This document shows, piece by piece, positions 1 to 64,000 of a DNA stretch of 64,000 nt (the stretch's first letter is position 1; each line of letters begins with the position of its first letter). The position numbers were made by a program, and so were the translations under genes. The DNA is from Thiosulfatihalobacter marinus (GTDB lineage: Bacteria; Pseudomonadota; Alphaproteobacteria; Rhodobacterales; Rhodobacteraceae). The DNA lies in the NCBI RefSeq assembly GCF_016019955.1, contig NZ_JAECRZ010000002.1, positions 372,001 to 436,000 on the forward strand, read 5' to 3'. The notes beneath the pieces were generated by a model, which was not told where the DNA came from, did no database searches, and saw only the letters and a program-made list of their open reading frames with translations.

Positions 1-2
1 CC

Positions 3-758
3 TGCGAGGTCGAGGGCAAGCTGGCGCCGGTGGGGCCGGGGGTGGAGCGGCTTGCGGAGGAGGCGGGCGCGTTGTGGCCCGAGGCGCGGCTGGCGGTGTT
101 GTCTTCGGATCTGTTCGGATCGGCGCGGGCGCTCAAGGAGGGGATCGAGACCATTGCCGCCGGGGGGGCGGATATCATCATCGGTACGCAGCTGGTGGCC
201 AAGGGGCACAATTTTCCGCTGCTGACGCTGGTCGGGGTGATCGATGCCGACCTGGGATTGCAGGGGTCCGACCTGCGCGCCGCCGAGCGCACGTTTCAGC
301 TGATGCGGCAGGTGGCGGGGCGTGCGGGGCGGGCCGATAAACCGGGGGTGGCGATGTTGCAGACCTGCCAGCCCGAACATCCGGTGATCCGGTCGATCCT
401 TGCGGGGGACGAGCAGGGGTTCTGGACGGCGGAAGCGGATGAGCGGCGCCATGCGGGCGTGCCGCCCTTTGGCCGCATGGCGGGGATCATCCTGTCCGGG
501 GGAGATGTCAGCCAGGTGTTCGATCTGGGCAATGCGCTGGCCCGCAATGCGGGGATGCTGAGGGCCATCGGGGCCGAGGTGTATGGCCCCGCGCCTGCCC
601 CGATCGCGCGCGTGCGCGGGCGCCACCGGGTACGGTTGCTGGTGAAGGCGGACAAGGGGGTGGCATTGCAGCCCGCGCTGGCGCAATGGATCGGCCAGTT
701 TCGCCTGAAGGGTGATTTGCGGCTGGCGGTCGATATCGACCCGCAGAGTTTCTATTGA
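3..758 (+). CDS. priA: Primosomal protein N' (PriA helicase), C-terminal part
   Basis: This is the C-terminal 251 residues of PriA, the superfamily 2 DNA helicase that reloads the replisome at stalled forks. The reading frame is open from the first complete codon of the window, so the 5' part lies outside it. Helicase motif V (GTQLVAKGHNFP) and motif VI (QVAGRAGR) are plain, and the C-terminal domain follows to a normal TGA. The N-terminal DNA-binding domain, Walker motifs and zinc-binding cysteines are not in the window. The gene is followed by a hairpin-rich repeat at 767-827. Identification is secure; only the start is missing. Confidence 0.96.
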   Translation, partial: CEVEGKLAPVGPGVERLAEEAGALWPEARLAVLSSDLFGSARALKEGIETIAAGGADIIIGTQLVAKGHNFPLLTLVGVIDADLGLQGSDLRAAERTFQLMRQVAGRAGRADKPGVAMLQTCQPEHPVIRSILAGDEQGFWTAEADERRHAGVPPFGRMAGIILSGGDVSQVFDLGNALARNAGMLRAIGAEVYGPAPAPIARVRGRHRVRLLVKADKGVALQPALAQWIGQFRLKGDLRLAVDIDPQSFY

Positions 759-766
759 GCGGCCAA

Positions 767-827
767 GGGGGCGCTGCCCCCGTCGCGCGAGGCGCGACTC
801 CCCCGGAGTATTTTTGGCAAAATGAAG
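767..827 (+). repeat. 3'-end hairpin element, copy a
   Basis: Copy a starts 8 nt after the priA stop. Hairpin 1 is GGGGGC/GCCCCC (767-772 with 776-781, loop GCT). Hairpin 2 is GTCGCGC/GCGCGAC (782-788 with 792-798, loop GAG). The tail GGAGTATTTTTGGCAAAATG lies at 805-824. Related copies are at 12793, 15958, 19949, 22411, 23271, 41777 and 58264. Its role is unknown. The T5 run after hairpin 2 could allow termination. Confidence 0.7.
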
Positions 828-949
828 AAGGGGTCGCGTGATCCGGGGATTGGCACCGGTATCTGACCTGTTGAAAGCGGGATGAAGCCGATCGCGCGGG
901 TCTGTTGTTGGCTGCGGTATTCCGGGGTGTGTCGGGCCGCCTCCGGGCC

Positions 950-1207
950 CTAGTCGGGCATGGTGAGGCGGGTTTGGGAGCCGCCGGATTGAAGGACAAT
1001 TCCGGACTTGTCGATGGCGACAACCTTGCCGCCGGGGGTGCGATCGCCGGGCGCGACCTTGAGCGTGCGGCCGGAGCGCGTGAGCAGAAGCGCGCTGGGC
1101 GCGGTGCTGGTGCCCATCAGGCCGATCAGGGTAAGTCGTCTACGGGTGTGAAGAACACCGGGGATGGTGGCCTTTTCGGCCACGGAAGCGGGGGATTTGG
1201 CGGACAT
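950..1207 (-). CDS. Small conserved-type hypothetical protein, PilP/GspC-like fold suspected
   Basis: An 85-residue protein. I chose the ATG at 1205-1207 because the longer reading (to 1285) adds a low-complexity, arginine-rich stretch. Residues 36-85 contain a small beta-rich module (TRSGRTLKVAPGD, then GGKVVAIDKSGIVLQSGG) like the PilP / type II secretion protein C homology region. No clear signal peptide or membrane segment is visible. It lies just downstream of purF on the same strand, about 170 bp away. No pilus or secretion genes are nearby, so a function cannot be assigned; the fold assignment is inference from the GD/GG/GG spacing. Confidence 0.6.
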   Translation of the reverse strand: MSAKSPASVAEKATIPGVLHTRRRLTLIGLMGTSTAPSALLLTRSGRTLKVAPGDRTPGGKVVAIDKSGIVLQSGGSQTRLTMPD

Positions 1208-1376
1208 GGGTGAACTCTTGTGATTCTGCCTGGCCCGTCTGGGGCCGCATGGCGCCTGATAACAGGGCAATACCGGCAGGTTCAAACCGGTTCACCGCGC
1301 CGTCGGCAAGATCATGCCGCAGTGCGGCAGGGGGGTGGTTTGCAGGGTGCGCGGTTCGGGTACGCCGCCGTTTGCG

Positions 1377-2891
1377 TTATTCGGCGGCCTTCATCTCGAA
1401 TCCCTTTTCGAGCATGTCTGACGGCGTGACCGGGTATTCGCCGGAGAAGCAGGCATCGCAATATTGCGGGCAATCCGCGGAGCGGCCCTTTGCCTCGCCT
1501 ACAGCGCGATAAAGCCCATCGAGCGAGATGAACTTGAGGCTGTCCACGGCGAGATGTTCGGTCATCTCGTCCTCGGTCATGGTGGCGGCCAGCAGTTTTT
1601 CGCGCTGGGGCGTATCCACGCCGTAAAAACAGGGCCAGGCCGTGGGTGGGCTGGCGATGCGGAAATGCACCTCCCGCGCGCCGGCATCAAGGATCATTTC
1701 CTTGATCTTGCGGCTGGTAGTGCCGCGCACAACCGAATCATCCACGAGGATCACGCGCTTCCCTTTTATCAGGGCCCGGTTAACATTCAGTTTAAGGCGC
1801 ACGCCCATGTTGCGAATCTGCTCGGTCGGTTCGATGAAGGTGCGGCCCATGTACTGATTGCGGATGATGCCCATGGCAAAGGGGATGCCGCTTTCCTGGG
1901 AATAGCCGATCGCCGCCGGAGTGCCGCTGTCGGGCACGGCGCAGACCAGATCGGCGTCCACGGGATTTTCGCGCGCCAGTTCCACGCCGATCTGACGGCG
2001 GGTTTCATAGACCGAGCGCCCGCCGATGATCGAATCGGGGCGCGAGAAATAGACATGTTCGAAGATGCAGAACTTGCTGGGGCGCGGGCGGAACGGAAAA
2101 GAGCTTTCGACCCCGTCCTCTTCGGTGATGACCACCATCTCGCCCGGCTTGATCTCGCGGATGTATTCGGCGCCGATAATGTCCAGACCGCAGGTTTCCG
2201 AGCTGAGCACCCAGCCTTCGCCCAGACGCCCCAGAACCAGCGGGCGCACGCCATGCGGATCGCGCACGCCGATCAGCTTGGTCCGGGTCATGGCAACCAC
2301 CGAAAAGGCGCCCTCGACGCGGCGCAGCGCGTCTTCCATGCGTTCGGGGATGTTGCGTTGAAGCGAACGGGCCATCAGGTGAATGATGCATTCGCTGTCG
2401 CTGTTGGACTGAAAGATCGAGCCGCGCTCGATCAGCTCCTTGCGCAGCGCGTCGGCATTGGTGATGTTGCCGTTATGGGCAATCGCCGCGCCGCCCATGG
2501 AGAACTCACCAAAAAACGGCTGCACGTCGCGGATCACGGCGCCTTTTGAACCGGCGGTGGAATAGCGCACATGGCCGATGGCCAGCGGCCCCGGCAGGGT
2601 TTCCATCAGCGACGCCTTGGTGAAGTTGTCGCGCACATAGCCAAAGCGGCGGGCCGAGTTGAAACCATGTTCGGGGTGATGGCAGACGATGCCGCCGGCT
2701 TCCTGCCCGCGATGCTGAAGCGCGTGCAGGCCAAGGGCGACGAAATTGGCGGCATCGGCAAGACCGACAACGCCAAAGACACCGCATTCCTCTTTCAGTT
2801 TGTCGTCGTCCCCGAAGGGACGCAGCGCGTCAAAGTCAAAGGGATGTGCGGCGGGAAATTTTTTGGACAAGGCGAGTGGCTCCGAATCCAT
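1377..2891 (-). CDS. purF: Amidophosphoribosyltransferase (glutamine PRPP amidotransferase)
   Basis: PurF catalyses the first committed step of de novo purine synthesis, transferring the amide nitrogen of glutamine to PRPP. The 504-residue protein has an N-terminal Ntn-hydrolase glutaminase domain whose nucleophile is Cys36 in EECGVFGV; the first 35 residues would be a propeptide removed on maturation, as in other PurF enzymes. The class II amidotransferase signatures (HNGNI, SDSE) follow, then the phosphoribosyltransferase domain with the PRPP loop VILVDDSVVRGTT. Length and motifs are normal. It is transcribed away from the TAXI protein gene, which ends 43 bp upstream on the same strand. Confidence 0.97.
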   Translation of the reverse strand: MDSEPLALSKKFPAAHPFDFDALRPFGDDDKLKEECGVFGVVGLADAANFVALGLHALQHRGQEAGGIVCHHPEHGFNSARRFGYVRDNFTKASLMETLPGPLAIGHVRYSTAGSKGAVIRDVQPFFGEFSMGGAAIAHNGNITNADALRKELIERGSIFQSNSDSECIIHLMARSLQRNIPERMEDALRRVEGAFSVVAMTRTKLIGVRDPHGVRPLVLGRLGEGWVLSSETCGLDIIGAEYIREIKPGEMVVITEEDGVESSFPFRPRPSKFCIFEHVYFSRPDSIIGGRSVYETRRQIGVELARENPVDADLVCAVPDSGTPAAIGYSQESGIPFAMGIIRNQYMGRTFIEPTEQIRNMGVRLKLNVNRALIKGKRVILVDDSVVRGTTSRKIKEMILDAGAREVHFRIASPPTAWPCFYGVDTPQREKLLAATMTEDEMTEHLAVDSLKFISLDGLYRAVGEAKGRSADCPQYCDACFSGEYPVTPSDMLEKGFEMKAAE

Positions 2892-2934
2892 TGGGGCAGG
2901 CTTGCGCCCCTCTTAAGGGGTCGGGCACCGTATG

Positions 2935-4224
2935 TCACGAAAGGATCACATGCGCCATGGTCGCGGTCCGGTCAGCGCGCCGGTCATGGATCTGTTTGCG
3001 CACAAGATCGATATGCATCCGGGCGTGGTAGGCGGCGGGCCGGTATGCCGCGGGCAGGCCAAGTTCGGCAATGCGGCGGTCCATCTCGATCAGTTGTGTG
3101 TCCATCCTGTCCAGTGCCTGGCTGTCCTGCTGTTGCGCCAGCTGATCCTCGATCTGGCGGATCATCGGGTAATGTTGCCACACGCGCCAGCCCATGAAAT
3201 AGGCATAAAGCGAGGGAAAGACGCGCAGCAGGGGGACGAGAATGAACAGGATCGGCAAGGTCAGAAGCAGCAGTCGGTTGACCTGGGCCGCCATCCAGTA
3301 AGGCAGCCACTGGTGCCAGGTGGAGGGGCCTTCCACGATCAGCTGGCGCGCCACGGTGTTGACCGTCATGTCGGTGCCGGTGACGGTGGGAAAGGTGTTG
3401 CGGCCGGTGATGATGTTGCGGGCCGCATGCAGTTCAATGGCGGCCATGGTCAGACGGTTGACCAGCGCAGGGTGCAGGTTGGGGCGCACGGCCAGACGCG
3501 CTTCGAGCGCGAGCACCTTTTGCGGCGCAGACGGCACCACGGGCGCCAGCGACACGGCGCCGCTGGGCACGGTGGCCACGGTGGCGTATTCCAGGCGGCG
3601 CGAAATGGTTTCGACATAGGAAAGGGGCAGGAAATCAAGGGTGGTATCCGTGTAGGCGCGGGCCAGATAGGGCGCATCCACGGTGGTGACGAACACGGCC
3701 ATGTCGATCTGGCCGGCGGACAGCGCGGCAAGCGCATCGCCATAGGGCAGATCGAACAGGGTATTGGCCGATGGAGCGAGGCCAACCGCCTTCTGGAAGT
3801 CTTCAAAGGCGGCACGGGTGCCCGATCCGATCGCGCCGGAACTGATGCGCAGCCCCGACCAGAACGCGGGATTGCGGGCAATGGGCTGACCCTTGCGAAT
3901 GACGAACAGCATTGGTTCGTAGAACACACCGGCAATGGCCTCGGCCAGGGTTTCGGATACGGGAATTCCCCCCTGTAGCAGGGCAACATCGACCTCTCCG
4001 CTGGTCAGAAGGCCCACATTGTCGACGGATCCGTCCGTGGACAGGATCTCTACGGTGATCCCGTCGCGCGCAAGGATGTCACGATAGCGCGCCGCCACTT
4101 CGGCATAGGCGCCGCCGGGCGGGCCAGCCGCGAAGACAACGGTTTTGGGGGGCAGCAGAACCGTCAGGATCAGGATCGGAACCACGATCACCGAGGCAAG
4201 TATGATTGCTATCCAGGCTCGCAT
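2935..4224 (-). CDS. TAXI-family TRAP solute-binding protein with C-terminal membrane anchor
   Basis: The 429-residue protein begins with a membrane segment (about residues 4-26) followed by the TAXI-type binding fold (FAAGPPGGAYAEVAARY, then LLTSGEVDVALLQGG). Ordinary TAXI binding proteins are about 320 residues; this one adds about 110 C-terminal residues with a second hydrophobic segment (LLLLTLPILFILVPLL) and a charged, probably coiled tail containing DSQALDRMDTQ. It is therefore probably held in the inner membrane with the binding domain in the periplasm. No TRAP permease gene adjoins it. The substrate is unknown. A sensory or periplasmic scaffolding role is as plausible as transport. 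Confidence 0.85.
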   Translation of the reverse strand: MRAWIAIILASVIVVPILILTVLLPPKTVVFAAGPPGGAYAEVAARYRDILARDGITVEILSTDGSVDNVGLLTSGEVDVALLQGGIPVSETLAEAIAGVFYEPMLFVIRKGQPIARNPAFWSGLRISSGAIGSGTRAAFEDFQKAVGLAPSANTLFDLPYGDALAALSAGQIDMAVFVTTVDAPYLARAYTDTTLDFLPLSYVETISRRLEYATVATVPSGAVSLAPVVPSAPQKVLALEARLAVRPNLHPALVNRLTMAAIELHAARNIITGRNTFPTVTGTDMTVNTVARQLIVEGPSTWHQWLPYWMAAQVNRLLLLTLPILFILVPLLRVFPSLYAYFMGWRVWQHYPMIRQIEDQLAQQQDSQALDRMDTQLIEMDRRIAELGLPAAYRPAAYHARMHIDLVRKQIHDRRADRTATMAHVILS

Positions 4225-4302
4225 TGATGTGAGTTCCGCCCAAGTGGTACTGCCAGAGGCTAGCCCCGCGGGTCATGCCCTGACAAGCGAAACCGTCGCG
4301 AC

Positions 4303-4334
4303 AAAAAGAAGCCCGCGCGAGCGGCGCGGGCTTT
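4303..4334 (-). terminator. Rho-independent terminator after cvpA
   Basis: On the minus strand, a GC stem (AAGCCCGCGC pairing with GCGCGGGCTT) is followed by CTTTTT. It lies 27 bp past the cvpA stop and would end the pqiA-like/radA/cvpA transcript. Confidence 0.8.
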
Positions 4335-4360
4335 GGGATGGGATTTGGAGGGGCCGGGCT

Positions 4361-4915
4361 TCATTCGCCGCAGACACCCACCAGGTCTTCGTATTGGCTG
4401 GTGATCCAGCCCAACGCCTCTTCGGGGTCGCGGTCTTCGATCTTTTGGGTCATGCGGGCAAAGACCTGCGCCGAGCGGCTGTCATCGACCATGGCAATGC
4501 TTTGCGAGGTGATCACCGTTTCGTAGACGAAGAACGTGATCGCGATCAACAGGATGCCGCGCAGAACGCCGAACAGGAACCCGACGCCCTGATCCAGCCC
4601 ACCAAGGGCCGAGCGTTGGACCAGCGAGGAAAACAGCGGTGTAAAGAGCGACACGACCACCAGCGAGAGCGCAAAGACCACGGCAAAGCTGGCGATGATC
4701 GACAATTCGCAGCTGTCGGACAGGTACTCGCCCACGACGGGGATTTCCTGAACCAGCGGCTGCACCTGCGGCGCGAACATGAAGGCGAGAATGGCCGCGG
4801 CGATCCAGCCGGCAATGGCCATGGCCTCGCGCACGAAGCCGCGGCTGTAGGCCAGCAGCGCCGATATGATGATGACGCCCGCGACGACGCCGTCGATAAT
4901 GGTGAAACCGTCCAT
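4361..4915 (-). CDS. cvpA: CvpA family membrane protein
   Basis: A 184-residue CvpA (colicin V production) family protein. I chose the start MDGFTIIDGVV at 4915, preceded by GAGGGA, over an upstream ATG at 4960 that adds a hydrophilic, non-conserved leader. Four hydrophobic segments are visible (about residues 5-25, 29-47, 60-83 and 100-122). The family sequence YSRGFVREAMAIAGW follows the first. The C-terminal part is soluble and acidic. CvpA proteins are tied to envelope homeostasis in several bacteria, but the molecular activity is not established. It lies 59 bp downstream of radA on the same strand and is followed by a strong terminator. Confidence 0.92.
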   Translation of the reverse strand: MDGFTIIDGVVAGVIIISALLAYSRGFVREAMAIAGWIAAAILAFMFAPQVQPLVQEIPVVGEYLSDSCELSIIASFAVVFALSLVVVSLFTPLFSSLVQRSALGGLDQGVGFLFGVLRGILLIAITFFVYETVITSQSIAMVDDSRSAQVFARMTQKIEDRDPEEALGWITSQYEDLVGVCGE

Positions 4916-4974
4916 GTATTCCCGTTCCCTCTGGCCAGGTTGGTCTGGCCCTTGTCCCATTGGCCGGTGGCAGG

Positions 4975-6342
4975 TCAGCCTGCTCCGAATGTTTCCCCCA
5001 CAAAGCTGGCCAGATCCGACATGCGGTTGAGGGTGATGCCCTCGACCGCAAGGGGTTTGCCGCCTTTCGGAGCGATTGCCGATGAAAAACCAAGTTTTTG
5101 GGCTTCTTTCAACCTGTTTTCTGTCTGACCGACCGCACGAAGGGCACCAGAGAGGCTGATTTCGCCAAAAACCACGGTATCGGCGGGCAAGGCGGCATCT
5201 TCCCGCGCAGAGACCAGGGCGGCGGCGACGGCGAGATCGGCGGCCGGTTCGGAGATCTTCATGCCACCCGCGACATTGAGATAGACATCGAGACCCGCAA
5301 AGGGGATGCCGCAGCGCGCTTCGAGGACGGCGAGGATCATCGCCAGCCGCCCGCCATCCCAGCCCACCACGGTGCGGCGGGGTTGCGAATGGGGCGAGGG
5401 GGCGACAAGCGCCTGAAGCTCGATCAGCACCGGGCGGGTGCCCTCGATCCCGGCAAAGACGACGCTGCCCGGCGTGGGCTGGCCACGGTCGGACAGGAAC
5501 AGGGCCGACGGGTTGGACACCTCGGCCAGCCCCTTGCCGGTCATCTCGAACACGCCGATCTCGTCCGCCGGACCAAAACGGTTCTTGACCGCGCGCAGGA
5601 TGCGGAACTGGTGGCCACGCTCGCCTTCGAAATAAAGCACGGTGTCAACCATGTGTTCGACAACGCGCGGCCCGGCGATCTCGCCGGTCTTGGTGACGTG
5701 GCCGACAAGGATCACGGCGATGCCCTTGCGCTTGGCAAAGGCGGTCAGTTCATGGGCGGCGGCGCGCACCTGGGAGACCGAGCCGGGGGCGGAGCCAACC
5801 GTGTCGGACCACATGGTCTGGATCGAGTCGATGATCGCCAGCTGCGGGCGTTCGGCCTCCAGCGTGGTGAGAATGTCGCGCAGGTTGGTTTCCGCCGCGA
5901 GCATCACCGGCGATTTCGTCAGGCCAAGACGCTGAGCCCGCATCCGCACCTGGGCGCTGGCCTCTTCACCGGAAACATAAAGCGTTTTCAGACCCATACG
6001 GGCGAACCGTGCGGCTGCCTGCAACAGCAGCGTGGATTTCCCGATCCCCGGATCGCCGCCCACCAGCGTGGCCGAAGCCGGCACCAGCCCGCCACCCAGA
6101 ACCCGGTCCAGTTCGGCAACGCCGCAGACGGTGCGCGGTGGCGGGGTTTCCTCGGTGGTGAGGTCTGTCAGGGCAACGCGCCGCCCCTTGGCGCTGCCCA
6201 GCGACGCGTTGGCGGGGCCGGCGGAAAGCGGGGCTTCCTCGGTGATGGAATTCCACTCGCCGCAGGCCTCGCAGCGGCCGGCCCATTTGGTGGTGACATT
6301 GCCGCAGGCGGTGCAGGTGAACTGGGTCTTGGATTTTGCCAT
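4975..6342 (-). CDS. radA: DNA repair protein RadA (Sms)
   Basis: RadA is a RecA-like, DnaB-type motor that promotes branch migration of recombination intermediates. The 455-residue protein starts at MAKSKTQFTC (6342); an ATG at 6360 is possible but the family begins MAKSK. It has the N-terminal C4 zinc finger (CTAC...CEAC), Walker A GGDPGIGKST, the RadA-specific KNRFG motif, and a C-terminal Lon-like S16 fold (about residues 330-450). It lies 17 bp downstream of the PqiA-like gene, so the two are probably co-transcribed with cvpA. Confidence 0.97.
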   Translation of the reverse strand: MAKSKTQFTCTACGNVTTKWAGRCEACGEWNSITEEAPLSAGPANASLGSAKGRRVALTDLTTEETPPPRTVCGVAELDRVLGGGLVPASATLVGGDPGIGKSTLLLQAAARFARMGLKTLYVSGEEASAQVRMRAQRLGLTKSPVMLAAETNLRDILTTLEAERPQLAIIDSIQTMWSDTVGSAPGSVSQVRAAAHELTAFAKRKGIAVILVGHVTKTGEIAGPRVVEHMVDTVLYFEGERGHQFRILRAVKNRFGPADEIGVFEMTGKGLAEVSNPSALFLSDRGQPTPGSVVFAGIEGTRPVLIELQALVAPSPHSQPRRTVVGWDGGRLAMILAVLEARCGIPFAGLDVYLNVAGGMKISEPAADLAVAAALVSAREDAALPADTVVFGEISLSGALRAVGQTENRLKEAQKLGFSSAIAPKGGKPLAVEGITLNRMSDLASFVGETFGAG

Positions 6343-6359
6343 GTTCCCGTTTTGGACCA

Positions 6360-6788
6360 CTACCGGCGGCGCGTCAAATGGCTAATCGCGATCGAGGCCA
6401 GAATGCAGCCCGTGAACAGGTAAAGGCCCCAACCGGTTTCCACGGTGACATAACCCGCGCCTTTGACGATGACCACGTAAAGCGCGATCAGGAAGACATC
6501 CGCCATGGCCAGTTTTCCAAGGACTTCCAGCACCGGCAGCGTCTTGCGGCGCAGATAGCCGAACTGGATCAGAGCGATGCCGACAACCTTCAGGATTGGG
6601 GCAAAGATGGCCAGGAACGTGACCAGCAGCGCCAGCACCGGGTCGCTGTTCCACAGGGATTGCAGGCCGGAGATGATCGAGATTTCCGACAGGCCGAAGA
6701 TGGGCAGAAGCCCGGCGCGCAGCAGCGGGGCAAACCACGCAATGGGAAAGAGGATCAGCAGGGCGAGATTGGCAAGGCGCAGGATCAT
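6360..6788 (-). CDS. PqiA-like (paraquat-inducible protein A family) membrane protein
   Basis: A 142-residue inner-membrane protein with four predicted membrane segments (about residues 3-25, 46-66, 88-110 and 118-138), matching a single PqiA domain (LRAGLLPIFGLSEISIISG). E. coli PqiA has two such domains and works with the MCE protein PqiB in lipid trafficking. Here there is one domain and no pqiB nearby; an mlaFE pair lies 360 bp away. It is co-oriented with radA, ending 17 bp before the radA start. Repeat element E1 lies 62 bp upstream of its start codon, in its presumed promoter region. Confidence 0.85.
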   Translation of the reverse strand: MILRLANLALLILFPIAWFAPLLRAGLLPIFGLSEISIISGLQSLWNSDPVLALLVTFLAIFAPILKVVGIALIQFGYLRRKTLPVLEVLGKLAMADVFLIALYVVIVKGAGYVTVETGWGLYLFTGCILASIAISHLTRRR

Positions 6789-7152
6789 GATGTGTCAGCT
6801 AGGGGCTTTTCGGGGCGTACGCAACGGGCCGCGCGTGGCACAGTGGATCGAATCAGGGTTAAGGTGTTGATATCATGAAAAATTGGGGGTCGGTATTGCG
6901 TCGGTATCCCGTCGGTATTGCGTCGGTGCAGGCGATGAGAAACGCGTTGTGGTGCGGCGTTAAGGCAGCGTGCGCAAGGGTCTGTTAATCAGCCCGGAGC
7001 CAAGGCCGCAGGCCGCCGGGCATCGCCCGACCGCCCCATGGGCGGGCGATTTTGCGCGGTTCGGGAACACATCAGAGTCGGCGTTGTGTGGTGAGATAAA
7101 GTGCGATGTCCCGACGCTTGATCGCCCACCCTCGGTCGGGCAACGCCCGGTT
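6789..7152. other. 364 bp intergenic region holding repeat E1 and a hairpin
   Basis: This gap contains repeat element E1 (6850-6975). It also holds an inverted repeat ATCGCCCG (7022-7029) / CGGGCGAT (7043-7050) followed by TTTTG on the plus strand, which looks like a terminator but has no plus-strand gene to serve. A 37-codon reading frame (6876 onward) runs through E1 but is not preserved in the other copies. I see nothing else I can support. Confidence 0.6.
6850..6975 (+). repeat. Phased 11-bp element, copy E1
   Basis: From left to right: GAATC (6850-6854), GGGTTAAG (6856-6863), 25 nt, then units on an 11 bp period at 6889, 6900 and 6911 (GTCGGTATTGC, GTCGGTATCCC, GTCGGTATTGC), a final GTCGGTGC at 6922-6929, 29 nt, and GTTAAGG (6959). 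Copies E2 (31598) and E3 (58141) share this layout. E1 differs by 9 extra bases before the right GTTAA. The function is unknown. Confidence 0.85.
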
Positions 7153-7899
7153 TCAGCGCACCGCCTCGATTGGTCCTTCGGCACTGCCGCTGATGAACTG
7201 CGTCAGGTAGGGATCGCCGGAATTGTCCATCTCGCCCACCGGGCCGGTCCACTGGATCACGCCGTCATGCAGCATGGCGACATTGTCGGCGATGGCGCGT
7301 ACCGAGGTCATGTCGTGGGTGATGGTCATGGCGGTGGCGCCCATTTCGACGACGATCTCGCGGATCAGATCGTTGATGACGCCGGACATGATCGGATCAA
7401 GCCCGGTTGTGGGTTCGTCAAAGAAGATGATCCCGGGTTCGGCGGCGATGGCGCGGGCCAGACCGACGCGTTTCTGCATCCCGCCGGAGAGTTCGGACGG
7501 AAAGAGATCGGCAACATCGGGCGTCAGGCCGACGCGGCGCAGTTTCTCGATGGCGATCTCGCGGGCTTCGGATCTGGGACGTTTCAGCGAGCCGCGCAAG
7601 AGGCGAAAGGCGACGTTCTGCCAGACCGGCAGGGAATCAAACAGAGCGCCGCCCTGAAACAACATGCCAAAACGGGCCAGAAAGGCATCGTGGTCGCCCT
7701 GGGTGGCGTTTTGCCCATCCACCATGATGGTGCCGGCGTCGGGCGTGATCAGCCCCAGCACACATTTCAGCGCCACGGATTTGCCGGTGCCCGAGCCGCC
7801 GATGATCACCATGGACGTGCCTTGCGCGATGTCCAGATTGACGCCGCGCAGCACCGCCTTGGGGCCAAAAGATTTATGCACGTCCTGAAAGCTGATCAT
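7153..7899 (-). CDS. mlaF: ABC transporter ATPase, MlaF type
   Basis: The 248-residue ATP-binding subunit of a phospholipid-trafficking (Mla/MCE) ABC transporter. It has Walker A IGGSGTGKS, signature ELSGGMQKRVGLARA, Walker B IIFFDEPTTGLDP and the switch histidine in THDMTS. The MlaF-type sequence (YGLxxMQ-like region replaced by RFGMLFQGGALFDSLPVWQNV) is typical. Its start overlaps the mlaE stop by 4 bp, so the two are translationally coupled. The substrate-binding MCE subunit MlaD and the auxiliary MlaC are not in this operon and would have to come from elsewhere in the genome. Confidence 0.93.
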   Translation of the reverse strand: MISFQDVHKSFGPKAVLRGVNLDIAQGTSMVIIGGSGTGKSVALKCVLGLITPDAGTIMVDGQNATQGDHDAFLARFGMLFQGGALFDSLPVWQNVAFRLLRGSLKRPRSEAREIAIEKLRRVGLTPDVADLFPSELSGGMQKRVGLARAIAAEPGIIFFDEPTTGLDPIMSGVINDLIREIVVEMGATAMTITHDMTSVRAIADNVAMLHDGVIQWTGPVGEMDNSGDPYLTQFISGSAEGPIEAVR

Positions 7900-8678
7900 G
7901 TGGCGAAGAACAATGAGGTGAGCAGGAAATTGGCGGCCAGGATCAGCACGGCGGCGGCCTGGACCGAACCCTTGGTGGCCTGACCAACGCCCTGGGCGCC
8001 ACGGCCGGAATTCATGCCGAAATAACAGCCCATAAGCGCGGCGATACCGCCAAAGGCAGACCCTTTGATGAGCGAGGAAATGATATCGGATGCCTCAAGG
8101 AAATCGGCGGTGTTGCGGATATAGCTGGCCGGGTTGAAACCAAGCTGGCCGGTGGCGACAAGAAAGCCGCCATAGATGCCGATAACATCGCCGATGCCCA
8201 CCAGAACCGGCACCACGATCAGCGCCGCCAGAACGCGCGGCACGGTGAGGTATTTCATCGGGTGGGTCGACAGCGTGGTCAGTGCGTCGATCTGTTCGGT
8301 GACGCGCATGGTCGCGATCTCGGCGGCAATCGACGAGGTGACGCGCGCGGCGACCATCAGCCCAACCAGCACGGGGCCAAGTTCGCGCACCATGCCGATG
8401 GCAACGATCTGGGGCACCACGGCCTCGGCGGAAAAGCGCGACGAGCCGTCATAGATTTGCAGCGCCAGCGCGCCGCCGGTGAAGATCGCGGTCATGCCGA
8501 CGACAGGCAGCGAGAGCCAGCCGATATGGAACAGGGCAAGCAGGAATTCGCGCCCGTAAAAGGGCGGGCGGACCATATGGGTGACGGCGCCGACAAAAAA
8601 CAGGGTCACGTCGCCCAGCATCGCCAAAAGCGCCAGCGCGCGCCGCCCGATGACGGCAAGGGGATGGATCAGTCCCAT
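7896..8678 (-). CDS. mlaE: ABC transporter permease, MlaE type
   Basis: The 260-residue permease of the Mla/MCE phospholipid transport family. Five hydrophobic segments and the family core (RELGPVLVGLMVAARVTSSIAAEIATMRVTEQ, about residues 100-130) are clear, including the conserved EQIDAL coupling region. Its ATG overlaps the alr stop by one base (TGATG) and its stop overlaps mlaF by 4 bp. The set alr-mlaE-mlaF is therefore one transcription unit linking a cell-wall precursor enzyme to outer-membrane lipid traffic. This linkage is positional and does not prove a shared function. Confidence 0.93.
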   Translation of the reverse strand: MGLIHPLAVIGRRALALLAMLGDVTLFFVGAVTHMVRPPFYGREFLLALFHIGWLSLPVVGMTAIFTGGALALQIYDGSSRFSAEAVVPQIVAIGMVRELGPVLVGLMVAARVTSSIAAEIATMRVTEQIDALTTLSTHPMKYLTVPRVLAALIVVPVLVGIGDVIGIYGGFLVATGQLGFNPASYIRNTADFLEASDIISSLIKGSAFGGIAALMGCYFGMNSGRGAQGVGQATKGSVQAAAVLILAANFLLTSLFFAT

Positions 8679-9715
8679 CAGCCGCCCCGGTAGCGGCGGG
8701 CATACCGCTGGCCCAAAGCGGTGAGGATTTCATAGCCGATGGTGCCTGCGGCCCGGGCCACGCTGTCCACCGATTGATGCGGCCCCAGCAATTCGACAAA
8801 GGCCGGGCTTTCGTTCAGATCGGTGATGTCCACGCCGATCATGTCCATTGAAATGCGGCCGATCACCTTGCAGCGGGCTTCGCCGGCAAAGACAGAGATT
8901 TCGGGGCCCATTGCGCGGAAGATGCCGTCGGCATAGCCGGCGGCGATGGTGGCGATCTGGCTGTCGCGTTCGGCGATCCAGCTGTTGCCATACCCAACGG
9001 TTTCGCCGGCTGCCACGCCGCGGGTCTGGATCACGGGGATGGCAAGCCCGGCCACGGGGGCGGCATCGACAAAGGGCATCCCGCCATACAGGCCAACGCC
9101 GGGGCGGGTGAGATCGAAATGATAATCCGAGCCAAGCAGGATGCCACCGGTGGCCGCCAGCGAGCGGGGCACGCCGATCCCGTCGGTCATCTGGTGAAAC
9201 ACGGCAAGCTGGCGTGGGTTCATCGGGTGTTCGGGTTCGTCGGCGCAGGCCAGATGCGACATGACCAGGGTGGGATTGCGCCCCAGCACCATACCGGCCA
9301 CGGCGGCCCATTCGGGCGCCTCCAGCCCGAGCCGGTTCATGCCGGTGTCCAGCTGGATGCCGAACGGATGGGCGGGCAGCGCCTCGACATGGCGCAGGAT
9401 CTGGTCAAGCGAGTTCAGCATCGGGGTGAGGCCCATGTCCGAGATCATGTCGGTATCCCCGGCCATGTGGCCGGAGAAGACATTGATTTCGGGATCGGGG
9501 CCAACCGCCTGGCGCAGCGCGGCGCCCTCTTCGGCGGCGGCGACAAAGAAACGGCGGACGCCGGCCTTCATCAGGGTCCGGGCCACGCGGTCCGCGCCAA
9601 GCCCATAGCCATTGGCCTTGACCACGGCGCCGGTGTCGCAGGCGGTTTGTGCATCCAGCGCGCGCCAGTTGGCGGTAAGGGCGTCAAGGTCGATCGTGAG
9701 GGTCGCGGTAGCCAT
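8678..9715 (-). CDS. alr: Alanine racemase
   Basis: A PLP enzyme that interconverts L- and D-alanine for peptidoglycan. I chose the start [10 protein letters not shown] (9715), giving 345 residues, close to the alphaproteobacterial norm; an ATG at 9766 would add 17 residues with no family match. The PLP lysine is in [10 protein letters not shown] (about residue 32). The catalytic tyrosine is likely the one in VGYGNSW, with SMDMIGVD further on. It is first in the alr-mlaE-mlaF unit and is preceded at 9788 by an unrelated SnoaL-like gene on the same strand. Confidence 0.95.
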
Positions 9716-9787
9716 GATGCGTTTGTTGTCGCGCGCGACGGGGAGGTCAAGTGGAAAGGGCGCCATGCCCCGGCCCGTCAGCGCAAG

Positions 9788-10216
9788 TCAGGGCATGTAG
9801 GCGTTGGAATGCCACCAGATGCGCACCTCGCTGGCGAGACCATCGGGGGCGAATTCGGCCAGGAGCGTGCCATCCAGCGTAAGGCGCGGCAGCGGATCGC
9901 CCGGCGAACGGTCCGGCAGGCCGGTGCCGGTGGATTTGGCCCAGATCGCAAACAGCTCTTCAGAGGCGACCTGATAATCCACATGCCAGTGGCCGATGCC
10001 GCCGTTTGCTGTTTCGGCCAGCACCTTCACATTCATGCGGATGTCTTCCTGCAACAGGATGCGGTTCCAGTAGCCGATCAGTTCGGCCCGGCCTGACTGT
10101 ACCTGGAACGGGGTGTTGTGATAGCGCCCGCTGGGGGTGAAGAGATCGGCGAACCCGTCGGGATCGCGGGTGGTCCAGACCCGGTGATAGGCGGTCATGA
10201 AATCATGGATGGTCAT
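9788..10216 (-). CDS. SnoaL/NTF2-like fold protein
   Basis: A 142-residue protein starting MTIHDFMTAYH, with a good AAAGGAT ribosome binding site. An upstream ATG at 10273 is less likely. The sequence fits the SnoaL-like branch of the NTF2 cone fold: a helical start with YHRVWTTRDPDGFADLFTPSGRYHNTP, then beta strands ending in FAPDGLASEVRIWWHSNAYMP. This pattern (target amino acid change around D/H in the pocket) is shared by small isomerases, polyketide cyclases and binding proteins alike, so no activity is assigned. It has no clear operon partner; dnaB ends 162 bp upstream. Confidence 0.8.
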   Translation of the reverse strand: MTIHDFMTAYHRVWTTRDPDGFADLFTPSGRYHNTPFQVQSGRAELIGYWNRILLQEDIRMNVKVLAETANGGIGHWHVDYQVASEELFAIWAKSTGTGLPDRSPGDPLPRLTLDGTLLAEFAPDGLASEVRIWWHSNAYMP

Positions 10217-10378
10217 CGCGAAATCCTTTTGGGCAGGAAGATTGGCGACCGGCGCGCGCGCGTCAAGCGGCAACCGCCCCGCAGGATCGGGTGCCGGGTT
10301 CAGACGGCCGGATCAGGCGGCGGGATCGGGTGATGGGCGCGCCGGGCGGGGCGGTCCGGGCGTTTGTCACACCGGGCG

Positions 10379-11866
10379 TCAGAACTCGGCATCGCCGTCC
10401 TGTTGCCAGGGTTTCACGAGATTGCCGAACCGGGTGAAGCGGCCTTCGAAGCTGAGTTCGATGGTACCGATCGGGCCGTGGCGCTGTTTGCCGACCACGA
10501 CTTCGGCCTTGCCGTGCAGGCGTTCCATGCGTTCCTGCCAGGCGGCCATTTCCTCGAGCCGGTCGTCAGAGGGTTTTTCGCGCTCGACATAATATTCTTC
10601 GCGAAACACGAACATCACCACATCGGCGTCCTGTTCGATGGAACCGGATTCGCGCAGGTCCGAAAGCTGGGGCCGCTTGTCATCGCGGCTTTCGACGGTC
10701 CGGCTGAGCTGGGACAGCGCGACCACCGGGATATTCAGTTCCTTGGCGATGGCCTTGAGGCCCATGGAAATCTCGCCGATTTCCTGCACCCGGTTCTGGG
10801 CGGTGCCGCGACAGAGCTGGAGATAGTCGACAATCAGCAGGTCCAGCCCGTGGGTGCGTTTCAGGCGGCGGGCGCGGGCGGCCAGCTGGGCGATGGGCAG
10901 GGCGGGGGTGTCGTCGATATAAAGCGGGCAGGCTTCGAGCGCCTTGGCGGCCTCGACGAAGCGGCGGAATTCCTGTTCGGTCATGTCGCCGCGCCGGATC
11001 TGTTCCGAGGGCACTTCGGAGGCTTCCGACAGGATCCGCGCGGCCAGCTGTTCGGCGCTCATTTCCAGCGAGTAGAACCCCACAACGCCGCCTTCGATGG
11101 CACCTATGGAACCGTCAGGCTTTTCGCCCTTGCGATAGGCCTTGGCGACGTTGAAGGCGATGTTGGTCGCCAGCGAGGTCTTGCCCATCGAGGGGCGCCC
11201 GGCCAGGATCAGAAGGTCCGAGGGATGCAGGCCGCCCAGCTTCTTGTCGAGATCGACAAGCCCGGTGGAGATGCCCGCCAGCCCGCCATCGCGCTGATAG
11301 GCGGCATTGGCGGAGTTCACCGCCTCGGTCACGGCCTTGAGGAAGGACACGAAGCCGCGTTCGGTCTGGCCCTGCTCGGAGAGCTTGTAAAGCGCCTGTT
11401 CGGCCTCGACGATCTGTTCCCTGGGTTCGGAGGTGACTTCGACCTTCTTGGCCTTGGAGGCGATATCGTTGCCCAGCCCGATCAGTTCGCGGCGCACGGC
11501 CATGTCGTGGATCATCTGCGCGTAGTCGCGCGCGGCAAAGGACGAAATCGCGGCGCCGGCGAGGCGGGCAAGGTAGGCGGCGCCGCCCAGTTCGCGCAAG
11601 CCTTCGTCGTCTTCCAGAAACGCCTTGAGCGTGACCGGCGAGGCGAGGTTGTTCTTGGCGATGCGCGCGGCGGCGACTTCGTAGATGCGGGCATGGACCG
11701 GATCGTAGAAATGCGCCGGTTTTAGGATCGCGTTCACCCGGTCGAAAATGTCGTTATTGGTCAGGATCGCGCCCAGCAGCTGTTGCTCGGCCTCGATCGA
11801 ATGCGGCATCGGGTCGGTGTCTGCCGCTTCGGTTCCGGTCGCATTGATGGTTGCGATCTCGTTCAT
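10379..11866 (-). CDS. dnaB: Replicative DNA helicase DnaB
   Basis: The ring helicase of the replication fork. I chose MNEIATINATG (11866), giving 495 residues and preceded by GGGGACAG; the upstream extension to 12217 is low-complexity and not DnaB-like. The N-terminal domain begins PHSIEAEQQLLGAIL. The RecA-like domain carries Walker A AGRPSMGKTS, Walker B LLIVDYLQL and the H4 region REIGEIS/SRTVESRDDKRPQLSDLRESGSIEQDADVV. Length and motif order are normal and no intein is present. It stands alone between pyrE and the SnoaL-like gene. Confidence 0.97.
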   Translation of the reverse strand: MNEIATINATGTEAADTDPMPHSIEAEQQLLGAILTNNDIFDRVNAILKPAHFYDPVHARIYEVAAARIAKNNLASPVTLKAFLEDDEGLRELGGAAYLARLAGAAISSFAARDYAQMIHDMAVRRELIGLGNDIASKAKKVEVTSEPREQIVEAEQALYKLSEQGQTERGFVSFLKAVTEAVNSANAAYQRDGGLAGISTGLVDLDKKLGGLHPSDLLILAGRPSMGKTSLATNIAFNVAKAYRKGEKPDGSIGAIEGGVVGFYSLEMSAEQLAARILSEASEVPSEQIRRGDMTEQEFRRFVEAAKALEACPLYIDDTPALPIAQLAARARRLKRTHGLDLLIVDYLQLCRGTAQNRVQEIGEISMGLKAIAKELNIPVVALSQLSRTVESRDDKRPQLSDLRESGSIEQDADVVMFVFREEYYVEREKPSDDRLEEMAAWQERMERLHGKAEVVVGKQRHGPIGTIELSFEGRFTRFGNLVKPWQQDGDAEF

Positions 11867-12068
11867 GTCTGTCCCCGTTTCCCCAAGTGCTGGGGTTCTA
11901 GACCAGAGGCGCGGCTGTGCGCAAATTGTATCTTTGTGTGGATGATTTGTGGATAACCCGCCTCTACCGTATCTTGGCAGATGCGGCGCGGGCGGGTCAA
12001 CATGTTGTAGGCTGAAGCGTGTTTTTTGGGCGGGGACTTGCCGGATTTTATTGCCGTTCGGGGGGCGC

Positions 12069-12749
12069 TCAGCCCCGGGTGCGGGCCGCTTGCCAGGCGC
12101 GCGGATCACGCAGGAAGGATTCGACCTCGGCCAGGGTCTCGCCGGAAAAGGCCTGTTGCGCCCGGGCTTCGGCCAGTACGTCCCACCAGGTGCACAGATA
12201 GTGCAGGTCGACCCCATGATCGCCCAGCGTTTTCGTGGTCTCGGGGAAGATGTCGTAATAGAAGATCACCGCCGTGTGGCCACAGGTGGCGCCGGTCTCG
12301 CGGATCGCGTCGACAAAGGAAAGTTTGGAGCCGCCATCGGTGGTGAGATCCTCGACCAGCAGCACGCGTTCGCCTTCGGACATGGCGCCTTCGATACGGG
12401 CGTTGCGGCCGTAGCCCTTGGGTTTCTTGCGCACATAGGTCATCGGCAGCGCCATGCGTTCGGCCACCAGCGCGGCGAAAGGAATGCCGGCGGTTTCGCC
12501 GCCCGCGATATTGTCGAAGGCTTCGAAGCCGGCATTGCGCAGGATGGTGATGGTGAGGAAATCCATCAGCGTGGCGCGGATGCGCGGAAAGGAAATCAGC
12601 TTGCGGCAGTCGATATAGCTGGGCGAGGGCAGGCCGGAGGCCAGTGTGTAGGGCGCGTCCGTATTGAAGTTCACGGCGCCGATTTCCAGCAACATGCGGG
12701 CCGTGAGGCGGGCGATTTCGGACTGGTCGGGATAGGTGGTGGGGATCAT
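12069..12749 (-). CDS. pyrE: Orotate phosphoribosyltransferase
   Basis: PyrE joins orotate to PRPP to make OMP in pyrimidine synthesis. The 226-residue protein has the PRPP loop [14 protein letters not shown] and the dimer-loop lysines around [17 protein letters not shown]. It lies 75 bp downstream of pyrC on the same strand, separated by a copy of the 3'-end repeat (12793-12823). pyrC and pyrE are consecutive pathway genes two steps apart, and this pairing supports an operon. Confidence 0.96.
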
Positions 12750-12792
12750 CGGGTCATCCTTGGGCGTTGCGCCGGTGGCGGGGGCGGGATGC

Positions 12793-12823
12793 CTCCGGCA
12801 GGAGTATTTGGGGCAAAATGAAG
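12793..12823 (+). repeat. 3'-end hairpin element, copy b
   Basis: A small hairpin GCC-TCC-GGC is followed by GGAGTATTTGGGGCAAAATG on the plus strand. It begins 2 nt past the pyrC stop, but the genes here are on the minus strand, so the orientation relative to transcription is opposite to copies a and g. Confidence 0.6.
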
Positions 12824-12824
12824 A

Positions 12825-13865
12825 TCAGGACACGTCCCAATAGACCGGAAAGCCGGGGTCGAACACGGTGACGGTATCGTCGCCGGCCCGGATCCCGGCG
12901 GGGAAGGCCGTGGGGGTGTCGGATTTGGTCAGGGTGAGGGTTTGGGCATTGACCGGCAGGCGGTAGAAGGCCGGACCGTTGCGCGAGGCGAAGGCTTCGA
13001 GCCGGTTCAGGGCGTTTTCTTCTTCGAATACGTGGGCGAGCAGGGCCATTGTGTTGGTGGCGGTGAAGCATCCCGCGCAGCCGCAGGCATTTTCCTTGAG
13101 GTGATCGGGGTGCGGCGCGCTGTCGGTGCCAAGGAAGAACCGTGTATCGCCCGAGGTGGCGGCGGCGCGCAGGGCGAGGCGGTGTTCCTCGCGTTTGGCA
13201 ACGGGCAGGCAGTAATAATGCGGTTTGATCCCGCCCACGAGGATGTGGTTGCGGTTGATGATCAGGTGATGGGTGGTGATGGTGGCGCCAAGGTCTGTAT
13301 CATTGGCCTTGACATAATCGACGCCGTTGGCGGTGGTGATATGTTCCATCACCACGCGCAGCCCGGGCGTGGCGCTGCGGATGGGATCCAGAACGCGGTC
13401 GATGAAGATGGCTTCGCGGTCGAAGATGTCGATGTCGGGGTCGGTGACTTCGCCATGGATGCAGAGCGGCAGGCCGATTTCGGCCATGGTGTCCAGTACC
13501 GGGCGGATCTTGTCGAAATCCCGCACGCCGGAGGCGGAATTGGTGGTGGCGCCAGCGGGGTAGAGTTTGAGCGCCCTGACCAGGCCGCTGGCGGCGGCGG
13601 CGCGTATATCGGCCGGGTCGGTGTGTTCCGTGAGATAGAGCGTCATCAGCGGCTCGAAATGCATGCCGTCGGGCAGGGCGGTCAGGATGCGGGCGCGATA
13701 GGCGGCCGCGTCGGCGCCGGTGACGACAGGTGGCACCAGGTTGGGCATGATGATGGCGCGGGCGAAATGGCGGGCGGTTTCGGGCAGGACGGCGGCCAGC
13801 ATCGCGCCGTCGCGCAGGTGCAGGTGCCAGTCATCGGGGCGGGCAATGGTCAGGCTTTGGGTCAT
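12825..13865 (-). CDS. pyrC: Dihydroorotase (class II, PyrC)
   Basis: PyrC is a zinc amidohydrolase that cyclises carbamoyl-aspartate to dihydroorotate. At 346 residues it matches the short class II enzymes like that of E. coli. Metal ligands are visible in [10 protein letters not shown] (HxH), the carboxylated lysine in [18 protein letters not shown] and later histidines (VMEHITT), with FLGTDSAPH holding the catalytic aspartate. It is the upstream member of a pyrC-pyrE pair. The short gap to the divergent-region gene at 13920 shows no clear terminator. Confidence 0.96.
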
Positions 13866-13919
13866 GGGGGCCGATTACACAAAAGCAGCGGCCTGCGCTA
13901 GGGGGTAGAATCGGGCCTC

Positions 13920-14864
13920 TCACCCGGCCAGTTTGCCCTTTTCGGCGGCCTGAACCAGCATGTTGAGCTTGCGCATATAGCGTGGCTCCCTGAGGCGGCG
14001 CGCGACATTGGCACAAAGCAGCGCCTTTATGAACGGGCGTTTCTGGCGTTCGATGGTCGTCAGAAGGGCGTCGAGATAGGGCAGATGCGTGCGCCGGGCC
14101 CGCCAGAGCCGGGACAATGCGTGTGGTGTCAGCTTGCCCGCGCCGGCCTTGGCAAGGATGCGGAACAGGATCTGCATGTCCAGCAGGTTGGACTCGATAT
14201 CGTCGCCCAGAAAGGGCAGACGGGCCAGCGTGACATCGGGACGCCGGTACAGGGCCGCGTGCATCGCGTCGAGATCCACGCGCGGATCATAAAGCACGAA
14301 GCCTGCGCTGGCGGCTTCGAGCATGTCGGGAGCATATCCGTAGCGGTCCGAAAAGGACCGTTTGCGCGCCTGGGGATAGCGGCGGTCCCAGGGGGCGATG
14401 GCGGGATCGAGCGTGGCCTGGGGCTGAAGCACCACCACGGTGGCACCGGGCGCGGCCACGGAAAAAGCCGCCGCCGCATAGCCGCAACTGCCTGCGCCGT
14501 AAAATACGATCCGGTCGAAATCCTCAAAAAATCCATCATCCGAGAGCCGGTCGAAATAGGCATAGACCGCCGGATCGCGGAACCAGGTGTCGCCATCGGA
14601 CAGAATGCACAGATGCGACCAGCCCAATTCGCGCACCAGTTCCCAACCCAGCGGCTGGCCGGTATCGCCGCGTTTCTGAATGCTGTCGATGGTTTCGAAC
14701 GTGACCAGAAGAACCGGCTTGTCCTCGATCAGCGTGGCCCAGTGTGACGAACCCAGAGGCTGGAAATGCCCGTGCTCTTCGGCAATCTCGTCAAGTTTTT
14801 GCAGCCACGCATCGCGCGCCAGCCCCAGCATCGGGGCATCAAAGCCATTTGGCGAATCCTGCAT
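13920..14864 (-). CDS. Conserved-type hypothetical protein, alpha/beta-hydrolase-like core
   Basis: A 314-residue soluble protein. The start MQDSPNGFDAP at 14864 is preceded by a GAGGAT ribosome binding site; an ATG at 14900 is weaker. Around residue 130 a strand-turn-helix FDRIVFYGAGSCGYAAAAFS resembles a nucleophile elbow (GxGSxG), as in alpha/beta-hydrolases, and is followed by a strand ATVVVLQPQATLD. The C-terminal 100 residues are helical and basic. My recollection is that relatives are often labelled phosphoadenosine phosphosulfate reductase in Rhodobacteraceae; I see no PAPS reductase motif here, so I reject that label. It diverges from the cox locus genes. Confidence 0.75.
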   Translation of the reverse strand: MQDSPNGFDAPMLGLARDAWLQKLDEIAEEHGHFQPLGSSHWATLIEDKPVLLVTFETIDSIQKRGDTGQPLGWELVRELGWSHLCILSDGDTWFRDPAVYAYFDRLSDDGFFEDFDRIVFYGAGSCGYAAAAFSVAAPGATVVVLQPQATLDPAIAPWDRRYPQARKRSFSDRYGYAPDMLEAASAGFVLYDPRVDLDAMHAALYRRPDVTLARLPFLGDDIESNLLDMQILFRILAKAGAGKLTPHALSRLWRARRTHLPYLDALLTTIERQKRPFIKALLCANVARRLREPRYMRKLNMLVQAAEKGKLAG

Positions 14865-15046
14865 ATCCTCAATCCTAACCCGGCAAACCAGATACGGCAC
14901 TTCGTGCTCTTGCTTTCAGCATAGATGCCATTTGCGGCAAAATTTGGGAAGAGCGGCAGTATCTACAACTTTGGTCGCGGGTCGTGGCGGTTGACGGGCC
15001 ACGCCGGGCCGTGCAGCCTGATCCGGGCGAGGCAGAGGGGCATTTG

Positions 15047-15955
15047 ATGGCGCAGATTGACAGTATCGACGCGGTGCAGGACATGCTGGGCGCGCAGGGC
15101 TATGTGTGCGGACGCGCGCTGGCGACGGTGGTGTTCCTGTCGCTGCGGCTTGGGCGGCCGATTTTCCTCGAAGGCGAGGCGGGCGTTGGCAAGACCGAAA
15201 TCGCCAAGGCGATTGCCGCGGGGCTGGGGCGCGATCTGATCCGGCTGCAATGCTATGAAGGGCTGGATGCGTCCAGCGCGGTCTACGAATGGAACTTTGC
15301 CGCGCAGATGGTGGCGATCCGAACCGCCGAAGCCGGCGGCGGGGCCGACCGCGACCTGTTGCAGCGCGAACTTTTTGGCCCGGATTACCTGGTCGAACGC
15401 CCGCTGTTGCAGGCGATGCGCCCACATCCGGGCGGCGCGCCGGTTCTGTTGATCGACGAACTGGACCGGACCGATGAACCGTTCGAAGCCTTCCTGCTGG
15501 AAGCCCTGAGCGATTTTCAGGTGACGATCCCCGAGATCGGCACGATCAAGGCACCCGAACCGCCAATCGTGATCGTTACCTCCAACCGGACCCGCGAAGT
15601 GCATGACGCGCTCAAGCGGCGCTGCCTGTATCATTGGGTGGATTATCCGGATTTCGACCGCGAAATCGCAATCCTGCAATCGCGCGCGCCCGAGGCAGCC
15701 GAGGCACTCAGCCGCGAGGTGGTGGCCTTCGTGCAGGCGCTGCGCACCGAAGACCTGTTCAAGAAACCCGGTGTGGCCGAAACCATCGACTGGGCCAAAT
15801 GTCTGCTGGCGCTGGACGTGGTCACACTCAGCCCCGAAGTGATCGCCGACACGCTGGGGGCCATTCTCAAATACCAGGATGATATTGCCAGGCTGCAAGG
15901 CTCCGAAGCGAGCCGGCTGCTGGACGAGGCGCGTCAGGGTCTGGAACCGGCCTGA
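15047..15955 (+). CDS. MoxR-family AAA+ ATPase (CoxD-like)
   Basis: A 302-residue AAA+ ATPase. The start MAQIDSIDAVQ (15047) has GAGGGG just upstream and removes a proline/arginine-rich false leader. Walker A is EGEAGVGKTE, Walker B is VLLIDELDRTDE, and an arginine-finger region follows (SNRTREVHDALKRRCLYHW). MoxR ATPases pair with VWA proteins as metal-cofactor chaperones; in the CO dehydrogenase locus of Oligotropha, CoxD of this class helps build the active-site metal cluster. The VWA partner follows 60 bp on. The surrounding molybdenum genes make a CoxD-like role in maturation of the downstream CoxL enzyme the best inference. Confidence 0.88.
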   Translation: MAQIDSIDAVQDMLGAQGYVCGRALATVVFLSLRLGRPIFLEGEAGVGKTEIAKAIAAGLGRDLIRLQCYEGLDASSAVYEWNFAAQMVAIRTAEAGGGADRDLLQRELFGPDYLVERPLLQAMRPHPGGAPVLLIDELDRTDEPFEAFLLEALSDFQVTIPEIGTIKAPEPPIVIVTSNRTREVHDALKRRCLYHWVDYPDFDREIAILQSRAPEAAEALSREVVAFVQALRTEDLFKKPGVAETIDWAKCLLALDVVTLSPEVIADTLGAILKYQDDIARLQGSEASRLLDEARQGLEPA

Positions 15956-15957
15956 TG

Positions 15958-16005
15958 CTTCTTTTGGCCCCAAATATCCCGGGGGGTGCGGGGGGCTGGC
16001 CCCCC
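15958..16005 (-). repeat. 3'-end hairpin element, copy c
   Basis: Read on the minus strand, GGGGGGC-CA-GCCCCCC is followed by a tail CGGGATATTTGGGGCCAAAA and GAAG. It begins 3 nt after the MoxR stop and fills the 60 bp gap before the VWA gene, in the opposite orientation to both genes. The tail closely matches copy e after coxL. Confidence 0.6.
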
Positions 16006-16015
16006 GTTGCGCGAC

Positions 16016-17272
16016 ATGGCTGAATACGCGCCGCTCGACATCCCGGACACCCCGAAACTGACCCACAATATCACGTGGTTCGCGCGCGCGTTGCGCAAGG
16101 CGGGCCTGCCGATCGGGCCGGGGCGGGTGATTGATGCGATCCGCGCGGTTCAGGCTGCGGGATTCACCGAAAAGCGGGATTTCTACTGGACGCTGCACGC
16201 CTGTTTCGTGTCGCGCCCCGAGCATCGCACGGTGTTTGCGCAGGTCTTTCGCCTCTACTGGCGGGATCCGCGATACATGGAACACATGATGGCGATGATG
16301 CTGCCCGCCATTCGCGGCGTGCAGGAAGAGCGTCAGGCCGGCGCCGGGGAAAAGCGCGCCGCCGAAGCGTTGCTCGACGGAGTGACGCAGGATGTGCCGG
16401 ATGTGGATTTCGAGGAGGAAGGCACCGAGATCGAGGTGGATGCCTCGCTGACCATGTCCGCCGAGGAACGGCTGCGCACGCTGGATTTTGAACAGATGAG
16501 TGTCGACGAGATCGCCGCAGCCAAGCGGATGCTGGCGCGGCTGACCCTGCCGGTGCAGCCGATCCCGACGCGGCGCGGGCGCCCAGACCCGTTGGGCGCG
16601 CGCGCGGATTGGCGGCGCAGCCTGCGTGACGCGATGCGCCAGGGGGGCGAGATACAGCGCCTGGCCCGCAAAAGCCCGCGAATCCGCTGGCCCAACCTGA
16701 TCGTGCTTTGCGATATTTCCGGCTCCATGAGTCAATACAGCCGGATGGTTTTGCATTTTCTCCATGCTGTCGCCAATCAGAAGGGGGCAGGCTGGGCCAG
16801 GGTGCACGGATTTACCTTTGGCACGCGGCTGACCAATATCTCGCGCCATCTGGCGACGCGCGATGTGGATGCGGCGCTGGCCTGCGCCGGGGCCGAGGCG
16901 CAGGATTGGGAAGGCGGCACCCGGATCGGCGACTGCCTGCACGCCTTCAACCGTGACTGGTCGCGCCGGGTGATGGGGCAGGGCGCGGTGGTGTTGCTGA
17001 TCACCGACGGGCTGGACCGGGGCGCGGCAGATGCGCTGGGCCACGAGATGCAGCGGCTGCACCTGTCGGCGCGCCGTCTGATCTGGCTCAACCCGTTGCT
17101 GCGCTGGGACGGGTTCGCGCCCCGGGCACAGGGCATTCGCGCGATGTTGCCGCATGTGGACAGTTTCCGGGCCGGGCATTCGATTGCCTCGCTGGAAGAC
17201 CTGGCGGCGGCGATCTCGCGTCCCGATGACGCCGGAGAGAAGGCGCGGCTGATGGCGATGCTGGGGCCGTGA
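16016..17272 (+). CDS. VWA-domain protein (CoxE-like)
   Basis: A 418-residue protein starting MAEYAPLDIP (16016). The N-terminal half is helical (residues about 1-220) with an acidic stretch EEEGTEIEVDASL. The C-terminal half is a von Willebrand factor A domain whose metal site (MIDAS) DISGSMS is intact at about residue 235, with TDGLDRG later. CoxE-type VWA proteins act with MoxR-type ATPases (here 60 bp upstream) in maturing molybdenum hydroxylases. There is no signal peptide, so it should be cytoplasmic. Co-orientation with the xdhC-like and coxSLM genes supports that job. Confidence 0.87.
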   Translation: MAEYAPLDIPDTPKLTHNITWFARALRKAGLPIGPGRVIDAIRAVQAAGFTEKRDFYWTLHACFVSRPEHRTVFAQVFRLYWRDPRYMEHMMAMMLPAIRGVQEERQAGAGEKRAAEALLDGVTQDVPDVDFEEEGTEIEVDASLTMSAEERLRTLDFEQMSVDEIAAAKRMLARLTLPVQPIPTRRGRPDPLGARADWRRSLRDAMRQGGEIQRLARKSPRIRWPNLIVLCDISGSMSQYSRMVLHFLHAVANQKGAGWARVHGFTFGTRLTNISRHLATRDVDAALACAGAEAQDWEGGTRIGDCLHAFNRDWSRRVMGQGAVVLLITDGLDRGAADALGHEMQRLHLSARRLIWLNPLLRWDGFAPRAQGIRAMLPHVDSFRAGHSIASLEDLAAAISRPDDAGEKARLMAMLGP

Positions 17273-17333
17273 CTTGTGCTTTGCGCGCGCGACGCACATG
17301 TTCTGGAAGGGCGGTCATTTCGGGAGGCGAACC

Positions 17334-18302
17334 ATGACAGCAAAGCTTGAAGGCGCGCCGGAACTGGCGCTGGAGTGGCATCGCGCGGGGCGCGGGGCGG
17401 TTCTGGCCACGGTGGTGGAAACTTGGGGCAGCGCACCGCGCCGGGTGGGGGCGCAGATGGTGGTGTCCGGGGACGGGCAGATCGAAGGCTCGGTGTCGGG
17501 CGGATGTGTCGAAGGCGCGGTGATGGTCGAAGCGCTGGAGGCGCTGGAGGAGGGCAAGGGACGGTTGCTGGAATTCGGCGTCAGCGACGGCGATGCCTTT
17601 GCCGTGGGGCTGGCCTGTGGCGGCACGATCCGGGTATTGGTCGAGCCGGTGGGCGCGGTGCTGAGCGAAACGGTGCTGGACGCGCTGGTCGCGGCCCGGG
17701 CCGGGCGGCGCGCGGTGGCCTATGTCTGCGACGCCGAGACTGGCGGCGGATTGCTGACGGAAGCAGGATTTGAAGACCGGTTCCGCATGGATCGTTCGGG
17801 GGTCGAAGAAGACGGGCGGTTTGTGGCGGTTCACAACCCGCCCTTGCGGCTGGTGATCGTGGGCGCGGTGCATATCGCGCAAAGCCTGGTGCCAATGGCG
17901 CGGATTGCCGGGTTCGATCCGGTCCTCATCGATCCGCGCAGTGCCTTTGGATCGCAGGCGCGGTTTCCCGGCGAAACCATTGTCGAGGACTGGCCGGACG
18001 AGGCGTTGGCCGCGATCGGGCTGGACGGGCGCACGGCGCTTGTTTTGCTGACCCATGATCCCAAGCTGGACGATCCGGCGCTACATGTGGCGCTGCGCTC
18101 GGACGTGTTTTATATCGGCGCGCTGGGGTCCAGGCGGACCCATGCGGCCCGCTGCGCGCGGTTGCGCGAAGCGGGGTTCGGCGATGGCGACATCGCCCGC
18201 ATTCACGGCCCTGTCGGTCTGGATATCGGCGCGGCGGGCCCGTCGGAAATCGCCGTGTCGGTGTTGGCCGAGATGGTGCGGGTGCTGAGGACAGGGGCGT
18301 GA
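17334..18302 (+). CDS. XdhC/CoxI-family molybdoenzyme maturation protein
   Basis: A 322-residue protein with a strong GGGAGG ribosome binding site. The N-terminal XdhC_CoxI domain shows ATVVETWGSAPRRVGAQM, then GSVSGGCVEGAV and GLACGGTIRVLVEPV, whose cysteines match the family. A Rossmann-type C-terminal domain follows (LRLVIVGAVHIAQSLVPMA, and FYIGALGSRRTHAAR). XdhC proteins bind molybdenum cofactor, promote its sulfuration and hand it to the apoenzyme. The stop codon overlaps the next gene's GTG start, so the two are coupled. It most likely serves the CoxL-type enzyme encoded 1.7 kb downstream. Confidence 0.93.
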   Translation: MTAKLEGAPELALEWHRAGRGAVLATVVETWGSAPRRVGAQMVVSGDGQIEGSVSGGCVEGAVMVEALEALEEGKGRLLEFGVSDGDAFAVGLACGGTIRVLVEPVGAVLSETVLDALVAARAGRRAVAYVCDAETGGGLLTEAGFEDRFRMDRSGVEEDGRFVAVHNPPLRLVIVGAVHIAQSLVPMARIAGFDPVLIDPRSAFGSQARFPGETIVEDWPDEALAAIGLDGRTALVLLTHDPKLDDPALHVALRSDVFYIGALGSRRTHAARCARLREAGFGDGDIARIHGPVGLDIGAAGPSEIAVSVLAEMVRVLRTGA

Positions 18303-19294
18303 GGTTCGGTCCGGTCCCGTTGCACGAGGCCGAGGGGGCCATTCTTGCGCATTCGGTGAGGGCCGGAAAGACCAGGCTGCGCAAGGGCATGGTGCTGGAT
18401 GGCGCGGCCCTGGCGGGTTTGGCCGAGGCCGGGATCACCGAGGTGATCGCGGCGCGGCTTGACCCCGAGGACTTGCACGAAGATCAGGCCGCGGAGCGGC
18501 TGGCGGCGGCCCTGGTGCCGGATCAGCGGGCGGCGCGGCTGGATCTGACACGGGCATTTACCGGGCGGGTCAATCTGGTGGCGGCCTGTCCGGGCGTGGC
18601 GGTGATGGATGTGGCGGCGCTGACCGCGCTGAACGCGGTAAACCCGATGATCACGCTGGCCACGCTACCCCCCTTTCAGCAGGTTGGCGCGGGGCAGATG
18701 GTGGGCACGGTCAAGATCATTTCCTATGGCGTGCCCGGTGGTGACGTTGCGCGGGCGGCTGCGCTGGGGCGGGGCGCGATCCGGCTTGCACCGGTGATAC
18801 ATGGGCGCGTGTCGTTGATTGTCACGGAAATTCCCGGCGGCGCCGGAGACAAGGGCCGCGCCGCAATTCAGGGACGGGTGGCGGCGCTTGGCATGGAGTT
18901 GTGCGAGGTGGTGATGGTGCCCCATCGTGTCGCGGATCTGGCCGCGGCTGTGGTGGCATCTGTCGGTGACATGGTGTTGATCCTGACCGGCTCGGCCACC
19001 TCCGATCCGCATGACGTGGCTCCGGAGGCGGTACGACGGGCCGGCGGCACGGTCGAACGATTCGGAATGCCGGTGGATCCCGGCAACCTGCTGTTTCTGG
19101 GGGCCCTGGACGGGCGGCCGGTGATCGGATTGCCGGGATGCGCGCGGTCGCCGGCATTGAACGGGGCGGACTGGGTGCTGGCGCGGGTGGCTTGTGGCAT
19201 CGATGTGAGCCACGCGGATATCGCGGGGATGGGCGTGGGCGGCTTACTCAAGGAGATACCGACCCGGCCCATGCCACGCGCGCGGCGCGGATGA
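18299..19294 (+). CDS. Molybdopterin-binding protein, MoeA/MogA-like
   Basis: A 331-residue protein that starts with GTG, overlapping the xdhC-like stop (GTGA). The N-terminal half resembles a MoeA-like front domain ([18 protein letters not shown]). The C-terminal half is a MoCF-type molybdopterin-binding domain with [19 protein letters not shown] and the motif [17 protein letters not shown], typical of the variant found beside xanthine dehydrogenase and CO dehydrogenase family operons. Its likely role is handling of the molybdenum cofactor before insertion. The MoeA-type gephyrin motif is not complete, so it is probably not the housekeeping molybdenum insertase. Confidence 0.86.
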
Positions 19295-19427
19295 GGCGGG
19301 GGCCTCCGGCCTACGACCAATGTCTATGCCGAATTCCGCCGCCATTGGAAAAAGCGGCTTCTCAAGCGGGCCATACGCTGGTTTACTTTGCGCATAACCA
19401 TAAAACACATCCATTTGGGAGGAGCCA

Positions 19428-19913
19428 ATGTCACAGGTCACGATGACTGTGAACGGCAAGGAAATGTCCGGCGATGCCGAGGGGCGGACCTTGCTCAGCC
19501 AATTCTTGAGAGACACACTGGGGTTGACCGGAACGCATGTGGGCTGTGATACCAGCCAGTGCGGCGCCTGTGTGGTGCATGTCAACGGGCAGCCGGTGAA
19601 ATCCTGCACAATGCTGGCGATGGAGGCCGAGGGCGCCGATGTGGCCACGATCGAAGGCCAGGCCGCGCCAGACGGGACGCTGAACACGATCCAGCAGGCG
19701 TTTCAGGATCACCACGGGCTTCAGTGCGGGTTCTGCACGCCGGGCATGGTGATGTCGGCCGCGGCCCTTCTCAAGGAGAACCCAAAGCCCAGCGAAGCCG
19801 AGATCCGGGACTATCTGGAAGGCAATATCTGTCGCTGTACCGGGTATCACAACATCGTCAAGGCGATCCTGGCCGCGTCCGGGCAGGACGTGGGATCGAT
19901 TGCTGCCGAATAA
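19428..19913 (+). CDS. coxS: Molybdenum hydroxylase small subunit, [2Fe-2S] (CoxS)
   Basis: A 161-residue iron-sulfur subunit. The N-terminal plant-type [2Fe-2S] site is [12 protein letters not shown]...C. The second, helical [2Fe-2S] site is [11 protein letters not shown]...[15 protein letters not shown]. It passes electrons from the molybdenum centre of CoxL to the flavin of CoxM. It has no twin-arginine or Sec signal, in keeping with a cytoplasmic complex. It is first of the structural genes (order S-L-M), which is the usual order in form II loci. A copy of the 3'-end repeat lies between it and coxL. Confidence 0.94.
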
Positions 19914-19948
19914 CACCGGCCTTGCGTCTGAGGAGGGCGCGGGGTTTT

Positions 19949-19973
19949 CGAGTATTTTCGGAACAATGAAAGG
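19949..19973 (+). repeat. 3'-end hairpin element, copy d (diverged)
   Basis: The tail CGAGTATTTTCGGAACAATG plus AAAGG lies 36 nt after the coxS stop. It lacks a clean hairpin upstream. It matches copy h (58264) most closely, read on the opposite strand. Confidence 0.5.
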
Positions 19974-20018
19974 GATTGGAAGCGTGGGCTTTCGATCCGT
20001 TCTCAGGGAGGAATTCAG

Positions 20019-22382
20019 ATGCCGAAAGATCATGGCATAGGCGCCAGCCCGAAGCGGCGCGAAGATATCCGGTTTTTGACCGGAGCTGGAAATTATACCG
20101 ACGACATCAATGTAAACGGCCAGGCCTATGTGCATTTCCTGCGCTCGGATGTGGCGCATGGCCGGATCAATGCGGTAAATACCGGGGCCGCGGCGGCAAT
20201 GCCCGGGGTGGTGCGGATATTCACGGGCGCCGATTTCGAAGGTGTCGGTGGATTGCCTTGCGGCTGGTGCGTGACCGACAGGCACGGTGAGCCGATGCAG
20301 GAACCGGCCCATCCGGTGCTGGCGCAGGGCAAGGTACGCCATGTGGGCGATCCGATCGCCGCCGTTGTCGCCGAGACCGCCGAACAGGCGCGGGACGCGG
20401 CCGAGGCGATCGAGGTGGATATCGAGGAACTGCCTGCGGTTGTCGACATGAAGGCGGCGCTCGCGGATGGGTCCACCAAGGTGCATGACGATCTGACCAG
20501 CAACCTGTGTTACGACTGGGGCTTTGTCGAAGAGAACAAGGATGCGGTAGAGCAGGCGATGCAGGACGCGGCGCATGTGACCACGCTGGAGCTGGTCAAC
20601 AACCGTCTGATTGCCAACCCGATGGAGCCGCGCGTGGCGATTGGCGATTACAACCGTGCCACCGATGAGAGCACGCTTTACACGACAAGCCAGAACCCGC
20701 ATGTGATCCGCCTGTTGATGGGCGCCTTCGTGTTGGGCATTCCCGAGCACAAGCTGCGCGTGATTGCGCCGGATGTGGGCGGCGGATTTGGCACCAAGAT
20801 CTTCCACTATGGGGAAGAGGCGTTTTGTACTTTTGCCGCCAAGGCGATCAATCGTCCGGTCAAATGGACCGCTTCGCGGTCGGAAGCGTTCATGTCGGAC
20901 GCGCATGGGCGCGATCACGTGACCAGGATCGAACTGGCGCTAGACAAGGACAACAACTTTACCGCCGTGCGCACCGAGACCTATGCCAATATGGGCGCGT
21001 ATCTGAGCACCTTTGCGCCGTCGGTGCCGACCTGGCTGCATGGCACGCTGATGGCCGGGAACTACAAGACCCCGGTGGTCTATGTGAACGTCAAGGCAGT
21101 GTTCACCAATACGGTGCCGGTGGATGCCTATCGCGGGGCCGGTCGGCCCGAGGCGACGTTCCAGCTGGAGCGGGTGATCGACAAGGCGGCGCGGGAGCTG
21201 GGTGTGGACCCGATCGCGCTGCGCCGTCAGAACTTTATCACCGAGTTCCCCTATGCCACGCCGGTGGCGGTGGAATATGACACCGGCGATTATCACGGCA
21301 CGATGGACGCGCTGGAGAAAATCGCGGACCTGTCCGGTTTCGAGGCACGGCGCAAGGAGAGCGAGGCGCGCGGCAAGCTGCGCGGGCTGGGTGTGAACTG
21401 TTACATCGAGGCTTGCGGCATTGCGCCGTCCAACCTTGTGGGGCAGCTGGGCGCGCGGGCCGGTCTTTATGAGAGCGCGACCGTGCGGGTGAATGCCACC
21501 GGCGGACTTGTTGTCATGACAGGATCGCACAGCCACGGGCAGGGGCATGAAACCTCGTTCCCGCAGGTGATCGCCGAGATGATCGGGATTGATGAAAGCA
21601 TGGTGGAAATCGTGCATGGCGATACCGCCAATACGCCAATGGGCATGGGCACATACGGATCACGCTCGCTGGCGGTTGGGGGCTCGGCCATGGTGCGGGC
21701 TACCGAGAAAATCATCAACAAGGCCAAAAAGATCGCGGCCCATCTGATGGAGGCCGCGGAGGCCGATATCGAGCTGAAGGACGGGCAGTTTTCGGTCGCG
21801 GGCACGGATAAATCCGTGGCCTGGGGCGATGTCACGCTGGCGGCCTATGTGCCGCATAACTATCCGCTGGAGGATATCGAGCCGGGGCTGGAGGAAACCG
21901 CGTTTTATGACCCGGCGAACTTTACCTATCCGTCCGGGGCCTATTGCTGTGAAGTCGAGCTGGACCCGGAGACCGGGAAGGTGACGATCGAGCGGTTCTC
22001 GGCGGCGGATGATTTCGGCAATATCGTCAACCCGATGATCGTGGATGGCCAGGTGCATGGCGGCATTGGGCAGGGCATTGGTCAGGCGCTGCTGGAAGGT
22101 TGTGTCTATGACGAGAACGGCCAGTTGCTGAGCGCGTCCTACATGGATTACGCGATGCCACGGGCCGATGACGTGCCGTTCTACAATGTGGATCATTCCA
22201 GCCAGACGCCCTGTACCCATAATCCGCTTGGGGTGAAGGGCTGTGGCGAGGCCGGTGCGATCGGATCGCCGCCGTCGGTGGTGAACGCGGTGATCGATGC
22301 GTTGCAGTCGGGAGGGCATGATGTGACCCATATCGATATGCCGGTGTCGCCGGGCCGTGTCTGGGCCGCGATGCAGGGGTAA
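20019..22382 (+). CDS. coxL: Molybdenum hydroxylase large subunit, form II CoxL
   Basis: The 787-residue catalytic subunit of a xanthine oxidase family enzyme annotated as aerobic CO dehydrogenase. It reads to the end with the molybdopterin signatures APDVGGGFGTKI, QGHETSFPQVIAEM and the catalytic glutamate in VKGCGEAGAIGSPP. The active-site loop is AYRGAGR (about residues 371-377). Proven (form I) CO dehydrogenases carry AYxCSFR with the copper-binding cysteine; the AYRGAGR loop marks form II, whose ability to oxidise CO is doubtful. The true substrate may be another small aromatic, heterocyclic or aldehyde compound. Confidence 0.94.
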   Translation: MPKDHGIGASPKRREDIRFLTGAGNYTDDINVNGQAYVHFLRSDVAHGRINAVNTGAAAAMPGVVRIFTGADFEGVGGLPCGWCVTDRHGEPMQEPAHPVLAQGKVRHVGDPIAAVVAETAEQARDAAEAIEVDIEELPAVVDMKAALADGSTKVHDDLTSNLCYDWGFVEENKDAVEQAMQDAAHVTTLELVNNRLIANPMEPRVAIGDYNRATDESTLYTTSQNPHVIRLLMGAFVLGIPEHKLRVIAPDVGGGFGTKIFHYGEEAFCTFAAKAINRPVKWTASRSEAFMSDAHGRDHVTRIELALDKDNNFTAVRTETYANMGAYLSTFAPSVPTWLHGTLMAGNYKTPVVYVNVKAVFTNTVPVDAYRGAGRPEATFQLERVIDKAARELGVDPIALRRQNFITEFPYATPVAVEYDTGDYHGTMDALEKIADLSGFEARRKESEARGKLRGLGVNCYIEACGIAPSNLVGQLGARAGLYESATVRVNATGGLVVMTGSHSHGQGHETSFPQVIAEMIGIDESMVEIVHGDTANTPMGMGTYGSRSLAVGGSAMVRATEKIINKAKKIAAHLMEAAEADIELKDGQFSVAGTDKSVAWGDVTLAAYVPHNYPLEDIEPGLEETAFYDPANFTYPSGAYCCEVELDPETGKVTIERFSAADDFGNIVNPMIVDGQVHGGIGQGIGQALLEGCVYDENGQLLSASYMDYAMPRADDVPFYNVDHSSQTPCTHNPLGVKGCGEAGAIGSPPSVVNAVIDALQSGGHDVTHIDMPVSPGRVWAAMQG

Positions 22383-22410
22383 GACGAGAGGGCAGGACCG
22401 GGGGCTGTCT

Positions 22411-22449
22411 GCCCCCGGACCCCCGAGGATATTTCTAGCCAAAAGAAGG
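22411..22449 (+). repeat. 3'-end hairpin element, copy e
   Basis: A hairpin GGGGGC-TGTCT-GCCCCC (22411-22427) lies just past the coxL stop. It is followed by the tail GAGGATATTTCTAGCCAAAA plus GAAG. Orientation is the same as coxL. Confidence 0.6.
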
Positions 22450-22480
22450 GCGGGAAGACGCTCTTTGGAAAGGAAGCGAA

Positions 22481-23266
22481 ATGTATGAGTTTGAATTTGT
22501 GAAGCCGGGCTCGGTGGCCGATGCGGTTACAGCGCTGGGAGAAGAGGACGCGCAGGTGCTGGGCGGGGGGCAGACATTGATCCCGACGCTGAAGCAGCGC
22601 CTTGCCAGTCCGGGCAAGCTGGTCAGTCTGGCCGGTATCGCGGAAATGCAGGGTGTGTCCACGGATGACGCGGGCCGGATTTGTGTGGGTGGCGGGACCG
22701 TCCACGCGGATGTGGCGGCCAATGCCGGTGGCTATCCGGCGCTGGCCGGGCTGGCGGGCAATATCGGGGATCCGGCGGTGCGGGCCCGCGGAACCATTGG
22801 TGGGTCGCTGGCCAACAATGATCCGTCGGCCTGTTATCCGGCGGCGGCGCTGGCATCGGGGGCGAGCATCGTCACCAATGCGCGCGAGATCGCGGCGGAC
22901 GACTATTTCCAGGGCATGTTCACAACGGCGCTGGACGAGGGCGAGATCATCACGGAGGTGAAATTCCCGGTGCCCGAGGCGGCCAATTACCAGAAATTCG
23001 AGCAGCCCGCGTCGCGGTTTGCGCTGGTCGGAGTGTTCGTGGCGAAATATGCCGACGGGGTACGGGTGGCCGTGACCGGGGCTTCGCAAGAGGGAGTGTT
23101 TCGCTGGCGTGCGGCGGAGGCTGCGCTGAGTGCCGATTTCTCGGCCGATGCGGTGCCGGAGGCGCCTGCTGCGGACGGGATGATTTCCGATCTGCATGGT
23201 ACGGCCGCTTATCGCGCGCATCTGGTGGCAGTGCTGACCCGGCGGGCGGTGGCGGCCTGTGGATAG
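22481..23266 (+). CDS. coxM: Molybdenum hydroxylase FAD subunit (CoxM)
   Basis: The 261-residue FAD-binding medium subunit. It has the two FAD signatures of the family: AQVLGGGQTLIP (the AGGxS/T-like loop) and an IGDPAVRARGTIGGSLANNDPS stretch that binds the diphosphate. The C-terminal CO dehydrogenase flavoprotein domain ends near RRAVAACG. It receives electrons from CoxS. At 261 residues it is slightly shorter than typical (about 280). It closes the operon; a strong terminator follows at 23313. Confidence 0.93.
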   Translation: MYEFEFVKPGSVADAVTALGEEDAQVLGGGQTLIPTLKQRLASPGKLVSLAGIAEMQGVSTDDAGRICVGGGTVHADVAANAGGYPALAGLAGNIGDPAVRARGTIGGSLANNDPSACYPAAALASGASIVTNAREIAADDYFQGMFTTALDEGEIITEVKFPVPEAANYQKFEQPASRFALVGVFVAKYADGVRVAVTGASQEGVFRWRAAEAALSADFSADAVPEAPAADGMISDLHGTAAYRAHLVAVLTRRAVAACG

Positions 23267-23270
23267 GGCG

Positions 23271-23307
23271 GATCGCCTCTGGCGGGCGTATTTCAGGCAG
23301 AATGAAG
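23271..23307 (+). repeat. 3'-end hairpin element, copy f
   Basis: A small hairpin CGCC-TCT-GGCG is followed by GCGTATTTCAGGCAGAATG and AAG, just after the coxM stop and before the coxSLM terminator. Confidence 0.55.
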
Positions 23308-23312
23308 AGAGG

Positions 23313-23337
23313 GGCGTCGCGTTTGCGGCGCCTTTTT
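23313..23337 (+). terminator. Terminator of the coxSLM locus
   Basis: An 8-bp stem (GGCGTCGC with GCGGCGCC, one G-T pair) has loop GTTT and is followed by five Ts. It lies 46 bp after the coxM stop and 4 bp before the convergent methyltransferase gene. Confidence 0.75.
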
Positions 23338-23340
23338 CAT

Positions 23341-23940
23341 TCAACCGGGCTTTCGCGCGATCAGGTCTATCAGGGCTGACATGCCGGAATGGCCGCGCCC
23401 CTCCTGGACTTCGCGGTCGTATTCCCTGAGGACGAGGATGTCCCAGCCGGCGAAGGCGGCGCGCAGGATGGTCTCGGTGTACATGTTTTCGGCAAAGGGC
23501 GGGCCGCCGGTGCCATAATCCAGTTGCTTTGGTCGATAGCCGTGCAGCATGACGAGGCCGCCCGGCTTTGTGGCGTCCTTGATGTGCCGGAACTGGGTGC
23601 GGCGCCCGTCAGGGCCGACAAACTGGATGAAGATCCCCGCCACGAGATCGAATTGTTGCGTCGGCCAGGGCTGTGCCATGATGTCGAGCTGTCGGAAATC
23701 GACCTGCACGCCGCGTTCGGTTGCCAGGTCGCGGGCGCGGGCGATGGCCGTGGGGGCAAATTCCAGCGCCGTGACGTTCAGGCCGCGTTCGGCCAGGTGG
23801 ACCGAGTTGCGGCCTTCGCCGTCGGCCACGGAGAGGGCGGTATGGCCCGGAGTCAGGTAGTCGTCATGGTCCAGCAGGAACTGCGCCGGGGTCTTGCCAA
23901 AAACGAACTCGGGCGAGGACGCGAAACGTTCTTCCCACAT
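23341..23940 (-). CDS. Class I SAM-dependent methyltransferase
   Basis: A 199-residue Rossmann-fold methyltransferase of the TehB/thiopurine-like small soluble type. Motif I is ALSVADGEGRNSVHLA (SAM glycine-rich loop, with A/D instead of the usual GxGxG). An acidic residue after strand 2 (ALEFAPTAI) and the FDLVAGIF motif follow. The N-terminus MWEERFASSPEFVFGKTPAQFL resembles the tellurite-resistance/UbiE-like group. Its substrate is not known. It lies 57 bp after infC on the same strand, but a terminator sits between, so it is probably transcribed separately. Confidence 0.85.
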   Translation of the reverse strand: MWEERFASSPEFVFGKTPAQFLLDHDDYLTPGHTALSVADGEGRNSVHLAERGLNVTALEFAPTAIARARDLATERGVQVDFRQLDIMAQPWPTQQFDLVAGIFIQFVGPDGRRTQFRHIKDATKPGGLVMLHGYRPKQLDYGTGGPPFAENMYTETILRAAFAGWDILVLREYDREVQEGRGHSGMSALIDLIARKPG

Positions 23941-23956
23941 GGCGGGCTCCCTGAAA

Positions 23957-23982
23957 GGAAAACCCCCGCCGCAGGGCGGGGG
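23957..23982 (-). terminator. Rho-independent terminator of infC
   Basis: On the minus strand an 8-bp GC stem CCCCCGCC/GGCGGGGG with loop CTGC is followed by TTTTCC. It starts 15 bp past the infC stop, so infC ends here without rpmI-rplT, which follow it in many bacteria. Confidence 0.8.
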
Positions 23983-23997
23983 CGAAACCTGATTGGA

Positions 23998-24543
23998 TCA
24001 GCGTGCCAGCGGGCCGATCATCATGATCATCTGGCGGCCTTCCATCTTGGGCATATTCTCGATCTTGCCCAGTTCCTTGACATCTTCGGCCACCCGTTCG
24101 AGCAACTCGCGCCCCAGGTTCTGGTGCGCCATCTCGCGACCGCGAAAGCGCAGCGTAACCTTTACCTTGTCGCCCTTTTCCAGGAACTTGACCACGTTGC
24201 GCATTTTCACTTCGTAGTCGTGAGTGTCCGTGTTGGGGCGGAACTTGACCTCTTTGACCTGGATGGTGGTCTGTTTCTTGCGGGCCTCGGATTCGCGTTT
24301 TTGCTGTTCATACTTGAACTTGCCATAATCCATGATCTTGCAGACCGGCGGATTGGCGTTGGGCGAGATTTCCACAAGGTCCAGTCCGGCCTCTTCCGCC
24401 ATGGTCATGGCCTTGGCGGGGTGCACCACGCCGACATTTTCGCCGTCAGCCCCGATCAGGCGAATTTCGGGCGAGCGAATGCGATCGTTGATACGAGGGC
24501 CGGTGTCGCGCTGCGGGGGCGCATTGTGAGGTCTGCGGGCTAT
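23998..24543 (-). CDS. infC: Translation initiation factor IF-3 (ATA start)
   Basis: IF-3 binds the 30S subunit and checks start-codon pairing. A GTG-started reading gives only 143 residues and loses the conserved N-terminal domain. Reading 38 codons further upstream in frame gives the family N-terminus [14 protein letters not shown]...RIND, beginning at an ATA codon (24543-24541) with Shine-Dalgarno GAAGGAA 7 nt before it. The full protein is 181 residues, the usual length. No ATG, GTG or TTG lies in frame upstream of the ATA in the stretch I checked. In E. coli infC uses AUU for autoregulation, so an unusual start is expected and probably serves the same control. Confidence 0.93.
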
Positions 24544-24550
24544 GGTTTTG

Positions 24551-24557
24551 TTCCTTC
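24551..24557 (-). promoter_or_regulatory. infC ribosome binding site that decides the ATA start
   Basis: GAAGGAA on the minus strand ends 7 nt before the ATA codon of infC. It supports a start at ATA rather than at the downstream GTG. Confidence 0.75.
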
Positions 24558-24659
24558 GATAGCTATTGTTCTCGGTGCCGTAAATTAGTCGGCAAAACCC
24601 TGCCTTACAAGCGGATTCCTGTGGGCGTCAAGGATGGGGTGCGGCGTTGCGGCGCAAGG

Positions 24660-26078
24660 TCAGCCCGCAGGCCCGGCGTGGCGGGCAATGAAGGCGTCAA
24701 ACCGGTCGTGGAACTGATCGAACCCCTCGGTGCCTTCGACAAGCAGGTGGTTGTCGCTGGGCAGGGCGACAAACTCGGCGCCGGGGATCAGCGCGGCAAG
24801 GCGGCGGCCCTCTTCCAGCGGGATGCGCCGGTCGCCCTGGGCGTGGCAGACAAGGGTAGGCACGCGCACCTGCCGGGCCAGATCGGAAACGTCGACGCGG
24901 GCGTTCATGTCGTTGATACGGGCCGCGTTTCGGGCCGAGGTGGAAACGCGTTGCCGTTCGTCCCAGTGGGATTTCTGCTGGGCGCTGGCCTCGGGGATCA
25001 TGGTTTCGGTGAATATGTGCCGATAGGCCGGGTTGTCCGAGCCCCAGCCCTCGCGGATCAGGGCATTTGTCGCATCGTGCAGCGCGGCCTGATCCGCCGA
25101 GCCGCGACACAGGATGCCGCGCGCGTAGCCGCCCAGAAGCACCATGCAGGATACCTTGTCGGGGTTTTCCACGGCGTAGCGTACCGAAAAGGCGCATCCC
25201 TGGGAGAGGCCATACAGTGCGAACCGGTCCAGCCCGGCGGCCGTGGCGACGGAGTTCATATCCGAAATCATGGCGTCTTCGGAGATGTCTGGCACGTCCC
25301 AATCCGACAGGCCATTGCCGCGCTGGTCAAACCGCACAAGGCGGGCGCGGCGCGCGATCCGGGCCAGGTTGGGCCCGGAGAGCGGGCTTTTCCAATCGAA
25401 GTCCAGGTGGTTGATCCAGTTGGGCGCCTTGAACACGGTGGGCCCTGTGCCGACCGAGGCATAGGCCAGCATCACCCCGTCCGGCGCGGCGCAGAAGCCG
25501 ATTTTCTGGGTCAGGGCCTCTTGATGGGCGTACGGGGTATCGCTGCGCGGGTCGGGCGCCCATTGCCAGACCCTGACCGGGCGCGAGATATTGCGCACCC
25601 GCTGCGTGCCCAAATCACAGAACAGCGCCTGTTGCGCCGGTTCGAGCAATTGCAGGACTGCATCGGAGATGCAGATCCCGCTCGAGGCGGCAAGGGTTTC
25701 CAGCCGGGCGGCAAGGTTGACCGTGTCGCCGAAAAGATCGCCGTCATCATCCACCACGTCGCCCAGATGCAGCCCGATGCGATAGCGGATCGCCTCGTCC
25801 GGGCGGCGGGTGGCTTCCTGGTTGAAGAGATCGGTCTGGAGGTCGATGGCGCAGCGTACCGCATTGCGGACCGAGGCGAATTCGACCAGCACGCCATCGC
25901 CGGTGGATTTCACGACACGTCCGCCCGCCGTGGTGATCGAGGGATCGAACAGCGTTTCACGATAGGCAGACTGGCGCGCGAGCAATGCGGCCTCGTCGGC
26001 CTCGACAAGGCGGCTGTAGCCGACCATGTCGGCGATCATCACGGTGGTCAGGCGGCGCTGCGGGACATCGGGAGCCAT
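24660..26078 (-). CDS. Class III nucleotidyl cyclase fused to alpha/beta-hydrolase
   Basis: A 472-residue two-domain fusion. Residues about 8-190 are a class III cyclase: metal-binding Asp in VMIADMVGYSRL, a second Asp in KSTGDGVLVEF, and the transition-state Asn/Arg in GDTVNLAARLE. Residues about 205-470 are an alpha/beta-hydrolase (APDGVMLAYASVG, then LVRFDQRGNGLSDW, nucleophile Ser in YGLSQGCAFS, and a late DNHLLVEG acid/histidine region). There is no membrane segment. In known adenylate-cyclase-plus-hydrolase proteins the cyclase may act as a sensor output or input; here no partner gene is adjacent. Its substrate is unknown. Confidence 0.88.
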   Translation of the reverse strand: MAPDVPQRRLTTVMIADMVGYSRLVEADEAALLARQSAYRETLFDPSITTAGGRVVKSTGDGVLVEFASVRNAVRCAIDLQTDLFNQEATRRPDEAIRYRIGLHLGDVVDDDGDLFGDTVNLAARLETLAASSGICISDAVLQLLEPAQQALFCDLGTQRVRNISRPVRVWQWAPDPRSDTPYAHQEALTQKIGFCAAPDGVMLAYASVGTGPTVFKAPNWINHLDFDWKSPLSGPNLARIARRARLVRFDQRGNGLSDWDVPDISEDAMISDMNSVATAAGLDRFALYGLSQGCAFSVRYAVENPDKVSCMVLLGGYARGILCRGSADQAALHDATNALIREGWGSDNPAYRHIFTETMIPEASAQQKSHWDERQRVSTSARNAARINDMNARVDVSDLARQVRVPTLVCHAQGDRRIPLEEGRRLAALIPGAEFVALPSDNHLLVEGTEGFDQFHDRFDAFIARHAGPAG

Positions 26079-26270
26079 GGGGAAACGCTAGTGGGCGACG
26101 CGCCGCCAGACAAGCGGTTTCCGGCAAGGTATACGGCAAGGCTTCCGGCAAACTGATGCGTGCGCGCGGGGTTTCCCCCTTGTTGCGGTTGGGGCGCGGG
26201 GGCATCTGTTGGTGCGGGACGGGGCGCGCAATCGCGGTGCCCCGGCGAAACCGCAACGCAGAGGATCAAG

Positions 26271-26780
26271 ATGAAATACGTGATTGGAATTGTCGTTGCC
26301 GCGGCTGTTGGTGTTGGCGGCTATGTGTTGTTTTTCCAGCAAGGCGACTGCCCCGACGGGGGAACCGGGCCTGATTGCGCGCAGGTGGCGCCCGATACCG
26401 CAATGGAGACGGCGCAAGAGGCGGTGAAGGATGCAGGCCAGGACGCGGCGACGGCGGTGGAAAAGGCCGTGAAGGACGCGGCGGAGAGTGCGTCTGACAT
26501 GGTTGGAACGGCCATGGACGATGCCGGCAAGACCGCCGGGGAAGTGGGCGACGCGGCGGGCCAGGCCGCAAGCGACATGGCCCGGGACGCCGCCGCAAGC
26601 GCGACCCGGTTGTTGACGGTCGAGGGGTTTGATCTGGATGGCGTCAAGGGTCTGATCGACAGCGCCCCGCTGGAGGCGGCCACGAAATCCACGCTGAAAT
26701 CGGCGGTGCAGGCGGCGGCGCAAAGCCCGTTTCTGTTGCAGCCCGCGCTGGATCAGGTCAAGGCGGCACTGGGCCTGTAG
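26271..26780 (+). CDS. Alanine-rich membrane-anchored hypothetical protein
   Basis: A 169-residue protein with an AGAGGAT ribosome binding site before MKYVIGIVV. A single hydrophobic segment (residues 3-20) acts as a signal anchor or signal peptide. It is followed by PDGGTGPDC, and then about 80 residues of alanine- and aspartate-rich sequence in 11-residue-like repeats (EAVKDAGQDAATAVEKAVKD). Such repeats form long amphipathic helices, as in LEA or apolipoprotein-like proteins. The C-terminal 40 residues are a shorter helical domain (DGVKGLIDSAPLEAA). It should sit in the periplasm. I do not recognise a family or function. It is isolated between terminators. Confidence 0.72.
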   Translation: MKYVIGIVVAAAVGVGGYVLFFQQGDCPDGGTGPDCAQVAPDTAMETAQEAVKDAGQDAATAVEKAVKDAAESASDMVGTAMDDAGKTAGEVGDAAGQAASDMARDAAASATRLLTVEGFDLDGVKGLIDSAPLEAATKSTLKSAVQAAAQSPFLLQPALDQVKAALGL

Positions 26781-26802
26781 GCGGGCCGATCGCGCAAAAG
26801 CA

Positions 26803-26833
26803 AAGGGCGTCCCGGCAAGCGGGACGCCCTTTT
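26803..26833. terminator. Bidirectional terminator
   Basis: A 10-bp stem GGGCGTCCCG/CGGGACGCCC with flanking AAA and TTTT serves the plus-strand alanine-rich gene and the minus-strand fpr/cys operon, which converge here. Confidence 0.85.
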
Positions 26834-26857
26834 CCATTCCGGGAGCGGGTATGGGGA

Positions 26858-27706
26858 TCAGTCGAGAAACGCCTTTTCCACCACGTATTGCTTCGGGTTC
26901 GAATTGGCGCCTTCCTCCAGCCCGGCCTCTTCCAGCATATCCTTGAGTTCCAGGTTGAATGCCAGGTTGCCGCAGATCATCGCGCGGTCGTTTTCGGGGC
27001 TGAGCGGTTCGACGCCCAGATCCCGGTACGCCTCGCCCGAGCGGATCAGATCGGTGATCCGGCCCATCTTGGCGCTGTCTTCGCGGGTGGTGGTCGGGTA
27101 ATATTTGATCTTCTTCCAGAACCCTTCGCCGATCACCTCGTTGAGAAGTTCATCTTCCTTGAGCGAGTCGATGATCTCGCGCCCATAGGTCAGTTCGCCG
27201 GCTTCGCGGCAGGTATGGGTTATGATGATCTCGTCGTAATCGGTATAGGTTTGCGGCTCGCGCAGCAGCGAGGCAAAGGGCGCAAAACCGGTGCCGGTGG
27301 CAAAGAACCAGATGCGTTTGCCCGGCAGCAGGGCGTCATGCACCAGCGTGCCCACGGGTTTGGGGCGCAGGATGATCTCGTCACCGGGCCGGATGTGCTG
27401 AAGTTTCGAGGTGAGCGGGCCGTCCTGCACCTTGATCGAGTAGAATTCCAGCTCTTCCTCCCAACTGGGCGAGGCGATGGAATAGGCGCGCAGCAGCGGT
27501 TTCTGCTTGCCGGTTTTGGGATCCGAATCGCCCATCAGGCCGATCATGACAAATTCGCCCGACCGGAACCGCAGCGAAGCGGGACGGGTGCATTTGAAGG
27601 AAAACAGGCGGTCGGTATAGTGGCGCACCTCTGTCACGGTCTGTGCATCGGGCAGGGTGGGTACTTTTACGGCTTTGGCGTCGGTCACGGGAGTTTGCTC
27701 GGTCAT
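26858..27706 (-). CDS. fpr: Ferredoxin/flavodoxin-NADP+ reductase
   Basis: A 282-residue FNR-type flavoprotein. The start MTEQTPVTD (27706) is preferred to an ATG at 27790 that adds an unrelated leader. FAD motif RAYSIASPSW, the substrate loop IKVQDGPLTSKLQ, NADP motif WFFATGTGFAPFASLL and CGN are all present. It lies downstream of cysH-DUF934, so it most likely feeds electrons, by way of a ferredoxin or flavodoxin, to the sulfite reductase CysI, which lacks its own reductase domain. The gap from the DUF934 gene is about 110 bp. Confidence 0.95.
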   Translation of the reverse strand: MTEQTPVTDAKAVKVPTLPDAQTVTEVRHYTDRLFSFKCTRPASLRFRSGEFVMIGLMGDSDPKTGKQKPLLRAYSIASPSWEEELEFYSIKVQDGPLTSKLQHIRPGDEIILRPKPVGTLVHDALLPGKRIWFFATGTGFAPFASLLREPQTYTDYDEIIITHTCREAGELTYGREIIDSLKEDELLNEVIGEGFWKKIKYYPTTTREDSAKMGRITDLIRSGEAYRDLGVEPLSPENDRAMICGNLAFNLELKDMLEEAGLEEGANSNPKQYVVEKAFLD

Positions 27707-27819
27707 GTCAAAAAAATGGGCAGAATGCCTGCCCCCTACTATCATCTCAGGACGTGATTTGAAGGTGTATCTGCGAGATGTCTTTGACATATCGCAAATA
27801 CGTGATTTGTGAGGCGGGG

Positions 27820-28233
27820 TCAGGCGTTTTGCCGCATCCGCGACTGGTAGTCATGTGATTGCCAGTCGGCGCGGAACGTCCATTCCGCCTCGGGCTGGCG
27901 CCGAGCCTGATCGTCGGAGATTTCCACCTCGTCAAAGCCGCAGCGCCGGGCCATGGCATACTGATCGGAAATCACCTGGCCCCTGGCGCGCAGGCGGCCC
28001 GTGTAGCCGGCCAGGCGCAGCTGGCGCGCGATGGTAAAGCCGCGCCCGTCGGCAAAGGACGGGAAATCGACGCGGATCATCCGCACTCCGGACAGGCGGG
28101 CGATCAGGGTGGCCGGATCGGTATCAGAGGGCACGTCCAGGGCCGCCACATCATTGGCCGCGTCGGTGAAGGACGCGAAGCCCTGCGTCCAGTCATCGGT
28201 GCCAAAGCCGGTATCGGTGACGATTACACTCAT
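27820..28233 (-). CDS. DUF934 protein (CysX-like, sulfur assimilation)
   Basis: A 137-residue DUF934 protein with a strong AAAGGAG ribosome binding site. It shows the family core RMIRVDFPSFADGRGFTIARQLRLAGYTGRLRARGQVISDQYAMARRCGFDEVE. DUF934 genes are consistently found with cysH/cysI in Proteobacteria, but the molecular role is unproven. Its start overlaps the cysH stop by 4 bp (28230-28233). Confidence 0.92.
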   Translation of the reverse strand: MSVIVTDTGFGTDDWTQGFASFTDAANDVAALDVPSDTDPATLIARLSGVRMIRVDFPSFADGRGFTIARQLRLAGYTGRLRARGQVISDQYAMARRCGFDEVEISDDQARRQPEAEWTFRADWQSHDYQSRMRQNA

Positions 28234-29030
28234 GTCATTTCTCCTTTGCGCACCATTTTTCCGTTCACGAAATGGATGCCGCATTCGTCCTTGTCCTGAC
28301 CGCGCCAGCGGCCCGAACGGGGGTCTTCGCCGTCCTTGACCGGCGAGGTGCAGGGGGCACAGCCGATCGAGGGGTATCCCTTGGCCACCAGCGGGTGGCG
28401 GGGCAGGCGGTTTTCCTCCATATAGGCGCGCACGTCTTCGGGCGCCCAATGGGCCAGCGGGTTGACCTTGATACGCCCGGTAAACTCTTCGACCTCGAAG
28501 AAATCCAGCGCGGCGCGGGTGCCCGACTGAAACCGCTTGCGCCCGGTGATCCAGCCGTCATAGCCGCGCAGCGCCTTTTGCAGGGGGCGGGTCTTGCGCA
28601 GGGCGCAGCAGGCGTCGGTATCGCGCCGGTGCAGGGTGCCATCGGGGTCTTCGGCATTCAGGGTCGCGTCCGAGGCGCGGATGATATGCAGGTTTTGCAG
28701 GTGCAGCCGTTCGGCCAGCTCCTGTTGATAGACCAGCGTTTGCGCAAAAAGCATTTCCGTGTCCACGAACAGCACGGGGATGTTGCGGTCGACCATGGAG
28801 GCGAGGTGCAGCAGCACGACCGACTCCGCGCCAAAGGAGGACACAAGCGCGATCCTGCCAGCCTGCGGGTCACGCAGGCTGGCGTCGATCACGGCGGTGG
28901 CCGAGTGGTGCCGATAGCGCGCGTTGAGCGCATCGACCTTGGCCTGAAGCGGGTCGGCGGGGAGAGTGCCGCCCGCTTGCGCCGCCGTATTGATCGGCGA
29001 GGAGAGGGGGCTTAGTCCGTCATGCGGCAT
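28230..29030 (-). CDS. cysH: Adenylyl-/phosphoadenylyl-sulfate reductase (CysH), [4Fe-4S] type
   Basis: A 266-residue thiol-dependent reductase that reduces activated sulfate to sulfite. The start MPHDGLSPL is at 29030. The PP-loop type VSSFGAESVVLLHLASM binds the nucleotide. The catalytic cysteine sits in KDECGIH near the C-terminus. Two extra cysteine pairs, DACCALRK and IGCAPCTSP, are the CC...CxxC ligands of a [4Fe-4S] cluster, which marks APS rather than PAPS reductases. The start overlaps the cysI stop by 11 bp, so translation is likely coupled. Confidence 0.94.
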   Translation of the reverse strand: MPHDGLSPLSSPINTAAQAGGTLPADPLQAKVDALNARYRHHSATAVIDASLRDPQAGRIALVSSFGAESVVLLHLASMVDRNIPVLFVDTEMLFAQTLVYQQELAERLHLQNLHIIRASDATLNAEDPDGTLHRRDTDACCALRKTRPLQKALRGYDGWITGRKRFQSGTRAALDFFEVEEFTGRIKVNPLAHWAPEDVRAYMEENRLPRHPLVAKGYPSIGCAPCTSPVKDGEDPRSGRWRGQDKDECGIHFVNGKMVRKGEMT

Positions 29031-30687
29031 TGGCCTGCGCCTCGGGATAGAGATAGGCCTTGAACGGGGCGAGACCCAGACGGCGATAAGCGGCGAGGAA
29101 GGTTTCCCCGGGGCCCTGGCGCATGTCCAGATAGCCCCGCACCAGCCGTTCGATGGCCGGAACGATCTCGTCATAGGCAAAGCCGGGGCCGGCGCGTTCG
29201 CCGATGGCCGCGTCCCATGTGGCGTCGCCGCCCAGGGTGATCTGGTAGTTTTCCACGCCCGCGCGATCCAGCCCGAGGATGCCGATATGACCCACGTGAT
29301 GATGGCCGCAGGCGTTGATGCAGCCCGAGATCTTGATTTGCAGATGACCGATATCATGCTCCAGCTTCAGCGCGTCAAAGCGGGTCGCGATCTGTTGGGC
29401 GACCGGGATCGAGCGGGCCGTGGCCAGCGCGCAGTAATCCATGCCGGGGCAGGCGATGATGTCGGACACCAGCCCGATATTGGCGGTGTGCAGATCAACG
29501 GCGCGCAGGGCCGCGTAAACGGCGGGCAGATCGGATCTGTGCACATGGGGCAGGATCACGTTCTGCTCGTGGCTGATGCGCAATTCGTCATGGCCGTACT
29601 GGCGCGCAATGGCGGCCAGGGCGCGCATCTGGTCAGATGTGGCGTCGCCGGGGGTTTCACCGTGTTTCTTGAGCGACACGGTCACGATGGCATAGCCCGG
29701 CGCGCGGTGTTCGGTAAGATTGGTGTCGGCCCAGCTTCGGAACAAGGGGTCGCTGTCATAGGCGCGGTCGAAAGAGGCAACCGGGGCGTCGCGGAACGCT
29801 GGCGCGGCGAAATGTGCCTCGATCTGCATCAGCAGGTCCTGATCGAAGCCGCCGAAGGTTGGCTTGAGTTGCGCGAACCTCTCCTCCACCCGCGACCGGA
29901 TGTCGTCGAGCCCGTGTTCGTGCACGGTGATCTTGATGCGCGCCTTGTACTTGTTGTCGCGCCGCCCGATCTGGTTCCAGACCGAGACCACGGCCTCGAT
30001 ATAGGGCAGAAGATCCGCTTTGGGCAGGAAGTCATTGAGAACCTTGCCGATCATGGGGGTGCGCCCCAGGCCGCCGCCAACCAGGATCTGGTAGCCGGTC
30101 TGGCCCGTGTCGTCGCGCACGATCCGCACGGCCAGGTCATGCGCCTTGAGCACGGCGCGGTCGGCGGCGGCGCCGGACACGGCAATCTTGAACTTGCGGC
30201 CCATGAACTGAAATTCCGGGTGGTCGGTGGACCATTGGCGGATCAGTTCAGCCACCGGGCGCGGGTCTTCGATCTCGTCCGCCGCGGCGCCGGCGAAATG
30301 ATCGGCGGTGACGTTGCGGATAGTGTTGCCCGAGGTCTGGATGGCGTGCAGGTTCACGTCGGCCAGGGCATCGAGCATGTCGGGCACGTCGGTCAGTTTG
30401 GGCCAGTTGTACTGGATGTTCTGGCGGGTGGTGAAGTGGCCATAGCCCTTGTCCCACTTGTCGGCCAGCAGGGCGAGTTGATCCATCTGGGCGCCCGACA
30501 GCGTGCCATAGGGGATGGCCACGCGCAGCATGTAGGCGTGCAGTTGCAGGTAGAGCCCGTTCATCAGGCGCAGCGGCTTGAATTCATCCTCGGTCAGGTT
30601 GCCGGCGATGCGGCGTTCGACCTGGGCACGGAACTGGCGGTTGCGCTCGGCCAGGAAGGCGGCGTCGAAATCATTGTATTTATACAT
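29020..30687 (-). CDS. cysI: Sulfite reductase hemoprotein (ferredoxin-type, CysI family)
   Basis: A 555-residue assimilatory sulfite (or nitrite) reductase. The start MYKYNDFDAAF (30687) is chosen because the longer reading is arginine/proline-rich. The siroheme-[4Fe-4S] ligands are ACPGMDYCALATARS (Cys-x5-Cys) and SGCINACGHHHVGHIG (Cys-x3-Cys). No flavin domain is present, so it needs an external donor, plausibly fpr plus ferredoxin in the same operon. A siroheme synthase gene (cysG), which often precedes DUF2849 in this group, is not present immediately upstream. Confidence 0.94.
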   Translation of the reverse strand: MYKYNDFDAAFLAERNRQFRAQVERRIAGNLTEDEFKPLRLMNGLYLQLHAYMLRVAIPYGTLSGAQMDQLALLADKWDKGYGHFTTRQNIQYNWPKLTDVPDMLDALADVNLHAIQTSGNTIRNVTADHFAGAAADEIEDPRPVAELIRQWSTDHPEFQFMGRKFKIAVSGAAADRAVLKAHDLAVRIVRDDTGQTGYQILVGGGLGRTPMIGKVLNDFLPKADLLPYIEAVVSVWNQIGRRDNKYKARIKITVHEHGLDDIRSRVEERFAQLKPTFGGFDQDLLMQIEAHFAAPAFRDAPVASFDRAYDSDPLFRSWADTNLTEHRAPGYAIVTVSLKKHGETPGDATSDQMRALAAIARQYGHDELRISHEQNVILPHVHRSDLPAVYAALRAVDLHTANIGLVSDIIACPGMDYCALATARSIPVAQQIATRFDALKLEHDIGHLQIKISGCINACGHHHVGHIGILGLDRAGVENYQITLGGDATWDAAIGERAGPGFAYDEIVPAIERLVRGYLDMRQGPGETFLAAYRRLGLAPFKAYLYPEAQANAA

Positions 30688-30988
30688 GGTTTGCCTCTTC
30701 CTGCTTGCCATGGGCGTAGTTGGACGGACCCTTGCGGCGGAAGTCCTCGCGGAAATGGGTGGGTTCGGGGCCATTGCCACCGGGCACGGCATCGGCGAGG
30801 TAAACGCCGACCGCCTCGTTGCTGCGCCGTTCGGCATCAAGCAGGCGCAGCTGGGCGTGGGCCTCGTCGGTGATCAGCTCGGCCATGCACAGGTTGCGTG
30901 TCCAGCTGTCATCGGCGGCAAGATAGATCACGTCGCCTTCGATCAGGGCGTTGGCGGTGATGACTTTGGGCGTGAATGCGCGGGCCAT
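30680..30988 (-). CDS. DUF2849 protein, first gene of the cys operon
   Basis: A 102-residue DUF2849 protein with the core KVITANALIEGDVIYLAADDSW and ending in a charged tail PTHFREDFRRKGPSNYAHG. It overlaps cysI by 8 bp. Its constant position before the sulfite reductase gene in Rhodobacteraceae suggests an accessory role, which remains unknown. A 13-bp sequence shared with the sufT promoter region lies 33-45 bp upstream of its ATG. Confidence 0.9.
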   Translation of the reverse strand: MARAFTPKVITANALIEGDVIYLAADDSWTRNLCMAELITDEAHAQLRLLDAERRSNEAVGVYLADAVPGGNGPEPTHFREDFRRKGPSNYAHGKQEEANHV

Positions 30989-31020
30989 GGTGCAGATCCG
31001 TTTGTTTGACTTGACTGTAG

Positions 31021-31033
31021 ATATAGGAAATAT
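31021..31033 (-). promoter_or_regulatory. Shared 13-mer upstream of the cys operon
   Basis: The plus strand reads ATATAGGAAATAT (31021-31033), which is ATATTTCCTATAT on the coding strand. It ends 33 bp before the DUF2849 ATG. The same 13-mer occurs at 44051-44063, 31 bp before sufT. TATAT could serve as the -10 and the TTTCC part as an operator. The binding protein is unknown; an IscR/CymR-like Rrf2 regulator is one candidate. Confidence 0.55.
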
Positions 31034-31129
31034 TCCCCCTATCGCGCCAGATGGTGGGACAAATAGAAACAGTCGTTCTGGATTTTGCCCATCCCAGTGC
31101 GATTTTCCCGGATGACAGGAGAATATGGG

Positions 31130-31609
31130 ATGGCATTGCGGATCGACGACATGGACCGGAAAATCCTTGGCGAGCTACAGCGCGACGCGGCGCAGTCGCT
31201 GGACGAAATTGCCCGGCGGGTGGGGTCTTCGAAGACGCCGGTTTGGAACCGGATTCGCAAGCTGCGCGAGGCCGGGGTGATCCGGCGGCAGACGGTTCTG
31301 CTGGATGCGGAGGCGCTGGGGTTCGAGGCTTGTTTCTTTGTGCTGATCAGGACTTCGGAGCATGAGGCGGACTGGCAGGCGGCGTTTCTGAAGGCGTTGC
31401 AGGACCGGCCCGAAGTGCTGGAGGCGCACCGTCTGGCGGGGGATATCGACTATATCCTGAAGGTGCAGGTAAGGAATGCACGTGCCTATGACATCTTTTA
31501 CCAGGCGCTGATTTCAGAGGTGAAGGTGCACAACGTGACCGCGCTTTTGTCGATGGAAGAGATCAAATCGACCACGATGTTGCCGCTTGGGAGCGGCGAC
31601 TCGGGTTAA
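31130..31609 (+). CDS. Lrp/AsnC-family transcriptional regulator
   Basis: A 159-residue Lrp-type regulator. The start MALRIDDMDRK (31130) has AGGAG 8 nt upstream. The N-terminal helix-turn-helix is SLDEIARRVGSSKTPVWNRIRKL, followed by the RAM ligand-binding domain (LGFEACFFVLIRTSEH...VLEAHRLAGDIDYILKVQV). It is transcribed divergently from the cys operon with 141 bp between starts, so control of sulfur assimilation is a reasonable inference. Its stop codon TAA lies inside the left end of repeat element E2. Confidence 0.93.
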   Translation: MALRIDDMDRKILGELQRDAAQSLDEIARRVGSSKTPVWNRIRKLREAGVIRRQTVLLDAEALGFEACFFVLIRTSEHEADWQAAFLKALQDRPEVLEAHRLAGDIDYILKVQVRNARAYDIFYQALISEVKVHNVTALLSMEEIKSTTMLPLGSGDSG

Positions 31610-31712
31610 CGCGCTGAAACGGCGCGAAAAACGGGTTCGGCATTGCGTCGGTATCACGTCGGTATCGCGGCGGTGCGCACCGGCCCGGAAGGTGGGGTTA
31701 ACGCGGCGCGCG
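31598..31712 (+). repeat. Phased 11-bp element, copy E2
   Basis: GACTC (31598-31602), GGGTTAAC (31603-31610), 25 nt, then units on an 11 bp period at 31636, 31647 and 31658 (TTCGGCATTGC, GTCGGTATCAC, GTCGGTATCGC), GGCGGTGC (31669-31676), 20 nt, and GTTAAC (31697-31702). It lies between the Lrp and P450 genes, which converge. The Lrp stop codon is part of the left GGGTTAAC. Confidence 0.85.
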
Positions 31713-31749
31713 GTCTAGCAACTGTATCTTCAGATTGGGGGATTGGTTG

Positions 31750-32955
31750 CTAGATTTGTACCATCAGCCGTTCCAGCCCGTGAAAGTGGTAGCTGTTGGC
31801 ATAGCGCGGGGCCGCGGCAAGGCGCAGGTCCGGGCAGCGGTTGAACAGGATTGGCAATGCCAGCTTCATCTCCAGCCGCGCCAGAGGGGCGCCGACACAG
31901 AAATGCAGCCCGCCGCCAAAGCTGGAATTGGTCACGATGGGGCGGGTGGGGCGAAACTGGCCGGGGTCTTCCCACAGGCCCGGATCGCGATTGGCCGCCG
32001 CCAGCAGCAACGCGACCCGGTCGCCGCGCCGGAAGACGTGGCGCCCGACCTCGATCTCTTCATAGGCATAGCGGGTGAACATGTGCAGCGGCGGATCATG
32101 GCGCAGGATTTCCTCGACCGTGCGGTCGATCCCGTCAGGGGCGAGCCAGTCCGGGTCCGGCCCGTGTCCCGGCCCGTGTCCTGGCCTGTGGTCAAGCAGG
32201 TGTTTCACGCCGTTGCCCATGGCATGGACCGTGGCTTCGTGTCCGGCATTCATCAGCAGGATGCAGGTGGTGATCAGTTCCGCCGTGCTGAGCTTTTCGC
32301 CCTCTTCCTCGGCGGCGATCAGGCGCGAGATCAGATCGTCGGAGGGGGTTTTGCGGCGGCTGTCGATATAGGTTGTCAGGAAGGCGGTGAACTGGGTCGC
32401 GGCGCGGGCGGCGGCGTCTTCATGCGCGCGGGTGCGGCTGGCCATGTACATGGAGACCATGGCGTGCGACCACGCCAGGAATTGCGGCGCCATGGTGTCG
32501 GGCACGCCCAGCAGGCGGGCGATGGTGATGACGGGCACTTGCGTGCAATAAGCCGACAGCAGGTCAAAGGGCGTGTCGGGGAACCGGTCTATCAGGGAAT
32601 GGCAGAGCGTTTCGATTCCGGGTTGCAGATCGGCAATGGCGCGGGTGGTGAAGGCGCGCAGCACCAGAGACCGCAGGCGGGTGTGGCGGGGCGGTTCCAG
32701 TTCCAGCATGGAGTGGGCCTCGACCGCGTAGAACGGTTTCAGGTGGCCGGGAATGGCGGCGGCCAGTTCCGGGGGCACTTCGCGCCCGAAGCGGCGATCC
32801 TTGAGGATCATGCTGACCGTGGCATGTGACAGGGCGGCGGGCATGGCGTAATCGTTCCAATGCACCATCGGGCCATGGGCGCGGGCGGTTTCGTAGAACG
32901 GGTAGGGATCTTGTACGAAGCCCGGGTCTGTCGGGGACTGGAAAAGTGTTTTCAT
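31750..32955 (-). CDS. Cytochrome P450
   Basis: A 401-residue soluble bacterial P450. The start MKTLFQSP (32955) was chosen over a longer arginine/proline-rich reading. The haem cysteine is in SSFGGGLHFCVGAPLARLE. The K-helix ExxR is EEILRHD. The I-helix oxygen-activation motif is NAGHEATVHAM, with Glu in place of the usual Asp. A low-complexity loop (PGHGPGHGPDPD) before the K-helix comes from a 12-bp tandem repeat. No ferredoxin partner lies beside it. The substrate is unknown. Confidence 0.93.
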   Translation of the reverse strand: MKTLFQSPTDPGFVQDPYPFYETARAHGPMVHWNDYAMPAALSHATVSMILKDRRFGREVPPELAAAIPGHLKPFYAVEAHSMLELEPPRHTRLRSLVLRAFTTRAIADLQPGIETLCHSLIDRFPDTPFDLLSAYCTQVPVITIARLLGVPDTMAPQFLAWSHAMVSMYMASRTRAHEDAAARAATQFTAFLTTYIDSRRKTPSDDLISRLIAAEEEGEKLSTAELITTCILLMNAGHEATVHAMGNGVKHLLDHRPGHGPGHGPDPDWLAPDGIDRTVEEILRHDPPLHMFTRYAYEEIEVGRHVFRRGDRVALLLAAANRDPGLWEDPGQFRPTRPIVTNSSFGGGLHFCVGAPLARLEMKLALPILFNRCPDLRLAAAPRYANSYHFHGLERLMVQI

Positions 32956-33190
32956 GGCGCCATTTTTCGCGCCCTGCACGGATTGGCAAGGGGCGGGATC
33001 CAATTGTGCGCTGCCGCGCGCAGATATATGCGTGGATCGAGGCGACGTGACACGCCGGTGTTGCGCGGGCGGCAAGGCTTTGTCCGGTTTGGCGAGGCGC
33101 GGTTTCGGGGGCGGATATGCGCCTGAACACCCGTGATCCGGGTCAAGGCGACGACTCGCGGGGCGCGGGCATTGGGGGTAGGGTGGCGTC

Positions 33191-34957
33191 ATGAGGACGT
33201 GGATACGGCATCGGGCGGCGATTCTGGCGCTTTTCCTTCTGGCACTGGCCGTGGTTGCGGGCGGTGTCTGGCGGTTTGGCTATGGGCAGGCGCTGGACCA
33301 GCTGGCGCGGCGGGGCGAGGCCGATCTGGCGCTGGCCGCGGACCGGCTGACGGCGCAGTTGCAGCGCTATCAGGAGCTGGCGGTATTGATGGGAGAACAC
33401 CCCTATTTGCAGGCGTTGAGCCGGGGGCAGGGGGATGTGAACACGGCGCGCGCGTTGTTGCTGGAAGCGGCGGACAAGACGGCGGCGCTGGACCTGATCT
33501 ATGCGGCGGCGGACGGGCGGATCATCACCTCGGCTCAGGGCCTGTTCGCGGCGCGCGACAGGTTGAGCGGCGCGCCCTATTTCGAACGCGCCTTGCAGGG
33601 GGCGTTGGGGGCGTATCATGCGGTGGATGCGCGGTATGGGCGGCGGGCGTTCTATTTTGCCTCGCCCAATTTCGGCCCGGACGGGCGGGTGGCCGGTGTT
33701 CTGGTGGTGGTGGTGGACATCGAAAATGTCGAGGAGAACTGGCGCGGCGACCGGCCGGCGGTATTCTTTGTGGACGAAGCGGATGAGGTGTTCATTTCGA
33801 ACCGGTCAGAGCTTTTGTTCTGGCAGCGCCGGAACGGGGCGGTGGGGCTGGTGCCGCCGGAGGGGGTCGCGCCGCCATTTACCCGGTTTTTCCGTGCCGG
33901 GCACGAGTTGTGGCGGCTGGACTGGGGGCCGTACCTGCCGCAGAGGGGCCTGCATATCGTTCAGGATCTGCCGGTGATCCAGATGCGGGGCGAGGCGATC
34001 GTGGACGTGGCGCCGGCCCTGCGGCTGGCGGGGTTGCAGGCGGCGGCGGCGGGGGCGGCGATGATGGTGTTCGGGCTGTTCCTGTGGCAGGCGATCGAGC
34101 GGCGGCGGGTGCTGGCCGAGGCGAACGCGGTGTTGGAAGAGCGGGTCGGCGAGCGCACGGCGGAGCTGAGCGAGACCAATATCGTGCTGCGGCGCGAGAT
34201 CATCGAGCGCCAGGAGGCGGAGGCGGCGCTGAAGAAGGCGCAGGCGGATCTGGTGCAGGCGGGCAAGCTGAGCGCGCTCGGGCAGATGAGCGCCGGGATC
34301 AGCCACGAGTTGAACCAACCGTTGATGGCGATCCAGAGTTTTGCCGAGAACGGCGCGCGGTTCATGGAGCGCGGCAAGCCGGAGATGGCCCAGGAGAATC
34401 TGGGCCGGATCGCGCAGATGGCAACCCGCATGGCGCGCATCATCAAGAACTTGCGCGCCTTTGCCCGCAATGAAAGCGAGCCGATGGGCAAGGTGGATCT
34501 TGTGTCGGTGATCCGCCAGGCGGTCGAACTGACAGAGCCGCGGTTGCGTCAGGATGGGGTGACGCTGGATTGGGTTGGCGTGACCGGGACGGAGGGGGTT
34601 TATGCGTTGGGGGGCGAGGTGCGTCTTGGTCAGGTGTTTGTCAACCTGATCAACAATGCGGCGGACGCGATGGCGGACGCAACCGAAAAGCGTATCGAGA
34701 TCGTGTTGGACAGGGGGCCGCGCCTGTCTGTTTCGGTGCGCGACACGGGGCCGGGGATTGCCGAGCCGGACCGGATATTCGACCCGTTCTATTCGACCAA
34801 GGCGGTGGGCAGTTCCGAGGGTATGGGGCTGGGTCTGTCGATCTCTTACGGTTTGGTGCAGAGTTTCGGCGGCAATATCCGCGGGGCCAATGCGCCCGGA
34901 GGCGGGGCGATGTTCACTGTGGAGCTGGAGTATTGGAAAGAGGACAAGGTGGCATGA
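33191..34957 (+). CDS. dctB: C4-dicarboxylate sensor histidine kinase DctB
   Basis: A 588-residue membrane kinase. It has an N-terminal membrane segment (about residues 9-28), a periplasmic tandem-PAS/PDC sensing domain (ending near residue 275), and a second membrane segment (about 275-305). A coiled linker leads to the HisKA box ISHELNQPLMAIQSFAENG and the HATPase (VNLINNAADAM, then DTGPGI, GMGLGLS). The stop overlaps the dctD start (ATGA). Synteny with dctD and the downstream dctPQM fits dicarboxylate sensing, as in rhizobial DctB. Confidence 0.9.
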   Translation: MRTWIRHRAAILALFLLALAVVAGGVWRFGYGQALDQLARRGEADLALAADRLTAQLQRYQELAVLMGEHPYLQALSRGQGDVNTARALLLEAADKTAALDLIYAAADGRIITSAQGLFAARDRLSGAPYFERALQGALGAYHAVDARYGRRAFYFASPNFGPDGRVAGVLVVVVDIENVEENWRGDRPAVFFVDEADEVFISNRSELLFWQRRNGAVGLVPPEGVAPPFTRFFRAGHELWRLDWGPYLPQRGLHIVQDLPVIQMRGEAIVDVAPALRLAGLQAAAAGAAMMVFGLFLWQAIERRRVLAEANAVLEERVGERTAELSETNIVLRREIIERQEAEAALKKAQADLVQAGKLSALGQMSAGISHELNQPLMAIQSFAENGARFMERGKPEMAQENLGRIAQMATRMARIIKNLRAFARNESEPMGKVDLVSVIRQAVELTEPRLRQDGVTLDWVGVTGTEGVYALGGEVRLGQVFVNLINNAADAMADATEKRIEIVLDRGPRLSVSVRDTGPGIAEPDRIFDPFYSTKAVGSSEGMGLGLSISYGLVQSFGGNIRGANAPGGGAMFTVELEYWKEDKVA

Positions 34958-36180
34958 GCGCGCCGGTTCTGGTGGTGGATGATGACCCGGTCGTGCGCGA
35001 GGCGCTGACGCAGACGCTGGAGCTTGAGGAGTTCGCGGTGATTGCGGCGGGGTCTTTCGTGGAGGCCAAGGATCATATCGAGCCTGGCTTTGCCGGGGTG
35101 ATCCTGTCGGATATGCGGATGCCGGGGCGGGACGGGTTTCATCTTCTGGACTATACGCAGAGGCTTGATTCGGAGCTTCCCGTGATCCTGTTGACCGGAG
35201 AGGGCGACATTCCGATGGCGGTGAAGGCGATGGCGCTGGGAGCGTTCGGGTTTCTGGAAAAGCCCTGTGCGCCCGCCGAGTTGACAGCGGTGATCGCGCG
35301 GGCACAGAAGGCGCGGGACATGGCGCTGGAGAACCGGCGGCTGAAGGCGCAGCTGGAAACCGGGGACGCGGCGGCGCGCTGGATTTTCGGGGTGTCGGCG
35401 CAGTCCGACCGGCTGCGCGCGCAGGTGCGCAATGTCGCGCGCATCGGCGCAGAGGTTCTTGTGACCGGGGCGCCGGGGACCGGGATTTCCAAGGTGGCCG
35501 AGGTGATCCACCTGTGTTCGCCCCAAAGCAAGGGGCCGTTTGGCAAGCATTCGGCGGCCGGCATGGCGCCCGAGCGGCTTGCACAGGTGGTGGAGGAAGC
35601 GCAGGGTGGCAGCCTGTTCCTGGACGAGATCCAGGCGATGCCGATGGCAACGCAGTTTGCGCTGATGGAGCGCATGGAAAAGGGCGGGCACCCCCGGCTG
35701 ATCTTTGGCAGCGCGGCGGAGCTGGACAGGGCGGTGGAAAGCGGCGCGCTGCACGCTGACCTGTATTACCGGCTGGACGCGTTGCAGGTGCGCATTCCGT
35801 CCCTGTCGGAGCGGCCCGAGGATATCCCGGTTCTGTTTCGCCAATACGTGGCGCAGGCCGCCGAGCAATCCGGAGTGGCCGTGCCCGAGGTGACGCCCGA
35901 GGTGATTTCAGGGCTGATGGCACGGGACTGGCCGGGCAATGCGCGCGCCTTGATGAGCGTGGCGATGCGGTTCGTGCTGGGACTGCCGGGAGAGGAAACG
36001 CGGGGCGGCGGGCTGGGGCTGGCCGAGCAGATGGCGCAGGTGGAACGGGCGCTGCTGGCCGAGGCGCTGCGCCGCCATGGCGGGCGGGCGGCGGTGGCCG
36101 CCGAGGCGCTCAAACTGCCGCGAAAGACGATGTATGACAAACTGGCGAAATACGGGCTGAAGCCCGAGGAATTCCGGTGA
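34954..36180 (+). CDS. dctD: Response regulator DctD, degenerate AAA+ domain
   Basis: A 408-residue NtrC-type regulator. The receiver domain (1-120) keeps Asp53 (SDMRMPG), Thr81 and Lys103. The AAA+ domain (about 145-345) is altered: Walker A reads GAPGTGIS with Ile178 in place of Lys, and the segment that should contain ESELFGHEKGAFTGA is missing between KHSAAGMAPERL and QGGSLFLDE. Walker B LFLDE is kept. A Fis-type helix-turn-helix (AAVAAEALKLPRKTMYDKL) ends the protein. Loss of the loop means it probably cannot engage sigma-54, much as described for Rhodobacter capsulatus NtrC acting with sigma-70. Confidence 0.88.
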   Translation: MSAPVLVVDDDPVVREALTQTLELEEFAVIAAGSFVEAKDHIEPGFAGVILSDMRMPGRDGFHLLDYTQRLDSELPVILLTGEGDIPMAVKAMALGAFGFLEKPCAPAELTAVIARAQKARDMALENRRLKAQLETGDAAARWIFGVSAQSDRLRAQVRNVARIGAEVLVTGAPGTGISKVAEVIHLCSPQSKGPFGKHSAAGMAPERLAQVVEEAQGGSLFLDEIQAMPMATQFALMERMEKGGHPRLIFGSAAELDRAVESGALHADLYYRLDALQVRIPSLSERPEDIPVLFRQYVAQAAEQSGVAVPEVTPEVISGLMARDWPGNARALMSVAMRFVLGLPGEETRGGGLGLAEQMAQVERALLAEALRRHGGRAAVAAEALKLPRKTMYDKLAKYGLKPEEFR

Positions 36181-36184
36181 GGCG

Positions 36185-37963
36185 CTACAGCGGCCAGAAT
36201 ATCGGGATCAGGGCCGAGGCCAGCAGGCCGACGGACAGGTTCAGCGGGATACCGATGCGCAGGAAGTCGGTGAACCTGTAGCCGCCGGGACCATAGACCA
36301 TCATGTTGGTCTGATAGCCGATCGGGGTGGCAAAGCTGGCCGAGGCGGCGATCATCACGGCAATCACAAGCGGGCGCGGATCGATGCCAAGCGCGACACC
36401 CAGCGAGATGGCCAGCGGGGTGATGACCACCGCGACGGCATTGTTGGAGATCAGTTCGGTCAGGAGCGAGGTCATCAAATAAAGCGACCAGACGATCAGG
36501 AAAGGCGGCATGATTTCCAGCCACGGCTTGGCCAGGTTCACCAGCAGCGCCACGGCGCCCGAGGCCTCGAGCCCGGCGCCGACGCCGAGCATCGAGAAGA
36601 TCAGCACCAGAAGGCGCCCGTCGACCAGCGAAAAGGCCTCGTCCGCGTCGATGCAGCGGGTCAGGAGAACGAGGGCCACGGCGATGACGGCCAGGAACAG
36701 GATCGGAGCCACCCCAAGCGCCGAAAGCACGACGATGCCCAGCAGGGCAATCAGCGCCAGCGGGGCGTAGGCGCGGCGATAGGCGCGGGCGGAAGGCTGG
36801 CTTATGTTGACGGCGCCCGCGTCGGCCGCCAGGCGCGCGAGGTCTTCGGGCGCGCCTTCGAGCAGGAGCGTGTCACCGACCTTGAGGACATGATCGTCAA
36901 GCTGGCCGCTGATATTCTGGTCGCGCCGGTGCAGGGCCAGCGGGTAGACGCCATAGCGCCGCCGCAGGCGCAGCTGGCCCAGGGATTTCCCCAGCAACGC
37001 GGCATTCGGGGCGATCAGAACCTCGACGGTGATGGTGTGGCGTGAGGACAGCTTGTCCACCAGCCGCAGCTTGGGGTCGTCTTGCAGGCCCAGCAATTCC
37101 TCCATCTGGGTGCGGATCACCACGCGATCGCCGGCCTGAAGCGTGACCTTGCCCAATGCGCGGCGCAGCGAGGCATCGCCGCGCAGAACGTCCACCACGC
37201 GCATACCCTCGCCCTTGAACTGTTCGACACCGGTAACGGGCTGGCCAATCAGCTTGCTGTCGTCGGGGATGGCCAGTTCGGCGAGGAATTTCTTTTTGCT
37301 CTGGTCGGTGAACAGGGTGGCCATGCTGGCCCGTTCGGGCAGAAGGCGCGCGCCCACGAGGCGCAGATAGAGCATTCCCCAGGCAACGAGGATCACGGCG
37401 AGCGGCGTGACTTCGAAGATCGAGAAGGGGGCCAGGCCGTGGGTGACGGCGACACCGGCAACCAGCAGGTTGGTCGAGGTGCCCAAAAGGGTAAGCGTGC
37501 CGCCCAGGATCGAGGCATAGGAAAGCGGGATCAGCAGCTTGCTGGCGGTGATGTTCAGTTTGCGCGCGAGCTGGATGAAAACCGGGATCATCACCAGCAC
37601 GACCGGCGTGTTGTTGACGAAAGCCGAGGCGATCACGGCAAAGGCGACAAGCACGCCGACGGCCATGGCCGGGTTGGAGGCGGCGCGGGCCTCGGCGAAG
37701 CGGGTGAACCGCTCCAGCGCGCCGGTACGTACCAATGCCCCGGCGATGATGAACATGGCGCCGATCGTCCAGGGCGCAGGATTGGAAAGCGCGGCAAGCG
37801 CATCCGGGTAGGGCAGCACCCCGGTCAGCAACATTGCGGCCACGGCGCCCAGCGCCACCACCTCGGCGGGCCAGCGTTCGGTGACGAAGAGGGCGAACAT
37901 CAGCAACAGGATGACAAGGGCCAGGATGGCGTCGGTCTGACCTGTCGCAAGGAAATCGATCAT
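36185..37963 (-). CDS. SLC13-family permease with two TrkA-C domains
   Basis: A 592-residue transporter, start MIDFLATGQTDA (37963). Hydrophobic segments at both ends form the SLC13/ArsB-like permease fold with the duplicated TSTNLLVAGVAV and QTNMMVYGPGG type motifs. Two cytoplasmic RCK-C/TrkA-C domains lie between residues about 210 and 370 (KLIGQPVTGVEQFKGEGMRVVDVLRG, and NAALLGKSLGQLRLRRRYGVYPLALHR). Relatives carry sulfate, dicarboxylate or other anions. Its place between dctBD and dctPQM suggests a carboxylate or sulfur anion substrate but does not establish it. Confidence 0.88.
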   Translation of the reverse strand: MIDFLATGQTDAILALVILLLMFALFVTERWPAEVVALGAVAAMLLTGVLPYPDALAALSNPAPWTIGAMFIIAGALVRTGALERFTRFAEARAASNPAMAVGVLVAFAVIASAFVNNTPVVLVMIPVFIQLARKLNITASKLLIPLSYASILGGTLTLLGTSTNLLVAGVAVTHGLAPFSIFEVTPLAVILVAWGMLYLRLVGARLLPERASMATLFTDQSKKKFLAELAIPDDSKLIGQPVTGVEQFKGEGMRVVDVLRGDASLRRALGKVTLQAGDRVVIRTQMEELLGLQDDPKLRLVDKLSSRHTITVEVLIAPNAALLGKSLGQLRLRRRYGVYPLALHRRDQNISGQLDDHVLKVGDTLLLEGAPEDLARLAADAGAVNISQPSARAYRRAYAPLALIALLGIVVLSALGVAPILFLAVIAVALVLLTRCIDADEAFSLVDGRLLVLIFSMLGVGAGLEASGAVALLVNLAKPWLEIMPPFLIVWSLYLMTSLLTELISNNAVAVVITPLAISLGVALGIDPRPLVIAVMIAASASFATPIGYQTNMMVYGPGGYRFTDFLRIGIPLNLSVGLLASALIPIFWPL

Positions 37964-38443
37964 CGGGGCGTTTCTCTGGTCCTGTGCCAGGATAGGGGCG
38001 GGTCTTGCAAGGATGTGCGCATCGCCGCGCGCCTGCGCAAGGGAAATCTGCTGGCGCGCCACGACATTGTCGAGACATTGGTGACAGGAACGGGCCGGGC
38101 CCGGGATGAATTGCCGCCGATGCCGCCCGCGGGCAAACGGCAGAGCGAATCGCGTGCTGTTGCGTCTGGCGCAGAGCCGGTTGCCGCAAGGCGCATGGTT
38201 TGTGCGGTTTTTCGCACAAAGCGCCGGTTGTCCGTGCGGTTTTTCGCACGATGGGCCGGGGCCGGGCGGGCAAGTGACGGAGCGTCATCTCACATTTGTT
38301 TGAAAACGCTTGAAAAATGCGCATGTCGCCCAAGGCGCAAACAAAGTGTTGAGGCGAAAATCCGCTCAGGCCAGACTTTCGCATGTACCGCCCCCTGGGG
38401 CGTGTGACCTGAACAAGTCTTGAAACACTGGGGAGGAGCCCAC
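37964..38443. other. 480 bp intergenic region between the SLC13 gene and dctP
   Basis: It contains the two palindromic sites 38199-38220 and 38233-38250 described separately. A GG-N10-GC pair at 38369-38382 resembles a sigma-54 element but matches poorly elsewhere. A strong GGGAGGAG ribosome binding site precedes dctP. I see no open reading frame worth calling. Confidence 0.6.
38199..38250 (+). promoter_or_regulatory. Tandem palindromic operators upstream of dctP
   Basis: Site 1 (38199-38220) has arms TTTGTGCG and CGCACAAA around GTTTTT. Site 2 (38233-38250) has arms CGTGCG and CGCACG around the same GTTTTT. The centres are 32 bp apart, about three helical turns, placing both sites on one face. 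They lie about 190-245 bp upstream of the dctP start. DctD, encoded 2-3 kb upstream, is the likely binder (inference). Confidence 0.65.
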
Positions 38444-39454
38444 ATGAAATATCTGACCACTGCCGCCACCGCGATGGCGCTTGCGCTGACTGCGACCGCA
38501 GGAACCGCCGGACAGGATGCCTGTGACGATGGCGAGATCGTCATCAAGTTCAGCCACGTGACCAACACCGACAAGCACCCCAAGGGGATTGCCGCGTCGC
38601 TGTTGCAACAGCGTGTGAACGACGAGATGAACGGCGTCGCCTGCATGGAAGTGTTCCCGAACTCGACCCTGTATAACGACAACAAGGTTCTGGAAGCCAT
38701 GTTGCAGGGCGATGTGCAGCTGGCCGCGCCGTCGCTGTCGAAATTCGAGAAGTTCACCAAGCAGTTCCGCATTTTCGATCTGCCCTTCATGTTCAAGGAC
38801 GTGAACGCGGTTGACGCCTTTCAGGCGTCGGATGCCGGCCAGGGCCTTCTGGACTCGATGCAGCGCCGCGGCCTTCAGGGGCTGGCCTACTGGCACAATG
38901 GCATGAAGCAGATGTCGGCCAACGTGCCGCTTGTTTCGCCGACGGACGCCAATGGCCTGAAGTTCCGCGTTCAGTCGTCGGACGTGCTTGTGGCGCAGAT
39001 GGAAGCGATTGGCGGCAGCCCGCAGAAAATGGCCTTCTCGGAGGTTTACGGCGCGTTGCAGCAGGGCGTTGTGGACGGGCAGGAGAACACCTGGTCGAAC
39101 ATCTATGGCAAGAAGTTCTTTGAAGTTCAGGACGGTGTGACCGAAACCAATCACGGCATCATCGACTATCTGGTCGTGACCTCGGTGGACTGGCTGGACA
39201 GCCTGGATCCGGCCGTGCGTGACCAGTTCCTGACCATTCTGGCCGAAGTGACCGAAGAGAAGAACGCGGAATCCACCGCCGTGAACGAAGCGGCCAAGGA
39301 CTCGATCATTGCTGCCGGTGGCACGATCCGCACCCTGAACGCAGCGCAGCGTCAGGAATGGGTCGACGCGATGAAGCCGGTCTGGGAGCAATTCTCGGAT
39401 GACGTGGGCCAGGAAAATATCGACGCGGCGCAAGCCATCAACGCGTCCATGTAA
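38444..39454 (+). CDS. dctP: TRAP transporter C4-dicarboxylate-binding protein DctP
   Basis: A 336-residue periplasmic binding protein. Signal peptide MKYLTTAATAMALALTATAGT is followed by IVIKFSHVTNTDKHPKG. The TRAP signature is NGLKFRVQSSDVLVAQMEAIGG, with the ligand Arg. It delivers C4-dicarboxylates (succinate, malate, fumarate) to DctQM. It is followed by a GC stem-loop at 39498 that probably lowers transcription into dctQM, and it has the strongest ribosome binding site of the group. Confidence 0.95.
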   Translation: MKYLTTAATAMALALTATAGTAGQDACDDGEIVIKFSHVTNTDKHPKGIAASLLQQRVNDEMNGVACMEVFPNSTLYNDNKVLEAMLQGDVQLAAPSLSKFEKFTKQFRIFDLPFMFKDVNAVDAFQASDAGQGLLDSMQRRGLQGLAYWHNGMKQMSANVPLVSPTDANGLKFRVQSSDVLVAQMEAIGGSPQKMAFSEVYGALQQGVVDGQENTWSNIYGKKFFEVQDGVTETNHGIIDYLVVTSVDWLDSLDPAVRDQFLTILAEVTEEKNAESTAVNEAAKDSIIAAGGTIRTLNAAQRQEWVDAMKPVWEQFSDDVGQENIDAAQAINASM

Positions 39455-39497
39455 GCGGCGCAAGCCACACACAATCACGGGACAGTGAAAAAAGGGG

Positions 39498-39523
39498 CGG
39501 GCAGGCCGCGAAGGGCCTGCCCG
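39498..39523 (+). terminator. Stem-loop between dctP and dctQ (probable attenuator)
   Basis: A 10-bp GC stem CGGGCAGGCC/GGCCTGCCCG with loop GCGAAG follows dctP, and then only a weak T run (TTCTGT). Binding proteins are needed in excess over the permease, and such stems are common here. A matching stem follows the TakP-like gene at 61799. Confidence 0.65.
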
Positions 39524-39661
39524 TTCTGTATCAAGGACAGAAACCAACTCGGCTGGATCGGACATCGCGGCCAACATTTCGCCCAGAGCGGAATTTGAAC
39601 GCACCTTTGATGCCGAATTCCGGGACCAGGTTGGTTTCGCCAAAAACGGGACACGGAAACA

Positions 39662-40327
39662 ATGCAAACGAAGCATAGCTTTGTGGACCAGATCGAGGAA
39701 ACGCTGATCGCGTTCCTTCTGGGGTTGATGACATTGGTGACTTTCGCCAACGTGATCGCCCGGTTCGGGTTCAATTCTAACATTCTGTGGGCGCTGGAAC
39801 TGACAGTGTTCATGTTTGGCTGGCTGGTGCTGCTGGGCGCCTCATACGCGGTCAAGAAACACAGCCACCTTGGGGTGGACGCCATTCTGAACATGGTGTC
39901 GCCGGGGGTGGCGCGCGTGATGGGGATGATCTCGGTCGCCTGCTGCCTTCTCTTTTCGCTGCTGCTGCTGAAGGGCGCCTATGATTACTGGGCCGTCTTT
40001 GCGGACCTGCCGCCCACATCGGGCCGCTGGTTCCCGACCGGGTTCGAGGACAAGTTCCGCAGCCAGTCTTTCTATGAGGTGCAGGATGTGCCGATGGTGG
40101 GCTTTCTGCGGTTCCTGGAAGACCTGATCAACTACGGCGACGAGTATGAGAAACTGCCCAAGGTGGTGCCCTATCTGGTGTTGCCGGTGTCCATGGCGCT
40201 GCTGGTGTTGCGGTTCTTTCAGGCCGCGTTGCAGATCTGGCGTGGCGAGACCGACCGCCTGGTGGCCAGCCACGAGGTGGAAGACGAGATCGAGGAAGTA
40301 AGAGCTCAGCAAGGGGAGCATGACTGA
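39662..40327 (+). CDS. dctQ: TRAP transporter small permease DctQ
   Basis: A 221-residue small membrane subunit. Four hydrophobic segments (about residues 13-33, 41-60, 82-104, 163-184) flank the family pattern NVIARFGFNSNILWALELTVFMFGWLVLLGASYA. It bridges DctP docking and the DctM channel. Its TGA overlaps the dctM ATG by one base (TGATG), giving translational coupling. The periplasmic loop (about residues 105-160) is longer than in short DctQ proteins. Confidence 0.93.
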   Translation: MQTKHSFVDQIEETLIAFLLGLMTLVTFANVIARFGFNSNILWALELTVFMFGWLVLLGASYAVKKHSHLGVDAILNMVSPGVARVMGMISVACCLLFSLLLLKGAYDYWAVFADLPPTSGRWFPTGFEDKFRSQSFYEVQDVPMVGFLRFLEDLINYGDEYEKLPKVVPYLVLPVSMALLVLRFFQAALQIWRGETDRLVASHEVEDEIEEVRAQQGEHD

Positions 40328-41706
40328 TGGAGGTGATTCTTCTCTTTGCGATGGTGATCGGCCTGTTGCTGATCGGCGTGCCGATCGCGGTGTCGCTGGG
40401 CCTGAGTTCCATGATGTTCCTGTTGCTGTTCTCGGACGCAACGCTGGCGTCGGTTGCGGGGACACTGTTTGAAGCCTTTGAGGGCCATTACACGCTTCTG
40501 GCCATTCCGTTCTTCATCCTGGCGTCATCCTTCATGACAACAGGCGGCGTGGCGCGGCGGATCATTCGCTTTTCGATCGCCTGTGTGGGGCATCTGCCCG
40601 GCGGGCTGGCGATTGCGGGTGTGTTTGCCTGCATGATGTTCGCCGCGCTGTCGGGTTCGTCCCCGGCGACGGTGGTGGCCATCGGTTCGATCGTGATCGC
40701 GGGGATGCGCCAGGTTGGCTATACCAAGGAGTTTGCCGCCGGTGTGATCTGTAACGCCGGGACGCTGGGGATCCTGATCCCGCCGTCGATCGTGATGGTG
40801 GTTTATGCCGCCTCGGTCGAGGTGTCGGTGGGCCGGATGTTCCTGGCCGGGGTCATTCCGGGCCTGTTGGCCGGGCTGATGCTGATGGTGACGATCTATG
40901 TCATGGCCAAGGTCAAGAATCTGCCCAAGGGCGACTGGCAGGGCTGGGGCGAGATCTTTGTCTCGGGCCGCGAGGCCGGTTGGGGGCTGTTCCTGATCGT
41001 GATCATCCTGGGCGGGATTTATGGCGGGATCTTTACCCCGACCGAAGCCGCCGCCGTGGCGGCCGTGTATTCCTTCCTGATCGCCTGTTTCATCTACAAG
41101 GACATGGGACCGCTGGCCGAGGCCAATAACGGGGGCGTGAAAGGCTCGCTCCTGCGCAAGCCGGCGTCGCTGCTCTCGGCGTTTGTCCACTCGGACACCA
41201 AGCACACGCTGTTTGAGGCTGGCAAGCTGACGGTGACGCTGTTGTTCGTGATCGCCAACGCGCTGATCCTGAAACAGGTGCTGACCGAGCAGCAGGTGCC
41301 GCAGCAAATCGCCGGGGCGATGCTGACGGCGGGCTTTGGCCCGGTCATGTTCCTGGTGGTGGTCAACCTGATCCTGCTGATCGGCGGGCAGTTCATGGAA
41401 CCGTCGGGCCTGTTGGTGATCGTGGCGCCGCTGGTGTTCCCGATCGCCATTCAGCTGGGCATCGATCCGATCCATCTGGGCATCATCATGGTGGTGAACA
41501 TGGAAATCGGGATGATCACGCCACCGGTGGGGCTGAACCTGTTCGTGACCTCGGGTGTGGCCGGGATGCCGATGATGAGCGTGGTGCGAGCCGCGCTGCC
41601 CTTCCTGGCGGTGCTGTTCGTGTTCCTGATCATGATCACCTATATTCCGGCGATCTCGACCTTCCTGCCCAATACGTTCATGGGGCCGGAGATCATCACG
41701 AACTGA
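40327..41706 (+). CDS. dctM: TRAP transporter large permease DctM
   Basis: A 459-residue transport subunit with about 12 hydrophobic segments. It shows the DctM core ALSGSSPATVVAIGSIVIAG and a second half with IPPSIVMVVYAA and EIGMITPPVGLNLFV, typical of sodium-coupled TRAP elevators. A loop between about residues 250 and 300 is hydrophilic (KDMGPLAEANNGG). A terminator follows at 41729, so the operon is dctPQM. Confidence 0.95.
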   Translation: MEVILLFAMVIGLLLIGVPIAVSLGLSSMMFLLLFSDATLASVAGTLFEAFEGHYTLLAIPFFILASSFMTTGGVARRIIRFSIACVGHLPGGLAIAGVFACMMFAALSGSSPATVVAIGSIVIAGMRQVGYTKEFAAGVICNAGTLGILIPPSIVMVVYAASVEVSVGRMFLAGVIPGLLAGLMLMVTIYVMAKVKNLPKGDWQGWGEIFVSGREAGWGLFLIVIILGGIYGGIFTPTEAAAVAAVYSFLIACFIYKDMGPLAEANNGGVKGSLLRKPASLLSAFVHSDTKHTLFEAGKLTVTLLFVIANALILKQVLTEQQVPQQIAGAMLTAGFGPVMFLVVVNLILLIGGQFMEPSGLLVIVAPLVFPIAIQLGIDPIHLGIIMVVNMEIGMITPPVGLNLFVTSGVAGMPMMSVVRAALPFLAVLFVFLIMITYIPAISTFLPNTFMGPEIITN

Positions 41707-41728
41707 CCCTTGCGGTTCGCGAAAAAGG

Positions 41729-41761
41729 AACGGCCCCTGCCAATCGCGGGGGCCGTTTTTT
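41729..41761 (+). terminator. Terminator of dctPQM
   Basis: A 9-bp stem AACGGCCCC/GGGGCCGTT is followed by TTTTT, 23 bp past the dctM stop. Confidence 0.85.
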
Positions 41762-41776
41762 CGTGGCGAGGGGGGA

Positions 41777-41836
41777 GGGGCGCTGCCCCGTCACAGCAGA
41801 GCTGTGACTCCCCGGAGTATTTTTGGCAAAATGAAG
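41777..41836 (+). repeat. 3'-end hairpin element, copy g
   Basis: Hairpin 1 is GGGGC/GCCCC (41777-41781, 41785-41789, loop GCT). Hairpin 2 is GTCACAGC/GCTGTGAC (41790-41797, 41801-41808, loop AGA). The tail GGAGTATTTTTGGCAAAATG is identical to copy a. Hairpin 2 keeps pairing although its sequence differs from copy a. Confidence 0.7.
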
Positions 41837-41863
41837 GGCTCGGGCGGGTGTGCCTGTTTCGCA

Positions 41864-42292
41864 TCATGTGGCGCAGGCGCCGGGATCCCCGGCGGCGTGC
41901 AGCAGGGTTCCGTCATATTTTGGCAAGTCATCATTCATCCTCAGCCAGGGCAATTTGCTTTGGTAGTTGACGTGGAATGTCGGCGTGAACCTGTCCGGGT
42001 TTTCCAGCGAGGCGGCGAAGAGATGCATTCCGCCGGAATAATGGCTGGCCTCGAATCCCATCGGCGCGCCGCAGGTCGCGCAGAAGTGGCGGAATACGCC
42101 CGGTGAGCTTTCGCGGGTTTTGGGAGGGGCGCCGATCCAGCGGAAGTTGTGGAGCGGCACGCCCAGCCAGGCGACCACGGGGGCCGAACAGTTGCGGCGG
42201 CAATCGTCGCAATGACAGTAGCAGGCCCAGCTGATGTCACCGTCGAATTCCCAGAGTGTTTGTTTGCAAAGACAATGGCCGCGTGTTGGCAT
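41864..42292 (-). CDS. GFA-family (Mss4-like) zinc-binding protein
   Basis: A 142-residue protein with start MPTRGHCLC (42292). Cysteine sets CLC, CYCHCDDCRR and CATCGAP fit the glutathione-dependent formaldehyde-activating / Mss4-like fold that binds zinc. It may bind glutathione-hydroxymethyl adducts, but many members have no tested function. It is transcribed convergently with dctM and is followed by tpiA on the same strand after 106 bp. Confidence 0.9.
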   Translation of the reverse strand: MPTRGHCLCKQTLWEFDGDISWACYCHCDDCRRNCSAPVVAWLGVPLHNFRWIGAPPKTRESSPGVFRHFCATCGAPMGFEASHYSGGMHLFAASLENPDRFTPTFHVNYQSKLPWLRMNDDLPKYDGTLLHAAGDPGACAT

Positions 42293-42398
42293 CGGTGTCC
42301 CCGTCCGGATGTGGGTCTGTACCGGCAGCCTGCCGGGGCGACCGGATCCGGGCATCCCTGCCAGGGACGCATCGCGGTGCAAATGCGACGCGGTGCGC

Positions 42399-43148
42399 TC
42401 AGGCGGCGGAGAGCGCGTCGATGATGGCGCGGAAATCGCGGGCGGTCAGGCTGGCGCCGCCCACAAGAGCGCCGTCGACATTGGGAACCGAGAAAATTTC
42501 GGTGGCGTTGTCGGGTTTGACCGAGCCGCCATAGAGGATGCGGGTGGACAGGCCGACGCCGGGGCCGAAGCGGCGTTCGAGCCGGGCGCGGATGAAATCA
42601 TGCACTTCGCCGATCTGGGCGATGGTGGGCACGCGTCCGGTACCGATCGCCCAGATCGGTTCGTAGGCGACAACCAGGTTTTCACCGGTGGCATTGTCGG
42701 GGATCGATCCGGCCAGCTGGCCGCCGATGATATCGAGTGTGTTGTCGGCCTCGCGTTCGGCCAGGCTTTCGCCCATGCAGATCACCGCCGTCAGACCCGA
42801 CGACCAGGCGGCGCGGGCCTTGGCGCGGACATGCTCGTCATGTTCGTGATGTTCGTCGCGCCGTTCCGAATGACCGATGATCACCGCGCGGGCGCCCGCG
42901 TCGGCCAGCATGTCGGCGGAGATGTCGCCCGTGTGGGCACCGCAGGCGCGCGCGTGGCAATCCTGTCCGCCGATGGCCACACCGGTGCCTTTCACGATGT
43001 CGGAGGCGCGGCTGAGCAACGTTGCGGGGGGGCAGACCAGGATGTCGGTATTTTGTGGGGCGGGGGTGGCGGCGAGGGCGCGCAGTTCCGCCAGCGCATC
43101 GCCCAGCCCGTTCATTTTCCAGTTTCCGGCGGCCAGTTTGCGACGCAT
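42399..43148 (-). CDS. tpiA: Triosephosphate isomerase
   Basis: The glycolytic enzyme interconverting DHAP and glyceraldehyde 3-phosphate. It has 249 residues in a TIM barrel. Catalytic Lys is in GNWKMNG, His in IGHSERR, and Glu in [14 protein letters not shown], with the phosphate loop GGSVKPDN. All catalytic residues are present. It is a stand-alone gene between the GFA protein and the A-type Fe-S carrier gene. Confidence 0.97.
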
Positions 43149-43230
43149 ATAAATCCCCGATGTTCAAAACGCTTCGGAAAGGTTTCTGGGCCTTGGCGGG
43201 GGCAAGGTCAAGTGTGCTGCGGGCCGGGGC

Positions 43231-43629
43231 TCAGCCGGGTCCGGGCGGGGAACCGGCGCTCTGCCCGGCGGCGAGTTCCTCGACATCCTTGAACTTGATC
43301 GACTCGCCGCAGCCGCAGGCGTCGGCCACGTTGGGATTGTTGAAGCGGAAACCGCTTTCCAGCAGCGACACCTGATAGTCGATTTCGGTACCGAACAGGA
43401 ACATCTGCGCCATGGGTGCGATCATCACGCGGGCGCCGTCCTGTTCGACCACCTCGTCATGCGGATCGGTTTCGGTGACGTATTCCATGGTGTATTCCAT
43501 GCCCGCGCAGCCGCCTTTCTTGACGCCGATGCGCAGCCCGGCATGGCCTTCGCGCTGCATGAGCCGGGCGATCTGGGTGGCGGCGGCCGGGGTGATGGTG
43601 ACGGCCTGTTTTCCGGGAATGCCAAACAT
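43231..43629 (-). CDS. A-type Fe-S carrier (IscA/SufA/ErpA family)
   Basis: A 132-residue A-type scaffold that hands [4Fe-4S] or [2Fe-2S] clusters to target enzymes. The cluster ligands are Cys in GGCAGMEY and the paired CGC in DACGCGES. The C-terminal 20 residues (SAGSPPGPG) are an extension, probably disordered. It lies 28 bp downstream of sufT, so the two are likely co-transcribed. Whether it is SufA or ErpA cannot be decided from sequence alone. Confidence 0.93.
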   Translation of the reverse strand: MFGIPGKQAVTITPAAATQIARLMQREGHAGLRIGVKKGGCAGMEYTMEYVTETDPHDEVVEQDGARVMIAPMAQMFLFGTEIDYQVSLLESGFRFNNPNVADACGCGESIKFKDVEELAAGQSAGSPPGPG

Positions 43630-43657
43630 CAGCTTTCCTCCTTGCCGGTGGGCGGGT

Positions 43658-44020
43658 TCACATGAAGCCCAGTTCGAGCCGGGCCTCGTCGGACATCATT
43701 TCCATGCCCCAGGGTGGCGACCACACGAGATCGACCGTGACATCGCGCACGCCGGGCACGCCGGCGACGGCCTCTTGCACCCAGCCGGGCATCTCGCCGG
43801 CAACGGGGCAGCCGGGCGCGGTGAGCGTCATGATGATATTGATATCGTTCTCCTGGCTGATCTCGATCGTGTAAACCAGCCCGAGATCGTAAATATTGAC
43901 CGGGATTTCAGGGTCATAGACACTTCGGCACGCCTCGACCGCCTGCTCGTGCAGAGGGTGGTCGGTGCTGGAAGGCGTGATCAGGGGGGTGCCTTCGACG
44001 GGGTCTGGTGCGTGAGTCAT
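43658..44020 (-). CDS. sufT: Fe-S cluster assembly protein SufT
   Basis: A 120-residue MIP18/DUF59 protein. The core VYDPEIPVNIYDLGLVYTIEI and LTAPGCPVAGEMPGWV, with the reactive Cys in PGCPV, matches SufT. It assists late cluster transfer under heavy demand. It forms a two-gene unit with the A-type carrier; the sufBCDS genes are not in the window. The 13-mer shared with the cys promoter lies 31-43 bp upstream. Confidence 0.93.
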   Translation of the reverse strand: MTHAPDPVEGTPLITPSSTDHPLHEQAVEACRSVYDPEIPVNIYDLGLVYTIEISQENDINIIMTLTAPGCPVAGEMPGWVQEAVAGVPGVRDVTVDLVWSPPWGMEMMSDEARLELGFM

Positions 44021-44050
44021 CTGTCGTCCTGCTTCATTCCTGAGTTTTTC

Positions 44051-44063
44051 ATATAGGAAATAT
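44051..44063 (-). promoter_or_regulatory. Shared 13-mer upstream of sufT
   Basis: The plus strand reads ATATAGGAAATAT, identical to 31021-31033 before the cys operon. It lies at nearly the same distance (31 vs 33 bp) from the start codon, in the same orientation. Both operons depend on Fe-S clusters. The regulator is unknown. Confidence 0.5.
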
Positions 44064-44141
44064 GGCGGGGGAGGTCCAGTGGGGGCGGTCGAGGAAATGT
44101 AGCGTGATGCCGGGGTGGTTTGCGCCCATGGCGCCGCGCGA

Positions 44142-45596
44142 TCAGCCGCTGGCGGCGGGTTTGCGGCGGCGCACGGGGGTGGGTCGGACGCGCATTTCTA
44201 TCTCTTCATAGAGTTTTTCGGCAAGGTTCCGGGCAGTGGCCTGTTCGATCCCCTCCAGGCCGGGGGACGAATTGACCTCGAGCACACGGGGGCCATCGGA
44301 ACTGCGCAGCAGATCGACGCCGGCGAGATTCAGGCCGAAGGCCCGTGCCGATTTCAGCGCGACATCGCGTTCGGCCCTGGTGATGCGCACGGCGCGGGCG
44401 GTGCCGCCCTGGTGCAGGTTGGAGCGGAAATCGCCCTCGGCCCCGGTTCGCAGGATGGCGCCGACCACCTTGTTGCCGATCACGAGGCAGCGCAGGTCTT
44501 CGCCCGCGGCCTCCTTGACGAAATGTTGCACGAGGAAATTGGCCTTGAGGCCGCGAAAGGCGGAGATTACGGATTCGGCGGCTTTCCTGGTTTCGGCCAG
44601 AACGACCCCCTTGCCTTGTGTGCTTTCCAGGAGTTTCACGATCAGCGGTGCCGAACCGACGAGCCCGATCAGGTTGCCGGTGTCCTTGGGTGAATTGGCA
44701 AAGGCGGTGGCGGGCATTCCGATGCGGTGCCGGGCCAGGACCTGGTGGGCGTGCAGCTTGTCACGGCTGGCGGTGATCCCGGCCGAGCCGTTCACGCAAT
44801 AGGTGCCGATGGTTTCAAACTGGCGGATGACGGCGGTGCCATAGGGGGTGATGGAGGCGCCGATCCGGGGGATCACGGCATCGTAACGGGGCAGGCGTTT
44901 GCCGTCATAATGCACTTCGGGGCTGAGTGCATTGATCGCCATGTAGCAGCGGGTGGTGTCGATCACCTCGACGGCATGGCCGCGTTTTTCGCCCTCTTCG
45001 ACGAGGCGTCGGGTGGAGTAGTTGTTCTCGCGGCTGAGCACGGCGATGCGCAGGGCGCGTTTCGGGGCGTCCTTGCGCATGGAGGTGGAATGGTAGACAT
45101 CGTAGCTAAGTTCGGGCTGGCAGAACCGGTCGGTGGCGACGATCGAGATATGGTCGCGCAGTGCCTCGCGGCCCAGCAGCATGTGGCTGGTCATGCCAAG
45201 CCGGTTGGTGAGGGTCAGTTCGATGGGCCATGCCTCGCCGCCGACCACGAGGGTGGAGGCGATCACGTAGCGATCTTCGCTTTCGCCATTCGACGAGGTG
45301 ACGGTGCGCCGATCGACCACATCCGCCGAGCAGGGAATGACAAGATCGTCGCGCCCGGGAATGGGGTGCACCGCAAAGCGCACCTTTGGGGCGGTGGCCG
45401 GTCCGAAGGTTTCGATGTCAAACGCGTGAAGCGACGAGGTGCGGGCGCCGGTATCGACCTTGACCTTGAGCGCGGGCAGGCCGAGATCGGGCAGGGCGAC
45501 CCATTCTTCCCATCCGAACCGCAACACGCGGCTGCCGTCGTCGGCGCCGGGCGCATCAGTGTCGAAGGGGCCTTGGCCGTCCTGCGGTTTGGTCAT
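44142..45596 (-). CDS. RimB-type protease domain fused to RimK-type ligase
   Basis: A 484-residue fusion; start [11 protein letters not shown] (45596). Residues about 22-155 are a RimB/ATP-dependent zinc-protease-like domain ([21 protein letters not shown], with an aspartic-protease-like DTGA loop). Residues about 170-470 are a RimK ATP-grasp ligase ([58 protein letters not shown]). In E. coli RimK adds glutamates to ribosomal protein S6, and RimB trims the tails in pseudomonads. Here writer and eraser would be on one chain. It diverges from tgt with 74 bp between starts. Confidence 0.85.
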
Positions 45597-45670
45597 GGGC
45601 TTGTATCCTTGGCATTTGGGAAGAATCGCCACAAAAGGGCGCCGTGCCCTTATATGCAGAAGGCCGAGCC

Positions 45671-46801
45671 ATGTCCGAGAAATTCTCTTTCACCCTGAAC
45701 GCCACCGACGGGGCGGCGCGCACCGGCGTGATCCGCACGCCGCGTGGCGAGATTCGCACGCCGGCCTTCATGCCCGTGGGCACGGCGGCAACGGTCAAGG
45801 CTATGATGCCGGAAAGCGTGCGCGCGACGGGGGCGGATATCCTGTTGGGCAACACGTATCACCTGATGCTGCGCCCGACGGCGGAACGGATCGACCGGCT
45901 GGGCGGCTTGCACAGGTTCATGAACTGGGACCGGCCGATCCTGACGGATTCGGGGGGGTTTCAGGTGATGTCGCTGGCCGGGCTGCGCAAGCTCACCGAA
46001 GAGGGCGTGACCTTCAAGAGCCATATTGACGGGTCGCGCCACGAGTTGACGCCGGAACGGTCGATGGAGATCCAGCGGCTGCTGGGCAGCGACATCGTGA
46101 TGTGTTTCGACGAATGCCCGGCCTTGCCGGCGGATCGCGACCGGATTGCCGGATCGATGCGGTTGTCGATGCGCTGGGCGGCGCGATCGCGGGCGGCGTT
46201 CGGGGATCGCCCGGGACATGCGTTGTTTGGCATCATGCAGGGCGGGCTGGAGCGCGATCTGCGTGAAGAAAGTGCGCAGGCACTGAGGGAGATCGGGTTT
46301 GATGGCTATGCCGTGGGAGGATTGGCGGTGGGAGAGGGGCAGGCGGCGATGTTCGACTGTCTGGACTATGCGCCGGGTTTTCTGCCACGCGACAAGCCGC
46401 GCTATTTGATGGGGGTGGGCAAGCCCGACGATATCGTGGGGGCCGTGAAACGCGGCATCGACATGATGGATTGCGTGTTGCCGTCCCGGTCGGGGCGCAC
46501 CGGGCAGGTGTTCACGCGGCGTGGCGTGGTGAACATCAAGAACGCGCGCCATGCGGAGGATCCGCGCCCGCTGGATGGTGACTGTTCCTGTCCGGCCTGT
46601 TCGAATTACAGCCGCGCTTATCTGCATCACGTGTTCCGGGCCAACGAGATGATCTCGGGGATGCTGCTGACCTGGCACAACCTGCATTATTTCCAGGAGA
46701 TCATGGCCGGAATGCGCGCAGCGATTTCGGCAGGGTCTTTCGATGCCTGGGAAGCGGATTTCCACGCGCGCCGCGACGAGGGCGATATCGCGCCGGTGTA
46801 A
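45671..46801 (+). CDS. tgt: Queuine/preQ1 tRNA-ribosyltransferase
   Basis: A 376-residue TIM-barrel enzyme that swaps guanine-34 for preQ1 in tRNAs with GUN anticodons, including the two tRNA-Asp genes encoded at 52.4 kb. Catalytic Asp residues are in [11 protein letters not shown] and in [13 protein letters not shown]. Zinc ligands are in [17 protein letters not shown]. Length and motifs are normal. It starts at [10 protein letters not shown] (45671); the upstream ATG at 45644 is a weaker alternative. Confidence 0.96.
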
Positions 46802-47105
46802 GGCCCGGCGGCGCGGTGGAGCGGCGCTGTTGGCCGGGCGGCCAAGGCGCCCCGCCCACCGTCCCGTATCGGTTTTCATCGGCGGCGGGATCGGGGCAAT
46901 CCTGCACCGGGGCGCGTCATTCGGCGCATTGGCGCAAAACCGCCTTGCGCCGGGCCGGGGCTGGGGCCATTGTGTCGGTCACAAAAATGAACGTCAGGTT
47001 GAAAACGGCGCCGAACCGCCCCATTTCATCCCGACGAGACCGGAGATGGCCGAGCGTTGCCACGTGTTGGGACCGGCGCCGTCTTGCCAACAACAAGGAT
47101 CGAGT
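46802..47105. other. 304 bp between tgt and lon, holding a heat-shock-type promoter
   Basis: The only features I can support are the candidate sigma-32 promoter at 46999-47026 and the lon ribosome binding site (AAGGATC). The rest is GC-rich with no convincing reading frame. Confidence 0.6.
46999..47026 (+). promoter_or_regulatory. Candidate sigma-32 (RpoH) promoter of lon
   Basis: TTGAAA (46999-47004), a 14 bp spacer and CCCCATTT (47019-47026) match the sigma-32 pattern closely. It lies 80 bp before the lon ATG. Heat-shock control of lon is well known in Proteobacteria. Confidence 0.65.
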
Positions 47106-49508
47106 ATGCAAGAGCCCCTGAACTCCTCTTATCCAGTGCTGCCGCTGCGCGACATCGTGGTGTTCCCGCACATGATCGTGCCGCTTTTCGTGGGCCGCGA
47201 GAAATCCGTGCGCGCGCTGGAAGAGGTGATGTCCGACAACAAGCAAATCCTGTTGTCGAGCCAGATCGACCCCAGCGAGGATGACCCGGTGGCCGAAGGC
47301 ATTTACACCGCCGGTGTGCTGGCCAATGTATTGCAGCTTTTGAAACTGCCCGATGGCACCGTCAAGGTGCTGGTCGAGGGCCAGAGCCGCGTGCAGATCA
47401 CCGATTTCATCGAAAACGAGTCCTATTTCGAGGCGCGGGCCGAGTATTTGCAGGAGATGCCGGGCGACGCGGCCACGATCGAGGCGCTGCTGCGTTCGGT
47501 TGCGAACGAGTTCGAACGATATGCCAAGGTCAAGAAGAACATCCCCGAAGAGGCGCTGGCGGCGGTGGCTGAATCGGTCGAGCCGGCGCGGCTGGCCGAT
47601 CTTGTTGCCGGGCATCTGGGCATCGAGGTGGAGCAGAAACAGGAGCTTCTGGAAACGCTGTCGGTGAGCGAGCGGCTGGAGAAGGTCTATGGCCTGATGC
47701 AGGGCGAAATGAGCGTTCTGCAGGTGGAGAAGAAGATCAAGACGCGGGTCAAATCCCAGATGGAGAAGACCCAGCGCGAATATTATCTGAATGAACAGAT
47801 GAAGGCCATTCAGAAGGAACTGGGTGACGGCGAAGAGGGCGAAGGCGAAATTGCCGAGCTGGAAGAGAAGATCGCCGGAACCAAGCTGAGCAAGGAGGCC
47901 CGGGAAAAGGCCGAGGGCGAGCTGAAAAAGCTCAAGAACATGAGCCCGATGAGCGCCGAGGCCACGGTGGTGCGCAACTATCTTGACTGGATGCTGAGCA
48001 TTCCGTGGGGCAAGAAGGGCCGGGTCAAGAAAGATCTGAACAAGGCGCAGGCGGTTCTGGACGACGATCACTATGGCCTGGAGAAGGTCAAGGAACGTAT
48101 CGTCGAGTATCTTGCCGTTCAGCAGCGCTCTTCCAAGCTGAAGGGGCCGATCCTGTGTCTTGTCGGGCCTCCGGGCGTGGGCAAGACCAGCCTTGGCAAA
48201 TCCGTTGCCAAGGCCACGGGGCGCGAGTTCATCCGTATTTCGCTGGGCGGGGTTCGGGACGAGAGCGAGATTCGCGGCCACCGGCGGACGTATATCGGCT
48301 CGATGCCCGGCAAGATCATCCAGGCGCTGAAAAAGGCCAAGACGACGAATCCGCTGATCCTGCTGGATGAGATCGACAAGATGGGGCAGGATTTCCGGGG
48401 CGATCCGGCGTCGGCCATGCTGGAAGTGCTGGACCCGGAACAGAACAGCACCTTTGTGGACCACTATCTTGAGGTGGAATACGATCTGTCCAACGTGATG
48501 TTCCTGACCACGGCGAACAGCTATAACATGCCGGGGCCCTTGCTGGACCGGATGGAGATCATTTCGCTGGCCGGGTACACCGAGGACGAAAAGCTGGAGA
48601 TCGCCAAGCAGCATCTGCTGGACAAGCAGGTCAGGAACCATGGCCTGAAGAAGGACGAGTTCGAGCTGACGGACGGCGCGCTGACCGAGATGATCCGCCG
48701 CTATACCCGCGAAGCGGGGGTGCGCAACCTGGAGCGCGAGATTGCCAAGCTGGCGCGTAAGGCGGTGACGCAGATCGTGCGCGGCGATATCGGCAAGGTG
48801 GTGGTGACGGAAGACAACCTGGACGACTTTCTGGGCGTGAAGAAGTTCCGTTATGGGCTGGCCGAGCAGGAGGACCAGGTGGGTGTTGTCACCGGTCTGG
48901 CCTGGACCAGTGTGGGCGGCGACCTGTTGCATATCGAGGCGCTGAAACTGCCTGGCAAGGGGCGGATGAAGACCACCGGCAAGCTGGGCGACGTGATGAA
49001 GGAGTCGATTGACGCGGCCTCGTCCTATGTCCGCTCGATCAGTCCGCGGATCGGGGTGAAGCCGCCCAAGTTCGACAAGATCGACATCCATGTGCATGTG
49101 CCTGACGGGGCCACGCCCAAGGACGGGCCGTCAGCGGGTCTGGCGATGGTGACGTCGATCGTATCGGTGCTGACGGGCATTCCGGTGCGCAGGGATATCG
49201 CCATGACCGGCGAGGTTTCGCTGCGCGGCAATGCGATGCCGATCGGGGGGCTGAAGGAAAAGCTTCTGGCGGCGCTGCGGGGCGGGATCAAGACGGTGTT
49301 GATTCCGGAAGAAAACGAAAAGGATCTGGCCGAAATCCCGGACAATGTGAAGGACGGGCTGAAGATCATCCCGGTCAAGCACGTATCCGAAGTGCTGAAG
49401 CTGGCGCTGGTCAAGACGCCCGAGCCGATTGACTGGGATGAGGCCGCTGAAGAGGCCGCCGCGGCGGCCATGGCCAAGGGGCAGGGCGCCGGCGCGACAG
49501 CGCATTGA
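47106..49508 (+). CDS. lon: ATP-dependent protease Lon
   Basis: An 800-residue protein starting MQEPLNSSYP. The N-terminal substrate domain is followed by the AAA+ module (Walker A VGPPGVGKTSLGKS, Walker B LILLDEIDKMG, sensor region), and the S16 protease domain with catalytic Ser in KDGPSAGLAMVTS and catalytic Lys in GGLKEKLLAAL. A long coiled region precedes the ATPase. Lon clears misfolded and regulatory proteins. The lon-hup order matches E. coli. A terminator follows at 49529. Confidence 0.97.
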   Translation: MQEPLNSSYPVLPLRDIVVFPHMIVPLFVGREKSVRALEEVMSDNKQILLSSQIDPSEDDPVAEGIYTAGVLANVLQLLKLPDGTVKVLVEGQSRVQITDFIENESYFEARAEYLQEMPGDAATIEALLRSVANEFERYAKVKKNIPEEALAAVAESVEPARLADLVAGHLGIEVEQKQELLETLSVSERLEKVYGLMQGEMSVLQVEKKIKTRVKSQMEKTQREYYLNEQMKAIQKELGDGEEGEGEIAELEEKIAGTKLSKEAREKAEGELKKLKNMSPMSAEATVVRNYLDWMLSIPWGKKGRVKKDLNKAQAVLDDDHYGLEKVKERIVEYLAVQQRSSKLKGPILCLVGPPGVGKTSLGKSVAKATGREFIRISLGGVRDESEIRGHRRTYIGSMPGKIIQALKKAKTTNPLILLDEIDKMGQDFRGDPASAMLEVLDPEQNSTFVDHYLEVEYDLSNVMFLTTANSYNMPGPLLDRMEIISLAGYTEDEKLEIAKQHLLDKQVRNHGLKKDEFELTDGALTEMIRRYTREAGVRNLEREIAKLARKAVTQIVRGDIGKVVVTEDNLDDFLGVKKFRYGLAEQEDQVGVVTGLAWTSVGGDLLHIEALKLPGKGRMKTTGKLGDVMKESIDAASSYVRSISPRIGVKPPKFDKIDIHVHVPDGATPKDGPSAGLAMVTSIVSVLTGIPVRRDIAMTGEVSLRGNAMPIGGLKEKLLAALRGGIKTVLIPEENEKDLAEIPDNVKDGLKIIPVKHVSEVLKLALVKTPEPIDWDEAAEEAAAAAMAKGQGAGATAH

Positions 49509-49528
49509 TCGCGGTTTCCTGAGTAGAC

Positions 49529-49564
49529 AGGGCGCGTTTCGGCAACGAAGCGCGCCCTTTTTCG
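49529..49564 (+). terminator. Terminator of lon
   Basis: A stem AGGGCGCG/CGCGCCCT with extra inner pairing is followed by TTTTTCG, 20 bp past the lon stop. Confidence 0.85.
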
Positions 49565-49602
49565 CTTCATGTTGTGGCGTGTTCGGGCAAAAAGGCGAGA
49601 TT

Positions 49603-49630
49603 TTGAGGCTTGGGGTGGATTTGGTAACCT
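49603..49630 (+). promoter_or_regulatory. Candidate hup promoter
   Basis: TTGAGG (49603-49608), a 16 bp spacer and TAACCT (49625-49630) lie 62 bp before the hup start. The match to sigma-70 is moderate. Confidence 0.4.
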
Positions 49631-49691
49631 ATCGCTGGTACGCTGGACGCGTTCGAGCAACAAACGAAACCTGAAAGAAACCGAGGCAATT

Positions 49692-50135
49692 ATGGCCACC
49701 ACACGCAAGTCGAGCACGACTGGCAAACCGGCATCGACCCCCAAGACGACACGCAAGACGACATCGCGGTCGAAGACGACCGCACGTGCAACCGGGCCGG
49801 CGGCTGATCCCGCGCCCGATCCGGCGGTGGTCGTGAATGCGCCCACGGTGGTTGTGGCCGGGGTAGAGATGAAGAAGAAGGAACTGATCGACCTGGTGGT
49901 CGAACGCTCCGGGATCAAGAAGCGGTTTGCCAAGCCAACCATCGAGGCCGCGCTGGCCGTTCTGGGCGAGGCGATGGCCGAAGGGCGCCCGCTGAATCTG
50001 AAGCCGATGGGCAAGGTCAAGGTGCACAAGTCCAAGCCGATCGCCGGTGGGCAGGTGCTGATGGCGCGGGTTCGCCAGCACGACAACGATGCCGAAGAAT
50101 CTGGGCCAGCCCCTCTTGCAGAGGCCGCCGAGTAA
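49692..50135 (+). CDS. HU-family DNA-binding protein with basic N-terminal extension
   Basis: A 147-residue protein. Residues about 60-130 are an HU/IHF fold (KKKELIDLVVERSGIKKRFAKPTIEAALAVLGEAMAEG). It is preceded by about 55 residues rich in Lys, Thr, Ser, Ala and Pro (KTTRKTTSRSKTTARATG), much longer than the few residues before ordinary HU (about 90 residues total). The tail resembles histone H1-like extensions and would add charge-based DNA binding. Position after lon fits hupB. The start MATTRKSST follows a short AT-rich leader. Confidence 0.9.
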   Translation: MATTRKSSTTGKPASTPKTTRKTTSRSKTTARATGPAADPAPDPAVVVNAPTVVVAGVEMKKKELIDLVVERSGIKKRFAKPTIEAALAVLGEAMAEGRPLNLKPMGKVKVHKSKPIAGGQVLMARVRQHDNDAEESGPAPLAEAAE

Positions 50136-50154
50136 CGCTAGATAGCGCGGCACC

Positions 50155-50229
50155 GGGTGATTAGCTCAGTGGTAGAGCGCTTCGTTCACATCGAAGATGT
50201 CAGGAGTTCAAATCTCTTATCACCCACCA
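50155..50229 (+). tRNA. tRNA-Val (CAC anticodon)
   Basis: Acceptor GGGTGAT pairs with ATCACCC, with D stem GCTC/GAGC. The anticodon loop TTCACAT lies between CTTCG and CGAAG, so the anticodon is CAC. T stem AGGAG/CTCTT surrounds TTCAAAT. CCA is encoded (50227-50229). Confidence 0.95.
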
Positions 50230-50240
50230 TGTTTCGCGGC

Positions 50241-50279
50241 GGGCGCTCCCTGATAAAGGTTGAGCGCCCGTTTGCTTTT
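50241..50279 (+). terminator. Terminator after tRNA-Val
   Basis: An 8-bp stem GGGCGCTC/GAGCGCCC with loop CCTGATAAAGGTT is followed by a T-rich GTTTGCTTTTC. Confidence 0.7.
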
Positions 50280-50287
50280 CGGGTGAC

Positions 50288-50752
50288 TCACAGCCGCATC
50301 AGATAGGATTGGTGCCCATCCGCGACCAGCACGCCGTCCTGGTTGAAAATGCGGATGGCCAGCGTCATTGCGCCGGTTGTCCTGCGTGGCTCCAGCGCGG
50401 TGATTTCGAATTCGGGGTAAAGCGTGTCGCCGCACAGGACAGGCGCCAGAAACCGCGAGGATTGGGACAGAAACCCGATCAGCGCCTCGCCCATTTCATG
50501 CGCCAGCGGGCTGGCGCCGATAGCCGCCTGGATCAGGGTCTGATAGCCGTGGGCCAGCAGGTTGGCATGGCCTTGCCGGGCGCAATAGGGGCGGTCGTAA
50601 TGGATCGGATGATTGTCGCCGCTGGCGGCCTGAAAGGCGGCGAAAACGCCCTCGGTCATGGTGCGCGAGGGCGCGCGGAAGACCTCTCCGATGCGAAAGT
50701 CGGCAAAGGCGCGGCGCGGGTGGGTGCTGTGCTGGGTCGGGTCAAATGTCAT
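50288..50752 (-). CDS. MaoC-like dehydratase (hot-dog fold)
   Basis: A 154-residue protein starting MTFDPTQHST (50752). The hydratase loop FQAASGDNHPIHYD (the Asp/His of MaoC/(R)-enoyl-CoA hydratases) and YQTLIQAAIG...FLAPVLCGDTLYPEFE are characteristic. It may hydrate an enoyl-CoA or bind a related acyl ligand. No fatty-acid or PHB genes adjoin, so the substrate is unknown. It converges with the tRNA-Val gene. Confidence 0.88.
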   Translation of the reverse strand: MTFDPTQHSTHPRRAFADFRIGEVFRAPSRTMTEGVFAAFQAASGDNHPIHYDRPYCARQGHANLLAHGYQTLIQAAIGASPLAHEMGEALIGFLSQSSRFLAPVLCGDTLYPEFEITALEPRRTTGAMTLAIRIFNQDGVLVADGHQSYLMRL

Positions 50753-50854
50753 GGTGCCATGAGGGCGCGCGCAACGCAGTCTGTCAATGGTCACGGGAGA
50801 AGCCCGGGACATGGCGGGCCCCGCGCCCGCAGGGCCGTCAGGGGCATGGGCGCG

Positions 50855-51856
50855 TCAGCCCTGCCCGGCGGAAAAGCGATGCGGCGTGATGCCAAAGGCC
50901 TCGCGGAAACGTTTGGAGAAATTGCCCGCGCTTTCATAGCCGCAGGCGATGGCCACATCCACGACGGGCATGTCGGTTTCGGCCAGCAGGATGCGGGCCT
51001 TGTGCAGGCGCAATTCTTGCAGGTAGCGGCGCGGGGTTGTGTCAAGATGGGTGCGGAACAGCCGTTCCATCTGGCGACGCGACAGGCCCAATTCGCTGCA
51101 CAGCGCGCCGAGGTTGATTTCGTCGTCCAGATGCGCCTCGAAATGTGCAATCAGGCGCAGCAGTTTCGGGTTGCGGGTGCCCAGGCTGGCCGAGGTCGAG
51201 CTTTGCTGGCGGTCGGTTTCCGAGCGTTGCACGGAATGCAGGCACATGTTGAGCACGGCGCGGGCCAGATCGCCGCCATGCCGGTCGTAGATCAGCCGGA
51301 TGAACAGGTCGGTCGCCGCCGCGCCGCCGCCGCAGGTCAGAATGCGCTCGTCAATGGCGTATAGCTGTTCGACCGGGTCAAGATCGGGAAAGTGTTCGCG
51401 AAACGGGGGGATGTTTTCCCAATGCAGGGTGAAGGTGCGCCCGGACAGGATCCCGGCGCGCGCCAACGTGTAGGCGCCGGTACACAGCCCCCCCACGGTG
51501 CGCCCGGTGCGCCATTGCCGGCGCAGCCAGCCAGCCACGGCGGCGGGGGTGTTGCGTTCGGGTTCGACGCCCGAGCAGACGAAGATCGCGGCGGTTTGCG
51601 GGGTGTCGGCCAGTGCGGAATCGATCCCGATCTCGATCCCGTTGGAACAGCGCATATTGGCCCCGGTTTCGGACATTGTGGTCCAGGAATAAAGGCTTTG
51701 CCCCGTCAGCTGGTTGGCAATGCGCAGCGGCTCGATGGCCGAGGTAAAGGCCAGCATCGACAGGTTGGGCAGCAACACGAAGACAATCGGATCCGGCGCG
51801 GCCACCGGGGGCAAAGGGACATGGGCGACGCCTTTGGGGACGATGGGATCTGGCAT
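50855..51856 (-). CDS. GlxA-family AraC-type transcriptional regulator (GbdR/CdhR-like)
   Basis: A 333-residue regulator; start MPDPIVPKGV (51856). An N-terminal DJ-1/PfpI-like domain (FVLLPNLSMLAFTSAIEPLRIANQ, GGLCTGAYTLARAG) is followed by a C-terminal AraC helix-turn-helix pair (LGALCSELGLSRRQMERLFRTHL, VVDVAIACGYESAGNFSKRFREAFG). The pattern SMLAFTSAIEPLRIANQL resembles GbdR and CdhR, which control glycine betaine and carnitine use. No such genes are adjacent, so its regulon lies elsewhere. Confidence 0.9.
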   Translation of the reverse strand: MPDPIVPKGVAHVPLPPVAAPDPIVFVLLPNLSMLAFTSAIEPLRIANQLTGQSLYSWTTMSETGANMRCSNGIEIGIDSALADTPQTAAIFVCSGVEPERNTPAAVAGWLRRQWRTGRTVGGLCTGAYTLARAGILSGRTFTLHWENIPPFREHFPDLDPVEQLYAIDERILTCGGGAAATDLFIRLIYDRHGGDLARAVLNMCLHSVQRSETDRQQSSTSASLGTRNPKLLRLIAHFEAHLDDEINLGALCSELGLSRRQMERLFRTHLDTTPRRYLQELRLHKARILLAETDMPVVDVAIACGYESAGNFSKRFREAFGITPHRFSAGQG

Positions 51857-51936
51857 GGCGGCCTTGCACAATTGGGGCGGAACTAGCGTATAGAATAGCG
51901 CAAGCTGCGGTGGCTGCAATGGAGACAAAAAAGCGG

Positions 51937-51965
51937 TTGCACGGCGCATCTTCTGGCGCTATTTC
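51937..51965 (+). promoter_or_regulatory. Candidate promoter of tRNA-Val (TAC)
   Basis: TTGCAC (51937-51942), a 17 bp spacer and TATTTC (51960-51965), with the tRNA starting at 51976. Confidence 0.45.
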
Positions 51966-51975
51966 CACCGTCACC

Positions 51976-52051
<76 letters not shown>

Positions 52052-52268
52052 TTCCCCCATCGATCCCCGTGACAGGATACCAACCGGAACGGTCCGGGCT
52101 TGGGGTTTGCCGTGATCGATGCGCGGGCGCGCGGTGGTGGGGCCTGACGAGATGGTACGGGCGGCGGCAGATACGTGGGAAATCGCTGCGTCCCGAAGCC
52201 GGGCGCCCGGGGCGGGCAGGCGTTGGAAAAAGACGGGAAAAATCTTCGACATGGGCGGTCATATACGC

Positions 52269-52297
52269 TTGACGCGCCAGAGTGGGGCGCATAAACC
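52269..52297 (+). promoter_or_regulatory. Candidate promoter of the tRNA-Asp pair
   Basis: TTGACG (52269-52274), a 17 bp spacer and TAAACC (52292-52297) lie 41 bp before the first tRNA-Asp. Confidence 0.55.
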
Positions 52298-52338
52298 ACG
52301 GCTCACGCTGACGGGCACCGCCCGAAAGCGGGCAGTGA

Positions 52339-52415
52339 GCGGTTGTAGCTCAGTTGGTTAGAGTACCGGCCTGTCACGCCGGGGGTCGCGGGTTCGAGCC
52401 CCGTCAACCGCGCCA
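52339..52415 (+). tRNA. tRNA-Asp (GTC anticodon), copy 1
   Basis: Acceptor GCGGTTG pairs with CAACCGC. The loop CTGTCAC between CCGGC and GCCGG gives anticodon GTC. T stem GCGGG/CCCGT. The discriminator G and CCA are encoded. It is identical to copy 2 over all 77 nt. Confidence 0.97.
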
Positions 52416-52476
52416 CCGCTGCCAGCCCCGATCCGGGGGTCCGCAAGGAAACCGGATCACGCCGAAAGGCCCATGC

Positions 52477-52553
52477 GCGGTTGTAGCTCAGTTGGTTAGA
52501 GTACCGGCCTGTCACGCCGGGGGTCGCGGGTTCGAGCCCCGTCAACCGCGCCA
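52477..52553 (+). tRNA. tRNA-Asp (GTC anticodon), copy 2
   Basis: It is identical over 77 nt to the copy at 52339, with 61 bp between the two. The 61 bp spacer is not repeated, so the pair is a conserved duplication and the flanks have diverged. Confidence 0.97.
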
Positions 52554-52753
52554 CTTTCTCTCTTGTAAATCGTTGACCGAGATTGGATCCCGAAGCCGGG
52601 CAACATATGCGCGATATGGCGCCTTGGTAAATTTCCGATGCGCCGGGCAGGGTTTGCCGGGCCAAGCTACCGGTTTGAAATCCAACCTGATTTCTGGGAA
52701 AGCACCCGGTTTTCAAGGTGAGAACCGGGCCGAAATTCGCCACGAATTTCGTT

Positions 52754-54127
52754 TCAGCGGGTCAGCGCGTCCAGAATTCTCGCCCAGCTGCGGGTGCCCT
52801 TGTGAAAGCTTTCCAGGTCATATTTCTCGTTGGGCGAGTGGATCTGATCGTCGTCCCTGCCAAAACCGATCAGCATCGAATCGACGCCGAGTATTTCCTT
52901 GAAATAGCCGGCAATCGGGATCGATCCGCCGCAGCCGACATAGGCAGCGGCCCGGGGCCATTCATCGCTGAGCGCCTGGCGGGCCTTTTCGAACGCGGGG
53001 TGGTCGATCGACATTTGAGAGGCTGGAGAGCCTTTTTCGGTGCGGTACGCCACCGAGAATCCGTCCGGCAGGTAGCTTTCCAGATGTGTGCGGAAGGCCG
53101 CGCGAATCCTGTCCGGATCCTGTTGCCCGACCAGGCGGAACGAGACTTTGGCCGACGCCTGGCTGGGCAGGACGGTCTTGAACCCGTCGCCGGTATAACC
53201 GCCCCAGATGCCGTTCACATCGCAGGTTGGCCGGGACCAGATCTGTTCCAGCGGGGTCCGGTTCTGTTCGCCCGCGGGGGTGGCCAGGCCGACATCCCCA
53301 AGGTATTTGGCGTGATCGAAATTCAGCCCCTGCCACTGCGCGCGCACCGCGTCGGGCAATTCGGGCACATCATCATAAAAGCCGGGCAGGGTGACGGCGC
53401 CGGTTTCGTCGTGCAGATCGGCCAGCGCGCGGGTGAGAATGCGAATCGGGTTCATGGCAATGCCGCCATACATGCCCGAATGCAGATCGCGGCTGGGGCC
53501 GGTGATGGTGAAATCCTCGGCCAGCAGGCCGCGCAGCATCGTGGTGATCGCCGGCACGGCACTTTCAAAGAGACCGGTGTCGCAGATCAGGGCAATGTCC
53601 GATGTCAACTCTTCTGCGTTTTCCTGCATGAACGGCACCAGCGAGGGCGAGCCCGATTCTTCCTCGCCTTCCAGGAAGACCGTGATGCGGCAGGGCAGCG
53701 CACCGTTCTCGGCCTTCCAGGCGCGGCAGGCTTCGATGAAGGTCATCAGCTGGCCCTTGTCATCGGATGCGCCGCGGGCGCGGATCACCTTGCCCGCCGG
53801 CGTGTCCTCGATGGCGGGATCGAACGGATCCCGGTCCCACAATTCCAGCGGATCGACAGGCTGCACGTCGTAATGTCCGTAAAACAGCAGATGCGGCCCG
53901 TTGCCCTCGAAATGCGCCACGACCATGGGGTGGCCGGGTGTGAGGCGCTTTTCCGCTTTGGCGCCAATGCTTTGCAGATCGGCCACCAGCCAGTCAGCGG
54001 CAGTTTGGCATTCGCCCTGAAAGGCGGGATCGGTGGAAATCGAGGGAATGCGCAAAAGCTCCATCAGGCGCTCCAGGGCGCGGGGCATCTCCTGGTCGAT
54101 GCGGGTGAGGACGGATTCAAGCGACAT
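52754..54127 (-). CDS. M20 family dipeptidase (ArgE/DapE/CNDP-like)
   Basis: A 457-residue metallopeptidase. Metal ligands appear in FYGHYDVQPVDPLELW, RGASDDKGQLMTFIEA (Asp shared between metals), and EGEEESGSPSL (catalytic Glu then ligand). The lid domain lies between residues about 180 and 310. The length and CNDP-like pattern suggest a dipeptidase or amidohydrolase. Substrate is unknown. It diverges from hemA with 245 bp between starts, sharing the region that holds the FNR box. Confidence 0.93.
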   Translation of the reverse strand: MSLESVLTRIDQEMPRALERLMELLRIPSISTDPAFQGECQTAADWLVADLQSIGAKAEKRLTPGHPMVVAHFEGNGPHLLFYGHYDVQPVDPLELWDRDPFDPAIEDTPAGKVIRARGASDDKGQLMTFIEACRAWKAENGALPCRITVFLEGEEESGSPSLVPFMQENAEELTSDIALICDTGLFESAVPAITTMLRGLLAEDFTITGPSRDLHSGMYGGIAMNPIRILTRALADLHDETGAVTLPGFYDDVPELPDAVRAQWQGLNFDHAKYLGDVGLATPAGEQNRTPLEQIWSRPTCDVNGIWGGYTGDGFKTVLPSQASAKVSFRLVGQQDPDRIRAAFRTHLESYLPDGFSVAYRTEKGSPASQMSIDHPAFEKARQALSDEWPRAAAYVGCGGSIPIAGYFKEILGVDSMLIGFGRDDDQIHSPNEKYDLESFHKGTRSWARILDALTR

Positions 54128-54226
54128 TGGATGCTCCTGACGTTACGACAAATACGGGTGCGACCGGGCGAGCCTATCATCGCGGTTCGAAGTGTCCAGA
54201 TCATCGCCACTCAAGGGGTTTCCCTC

Positions 54227-54240
54227 TTGACTTGAGTCAA
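54227..54240 (+). promoter_or_regulatory. FNR/FnrL-type box upstream of hemA
   Basis: A palindromic TTGA-N6-TCAA (54227-54240: TTGA, CTTGAG, TCAA) is 133 bp before the hemA GTG. FnrL is known to activate hemA under low oxygen in Rhodobacter. It could also act on the divergent dipeptidase gene. Confidence 0.7.
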
Positions 54241-54243
54241 TGT

Positions 54244-54276
54244 AGGTAAGCGGGACAATTTGTTACCTGTTGTCCC
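54244..54276 (+). promoter_or_regulatory. Interleaved inverted repeats upstream of hemA
   Basis: AGGTAA (54244-54249) pairs with TTACCT (54263-54268). GGGACAA (54252-54258) pairs with TTGTCCC (54270-54276). The order A-B-A'-B' is that of an H-type pseudoknot if transcribed, or of two overlapping operators if only DNA. It lies just downstream of the FNR box. Confidence 0.5.
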
Positions 54277-54372
54277 AAAGATGCGTAGGATATATGTATT
54301 CAGGGACTTGAATGGTTGCCAGCCGGAAACGCGCATCCTCTGGGCTGGCAATCGGATGTGGAGGACACCCGC

Positions 54373-55596
54373 GTGGACTATACTGCTCAGCTAGATGTTG
54401 CCATCCAGCGACTGCATGACGAAGGCCGGTACCGGACTTTTATCGATATTGAACGCGAGCAGGGGAATTTCCCGCACGCGGTCTGGAACAAGCCTGACGG
54501 CACCACGCAGCCTGTCACCGTCTGGTGTGGCAATGATTATCTGGGCATGGGCCAGCATCCCGCCGTTCTTGCGGCGATGCATGAGGCGGTAGACGCCACC
54601 GGCGCCGGTTCCGGCGGGACGCGCAACATTTCGGGCACCACGGCCTATCACAAGCGGCTGGAGGCCGAGCTGGCCGATCTGCACGGCAAGGAAGCGGCGC
54701 TGCTGTTCACCAGCGCGTACATTGCCAATGACGCCACGCTTTCCACCCTGCCCAAGCTGTTTCCGGGGCTGATCATCTATTCGGACGCGCTGAACCACGC
54801 CTCGATGATCGAAGGTGTGCGGCGCAACGGCGGGGCCAAGCGGATCTTTCGTCACAATGACGTGGCCCATCTGCGCGAATTGCTGGCCGCCGACGATCCG
54901 GCCGCGCCCAAGCTGATCGCGTTCGAATCCGTCTATTCCATGGATGGCGATTTCGGCCCGATCGAGGAAATTTGCGATCTGGCCGATGAATTCGGCGCGC
55001 TGACCTATATCGACGAAGTTCACGCGGTGGGCATGTACGGCCCGCGCGGCGGCGGCGTGACCGAGCGGGATCGGCTCGCGCATCGCATCGACATTATCAA
55101 CGGAACCCTGGCCAAGGCCTTTGGCGTGATGGGCGGTTATATCGCGGCTTCGGCAAAGATGTGTGACGCGGTCCGCTCTTATGCGCCCGGTTTTATCTTT
55201 ACCACGTCGCTGCCGCCGGCGGTGGCGGCGGGGGCGGCGGCCTCGGTGCGTCATCTCAAGTCCGATCAGGCGCGTCGCGACCGGCACCAGGAACAGGCGA
55301 AGGTGCTCAAGCTGCGGCTCAAGGGTCTGGGGCTGCCGATCATCGACCATGGCAGCCATATCGTGCCAGTGATCGTGGGCGATCCGGTGCATACCAAAAA
55401 GCTGAGCGACATGCTGTTGGAAAATTACGGCATCTACGTGCAGCCGATCAATTTCCCGACCGTGCCACGCGGCACCGAACGGCTGCGGTTTACGCCGTCG
55501 CCCGTGCATGGACCAAAGGAAATGGACGCGCTGGTCCATGCCATGGACGAGTTGTGGAGCCACTGTGCGCTGAATCGTGCCGAATTGGCGGGCTGA
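54373..55596 (+). CDS. hemA: 5-aminolevulinate synthase
   Basis: A 407-residue PLP enzyme that makes 5-aminolevulinate from glycine and succinyl-CoA (C4/Shemin pathway), the entry to haem and bacteriochlorophyll. I chose the GTG at 54373 ([21 protein letters not shown], typical family start), with GGAGGA 8 nt upstream; the ATG at 54316 gives an odd leader. The PLP Lys is in [13 protein letters not shown], with [12 protein letters not shown]-type helix later. FNR-type and palindromic sites upstream suggest oxygen control. Confidence 0.96.
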
Positions 55597-55706
55597 TCCC
55601 CGCCGCATGTGCAAAACCCATTGCCTTGTGGTAGGATGCGCTTAACAAGTGGACCGATCCGAATCGTGGGACGGTAGCGGGTCGGCGTGGATATGGGGCA
55701 TATGGC

Positions 55707-56909
55707 ATGATCGGGCGCAAGGGACAGCGCATACCCGAAGTGACAGAGGAGAGGCCGAGAGGCTTCGACGATTTCGACCTGAGTCTTGGTGACGTGATGC
55801 GGGGCGAGCGCGCGACTCTGGGCAAATCTCTTCTGGATGTGCAACGCGAACTGCGTATTCGCGCCGCTTACGTGTCTGCCATCGAAAACTGCGATCCCAG
55901 CGCGTTTGAAACGCCCGGCTTCATTGCCGGGTATGTGCGTTCCTACGCGCGTTATCTGGGCATGAACCCGGAAGAGGCCTTTGCCCAGTTTTGCGCGGAA
56001 AGCGGTTTCTCCACCGCGCATGGCATGTCGGCCGAGGCATCGACCATGCGAAAGGCGGATATCGTCGTTCCGCTGAAATCTTCGGACCCGTTTGCCACCC
56101 CCAATATGCCATTCACCCCGATCCAGGATTCGATCCTGTCGCGGATCGAGCCGCGCGCCATTGGATCTTCGCTTGTGCTGGTCGCGCTGATCGCGGCCAT
56201 TGGCTATGGCGGCTGGAGCGTTCTGAACGAGATTCAGCGGGTCACGCTGGCCCCGGTAGAGCAAAAACCTGTCGTCCTGTCAGATCTTGATCCGGTGGCG
56301 GAAGCCGGCGTTTCTGGGTCGGCATTGAACAGCGGCGGTGATCGGGAAACGGCGGGCGTATTCGCGCCGCCCAGCGAGGCGCTGGACCGGCTGTATCGCC
56401 CGCAGGCGCTGGACGTGCCGGTGCTGGTTTCGCGCGATGCGCCGATCTCGCAGCTAGATCCGGACAGTATCGGCGCGTTCACGCCGGAACCGCCACGCCT
56501 GGCGTTCGCGCCATTGCCCGTCGACGCCCCGGTAACGGCCCCCAAGGTTGTCGAGGATGCGGCGCCCGAAATCGTGGTCATGGCGGTGCGCCCTGCCTGG
56601 GTAAGGATCCGGGCGGCGGACGGAACGGTTCTGTTCGAAAAGATTCTGGATGCGGGCGAGGAATACGTTCTGCCGGCAACCGAAGACCCGCCGACGCTGC
56701 GGGCCGGTATGTCCGGTTCGCTGTATTTCAAGCTGAACGGCGAGCTGTTCGGCCCGGCGGGCGAGGGTTCGAATACGGTGCGCGACCTGGCGCTGGACAT
56801 GGACGCCCTGCGCGAGGGGTATGACGTTGCCGATCTGGACGGTGACCCGGAACTGGCCCGGATCGTGGCGCTGGCCATCGCCGATAGCGTGGCGGTTCAG
56901 GGGGACTGA
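55707..56909 (+). CDS. RodZ-like protein (HTH plus membrane segment plus DUF4115)
   Basis: A 400-residue protein. An N-terminal Xre-type HTH (LGDVMRGERATLGKSLLDVQRELRIRAAYVSAIENCDPSAFETPGFIAGYVRSYARYLG) is followed by a membrane segment (about residues 152-172), a proline-rich linker, and a C-terminal DUF4115 domain (VRIRAADGTVLFEKILDAGEEY). RodZ anchors MreB to the membrane in rod-shaped cells. The rodZ-ispG pair (106 bp apart) matches E. coli. The long C-terminus suggests an alphaproteobacterial variant. Confidence 0.88.
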   Translation: MIGRKGQRIPEVTEERPRGFDDFDLSLGDVMRGERATLGKSLLDVQRELRIRAAYVSAIENCDPSAFETPGFIAGYVRSYARYLGMNPEEAFAQFCAESGFSTAHGMSAEASTMRKADIVVPLKSSDPFATPNMPFTPIQDSILSRIEPRAIGSSLVLVALIAAIGYGGWSVLNEIQRVTLAPVEQKPVVLSDLDPVAEAGVSGSALNSGGDRETAGVFAPPSEALDRLYRPQALDVPVLVSRDAPISQLDPDSIGAFTPEPPRLAFAPLPVDAPVTAPKVVEDAAPEIVVMAVRPAWVRIRAADGTVLFEKILDAGEEYVLPATEDPPTLRAGMSGSLYFKLNGELFGPAGEGSNTVRDLALDMDALREGYDVADLDGDPELARIVALAIADSVAVQGD

Positions 56910-57014
56910 TCACCGCCGTGCCCGGACGCGTTGGCAATATCCCGATCGTGACTTCAACAGCGCGCCGAAAGGCACTAGACAGGCTCTGAATCGCATCTGG
57001 CGAAGGGCTTTGAC

Positions 57015-58133
57015 ATGTCGATGAACCACATCCGCCCCTGGCGCAATATCGAGCGGCGCAAATCGCGCCAGATCATGGTGGGCAACGTGCCGGTTGGCGG
57101 CGATGCCCCGATCGCGGTCCAGACGATGACCAATACCAACAGCAGCGACGTGCGCGCCACGCTGGGCCAGGTGCTGGCCGCTGCCGAGGCCGGCGCCGAT
57201 ATCGTGCGCGTGTCAACCCCGGACCAGGCGGCCACAACGGCGCTGCGTGATATCGTGCGCGAAAGCCCGGTGCCGATCGTGGCCGACATCCACTTTCACT
57301 ACAGACGCGCCATCGAGGCCGCCGAGGCCGGCGCGGCCTGCCTGCGGATCAATCCGGGCAATATCGGCGATCAGCAACGGGTGCGCGACGTGATCCGGGC
57401 AGCCAGGGACCATGGCTGCTCGATCCGCATCGGGGTGAATGCCGGATCGCTGGAGAAACACCTGCTGGACAAATACGGCGAGCCTTGCCCGGATGCCATG
57501 GTCGAAAGCGGCCTGGAACATATCAGGATATTGCAGGACAACGATTTTCACGAGTTCAAGATCAGCGTCAAAGCCAGCGACGTGTTCATGTCGGCGGCGG
57601 CCTACCAGATGCTGGCCGAGGCCACGGATGCCCCCATTCACCTCGGGATCACCGAGGCGGGGGGCTTTGTCAGCGGCACGATCAAATCCGCCATCGGGCT
57701 GGGCCAGCTGCTGTGGATGGGCATCGGCGACACGTTGCGTGTCAGCCTCAGCGCCGACCCGGTCGAAGAGGTGAAGGTCGGCTTCGAGATCCTGAAATCC
57801 CTGGGCCTGCGCCATCGCGGGGTCAATATCATCTCCTGCCCCAGCTGCGCGCGACAGGGATTCGACGTGATCAGGGTTGTGGAAACACTGGAAAAACGGC
57901 TGGCGCATATTCACACACCGATGAGCCTGTCGATCATTGGCTGCGTGGTCAATGGCCCCGGCGAGGCGCTGATGACCGATATCGGCTTCACCGGCGGCGG
58001 CGCGGGGTCTGGCATGGTCTACCTGGCGGGCAAGCAAAGCCACAAGCTGTCCAATGACCAGATGGTGGACCACATCGTCGAACAGGTCGAAAGACGCGCC
58101 GCCGAAATCGCCGCGGACAAGGCGGCGGAATAG
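57015..58133 (+). CDS. ispG: 4-hydroxy-3-methylbut-2-enyl diphosphate synthase (IspG/GcpE)
   Basis: A 372-residue [4Fe-4S] enzyme of the non-mevalonate isoprenoid pathway. The TIM-barrel part begins IGVNA and the C-terminal cluster ligands are in [11 protein letters not shown] (two Cys) and GCVVNGPGE (Cys and Glu). The length matches the short proteobacterial form. The stop is 13 bp before the start of repeat element E3 (58147). Confidence 0.96.
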
Positions 58134-58140
58134 CCAGCAC

Positions 58141-58258
58141 GAATCAGGGTTAACAACCTGAAAAACATTGGTTTTCGCAATCGGCAAACTGTCGGCGCCA
58201 CGTCGGTATCGCGTCGGTGCCCGCGGGCAGAAAACGCGCCGTTAACCCGGCGCGCGCC
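58141..58258 (+). repeat. Phased 11-bp element, copy E3
   Basis: GAATC (58141-58145), GGGTTAAC (58147-58154), 25 nt, then units on an 11 bp period at 58180, 58191 and 58202 (ATCGGCAAACT, GTCGGCGCCAC, GTCGGTATCGC), GTCGGTGC (58213-58220), 20 nt, and GTTAAC (58241-58246). It lies between the convergent ispG and the response regulator gene. The spacings equal those of E2. Confidence 0.85.
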
Positions 58259-58263
58259 CTTCC

Positions 58264-58314
58264 GCTTTCAGTGTTCCGAAAATACTCAAAAAGGCTCGGC
58301 GCAGCCGAGCCACG
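58264..58314 (-). repeat. 3'-end hairpin element, copy h
   Basis: Read on the minus strand, the hairpin GGCTCGGC-TGC-GCCGAGCC is followed by TTTTTGAGTATTTTCGGAAC, the tail of copy d. Another hairpin (GCAGC-ACA-GCTGC) lies further upstream on that strand. It follows the response regulator gene. Confidence 0.65.
58287..58311 (-). terminator. Terminator of the response regulator/kinase operon
   Basis: On the minus strand an 8-bp stem GGCTCGGC/GCCGAGCC with loop TGC is followed by TTTTT, 66 bp past the response regulator stop. It forms part of 3'-end repeat copy h. Confidence 0.75.
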
Positions 58315-58376
58315 CCCAACGCCTGGGGGCGCAGCTGTGCTGCGTCTTCAGGGGGCGGGAGACCGCCGCGCCGGGT

Positions 58377-59018
58377 TCACAGACCGCCGGTGCCCTGCAA
58401 AACGCCATGTTCCAAGGCATAGCGGGTCAGCCCGGCGGTCGAGGAGATGCCCAGCTTGCGCTTGATGTTCTTGCGGTGCGTTTCCACGGTGCGCACCGAA
58501 ATGTTCAGCACCGCCGCCACTTCCTTGTTGGATTGTCCCTGCGCAAGTTGCAGCAGCACGGTCTGTTCGCGGCTGGTCAGCTGCTCGCGCGCGCTGCCCT
58601 CGGGCGGTTCCAGCGAGCCGCGCGCGCCGGTGCACAGATAGCGCTCGCCGCGCATCACCGCGTCGATGGCGGTCTTGATTTCGTCGGTCTGCACATCCTT
58701 GAGCACATAGCCCATCGCACCATGGCTGAGCGCGGTCGAAATGTATTCCGGGCTGTCATGCATCGACAACACGAGAATGCGCAGATCGGGGTCGGTTTCC
58801 AAAAGCATTTCGGTGGCGGTCAGCCCGCCGATTTCGGGCATGTTGAGATCCATCAGGATCACGTCCGGGGTCAGACGGGGCAGGGTGTCCACCGCCTCGC
58901 GCCCGTTGGACAGCACTCCGACGACGTAAATATCGTCATAGCTTTCCAGTATCGACTGGATACCTTCGGCCACCATCGGGTGGTCGTCGACAATGGCGAC
59001 ACGGATCGGATCGTTCAT
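58377..59018 (-). CDS. LuxR/NarL-type response regulator
   Basis: A 213-residue regulator. The receiver has Asp in VILMDLNMPEIGG, with the DDHPM acidic pocket and KDVQTDE. The C-terminal LuxR-type HTH is LTSREQTVLLQLAQGQSNKEVAAVLNISVRTVETHRKNIKRKLG. Its start overlaps the kinase stop by 4 bp. It is transcribed away from the TakPQM-like genes and probably regulates them. Confidence 0.94.
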   Translation of the reverse strand: MNDPIRVAIVDDHPMVAEGIQSILESYDDIYVVGVLSNGREAVDTLPRLTPDVILMDLNMPEIGGLTATEMLLETDPDLRILVLSMHDSPEYISTALSHGAMGYVLKDVQTDEIKTAIDAVMRGERYLCTGARGSLEPPEGSAREQLTSREQTVLLQLAQGQSNKEVAAVLNISVRTVETHRKNIKRKLGISSTAGLTRYALEHGVLQGTGGL

Positions 59019-60442
59019 GCGCTGGCCTTTCTTGTTTTTTCGGGGCCGTCATCCTGCGGCGTCAGAATGTGGGTCAGCGGCACTTCGGCGACGATCACGG
59101 TGCCGGTGCGGCTGGAGAGGATGCGCAGCGTGCCGTCCAGCTGTTCGACGCGCTCCTGCATGTTGCGCAGGCCCAGCCCGCCCCGCGCATTGCCATTCCG
59201 GTCCAGGGGAATGCCATGGCCATTGTCCGAGATGCGCAGGGTGGCGCCGCGCTTGTGGCCCCGTACATCGACCGTGACTCTGGTGGCATTGGCGTGGCGC
59301 TCGATATTGGTCAACGCCTCCTGGGCAATGCGATACAATGCGATCTTGGCGTCGGGATCAAGGCGGTTGCGGAAAACCACGGTTTCAAAGCGGGTTTCGA
59401 TGCCGGTGCGGGCGCCAAAATCGTCGGTCAGGGCCTTGATCGCCGGGCCAAGGCCAAGATCGTCCAGCACGCCGGGGCGCAGATCGCGGGAAATGCGGCG
59501 CACTTCCTGGATGGCGCCCGACAGGTGCTCCAGCCCCTTGTCCAGCATCTGGGGCGCGCGCGCGTCACCGCTGGCAAAGCGGCGCCGCGCGGTATCCAGC
59601 GCATAGCGCACGCCGACAAGGATCTGGCTGATACCGTCATGCAGCTCGCGCGCCACGCGGCCGCGCTCTTCTTCCTGGGCATCGAAAACGCGCTGGGTCA
59701 GCGCCTTGAGCTTGGCATCCGCCAGGCGGCGTTCGCGAACGGTGATCACCATGCCGGAAAGAAACACCAGCAACAGTGCCGCGACGGTGATTGCCACGAT
59801 ATAAAACGAGGTGCGCCGCACCCGTTCCTCGACTTCGGCGCGGGAGGCGGCGACGCTTTCGAGAACGTCGTCGATGAAAACCCCCGTGCCCACCACCCAG
59901 CGCCAATCCTGAAACCCGATCGAATAAGTGACCATGCGCGCGGTTTCCCCGGTGCTGGGTTTGATCCAGTCAAAGCTGTGATACCCCCCGCCCGAGCGGG
60001 CGAGGGTGATCAGCTTGTCGGTGATGGGCGTGCCGTTCAGATCTGTCATGCCCTTCCAGTTCTTGCCGATGAGATAGGTCTGGCGCGGGCTGACAAGGTT
60101 GTTGCCAGAATAGTCGAAGACATAGAAATAGCCGTCCTGCCCGTAAAGCATGGCCGACAGGATCTGGGTTACGGCCAGTTTGGCATCTTCGTCATCCGGC
60201 GCGGCCCGCCCGTAGATATTGATAAAGGCGGTGCGGGCCAGCGAGAGGTAATTTTTCAGTTCGGCCTTCTTTGCCTCGATCAGCTTGGTCTCGAGCGCGC
60301 GGATCTCGCGCTCGGCCAGCTGACGCGACTGGGAGGCGACAAGCACGGAAATTGCGGCCACCGCCAAAATCAGCGGGACAGTGGCCAGCATGAAGAGCTT
60401 TTGCCCATAAGACAGGCGCAGATGCGAAAGAAGGCGGCGCAT
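59015..60442 (-). CDS. Histidine kinase with Cache sensor domain
   Basis: A 475-residue NarX-type kinase. An N-terminal membrane segment (about 12-32) precedes a single-Cache domain (YGQDGYFYVFDYSGNNLVSPRQTYLIGKNW, GGGYHSFDWIKP, WRWVVGTGVFIDDV). A second membrane segment (about 210-232) leads to a HisKA_3 box (EEERGRVARELHDGISQILVGVRYALD) and a HATPase. Cache domains bind small organic acids. With the neighbouring TRAP transporter this suggests a 2-oxoacid or related carboxylate sensor. Confidence 0.92.
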   Translation of the reverse strand: MRRLLSHLRLSYGQKLFMLATVPLILAVAAISVLVASQSRQLAEREIRALETKLIEAKKAELKNYLSLARTAFINIYGRAAPDDEDAKLAVTQILSAMLYGQDGYFYVFDYSGNNLVSPRQTYLIGKNWKGMTDLNGTPITDKLITLARSGGGYHSFDWIKPSTGETARMVTYSIGFQDWRWVVGTGVFIDDVLESVAASRAEVEERVRRTSFYIVAITVAALLLVFLSGMVITVRERRLADAKLKALTQRVFDAQEEERGRVARELHDGISQILVGVRYALDTARRRFASGDARAPQMLDKGLEHLSGAIQEVRRISRDLRPGVLDDLGLGPAIKALTDDFGARTGIETRFETVVFRNRLDPDAKIALYRIAQEALTNIERHANATRVTVDVRGHKRGATLRISDNGHGIPLDRNGNARGGLGLRNMQERVEQLDGTLRILSSRTGTVIVAEVPLTHILTPQDDGPEKTRKASA

Positions 60443-60516
60443 GTATGATTCGTTACGTTGCTTTGACGCCGAATCCTAGGGGCGAATCGGTGCAAACACC
60501 CGCTCAAAGCGTGGAT

Positions 60517-60580
60517 CTACGTAGAAATACGGGATGAATTGGTGAAGTTTTTTGCCCAACCGGCGGTCAACTACGCAGAA
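60517..60580 (+). promoter_or_regulatory. Direct repeats CTACG(T/C)AGAA upstream of the TakP-like gene
   Basis: CTACGTAGAA (60517-60526) and CTACGCAGAA (60571-60580) are 54 bp apart, about five helical turns, in the 250 bp between the kinase and binding-protein genes. They are candidate sites for the adjacent LuxR-type response regulator. Nothing else in this gap is clear. Confidence 0.45.
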
Positions 60581-60692
60581 CTAGGTATTTCCAAACCCGT
60601 GCCTGCGAGGATAGGGTTTGCACACTTAAACGATCCGTCCGAAGAGCGAAAAGACTGTTCGGGCTGAACTTAATTCTGGGAGGAAGAACCTA

Positions 60693-61775
60693 ATGGATCG
60701 TCGTTCTTTTCTGAAAACTACCGCCCTTGGCGGCGCGGCCGCGGCCAGCACCACTCTGGCGGCTCCGGCATATGCGCAGGGCAAGCGCACGCTGACCATG
60801 GTCACGTCCTGGGGCCGTGGCCTGGCGGGCGTGTTTGACGCGGCGCAATACGCCGCGGACACCATCACCGCAATGTCGGGTGGGGATCTGACCGTGGAAA
60901 TCAAGGCCGCCGGTGAACTGGTTGGCGCCTTTGAGGTGTTTGACGCCGTGACCGCCGGTCAGGCCGACATGTATCACGCGGCCGACTACTATTTCATCAG
61001 CCAGCATCCTGGCTATGCGTATTACACAACGGTGCCGTTTGGATTGACCGCGCAGGAAGTGGCGAACTGGTACTACCAGGGCGAAGGTCAGGCGCTGCAT
61101 GATGAGCTGGGCGAAATCTTTGGCCTGAAATCCTTCCTGGCCGGTAATACTGGCGCGCAGGCGGGCGGCTGGTTCGCCAAGGAAATCAACGGCCCCGAAG
61201 ATTTCCAGGGTCTGAAGTTCCGGATGCCGGGCCTGGGTGGTCAGGCGCTTGGCAAAATGGGTGCCTCGGTGCAGAACCTGCCGGGTTCGGAAGTGTATCA
61301 GGCGCTGGCCTCGGGCGCGATTGACGGGACCGAGTGGATCGGCCCCTGGGCGGACGAAAAAGCCGGTTTCCAGGAAATCACCAAGTTCTACTATACTGCG
61401 GGCTTCCACGAGCCGGGTGCGGCGCTGACGCTGGCCACCAACCGCGAAGTCTTTGACTCGCTGTCGCCGGCCCATCAGAAGATCATCGAGATCGCAGCCG
61501 CGGCTTCGCACCAGTGGAACCTGGCGCAGTTCCTCAACAACAACGGTTCCGCGCTTCAGCGTTTGCAGGCCGGTGGCGTGAAAACCCTGGAATTCCCCGA
61601 CAGTGTCTGGGATGCGATGGGAGCCGCAGCCAAGGAAACCATGGACAGCTACATGGATGATGAACTGTTCGCCAAGATCCGCGCCTCGGCGGAAGCCTCG
61701 ATGCGCGCCTCGTCCGGCTGGCTGGTCAGGTCCGAAGGCGCCTATCGCGCCCAGCGTGACCGCGTGATGGGCTAA
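60693..61775 (+). CDS. TRAP binding protein of TakP type (probable 2-oxoacid)
   Basis: A 360-residue periplasmic protein with a twin-arginine signal (MDRRSFLKTTALGGAAAAS...AYA). The TRAP signature is FQGLKFRMPGLGGQALGKMGASVQNLPGSEVYQAL, and the C-terminal GFHEPGAALTLATNREV. This twin-arginine, 360-residue group includes TakP of Rhodobacter, which binds 2-oxo acids. The substrate here is inferred from that likeness. A stem-loop follows, then the small permease. Confidence 0.88.
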   Translation: MDRRSFLKTTALGGAAAASTTLAAPAYAQGKRTLTMVTSWGRGLAGVFDAAQYAADTITAMSGGDLTVEIKAAGELVGAFEVFDAVTAGQADMYHAADYYFISQHPGYAYYTTVPFGLTAQEVANWYYQGEGQALHDELGEIFGLKSFLAGNTGAQAGGWFAKEINGPEDFQGLKFRMPGLGGQALGKMGASVQNLPGSEVYQALASGAIDGTEWIGPWADEKAGFQEITKFYYTAGFHEPGAALTLATNREVFDSLSPAHQKIIEIAAAASHQWNLAQFLNNNGSALQRLQAGGVKTLEFPDSVWDAMGAAAKETMDSYMDDELFAKIRASAEASMRASSGWLVRSEGAYRAQRDRVMG

Positions 61776-61798
61776 GCCCTTGTATTGCTAAGCAAACT

Positions 61799-61829
61799 GG
61801 CCCCCCGGCACTGTTCCGGGGGGCCTTTT
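61799..61829 (+). terminator. Stem-loop between the TakP-like gene and the small permease
   Basis: A 10-bp stem GGCCCCCCGG/CCGGGGGGCC with loop CACTGTT is followed by TTTTG. It is placed as in the dctP-dctQ gap (39498) and may be a partial terminator. Confidence 0.7.
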
Positions 61830-61892
61830 GCCAAACTGTGGAACGCGGTGGTGGCGGCGTTCGGATGATGTAACCAAAGGGGATGTGGGGCA

Positions 61893-62807
61893 ATGCTGGA
61901 CGCTTTGGTCTGGTTCATTTCCAATATTGGTCAGGCTTTCGTGAATGTGGGCTATGCGCTTACACGTCCGGGGCAGTGGCTGAGCTGGATTGGCGGTCTG
62001 GAGACCACGGAAGACAAGCAGGCGCTGATGCGCTTTGTCTATTACGGGGGCTCGACCGAGTTTTTCTTTGTGGTGTTCACCGCTTTCCTGGTGGTGACGG
62101 CGATCGGGATCTGGCGGCCCGGCTTCATGTGGGGCTGTGTGCGGGTGCTGGAAGGGTTTGCCAACACGGTGGGCCGGTTCTTTGCCTGGGCGGGCCTGCT
62201 GATGGTGATCCAGCAGATCGTGATCGTCTTCCTGCAACGGATTTTCACCGTGGCCGAGATCAGCCTGATCTGGAACGTGGATTTCCTGACCAAGGACGTG
62301 AGTTGGTGGGCGGAAGAGCTGAAGCTGTATAACGCGATGATCGTGACGCTGTGCGCCACCTACACCTTTGTGCAGGGCGGCCATGTGCGGGTGGATCTTG
62401 TCTATTCGACGATCAGTTTCCGGGCCAAGCGGGTGATCGACATGTTCGGCTCGCTTGCGTTCATGATGCCGACGGCGGTGCTGACCTGGATGTATGGGTG
62501 GTACTTTATGTGGCGCCATCTGGTGACGCCCAAAGTGTCGGCATCCGACAAGGTGGAACTGTTGATGAAAAAGGCCCGTATCCTGAAATGGAACGTGGAG
62601 ACCATCGGGTTCTCACCCAACGGGTTCAACGCCTACTTCCTGTTCAAGGTGCTGTTGGTGGCATTCGCGGGAATGGTGTTCTTGCAGGCCATCGCGTTTT
62701 TCTACCGGTCATTCCTGGAATACCGCGAGGGCCAGGCAAGCGAAGGCAGATACCTTGACCGCGATTCGCTGGGTGAAGGTGAAGAAGCCTACGAAGGCAC
62801 GCATTAA
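61893..62807 (+). CDS. TRAP small permease, long TakQ type
   Basis: A 304-residue small permease, longer than DctQ (about 170-220). Hydrophobic segments occur at about 2-22, 50-72, 92-116, 147-168, 185-207 and 250-278, more than the usual four. The DctQ core is NAMIVTLCATYTFVQGGHVRVDLVYS. Extra N- and C-terminal segments are typical of the 2-oxoacid TakQ group. Confidence 0.88.
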   Translation: MLDALVWFISNIGQAFVNVGYALTRPGQWLSWIGGLETTEDKQALMRFVYYGGSTEFFFVVFTAFLVVTAIGIWRPGFMWGCVRVLEGFANTVGRFFAWAGLLMVIQQIVIVFLQRIFTVAEISLIWNVDFLTKDVSWWAEELKLYNAMIVTLCATYTFVQGGHVRVDLVYSTISFRAKRVIDMFGSLAFMMPTAVLTWMYGWYFMWRHLVTPKVSASDKVELLMKKARILKWNVETIGFSPNGFNAYFLFKVLLVAFAGMVFLQAIAFFYRSFLEYREGQASEGRYLDRDSLGEGEEAYEGTH

Positions 62808-62824
62808 TCTAAGGGGCAGAACCA

Positions 62825-64000
62825 ATGCTATTCGGACTTGATGGGGTCGAAATCGGCCTGATTATCGTCTTTCTCTGCCTTTTCGGAGGCATTCTGTCCG
62901 GCTTTCCGGTGGCCTTTGCCATCGGCGGGGCCGGGGTGATCTCGTTCGGGATCATCGCCGCGCTGGACAGCGCGGGTATCCTGATCCACCAGGCGATCGA
63001 TACCGGGTCGGCCATGTATGCCGAACTGATCAGCCAGGGGGTCAAGGCCGACACGATATCGATCTTCCGGTATCCCGAACTGCCACGCGCCGCCGAACCG
63101 GTGTTCGTGGGCGGCTGGGAACAGGCGATGGACCGCAACCTGTCGTTCATCGTGAACCGGATCAACGAACGTGTACTGGCCGGCCAGTCGATCGAGACAT
63201 TGCTGGCGGTTGTGATGTTCGTGCTTATGGGCATCACGCTGGAGCGGTCCAAGATCGCCAATGACCTTCTGACCACCATGGCGCGTGTCTTTGGCCCGCT
63301 GCCGGGCGGCCTGGCCGTGTCGGTTGTGGTTGTGGGCGCCTTCCTGGCGGCTTCGACGGGGATCGTGGGCGCGACGGTTGTGACCATGGGGCTTTTGTCC
63401 CTGCCGACCATGCTGCGCAATGGCTATTCGCCGCAACTGGCGACGGGCGTGATCGCGGCGTCGGGCACGCTGGGGCAGATCATTCCGCCCTCGATCGTGA
63501 TCGTTCTGCTGGGCACGCTGGCGGGGGATCTGTATTCGGCGGCACAGGAAACACGGGCCCAGGTGGCGGGGTGCACGGATGCGCTGACCTATTTGGGCGA
63601 ACCGGCGGTTGTGTCGGTGGGCACGCTGTTCCAGGCGGCGCTGTTGCCGGGGATCATGCTGGCCATCCTGTACGGGCTTTATGCCTTTGGCTATGCGTTG
63701 CTCAACCCGTCCAAGGCGCCCGCGGTCGCGCTGGGCGAATCCGGCAACGAGCCGGTGACGCGGCGCGAGGCCTTTACCTGGTTCCTGGGTGTGCCGGTGG
63801 CCCTGATTGCCGGGGTGATCCTATTGGGGCAGGTCAATGTGATCGGCAACCAGTATATCGTGGTCGACAGCTTCTCGGATGCCGGACAAACGGCAAGCCT
63901 GCGCACCAATGTGAGCGATGACTGTGCCGCGTCCATGATCGAGTTGCACGGGCAGGAGACCTGGGATCAGGCACTGGCCGAGCAGGCGGTGATCGACGAA
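62825..64000 (+). CDS. TRAP large permease, TakM type (3' truncated by the window)
   Basis: The gene starts at ATG 62825 (ribosome binding site AAGGGGC) and stays open to the window end: 392 codons. It opens MLFGLDGVEIGLIIVFLCLFGG and has the DctM core GASTGIVGATVVTMGLLSLP and IIPPSIVIVLLG. It carries extra hydrophilic loops (about residues 55-115 and 240-262) and a Cys-containing periplasmic stretch near its visible end (NVSDDCAASM), not seen in the DctM at 40327. The C-terminal half is outside the window. Confidence 0.88.
   Translation, partial: MLFGLDGVEIGLIIVFLCLFGGILSGFPVAFAIGGAGVISFGIIAALDSAGILIHQAIDTGSAMYAELISQGVKADTISIFRYPELPRAAEPVFVGGWEQAMDRNLSFIVNRINERVLAGQSIETLLAVVMFVLMGITLERSKIANDLLTTMARVFGPLPGGLAVSVVVVGAFLAASTGIVGATVVTMGLLSLPTMLRNGYSPQLATGVIAASGTLGQIIPPSIVIVLLGTLAGDLYSAAQETRAQVAGCTDALTYLGEPAVVSVGTLFQAALLPGIMLAILYGLYAFGYALLNPSKAPAVALGESGNEPVTRREAFTWFLGVPVALIAGVILLGQVNVIGNQYIVVDSFSDAGQTASLRTNVSDDCAASMIELHGQETWDQALAEQAVIDE

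Follow-up and report, generated by a model that had tools for sequence, protein, structure and literature searches.

Thiosulfatihalobacter marinus harbours a family of about 80 near-evenly spaced sites that are oriented with replication, and kin of these sites are present in some marine bacteria. The core of the element consists of two to five units GTCGGTATYRC, repeated with an 11-bp period and followed by a closing GTCGGTGC, and helically phased A/T tracts lie 5′ of this core. We give about an even chance to the reading that the element is a polar, composite candidate site for a cooperatively bound protein, on which the DNA would be wrapped in the service of chromosome organisation. Three copies (E1, E2 and E3) are located in the window, which here means the whole stretch of 64,000 nucleotides that was analysed. 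The sequence-only reading of this stretch knew of no description of the element, and none was found in the open-licence full-text literature, among the best-ranked part of several result sets.

Composite structure of the element

A layout common to three copies had been described from the letters of the window, and our direct reading agrees with it base for base in E1, E2 and E3. The features are the following, in window coordinates.

6850..6854, + strand: E1 GANTC box GAATC, at the position preferred in the family
6858..6863, + strand: E1 left TTAA box GTTAAG, by direct reading; 25 nt precede the first unit
6889..6929, + strand: E1 array, three 11-bp units (6889, 6900, 6911) and closing GTCGGTGC (6922-6929)
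6959..6964, + strand: E1 right TTAA box GTTAAG, 29 nt past the array
31598..31602, + strand: E2 GANTC box GACTC, within the last codons of an AsnC/Lrp-type gene
31605..31610, + strand: E2 left GTTAAC, whose TAA is the stop codon of the AsnC/Lrp-type gene 31112-31609
31611..31635, + strand: E2 25-nt spacer with the A/T tracts GAAA and GAAAAA
31636..31676, + strand: E2 array TTCGGCATTGC, GTCGGTATCAC, GTCGGTATCGC (units 31636, 31647, 31658) and closing GGCGGTGC (31669-31676)
31697..31702, + strand: E2 right GTTAAC, 20 nt past the array
58141..58145, + strand: E3 GANTC box GAATC
58149..58154, + strand: E3 left GTTAAC, 25 nt before the first unit
58180..58220, + strand: E3 array ATCGGCAAACT, GTCGGCGCCAC, GTCGGTATCGC (units 58180, degenerate, 58191 and 58202) and closing GTCGGTGC (58213-58220)
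58241..58246, + strand: E3 right GTTAAC, 20 nt past the array

All three copies in the window start with a GANTC site, and the starts first assigned to them (6850, 31598 and 58141) are the first bases of these sites. That first description captured the units, the TTAA boxes and the spacings, and overlooked the GANTC box and the strand bias. With up to three mismatches, the 17-mer GTCGGTATYRCGTCGGT has 11 matches in the window, eight of them within E1-E3, vs 0.62 in shuffles, and none of 100 shuffles reached 11. A near-match to two units at 28614-28630, inside a PAPS-reductase-type gene, is weak in the model (E 0.04) and is probably due to chance. The window also possesses four tRNA genes, clustered on the + strand at 50155-52550. 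Judged by eye, several copies in other loci start at or shortly past a stop codon, as E2 does.

Among 241 copies from several genera, the closing unit is preceded by three units in 138, four in 77, two in 20 and five in 6. In 154 copies aligned at the closing unit, AT content peaks near -98, -88, -82, -72, -62, -51 and -41. A step of 14 separates these peaks from the next ones, which fall on the TAT of each unit, and weak peaks follow near +19, +30 and +40. The periodicity of the 5′ arm in the 241 copies has a power of 24.0, vs a maximum of 2.25 in the row-shifted null (0/300), and its best period lies between 9.7 and 11.3 depending on the copy set. Phasing of the 3′ arm is significant in the source-genome, G283 and g1 sets and in the pooled copies, and not significant in 104 copies from named records (P 0.30). 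In a control window far upstream, 195-125 bp ahead of the array, weak periodicity is present in the pooled copies (1.25 vs a null maximum of 0.61), and also in the named and G283 sets; the arm may extend further, or the null may be slightly too strict. Within the upstream tracts A and T are interchangeable, and therefore bendability, and not one sequence, seems to be conserved. The phased A/T pattern is the one expected of protein-wrapped DNA, and the E. coli gyrase motif has it as well (PMC6379681).

The spacings between the array and the TTAA boxes, originally given as 25 nt and 20 nt, are strongly preferred in steps of about 11 bp, and they are not invariant. In 215 copies, the end of a TTAA box lies 26 or 27 nt ahead of the first unit 50 times, 15 nt ahead of it 11 times and 36 nt ahead of it 9 times. 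On the other side, a box starts 21 nt after GTCGGTGC 16 times, 10 nt after it 12 times and 25 nt after it 17 times (14 of these from G283), the others being scattered. As the main steps are of about 11 bp, most boxes share a helical face with the units. A palindrome GTGCG..CGCAC, which the eye picks out at the array end of some lineages, proved weak over all copies and was discarded as a feature.

The GANTC box is mostly found 35 ± 1 nt before the array and is enriched in four of five copy sets. Sites were counted 60-28 nt upstream of the array and compared with the mean of five control windows. In the source genome 29 out of 48 copies have such a site (control 1.0), as do 28 out of 95 in named records, among the matches listed (control 2.2), 5 out of 18 in the other g1 genomes (control 0.6) and 7 out of 17 in G170/G176 (control 0.2). 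No enrichment was found in G283 (3/37 vs 2.0), so the box is not universal. The middle base varies in the source-genome copies (A in 20, T in 6, C in 4), and seven other same-letter five-base palindromes rise far less, the largest in the source set being CTNAG with 5 vs 1.2. Therefore, the recognised object looks like GANTC, which is the methylation site of CcrM (PMC8116508). Across the window (1-64000) GANTC is depleted about three-fold (83 vs 261 in shuffles), as would be expected for a CcrM-methylated genome. In Rhodobacterales, hemimethylation has been argued to play possibly little role in gene expression (PMC8116508), and the elements could be another use of CcrM hemimethylation.

Occurrence and arrangement on chromosomes

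The element had been regarded as three-copy, which is an undercount. A model derived from sequence only (63 positions, built from 50 copies) gave 80 matches at E<=0.1 in the source genome, and about 78 copies after the two weakest (E 0.01 and 0.04) were dropped. With up to two mismatches, the 17-mer has 179 matches genome-wide, vs 6 for the reversed control. A profile scan, suggested when the element was first noticed, revealed many copies in many genomes, in which the preferred spacings and the 11-bp period of the units hold, the period also with a probe of three TCGGT at 11-bp steps.

Related genomes possess tens to hundreds of copies each, and occurrence is patchy. Allowing one mismatch, at least one match to the 17-mer was present in 73 out of 390 genomes of the order, the source genome included, and none in 317. 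At least ten matches were found in 22 of the 390, including all nine of the source genus in that draw; the rest of the 22 are scattered over other genera, and several of them have siblings with zero copies. An exact 28-mer detected at least 113 stretches in named records, titled Rhodobacterales or unassigned Alphaproteobacteria. The TCGGT probe is present in 30 of the 390 genomes (reversed control in 6), and scores zero in the copy-bearing genomes G041, G071 and G226. When 200 kb of copy-free G395 were scanned for an 11-bp period irrespective of sequence, one hit reached 17/22 and none 18/22, and a copy-bearing 160-kb stretch of G001 gave no hit. Given these blind spots, diverged versions may be present in copy-free genomes.

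In a second draw of the source genus, 11 out of 13 genomes match: ten carry 46-99 copies, G392 carries one, and G395 and G397 carry none. These last three cluster with a support of 71 (two of them with 100) in an unrooted tree built from one gene of nine genomes, which is consistent with a single gain or loss. The lone copy of G392 (L300 1501-1529), in a species otherwise copy-free, possesses TTAA and GAATC boxes, and transfer of DNA is possible; a search of its locus against the source-genome loci gave no hit. The g23 genomes G031, G239, G347, G221 and G235 (L373-L392) have just 3-10 matches to the 17-mer each. Some of their arrays are longer and more varied, with a common 3′ flank like GTCGGTGCGNGGCGCGCG, and several positions are common to more than one species.

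With the array itself left out, the DNA flanking the copies has an excess of G on the element strand at 25 out of 26 source-genome loci, at 20 out of 21 in G283 and, among the matches listed, at 101 out of 113 named loci. A second, overlapping set from the source genome has positive flanking GC skew in 29 out of 30 copies. The complete Pseudohalocynthiibacter chromosome has 26 copies, and 20 of the 22 examined agree with GC skew. In G001, 51 of the 94 matches lie on contig C1 (2.38 Mb), on which orientation was analysed: 28 copies are on the + strand and 3 on the - strand left of 1.47 Mb, vs 3 and 17 right of it. GC skew on C1 flips sign at about 1.475-1.49 Mb, and position 1,496,664 holds what we take to be a dif-like site, matching the E. 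coli dif sequence at 20 of 28 positions. The copies on C1 point to the predicted terminus along the leading strand.

Strands alternate in G283 and on source contig C33, and the local skew alternates alongside. Mixed strands are found along the chromosomes of G283, which has a run of N and whose order may partly reflect scaffolding, and of Pseudohalocynthiibacter; wrong orientation relative to present replication seems to be tolerated in both. In regular regions GC skew around the copies is flat, and we therefore read the strand alternation as inversions and islands. The idea that the element itself creates a local GC-skew peak, suggested by G283 and by a decay over 20-40 kb in mosaic regions, was rejected, as the peak is absent in regular regions. 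We prefer the view that skew and element have a history in common in segments that are rearranged or rich in islands.

Copies also keep away from close neighbours. On source contigs with at least five copies the coefficient of variation (CV) is 0.45 vs 0.86 simulated, with 0 of 20,000 simulations as low. The 51 copies on G001 C1 have a mean spacing of 47 kb and a CV of 0.64 vs 0.97 (P 0.0007), with one gap below 10 kb vs 9.4 expected. In G283 (75 assembled positions) overdispersion by CV is not significant (P 0.12), and two gaps are below 10 kb vs 14.1 expected. No copy is located at 1.409-1.538 Mb of G001 C1, the 129 kb that hold the dif-like site; a larger copy-free gap (168 kb) is found elsewhere, and the absence is therefore not a depletion beyond chance.

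Gene context was assessed with gene calls from a simple hexamer caller. In the pooled source-genome, named and G283 loci, 175 copies lie between genes and 13 inside a gene call, 13 more at locus edges being uncounted. Divergent gaps are depleted (17/175 vs 306/992 copy-free gaps, p 7e-10) and convergent gaps are enriched (50/175 vs 139/992, p 6e-6). The other 108 copies are in tandem gaps, where 48 point along the genes and 60 opposite. Copies thus avoid promoters and are indifferent to the direction of transcription. Among recurrent neighbours, considered as a possible cognate gene, no family stood out beyond what conserved synteny gives.

Competing explanations and positional conservation

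The main rival, and the strongest one, is that the elements are strong DNA gyrase sites, an explanation that we regard as unlikely. Phased A/T would guide wrapping on the GyrA C-terminal domain, positive supercoils would be discharged at 3′ ends of genes, and the function would resemble that of E. coli BIME-2 or the Mu strong gyrase site (SGS). The E. coli gyrase motif is described as spanning about 130 bp, in which G/C arms with a periodic pattern surround a 36-bp centre and AT faces the protein, and BIME-2 as intergenic and attracting gyrase (PMC6379681). In a comparison of species, each of the three gyrases tested is reported to have a GC periodicity of 10-11 bp (PMC12324340). In agreement with this, the periodicity and length of the element are similar to those of the E. 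coli motif, with phased A/T over about 130 bp; its copies favour convergent 3′ ends and, like BIME-2, are intergenic and numerous. Both are suited to wrapping, and a topological role is likely for both. However, the known sites consist of palindromic REPs or of a degenerate motif, whereas the element has sharply defined 11-bp direct units, is polar with replication, carries GANTC and TTAA boxes, and differs in presence between members of one genus. Gyrase is universal, whereas copies are missing from most of the related genomes that were surveyed, and strand polarity is not predicted by a gyrase site. A comparison of GyrA in 9 copy-rich vs 6 copy-poor genomes gave no discriminating residue, although this is a weak test, in which random splits average 0.1.

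A small mobile repeat was among the roles first proposed. The copies would be its remains, inserted with replication-coupled orientation and spaced by target immunity, and oriented insertion and target immunity are both known from some transposons. We consider this improbable, although three observations speak for it: the patchy distribution, one site at which two species differ by a gain or a loss, and some copies in G283 that are about 80% similar to each other over 160-219 bp. Similarity between copies of one genome is mostly short, and the long similarity in G283 is partly due to a second repeat nearby; local duplication has, judging from these alignments, contributed to some copies. This second dispersed repeat (L147, L152, L155, L159 and others in G283) ends near GGATATTTTTGGGCC.ATAAT, about +80 to +124 after the array, is terminator-like by eye, and is often found beside the element.

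The positions of copies appear to be vertically inherited in part, which argues against mobility. A 20-kb stretch of the source genome with two copies (contig C44) was compared with eight relatives. The copy at C44:292347 has a counterpart of like orientation, flanked by the same two convergent genes, in G390, G109, G394 and G396, in G394 in degenerate form; these four are all the positive relatives with contiguous flanks, and the site was viewed in them and in G397. By eye, little is recognisable in the spacer besides the units and the A/T tracts, and in copy-free G397 the two flanking genes nearly touch. The copy at C44:283030 is not kept in place: of seven relatives viewed beside the same gene, one (G396) has an array, which points the other way relative to that gene, and rearrangement has affected the surroundings. 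Furthermore, G390 carries an extra copy where the source genome and G395 have none. At the two places where presence and absence were seen, which are those examined, no clean boundary or target duplication could be read.

In ordered comparisons of orthologs from different genera, a copy at the same gene end was present in 26 of 58 cases if the partner has one, and in 32 of 248 if not (p 2.7e-7). The 26/58 correspond to 13 unordered gene pairs and 10 locus pairs, and 10 of the 13 have the same relative orientation; the comparisons are not independent, and the Roseovarius-G176 and Boseongicola-G283 pairs may be within one genus.

Other traits expected of a mobile repeat were searched for. A sample of 120 copies has no consistent hairpin (mean fold z -0.35, with 9% below -2), and a Y1 (RAYT) transposase over the cut-off is scarce in both copy-rich (2/17) and copy-poor (2/13) genomes, with no link to the element. 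An identity as REP/RAYT was rejected on both grounds. CGTC-tagged REP families have stems of 8-9 bp (PMC3733652). Like the CGTC- and GTAG-tagged REPs, the element is a small dispersed repeat, uneven in alphaproteobacteria, and its units contain CGTC; unlike these palindromic REPs, it has no consistent hairpin. A BLAST search of 72,556 plasmid and 50,697 phage records gave no match, with a query that under the same settings recovers 49 of 60 source-genome, 103 of 113 named and 23 of 30 G283 loci, and a plasmid or phage origin was set aside. Two IMG/VR contigs hold one copy each. In one of them (L204) the array at 7478-7518 follows a gene end resembling, by eye, that before source locus L008, and this contig is probably host DNA rather than viral.

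A transcriptional element, that is an OmpR/PhoB- or CtrA-type operator, a small-RNA promoter or a terminator, has in our view a slim chance. The pho box is a tandem operator of 11-bp direct repeats, and the CtrA motif resembles TTAA. Direct repeats that recur every 11 bp on a single face of the DNA, with a variable number of units, are an operator form of the OmpR/PhoB family, and TTAA and GANTC recall CtrA and CcrM/GcrA sites. The PhoP operator has 7-bp motifs with a 4-bp spacer (PMC4832192). However, the element is chromosome-wide and polar, avoids divergent promoter regions and is not tied to gene direction (48 vs 60). No sigma-70-type promoter was found at 31300-32000 around E2, and a single terminator-like site in this interval (31906-31924, minus strand; 0.5 expected by chance) lies outside E2. 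The early statement that no terminator explains the element is thus borne out for E2, the sole copy scanned. Rfam covariance models at gathering thresholds matched the four tRNAs alone in the window and nothing at the elements, and the fold z of E1-E3 on both strands ranges from -0.77 to 1.16. After folding, Rfam and the promoter and terminator scan around E2 had given nothing, an RNA element or terminator was rejected.

Sites of the KOPS type, steering the septal translocase FtsK to dif, are very improbable, although the copies point at the dif-like site on both arms of G001 C1 and share their origin-to-terminus orientation with KOPS and with architecture-imparting strand-biased motifs; KOPS are densest near dif, whereas the element is absent from the 129 kb holding the dif-like site (and from a larger gap elsewhere), is absent from sibling species, and occurs about once per 50 kb, with about 80 copies per genome. 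KOPS are 8-bp oriented motifs (PMC2680272), and the element is a composite of about 100 bp with an array of about 40 bp.

Candidate role in chromosome organisation

The reading of the element as a protein-wrapped site for chromosome organisation draws on three lines of evidence. Contacts once per turn and bendable upstream DNA indicate a protein; the avoidance of promoters and the indifference to gene direction indicate that the setting is not transcription; and polarity and spacing indicate a chromosome-scale, replication-linked role. A sequence-specific protein would bind head-to-tail along one face of the units, in the manner of winged-helix proteins of the OmpR/PhoB family, which are known to bind direct repeats with 11-bp steps, and would wrap or bend 100-140 bp, aided by the phased A/T tracts. 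Such a site may mark or partition the chromosome at intervals of roughly 50 kb, in the service of an organisation linked to replication, which could be the control of topological domains, condensin or segregation. Where the GANTC box is present, its hemimethylation at fork passage could time binding.

Chromosome organisation through a nucleoid protein site was already among the first proposals. This proposal fits the orientation, the spacing, the partly conserved positions and the phased A/T arms; neither its protein nor a phyletic partner was found. As sibling species of one genus are copy-free, the function would be dispensable or replaceable. The matS sites bound by MatP are palindromic, confined to Ter and chromosome-organising. 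The element resembles matS in having tens of sites, tens of kb apart, and in its putative chromosome-organising role, and differs from it in being a direct repeat, polar and chromosome-wide. A more specific version, which we advance only tentatively and regard as unlikely, is a chromosome-wide ruler, in which a dedicated protein would be timed by CcrM hemimethylation as the fork passes and the polar, near-evenly spaced wrapping sites would be directional boundaries of replication-linked folding. Such a ruler would be, in its logic, a bacterial counterpart of the oriented CTCF sites for loop extrusion.

Only a few sequence families of bacteria are known to follow replication in their orientation or to be spaced along the chromosome, such as KOPS, Chi and matS, and each of these opened a mechanism. 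The element is easily testable, with tens of copies or none among siblings of one genus, a sharp unit and some conserved positions. The binding protein, once found, could connect methylation in the cell cycle with the wrapping of DNA and the organisation of the chromosome, in a family of major importance among marine bacteria.
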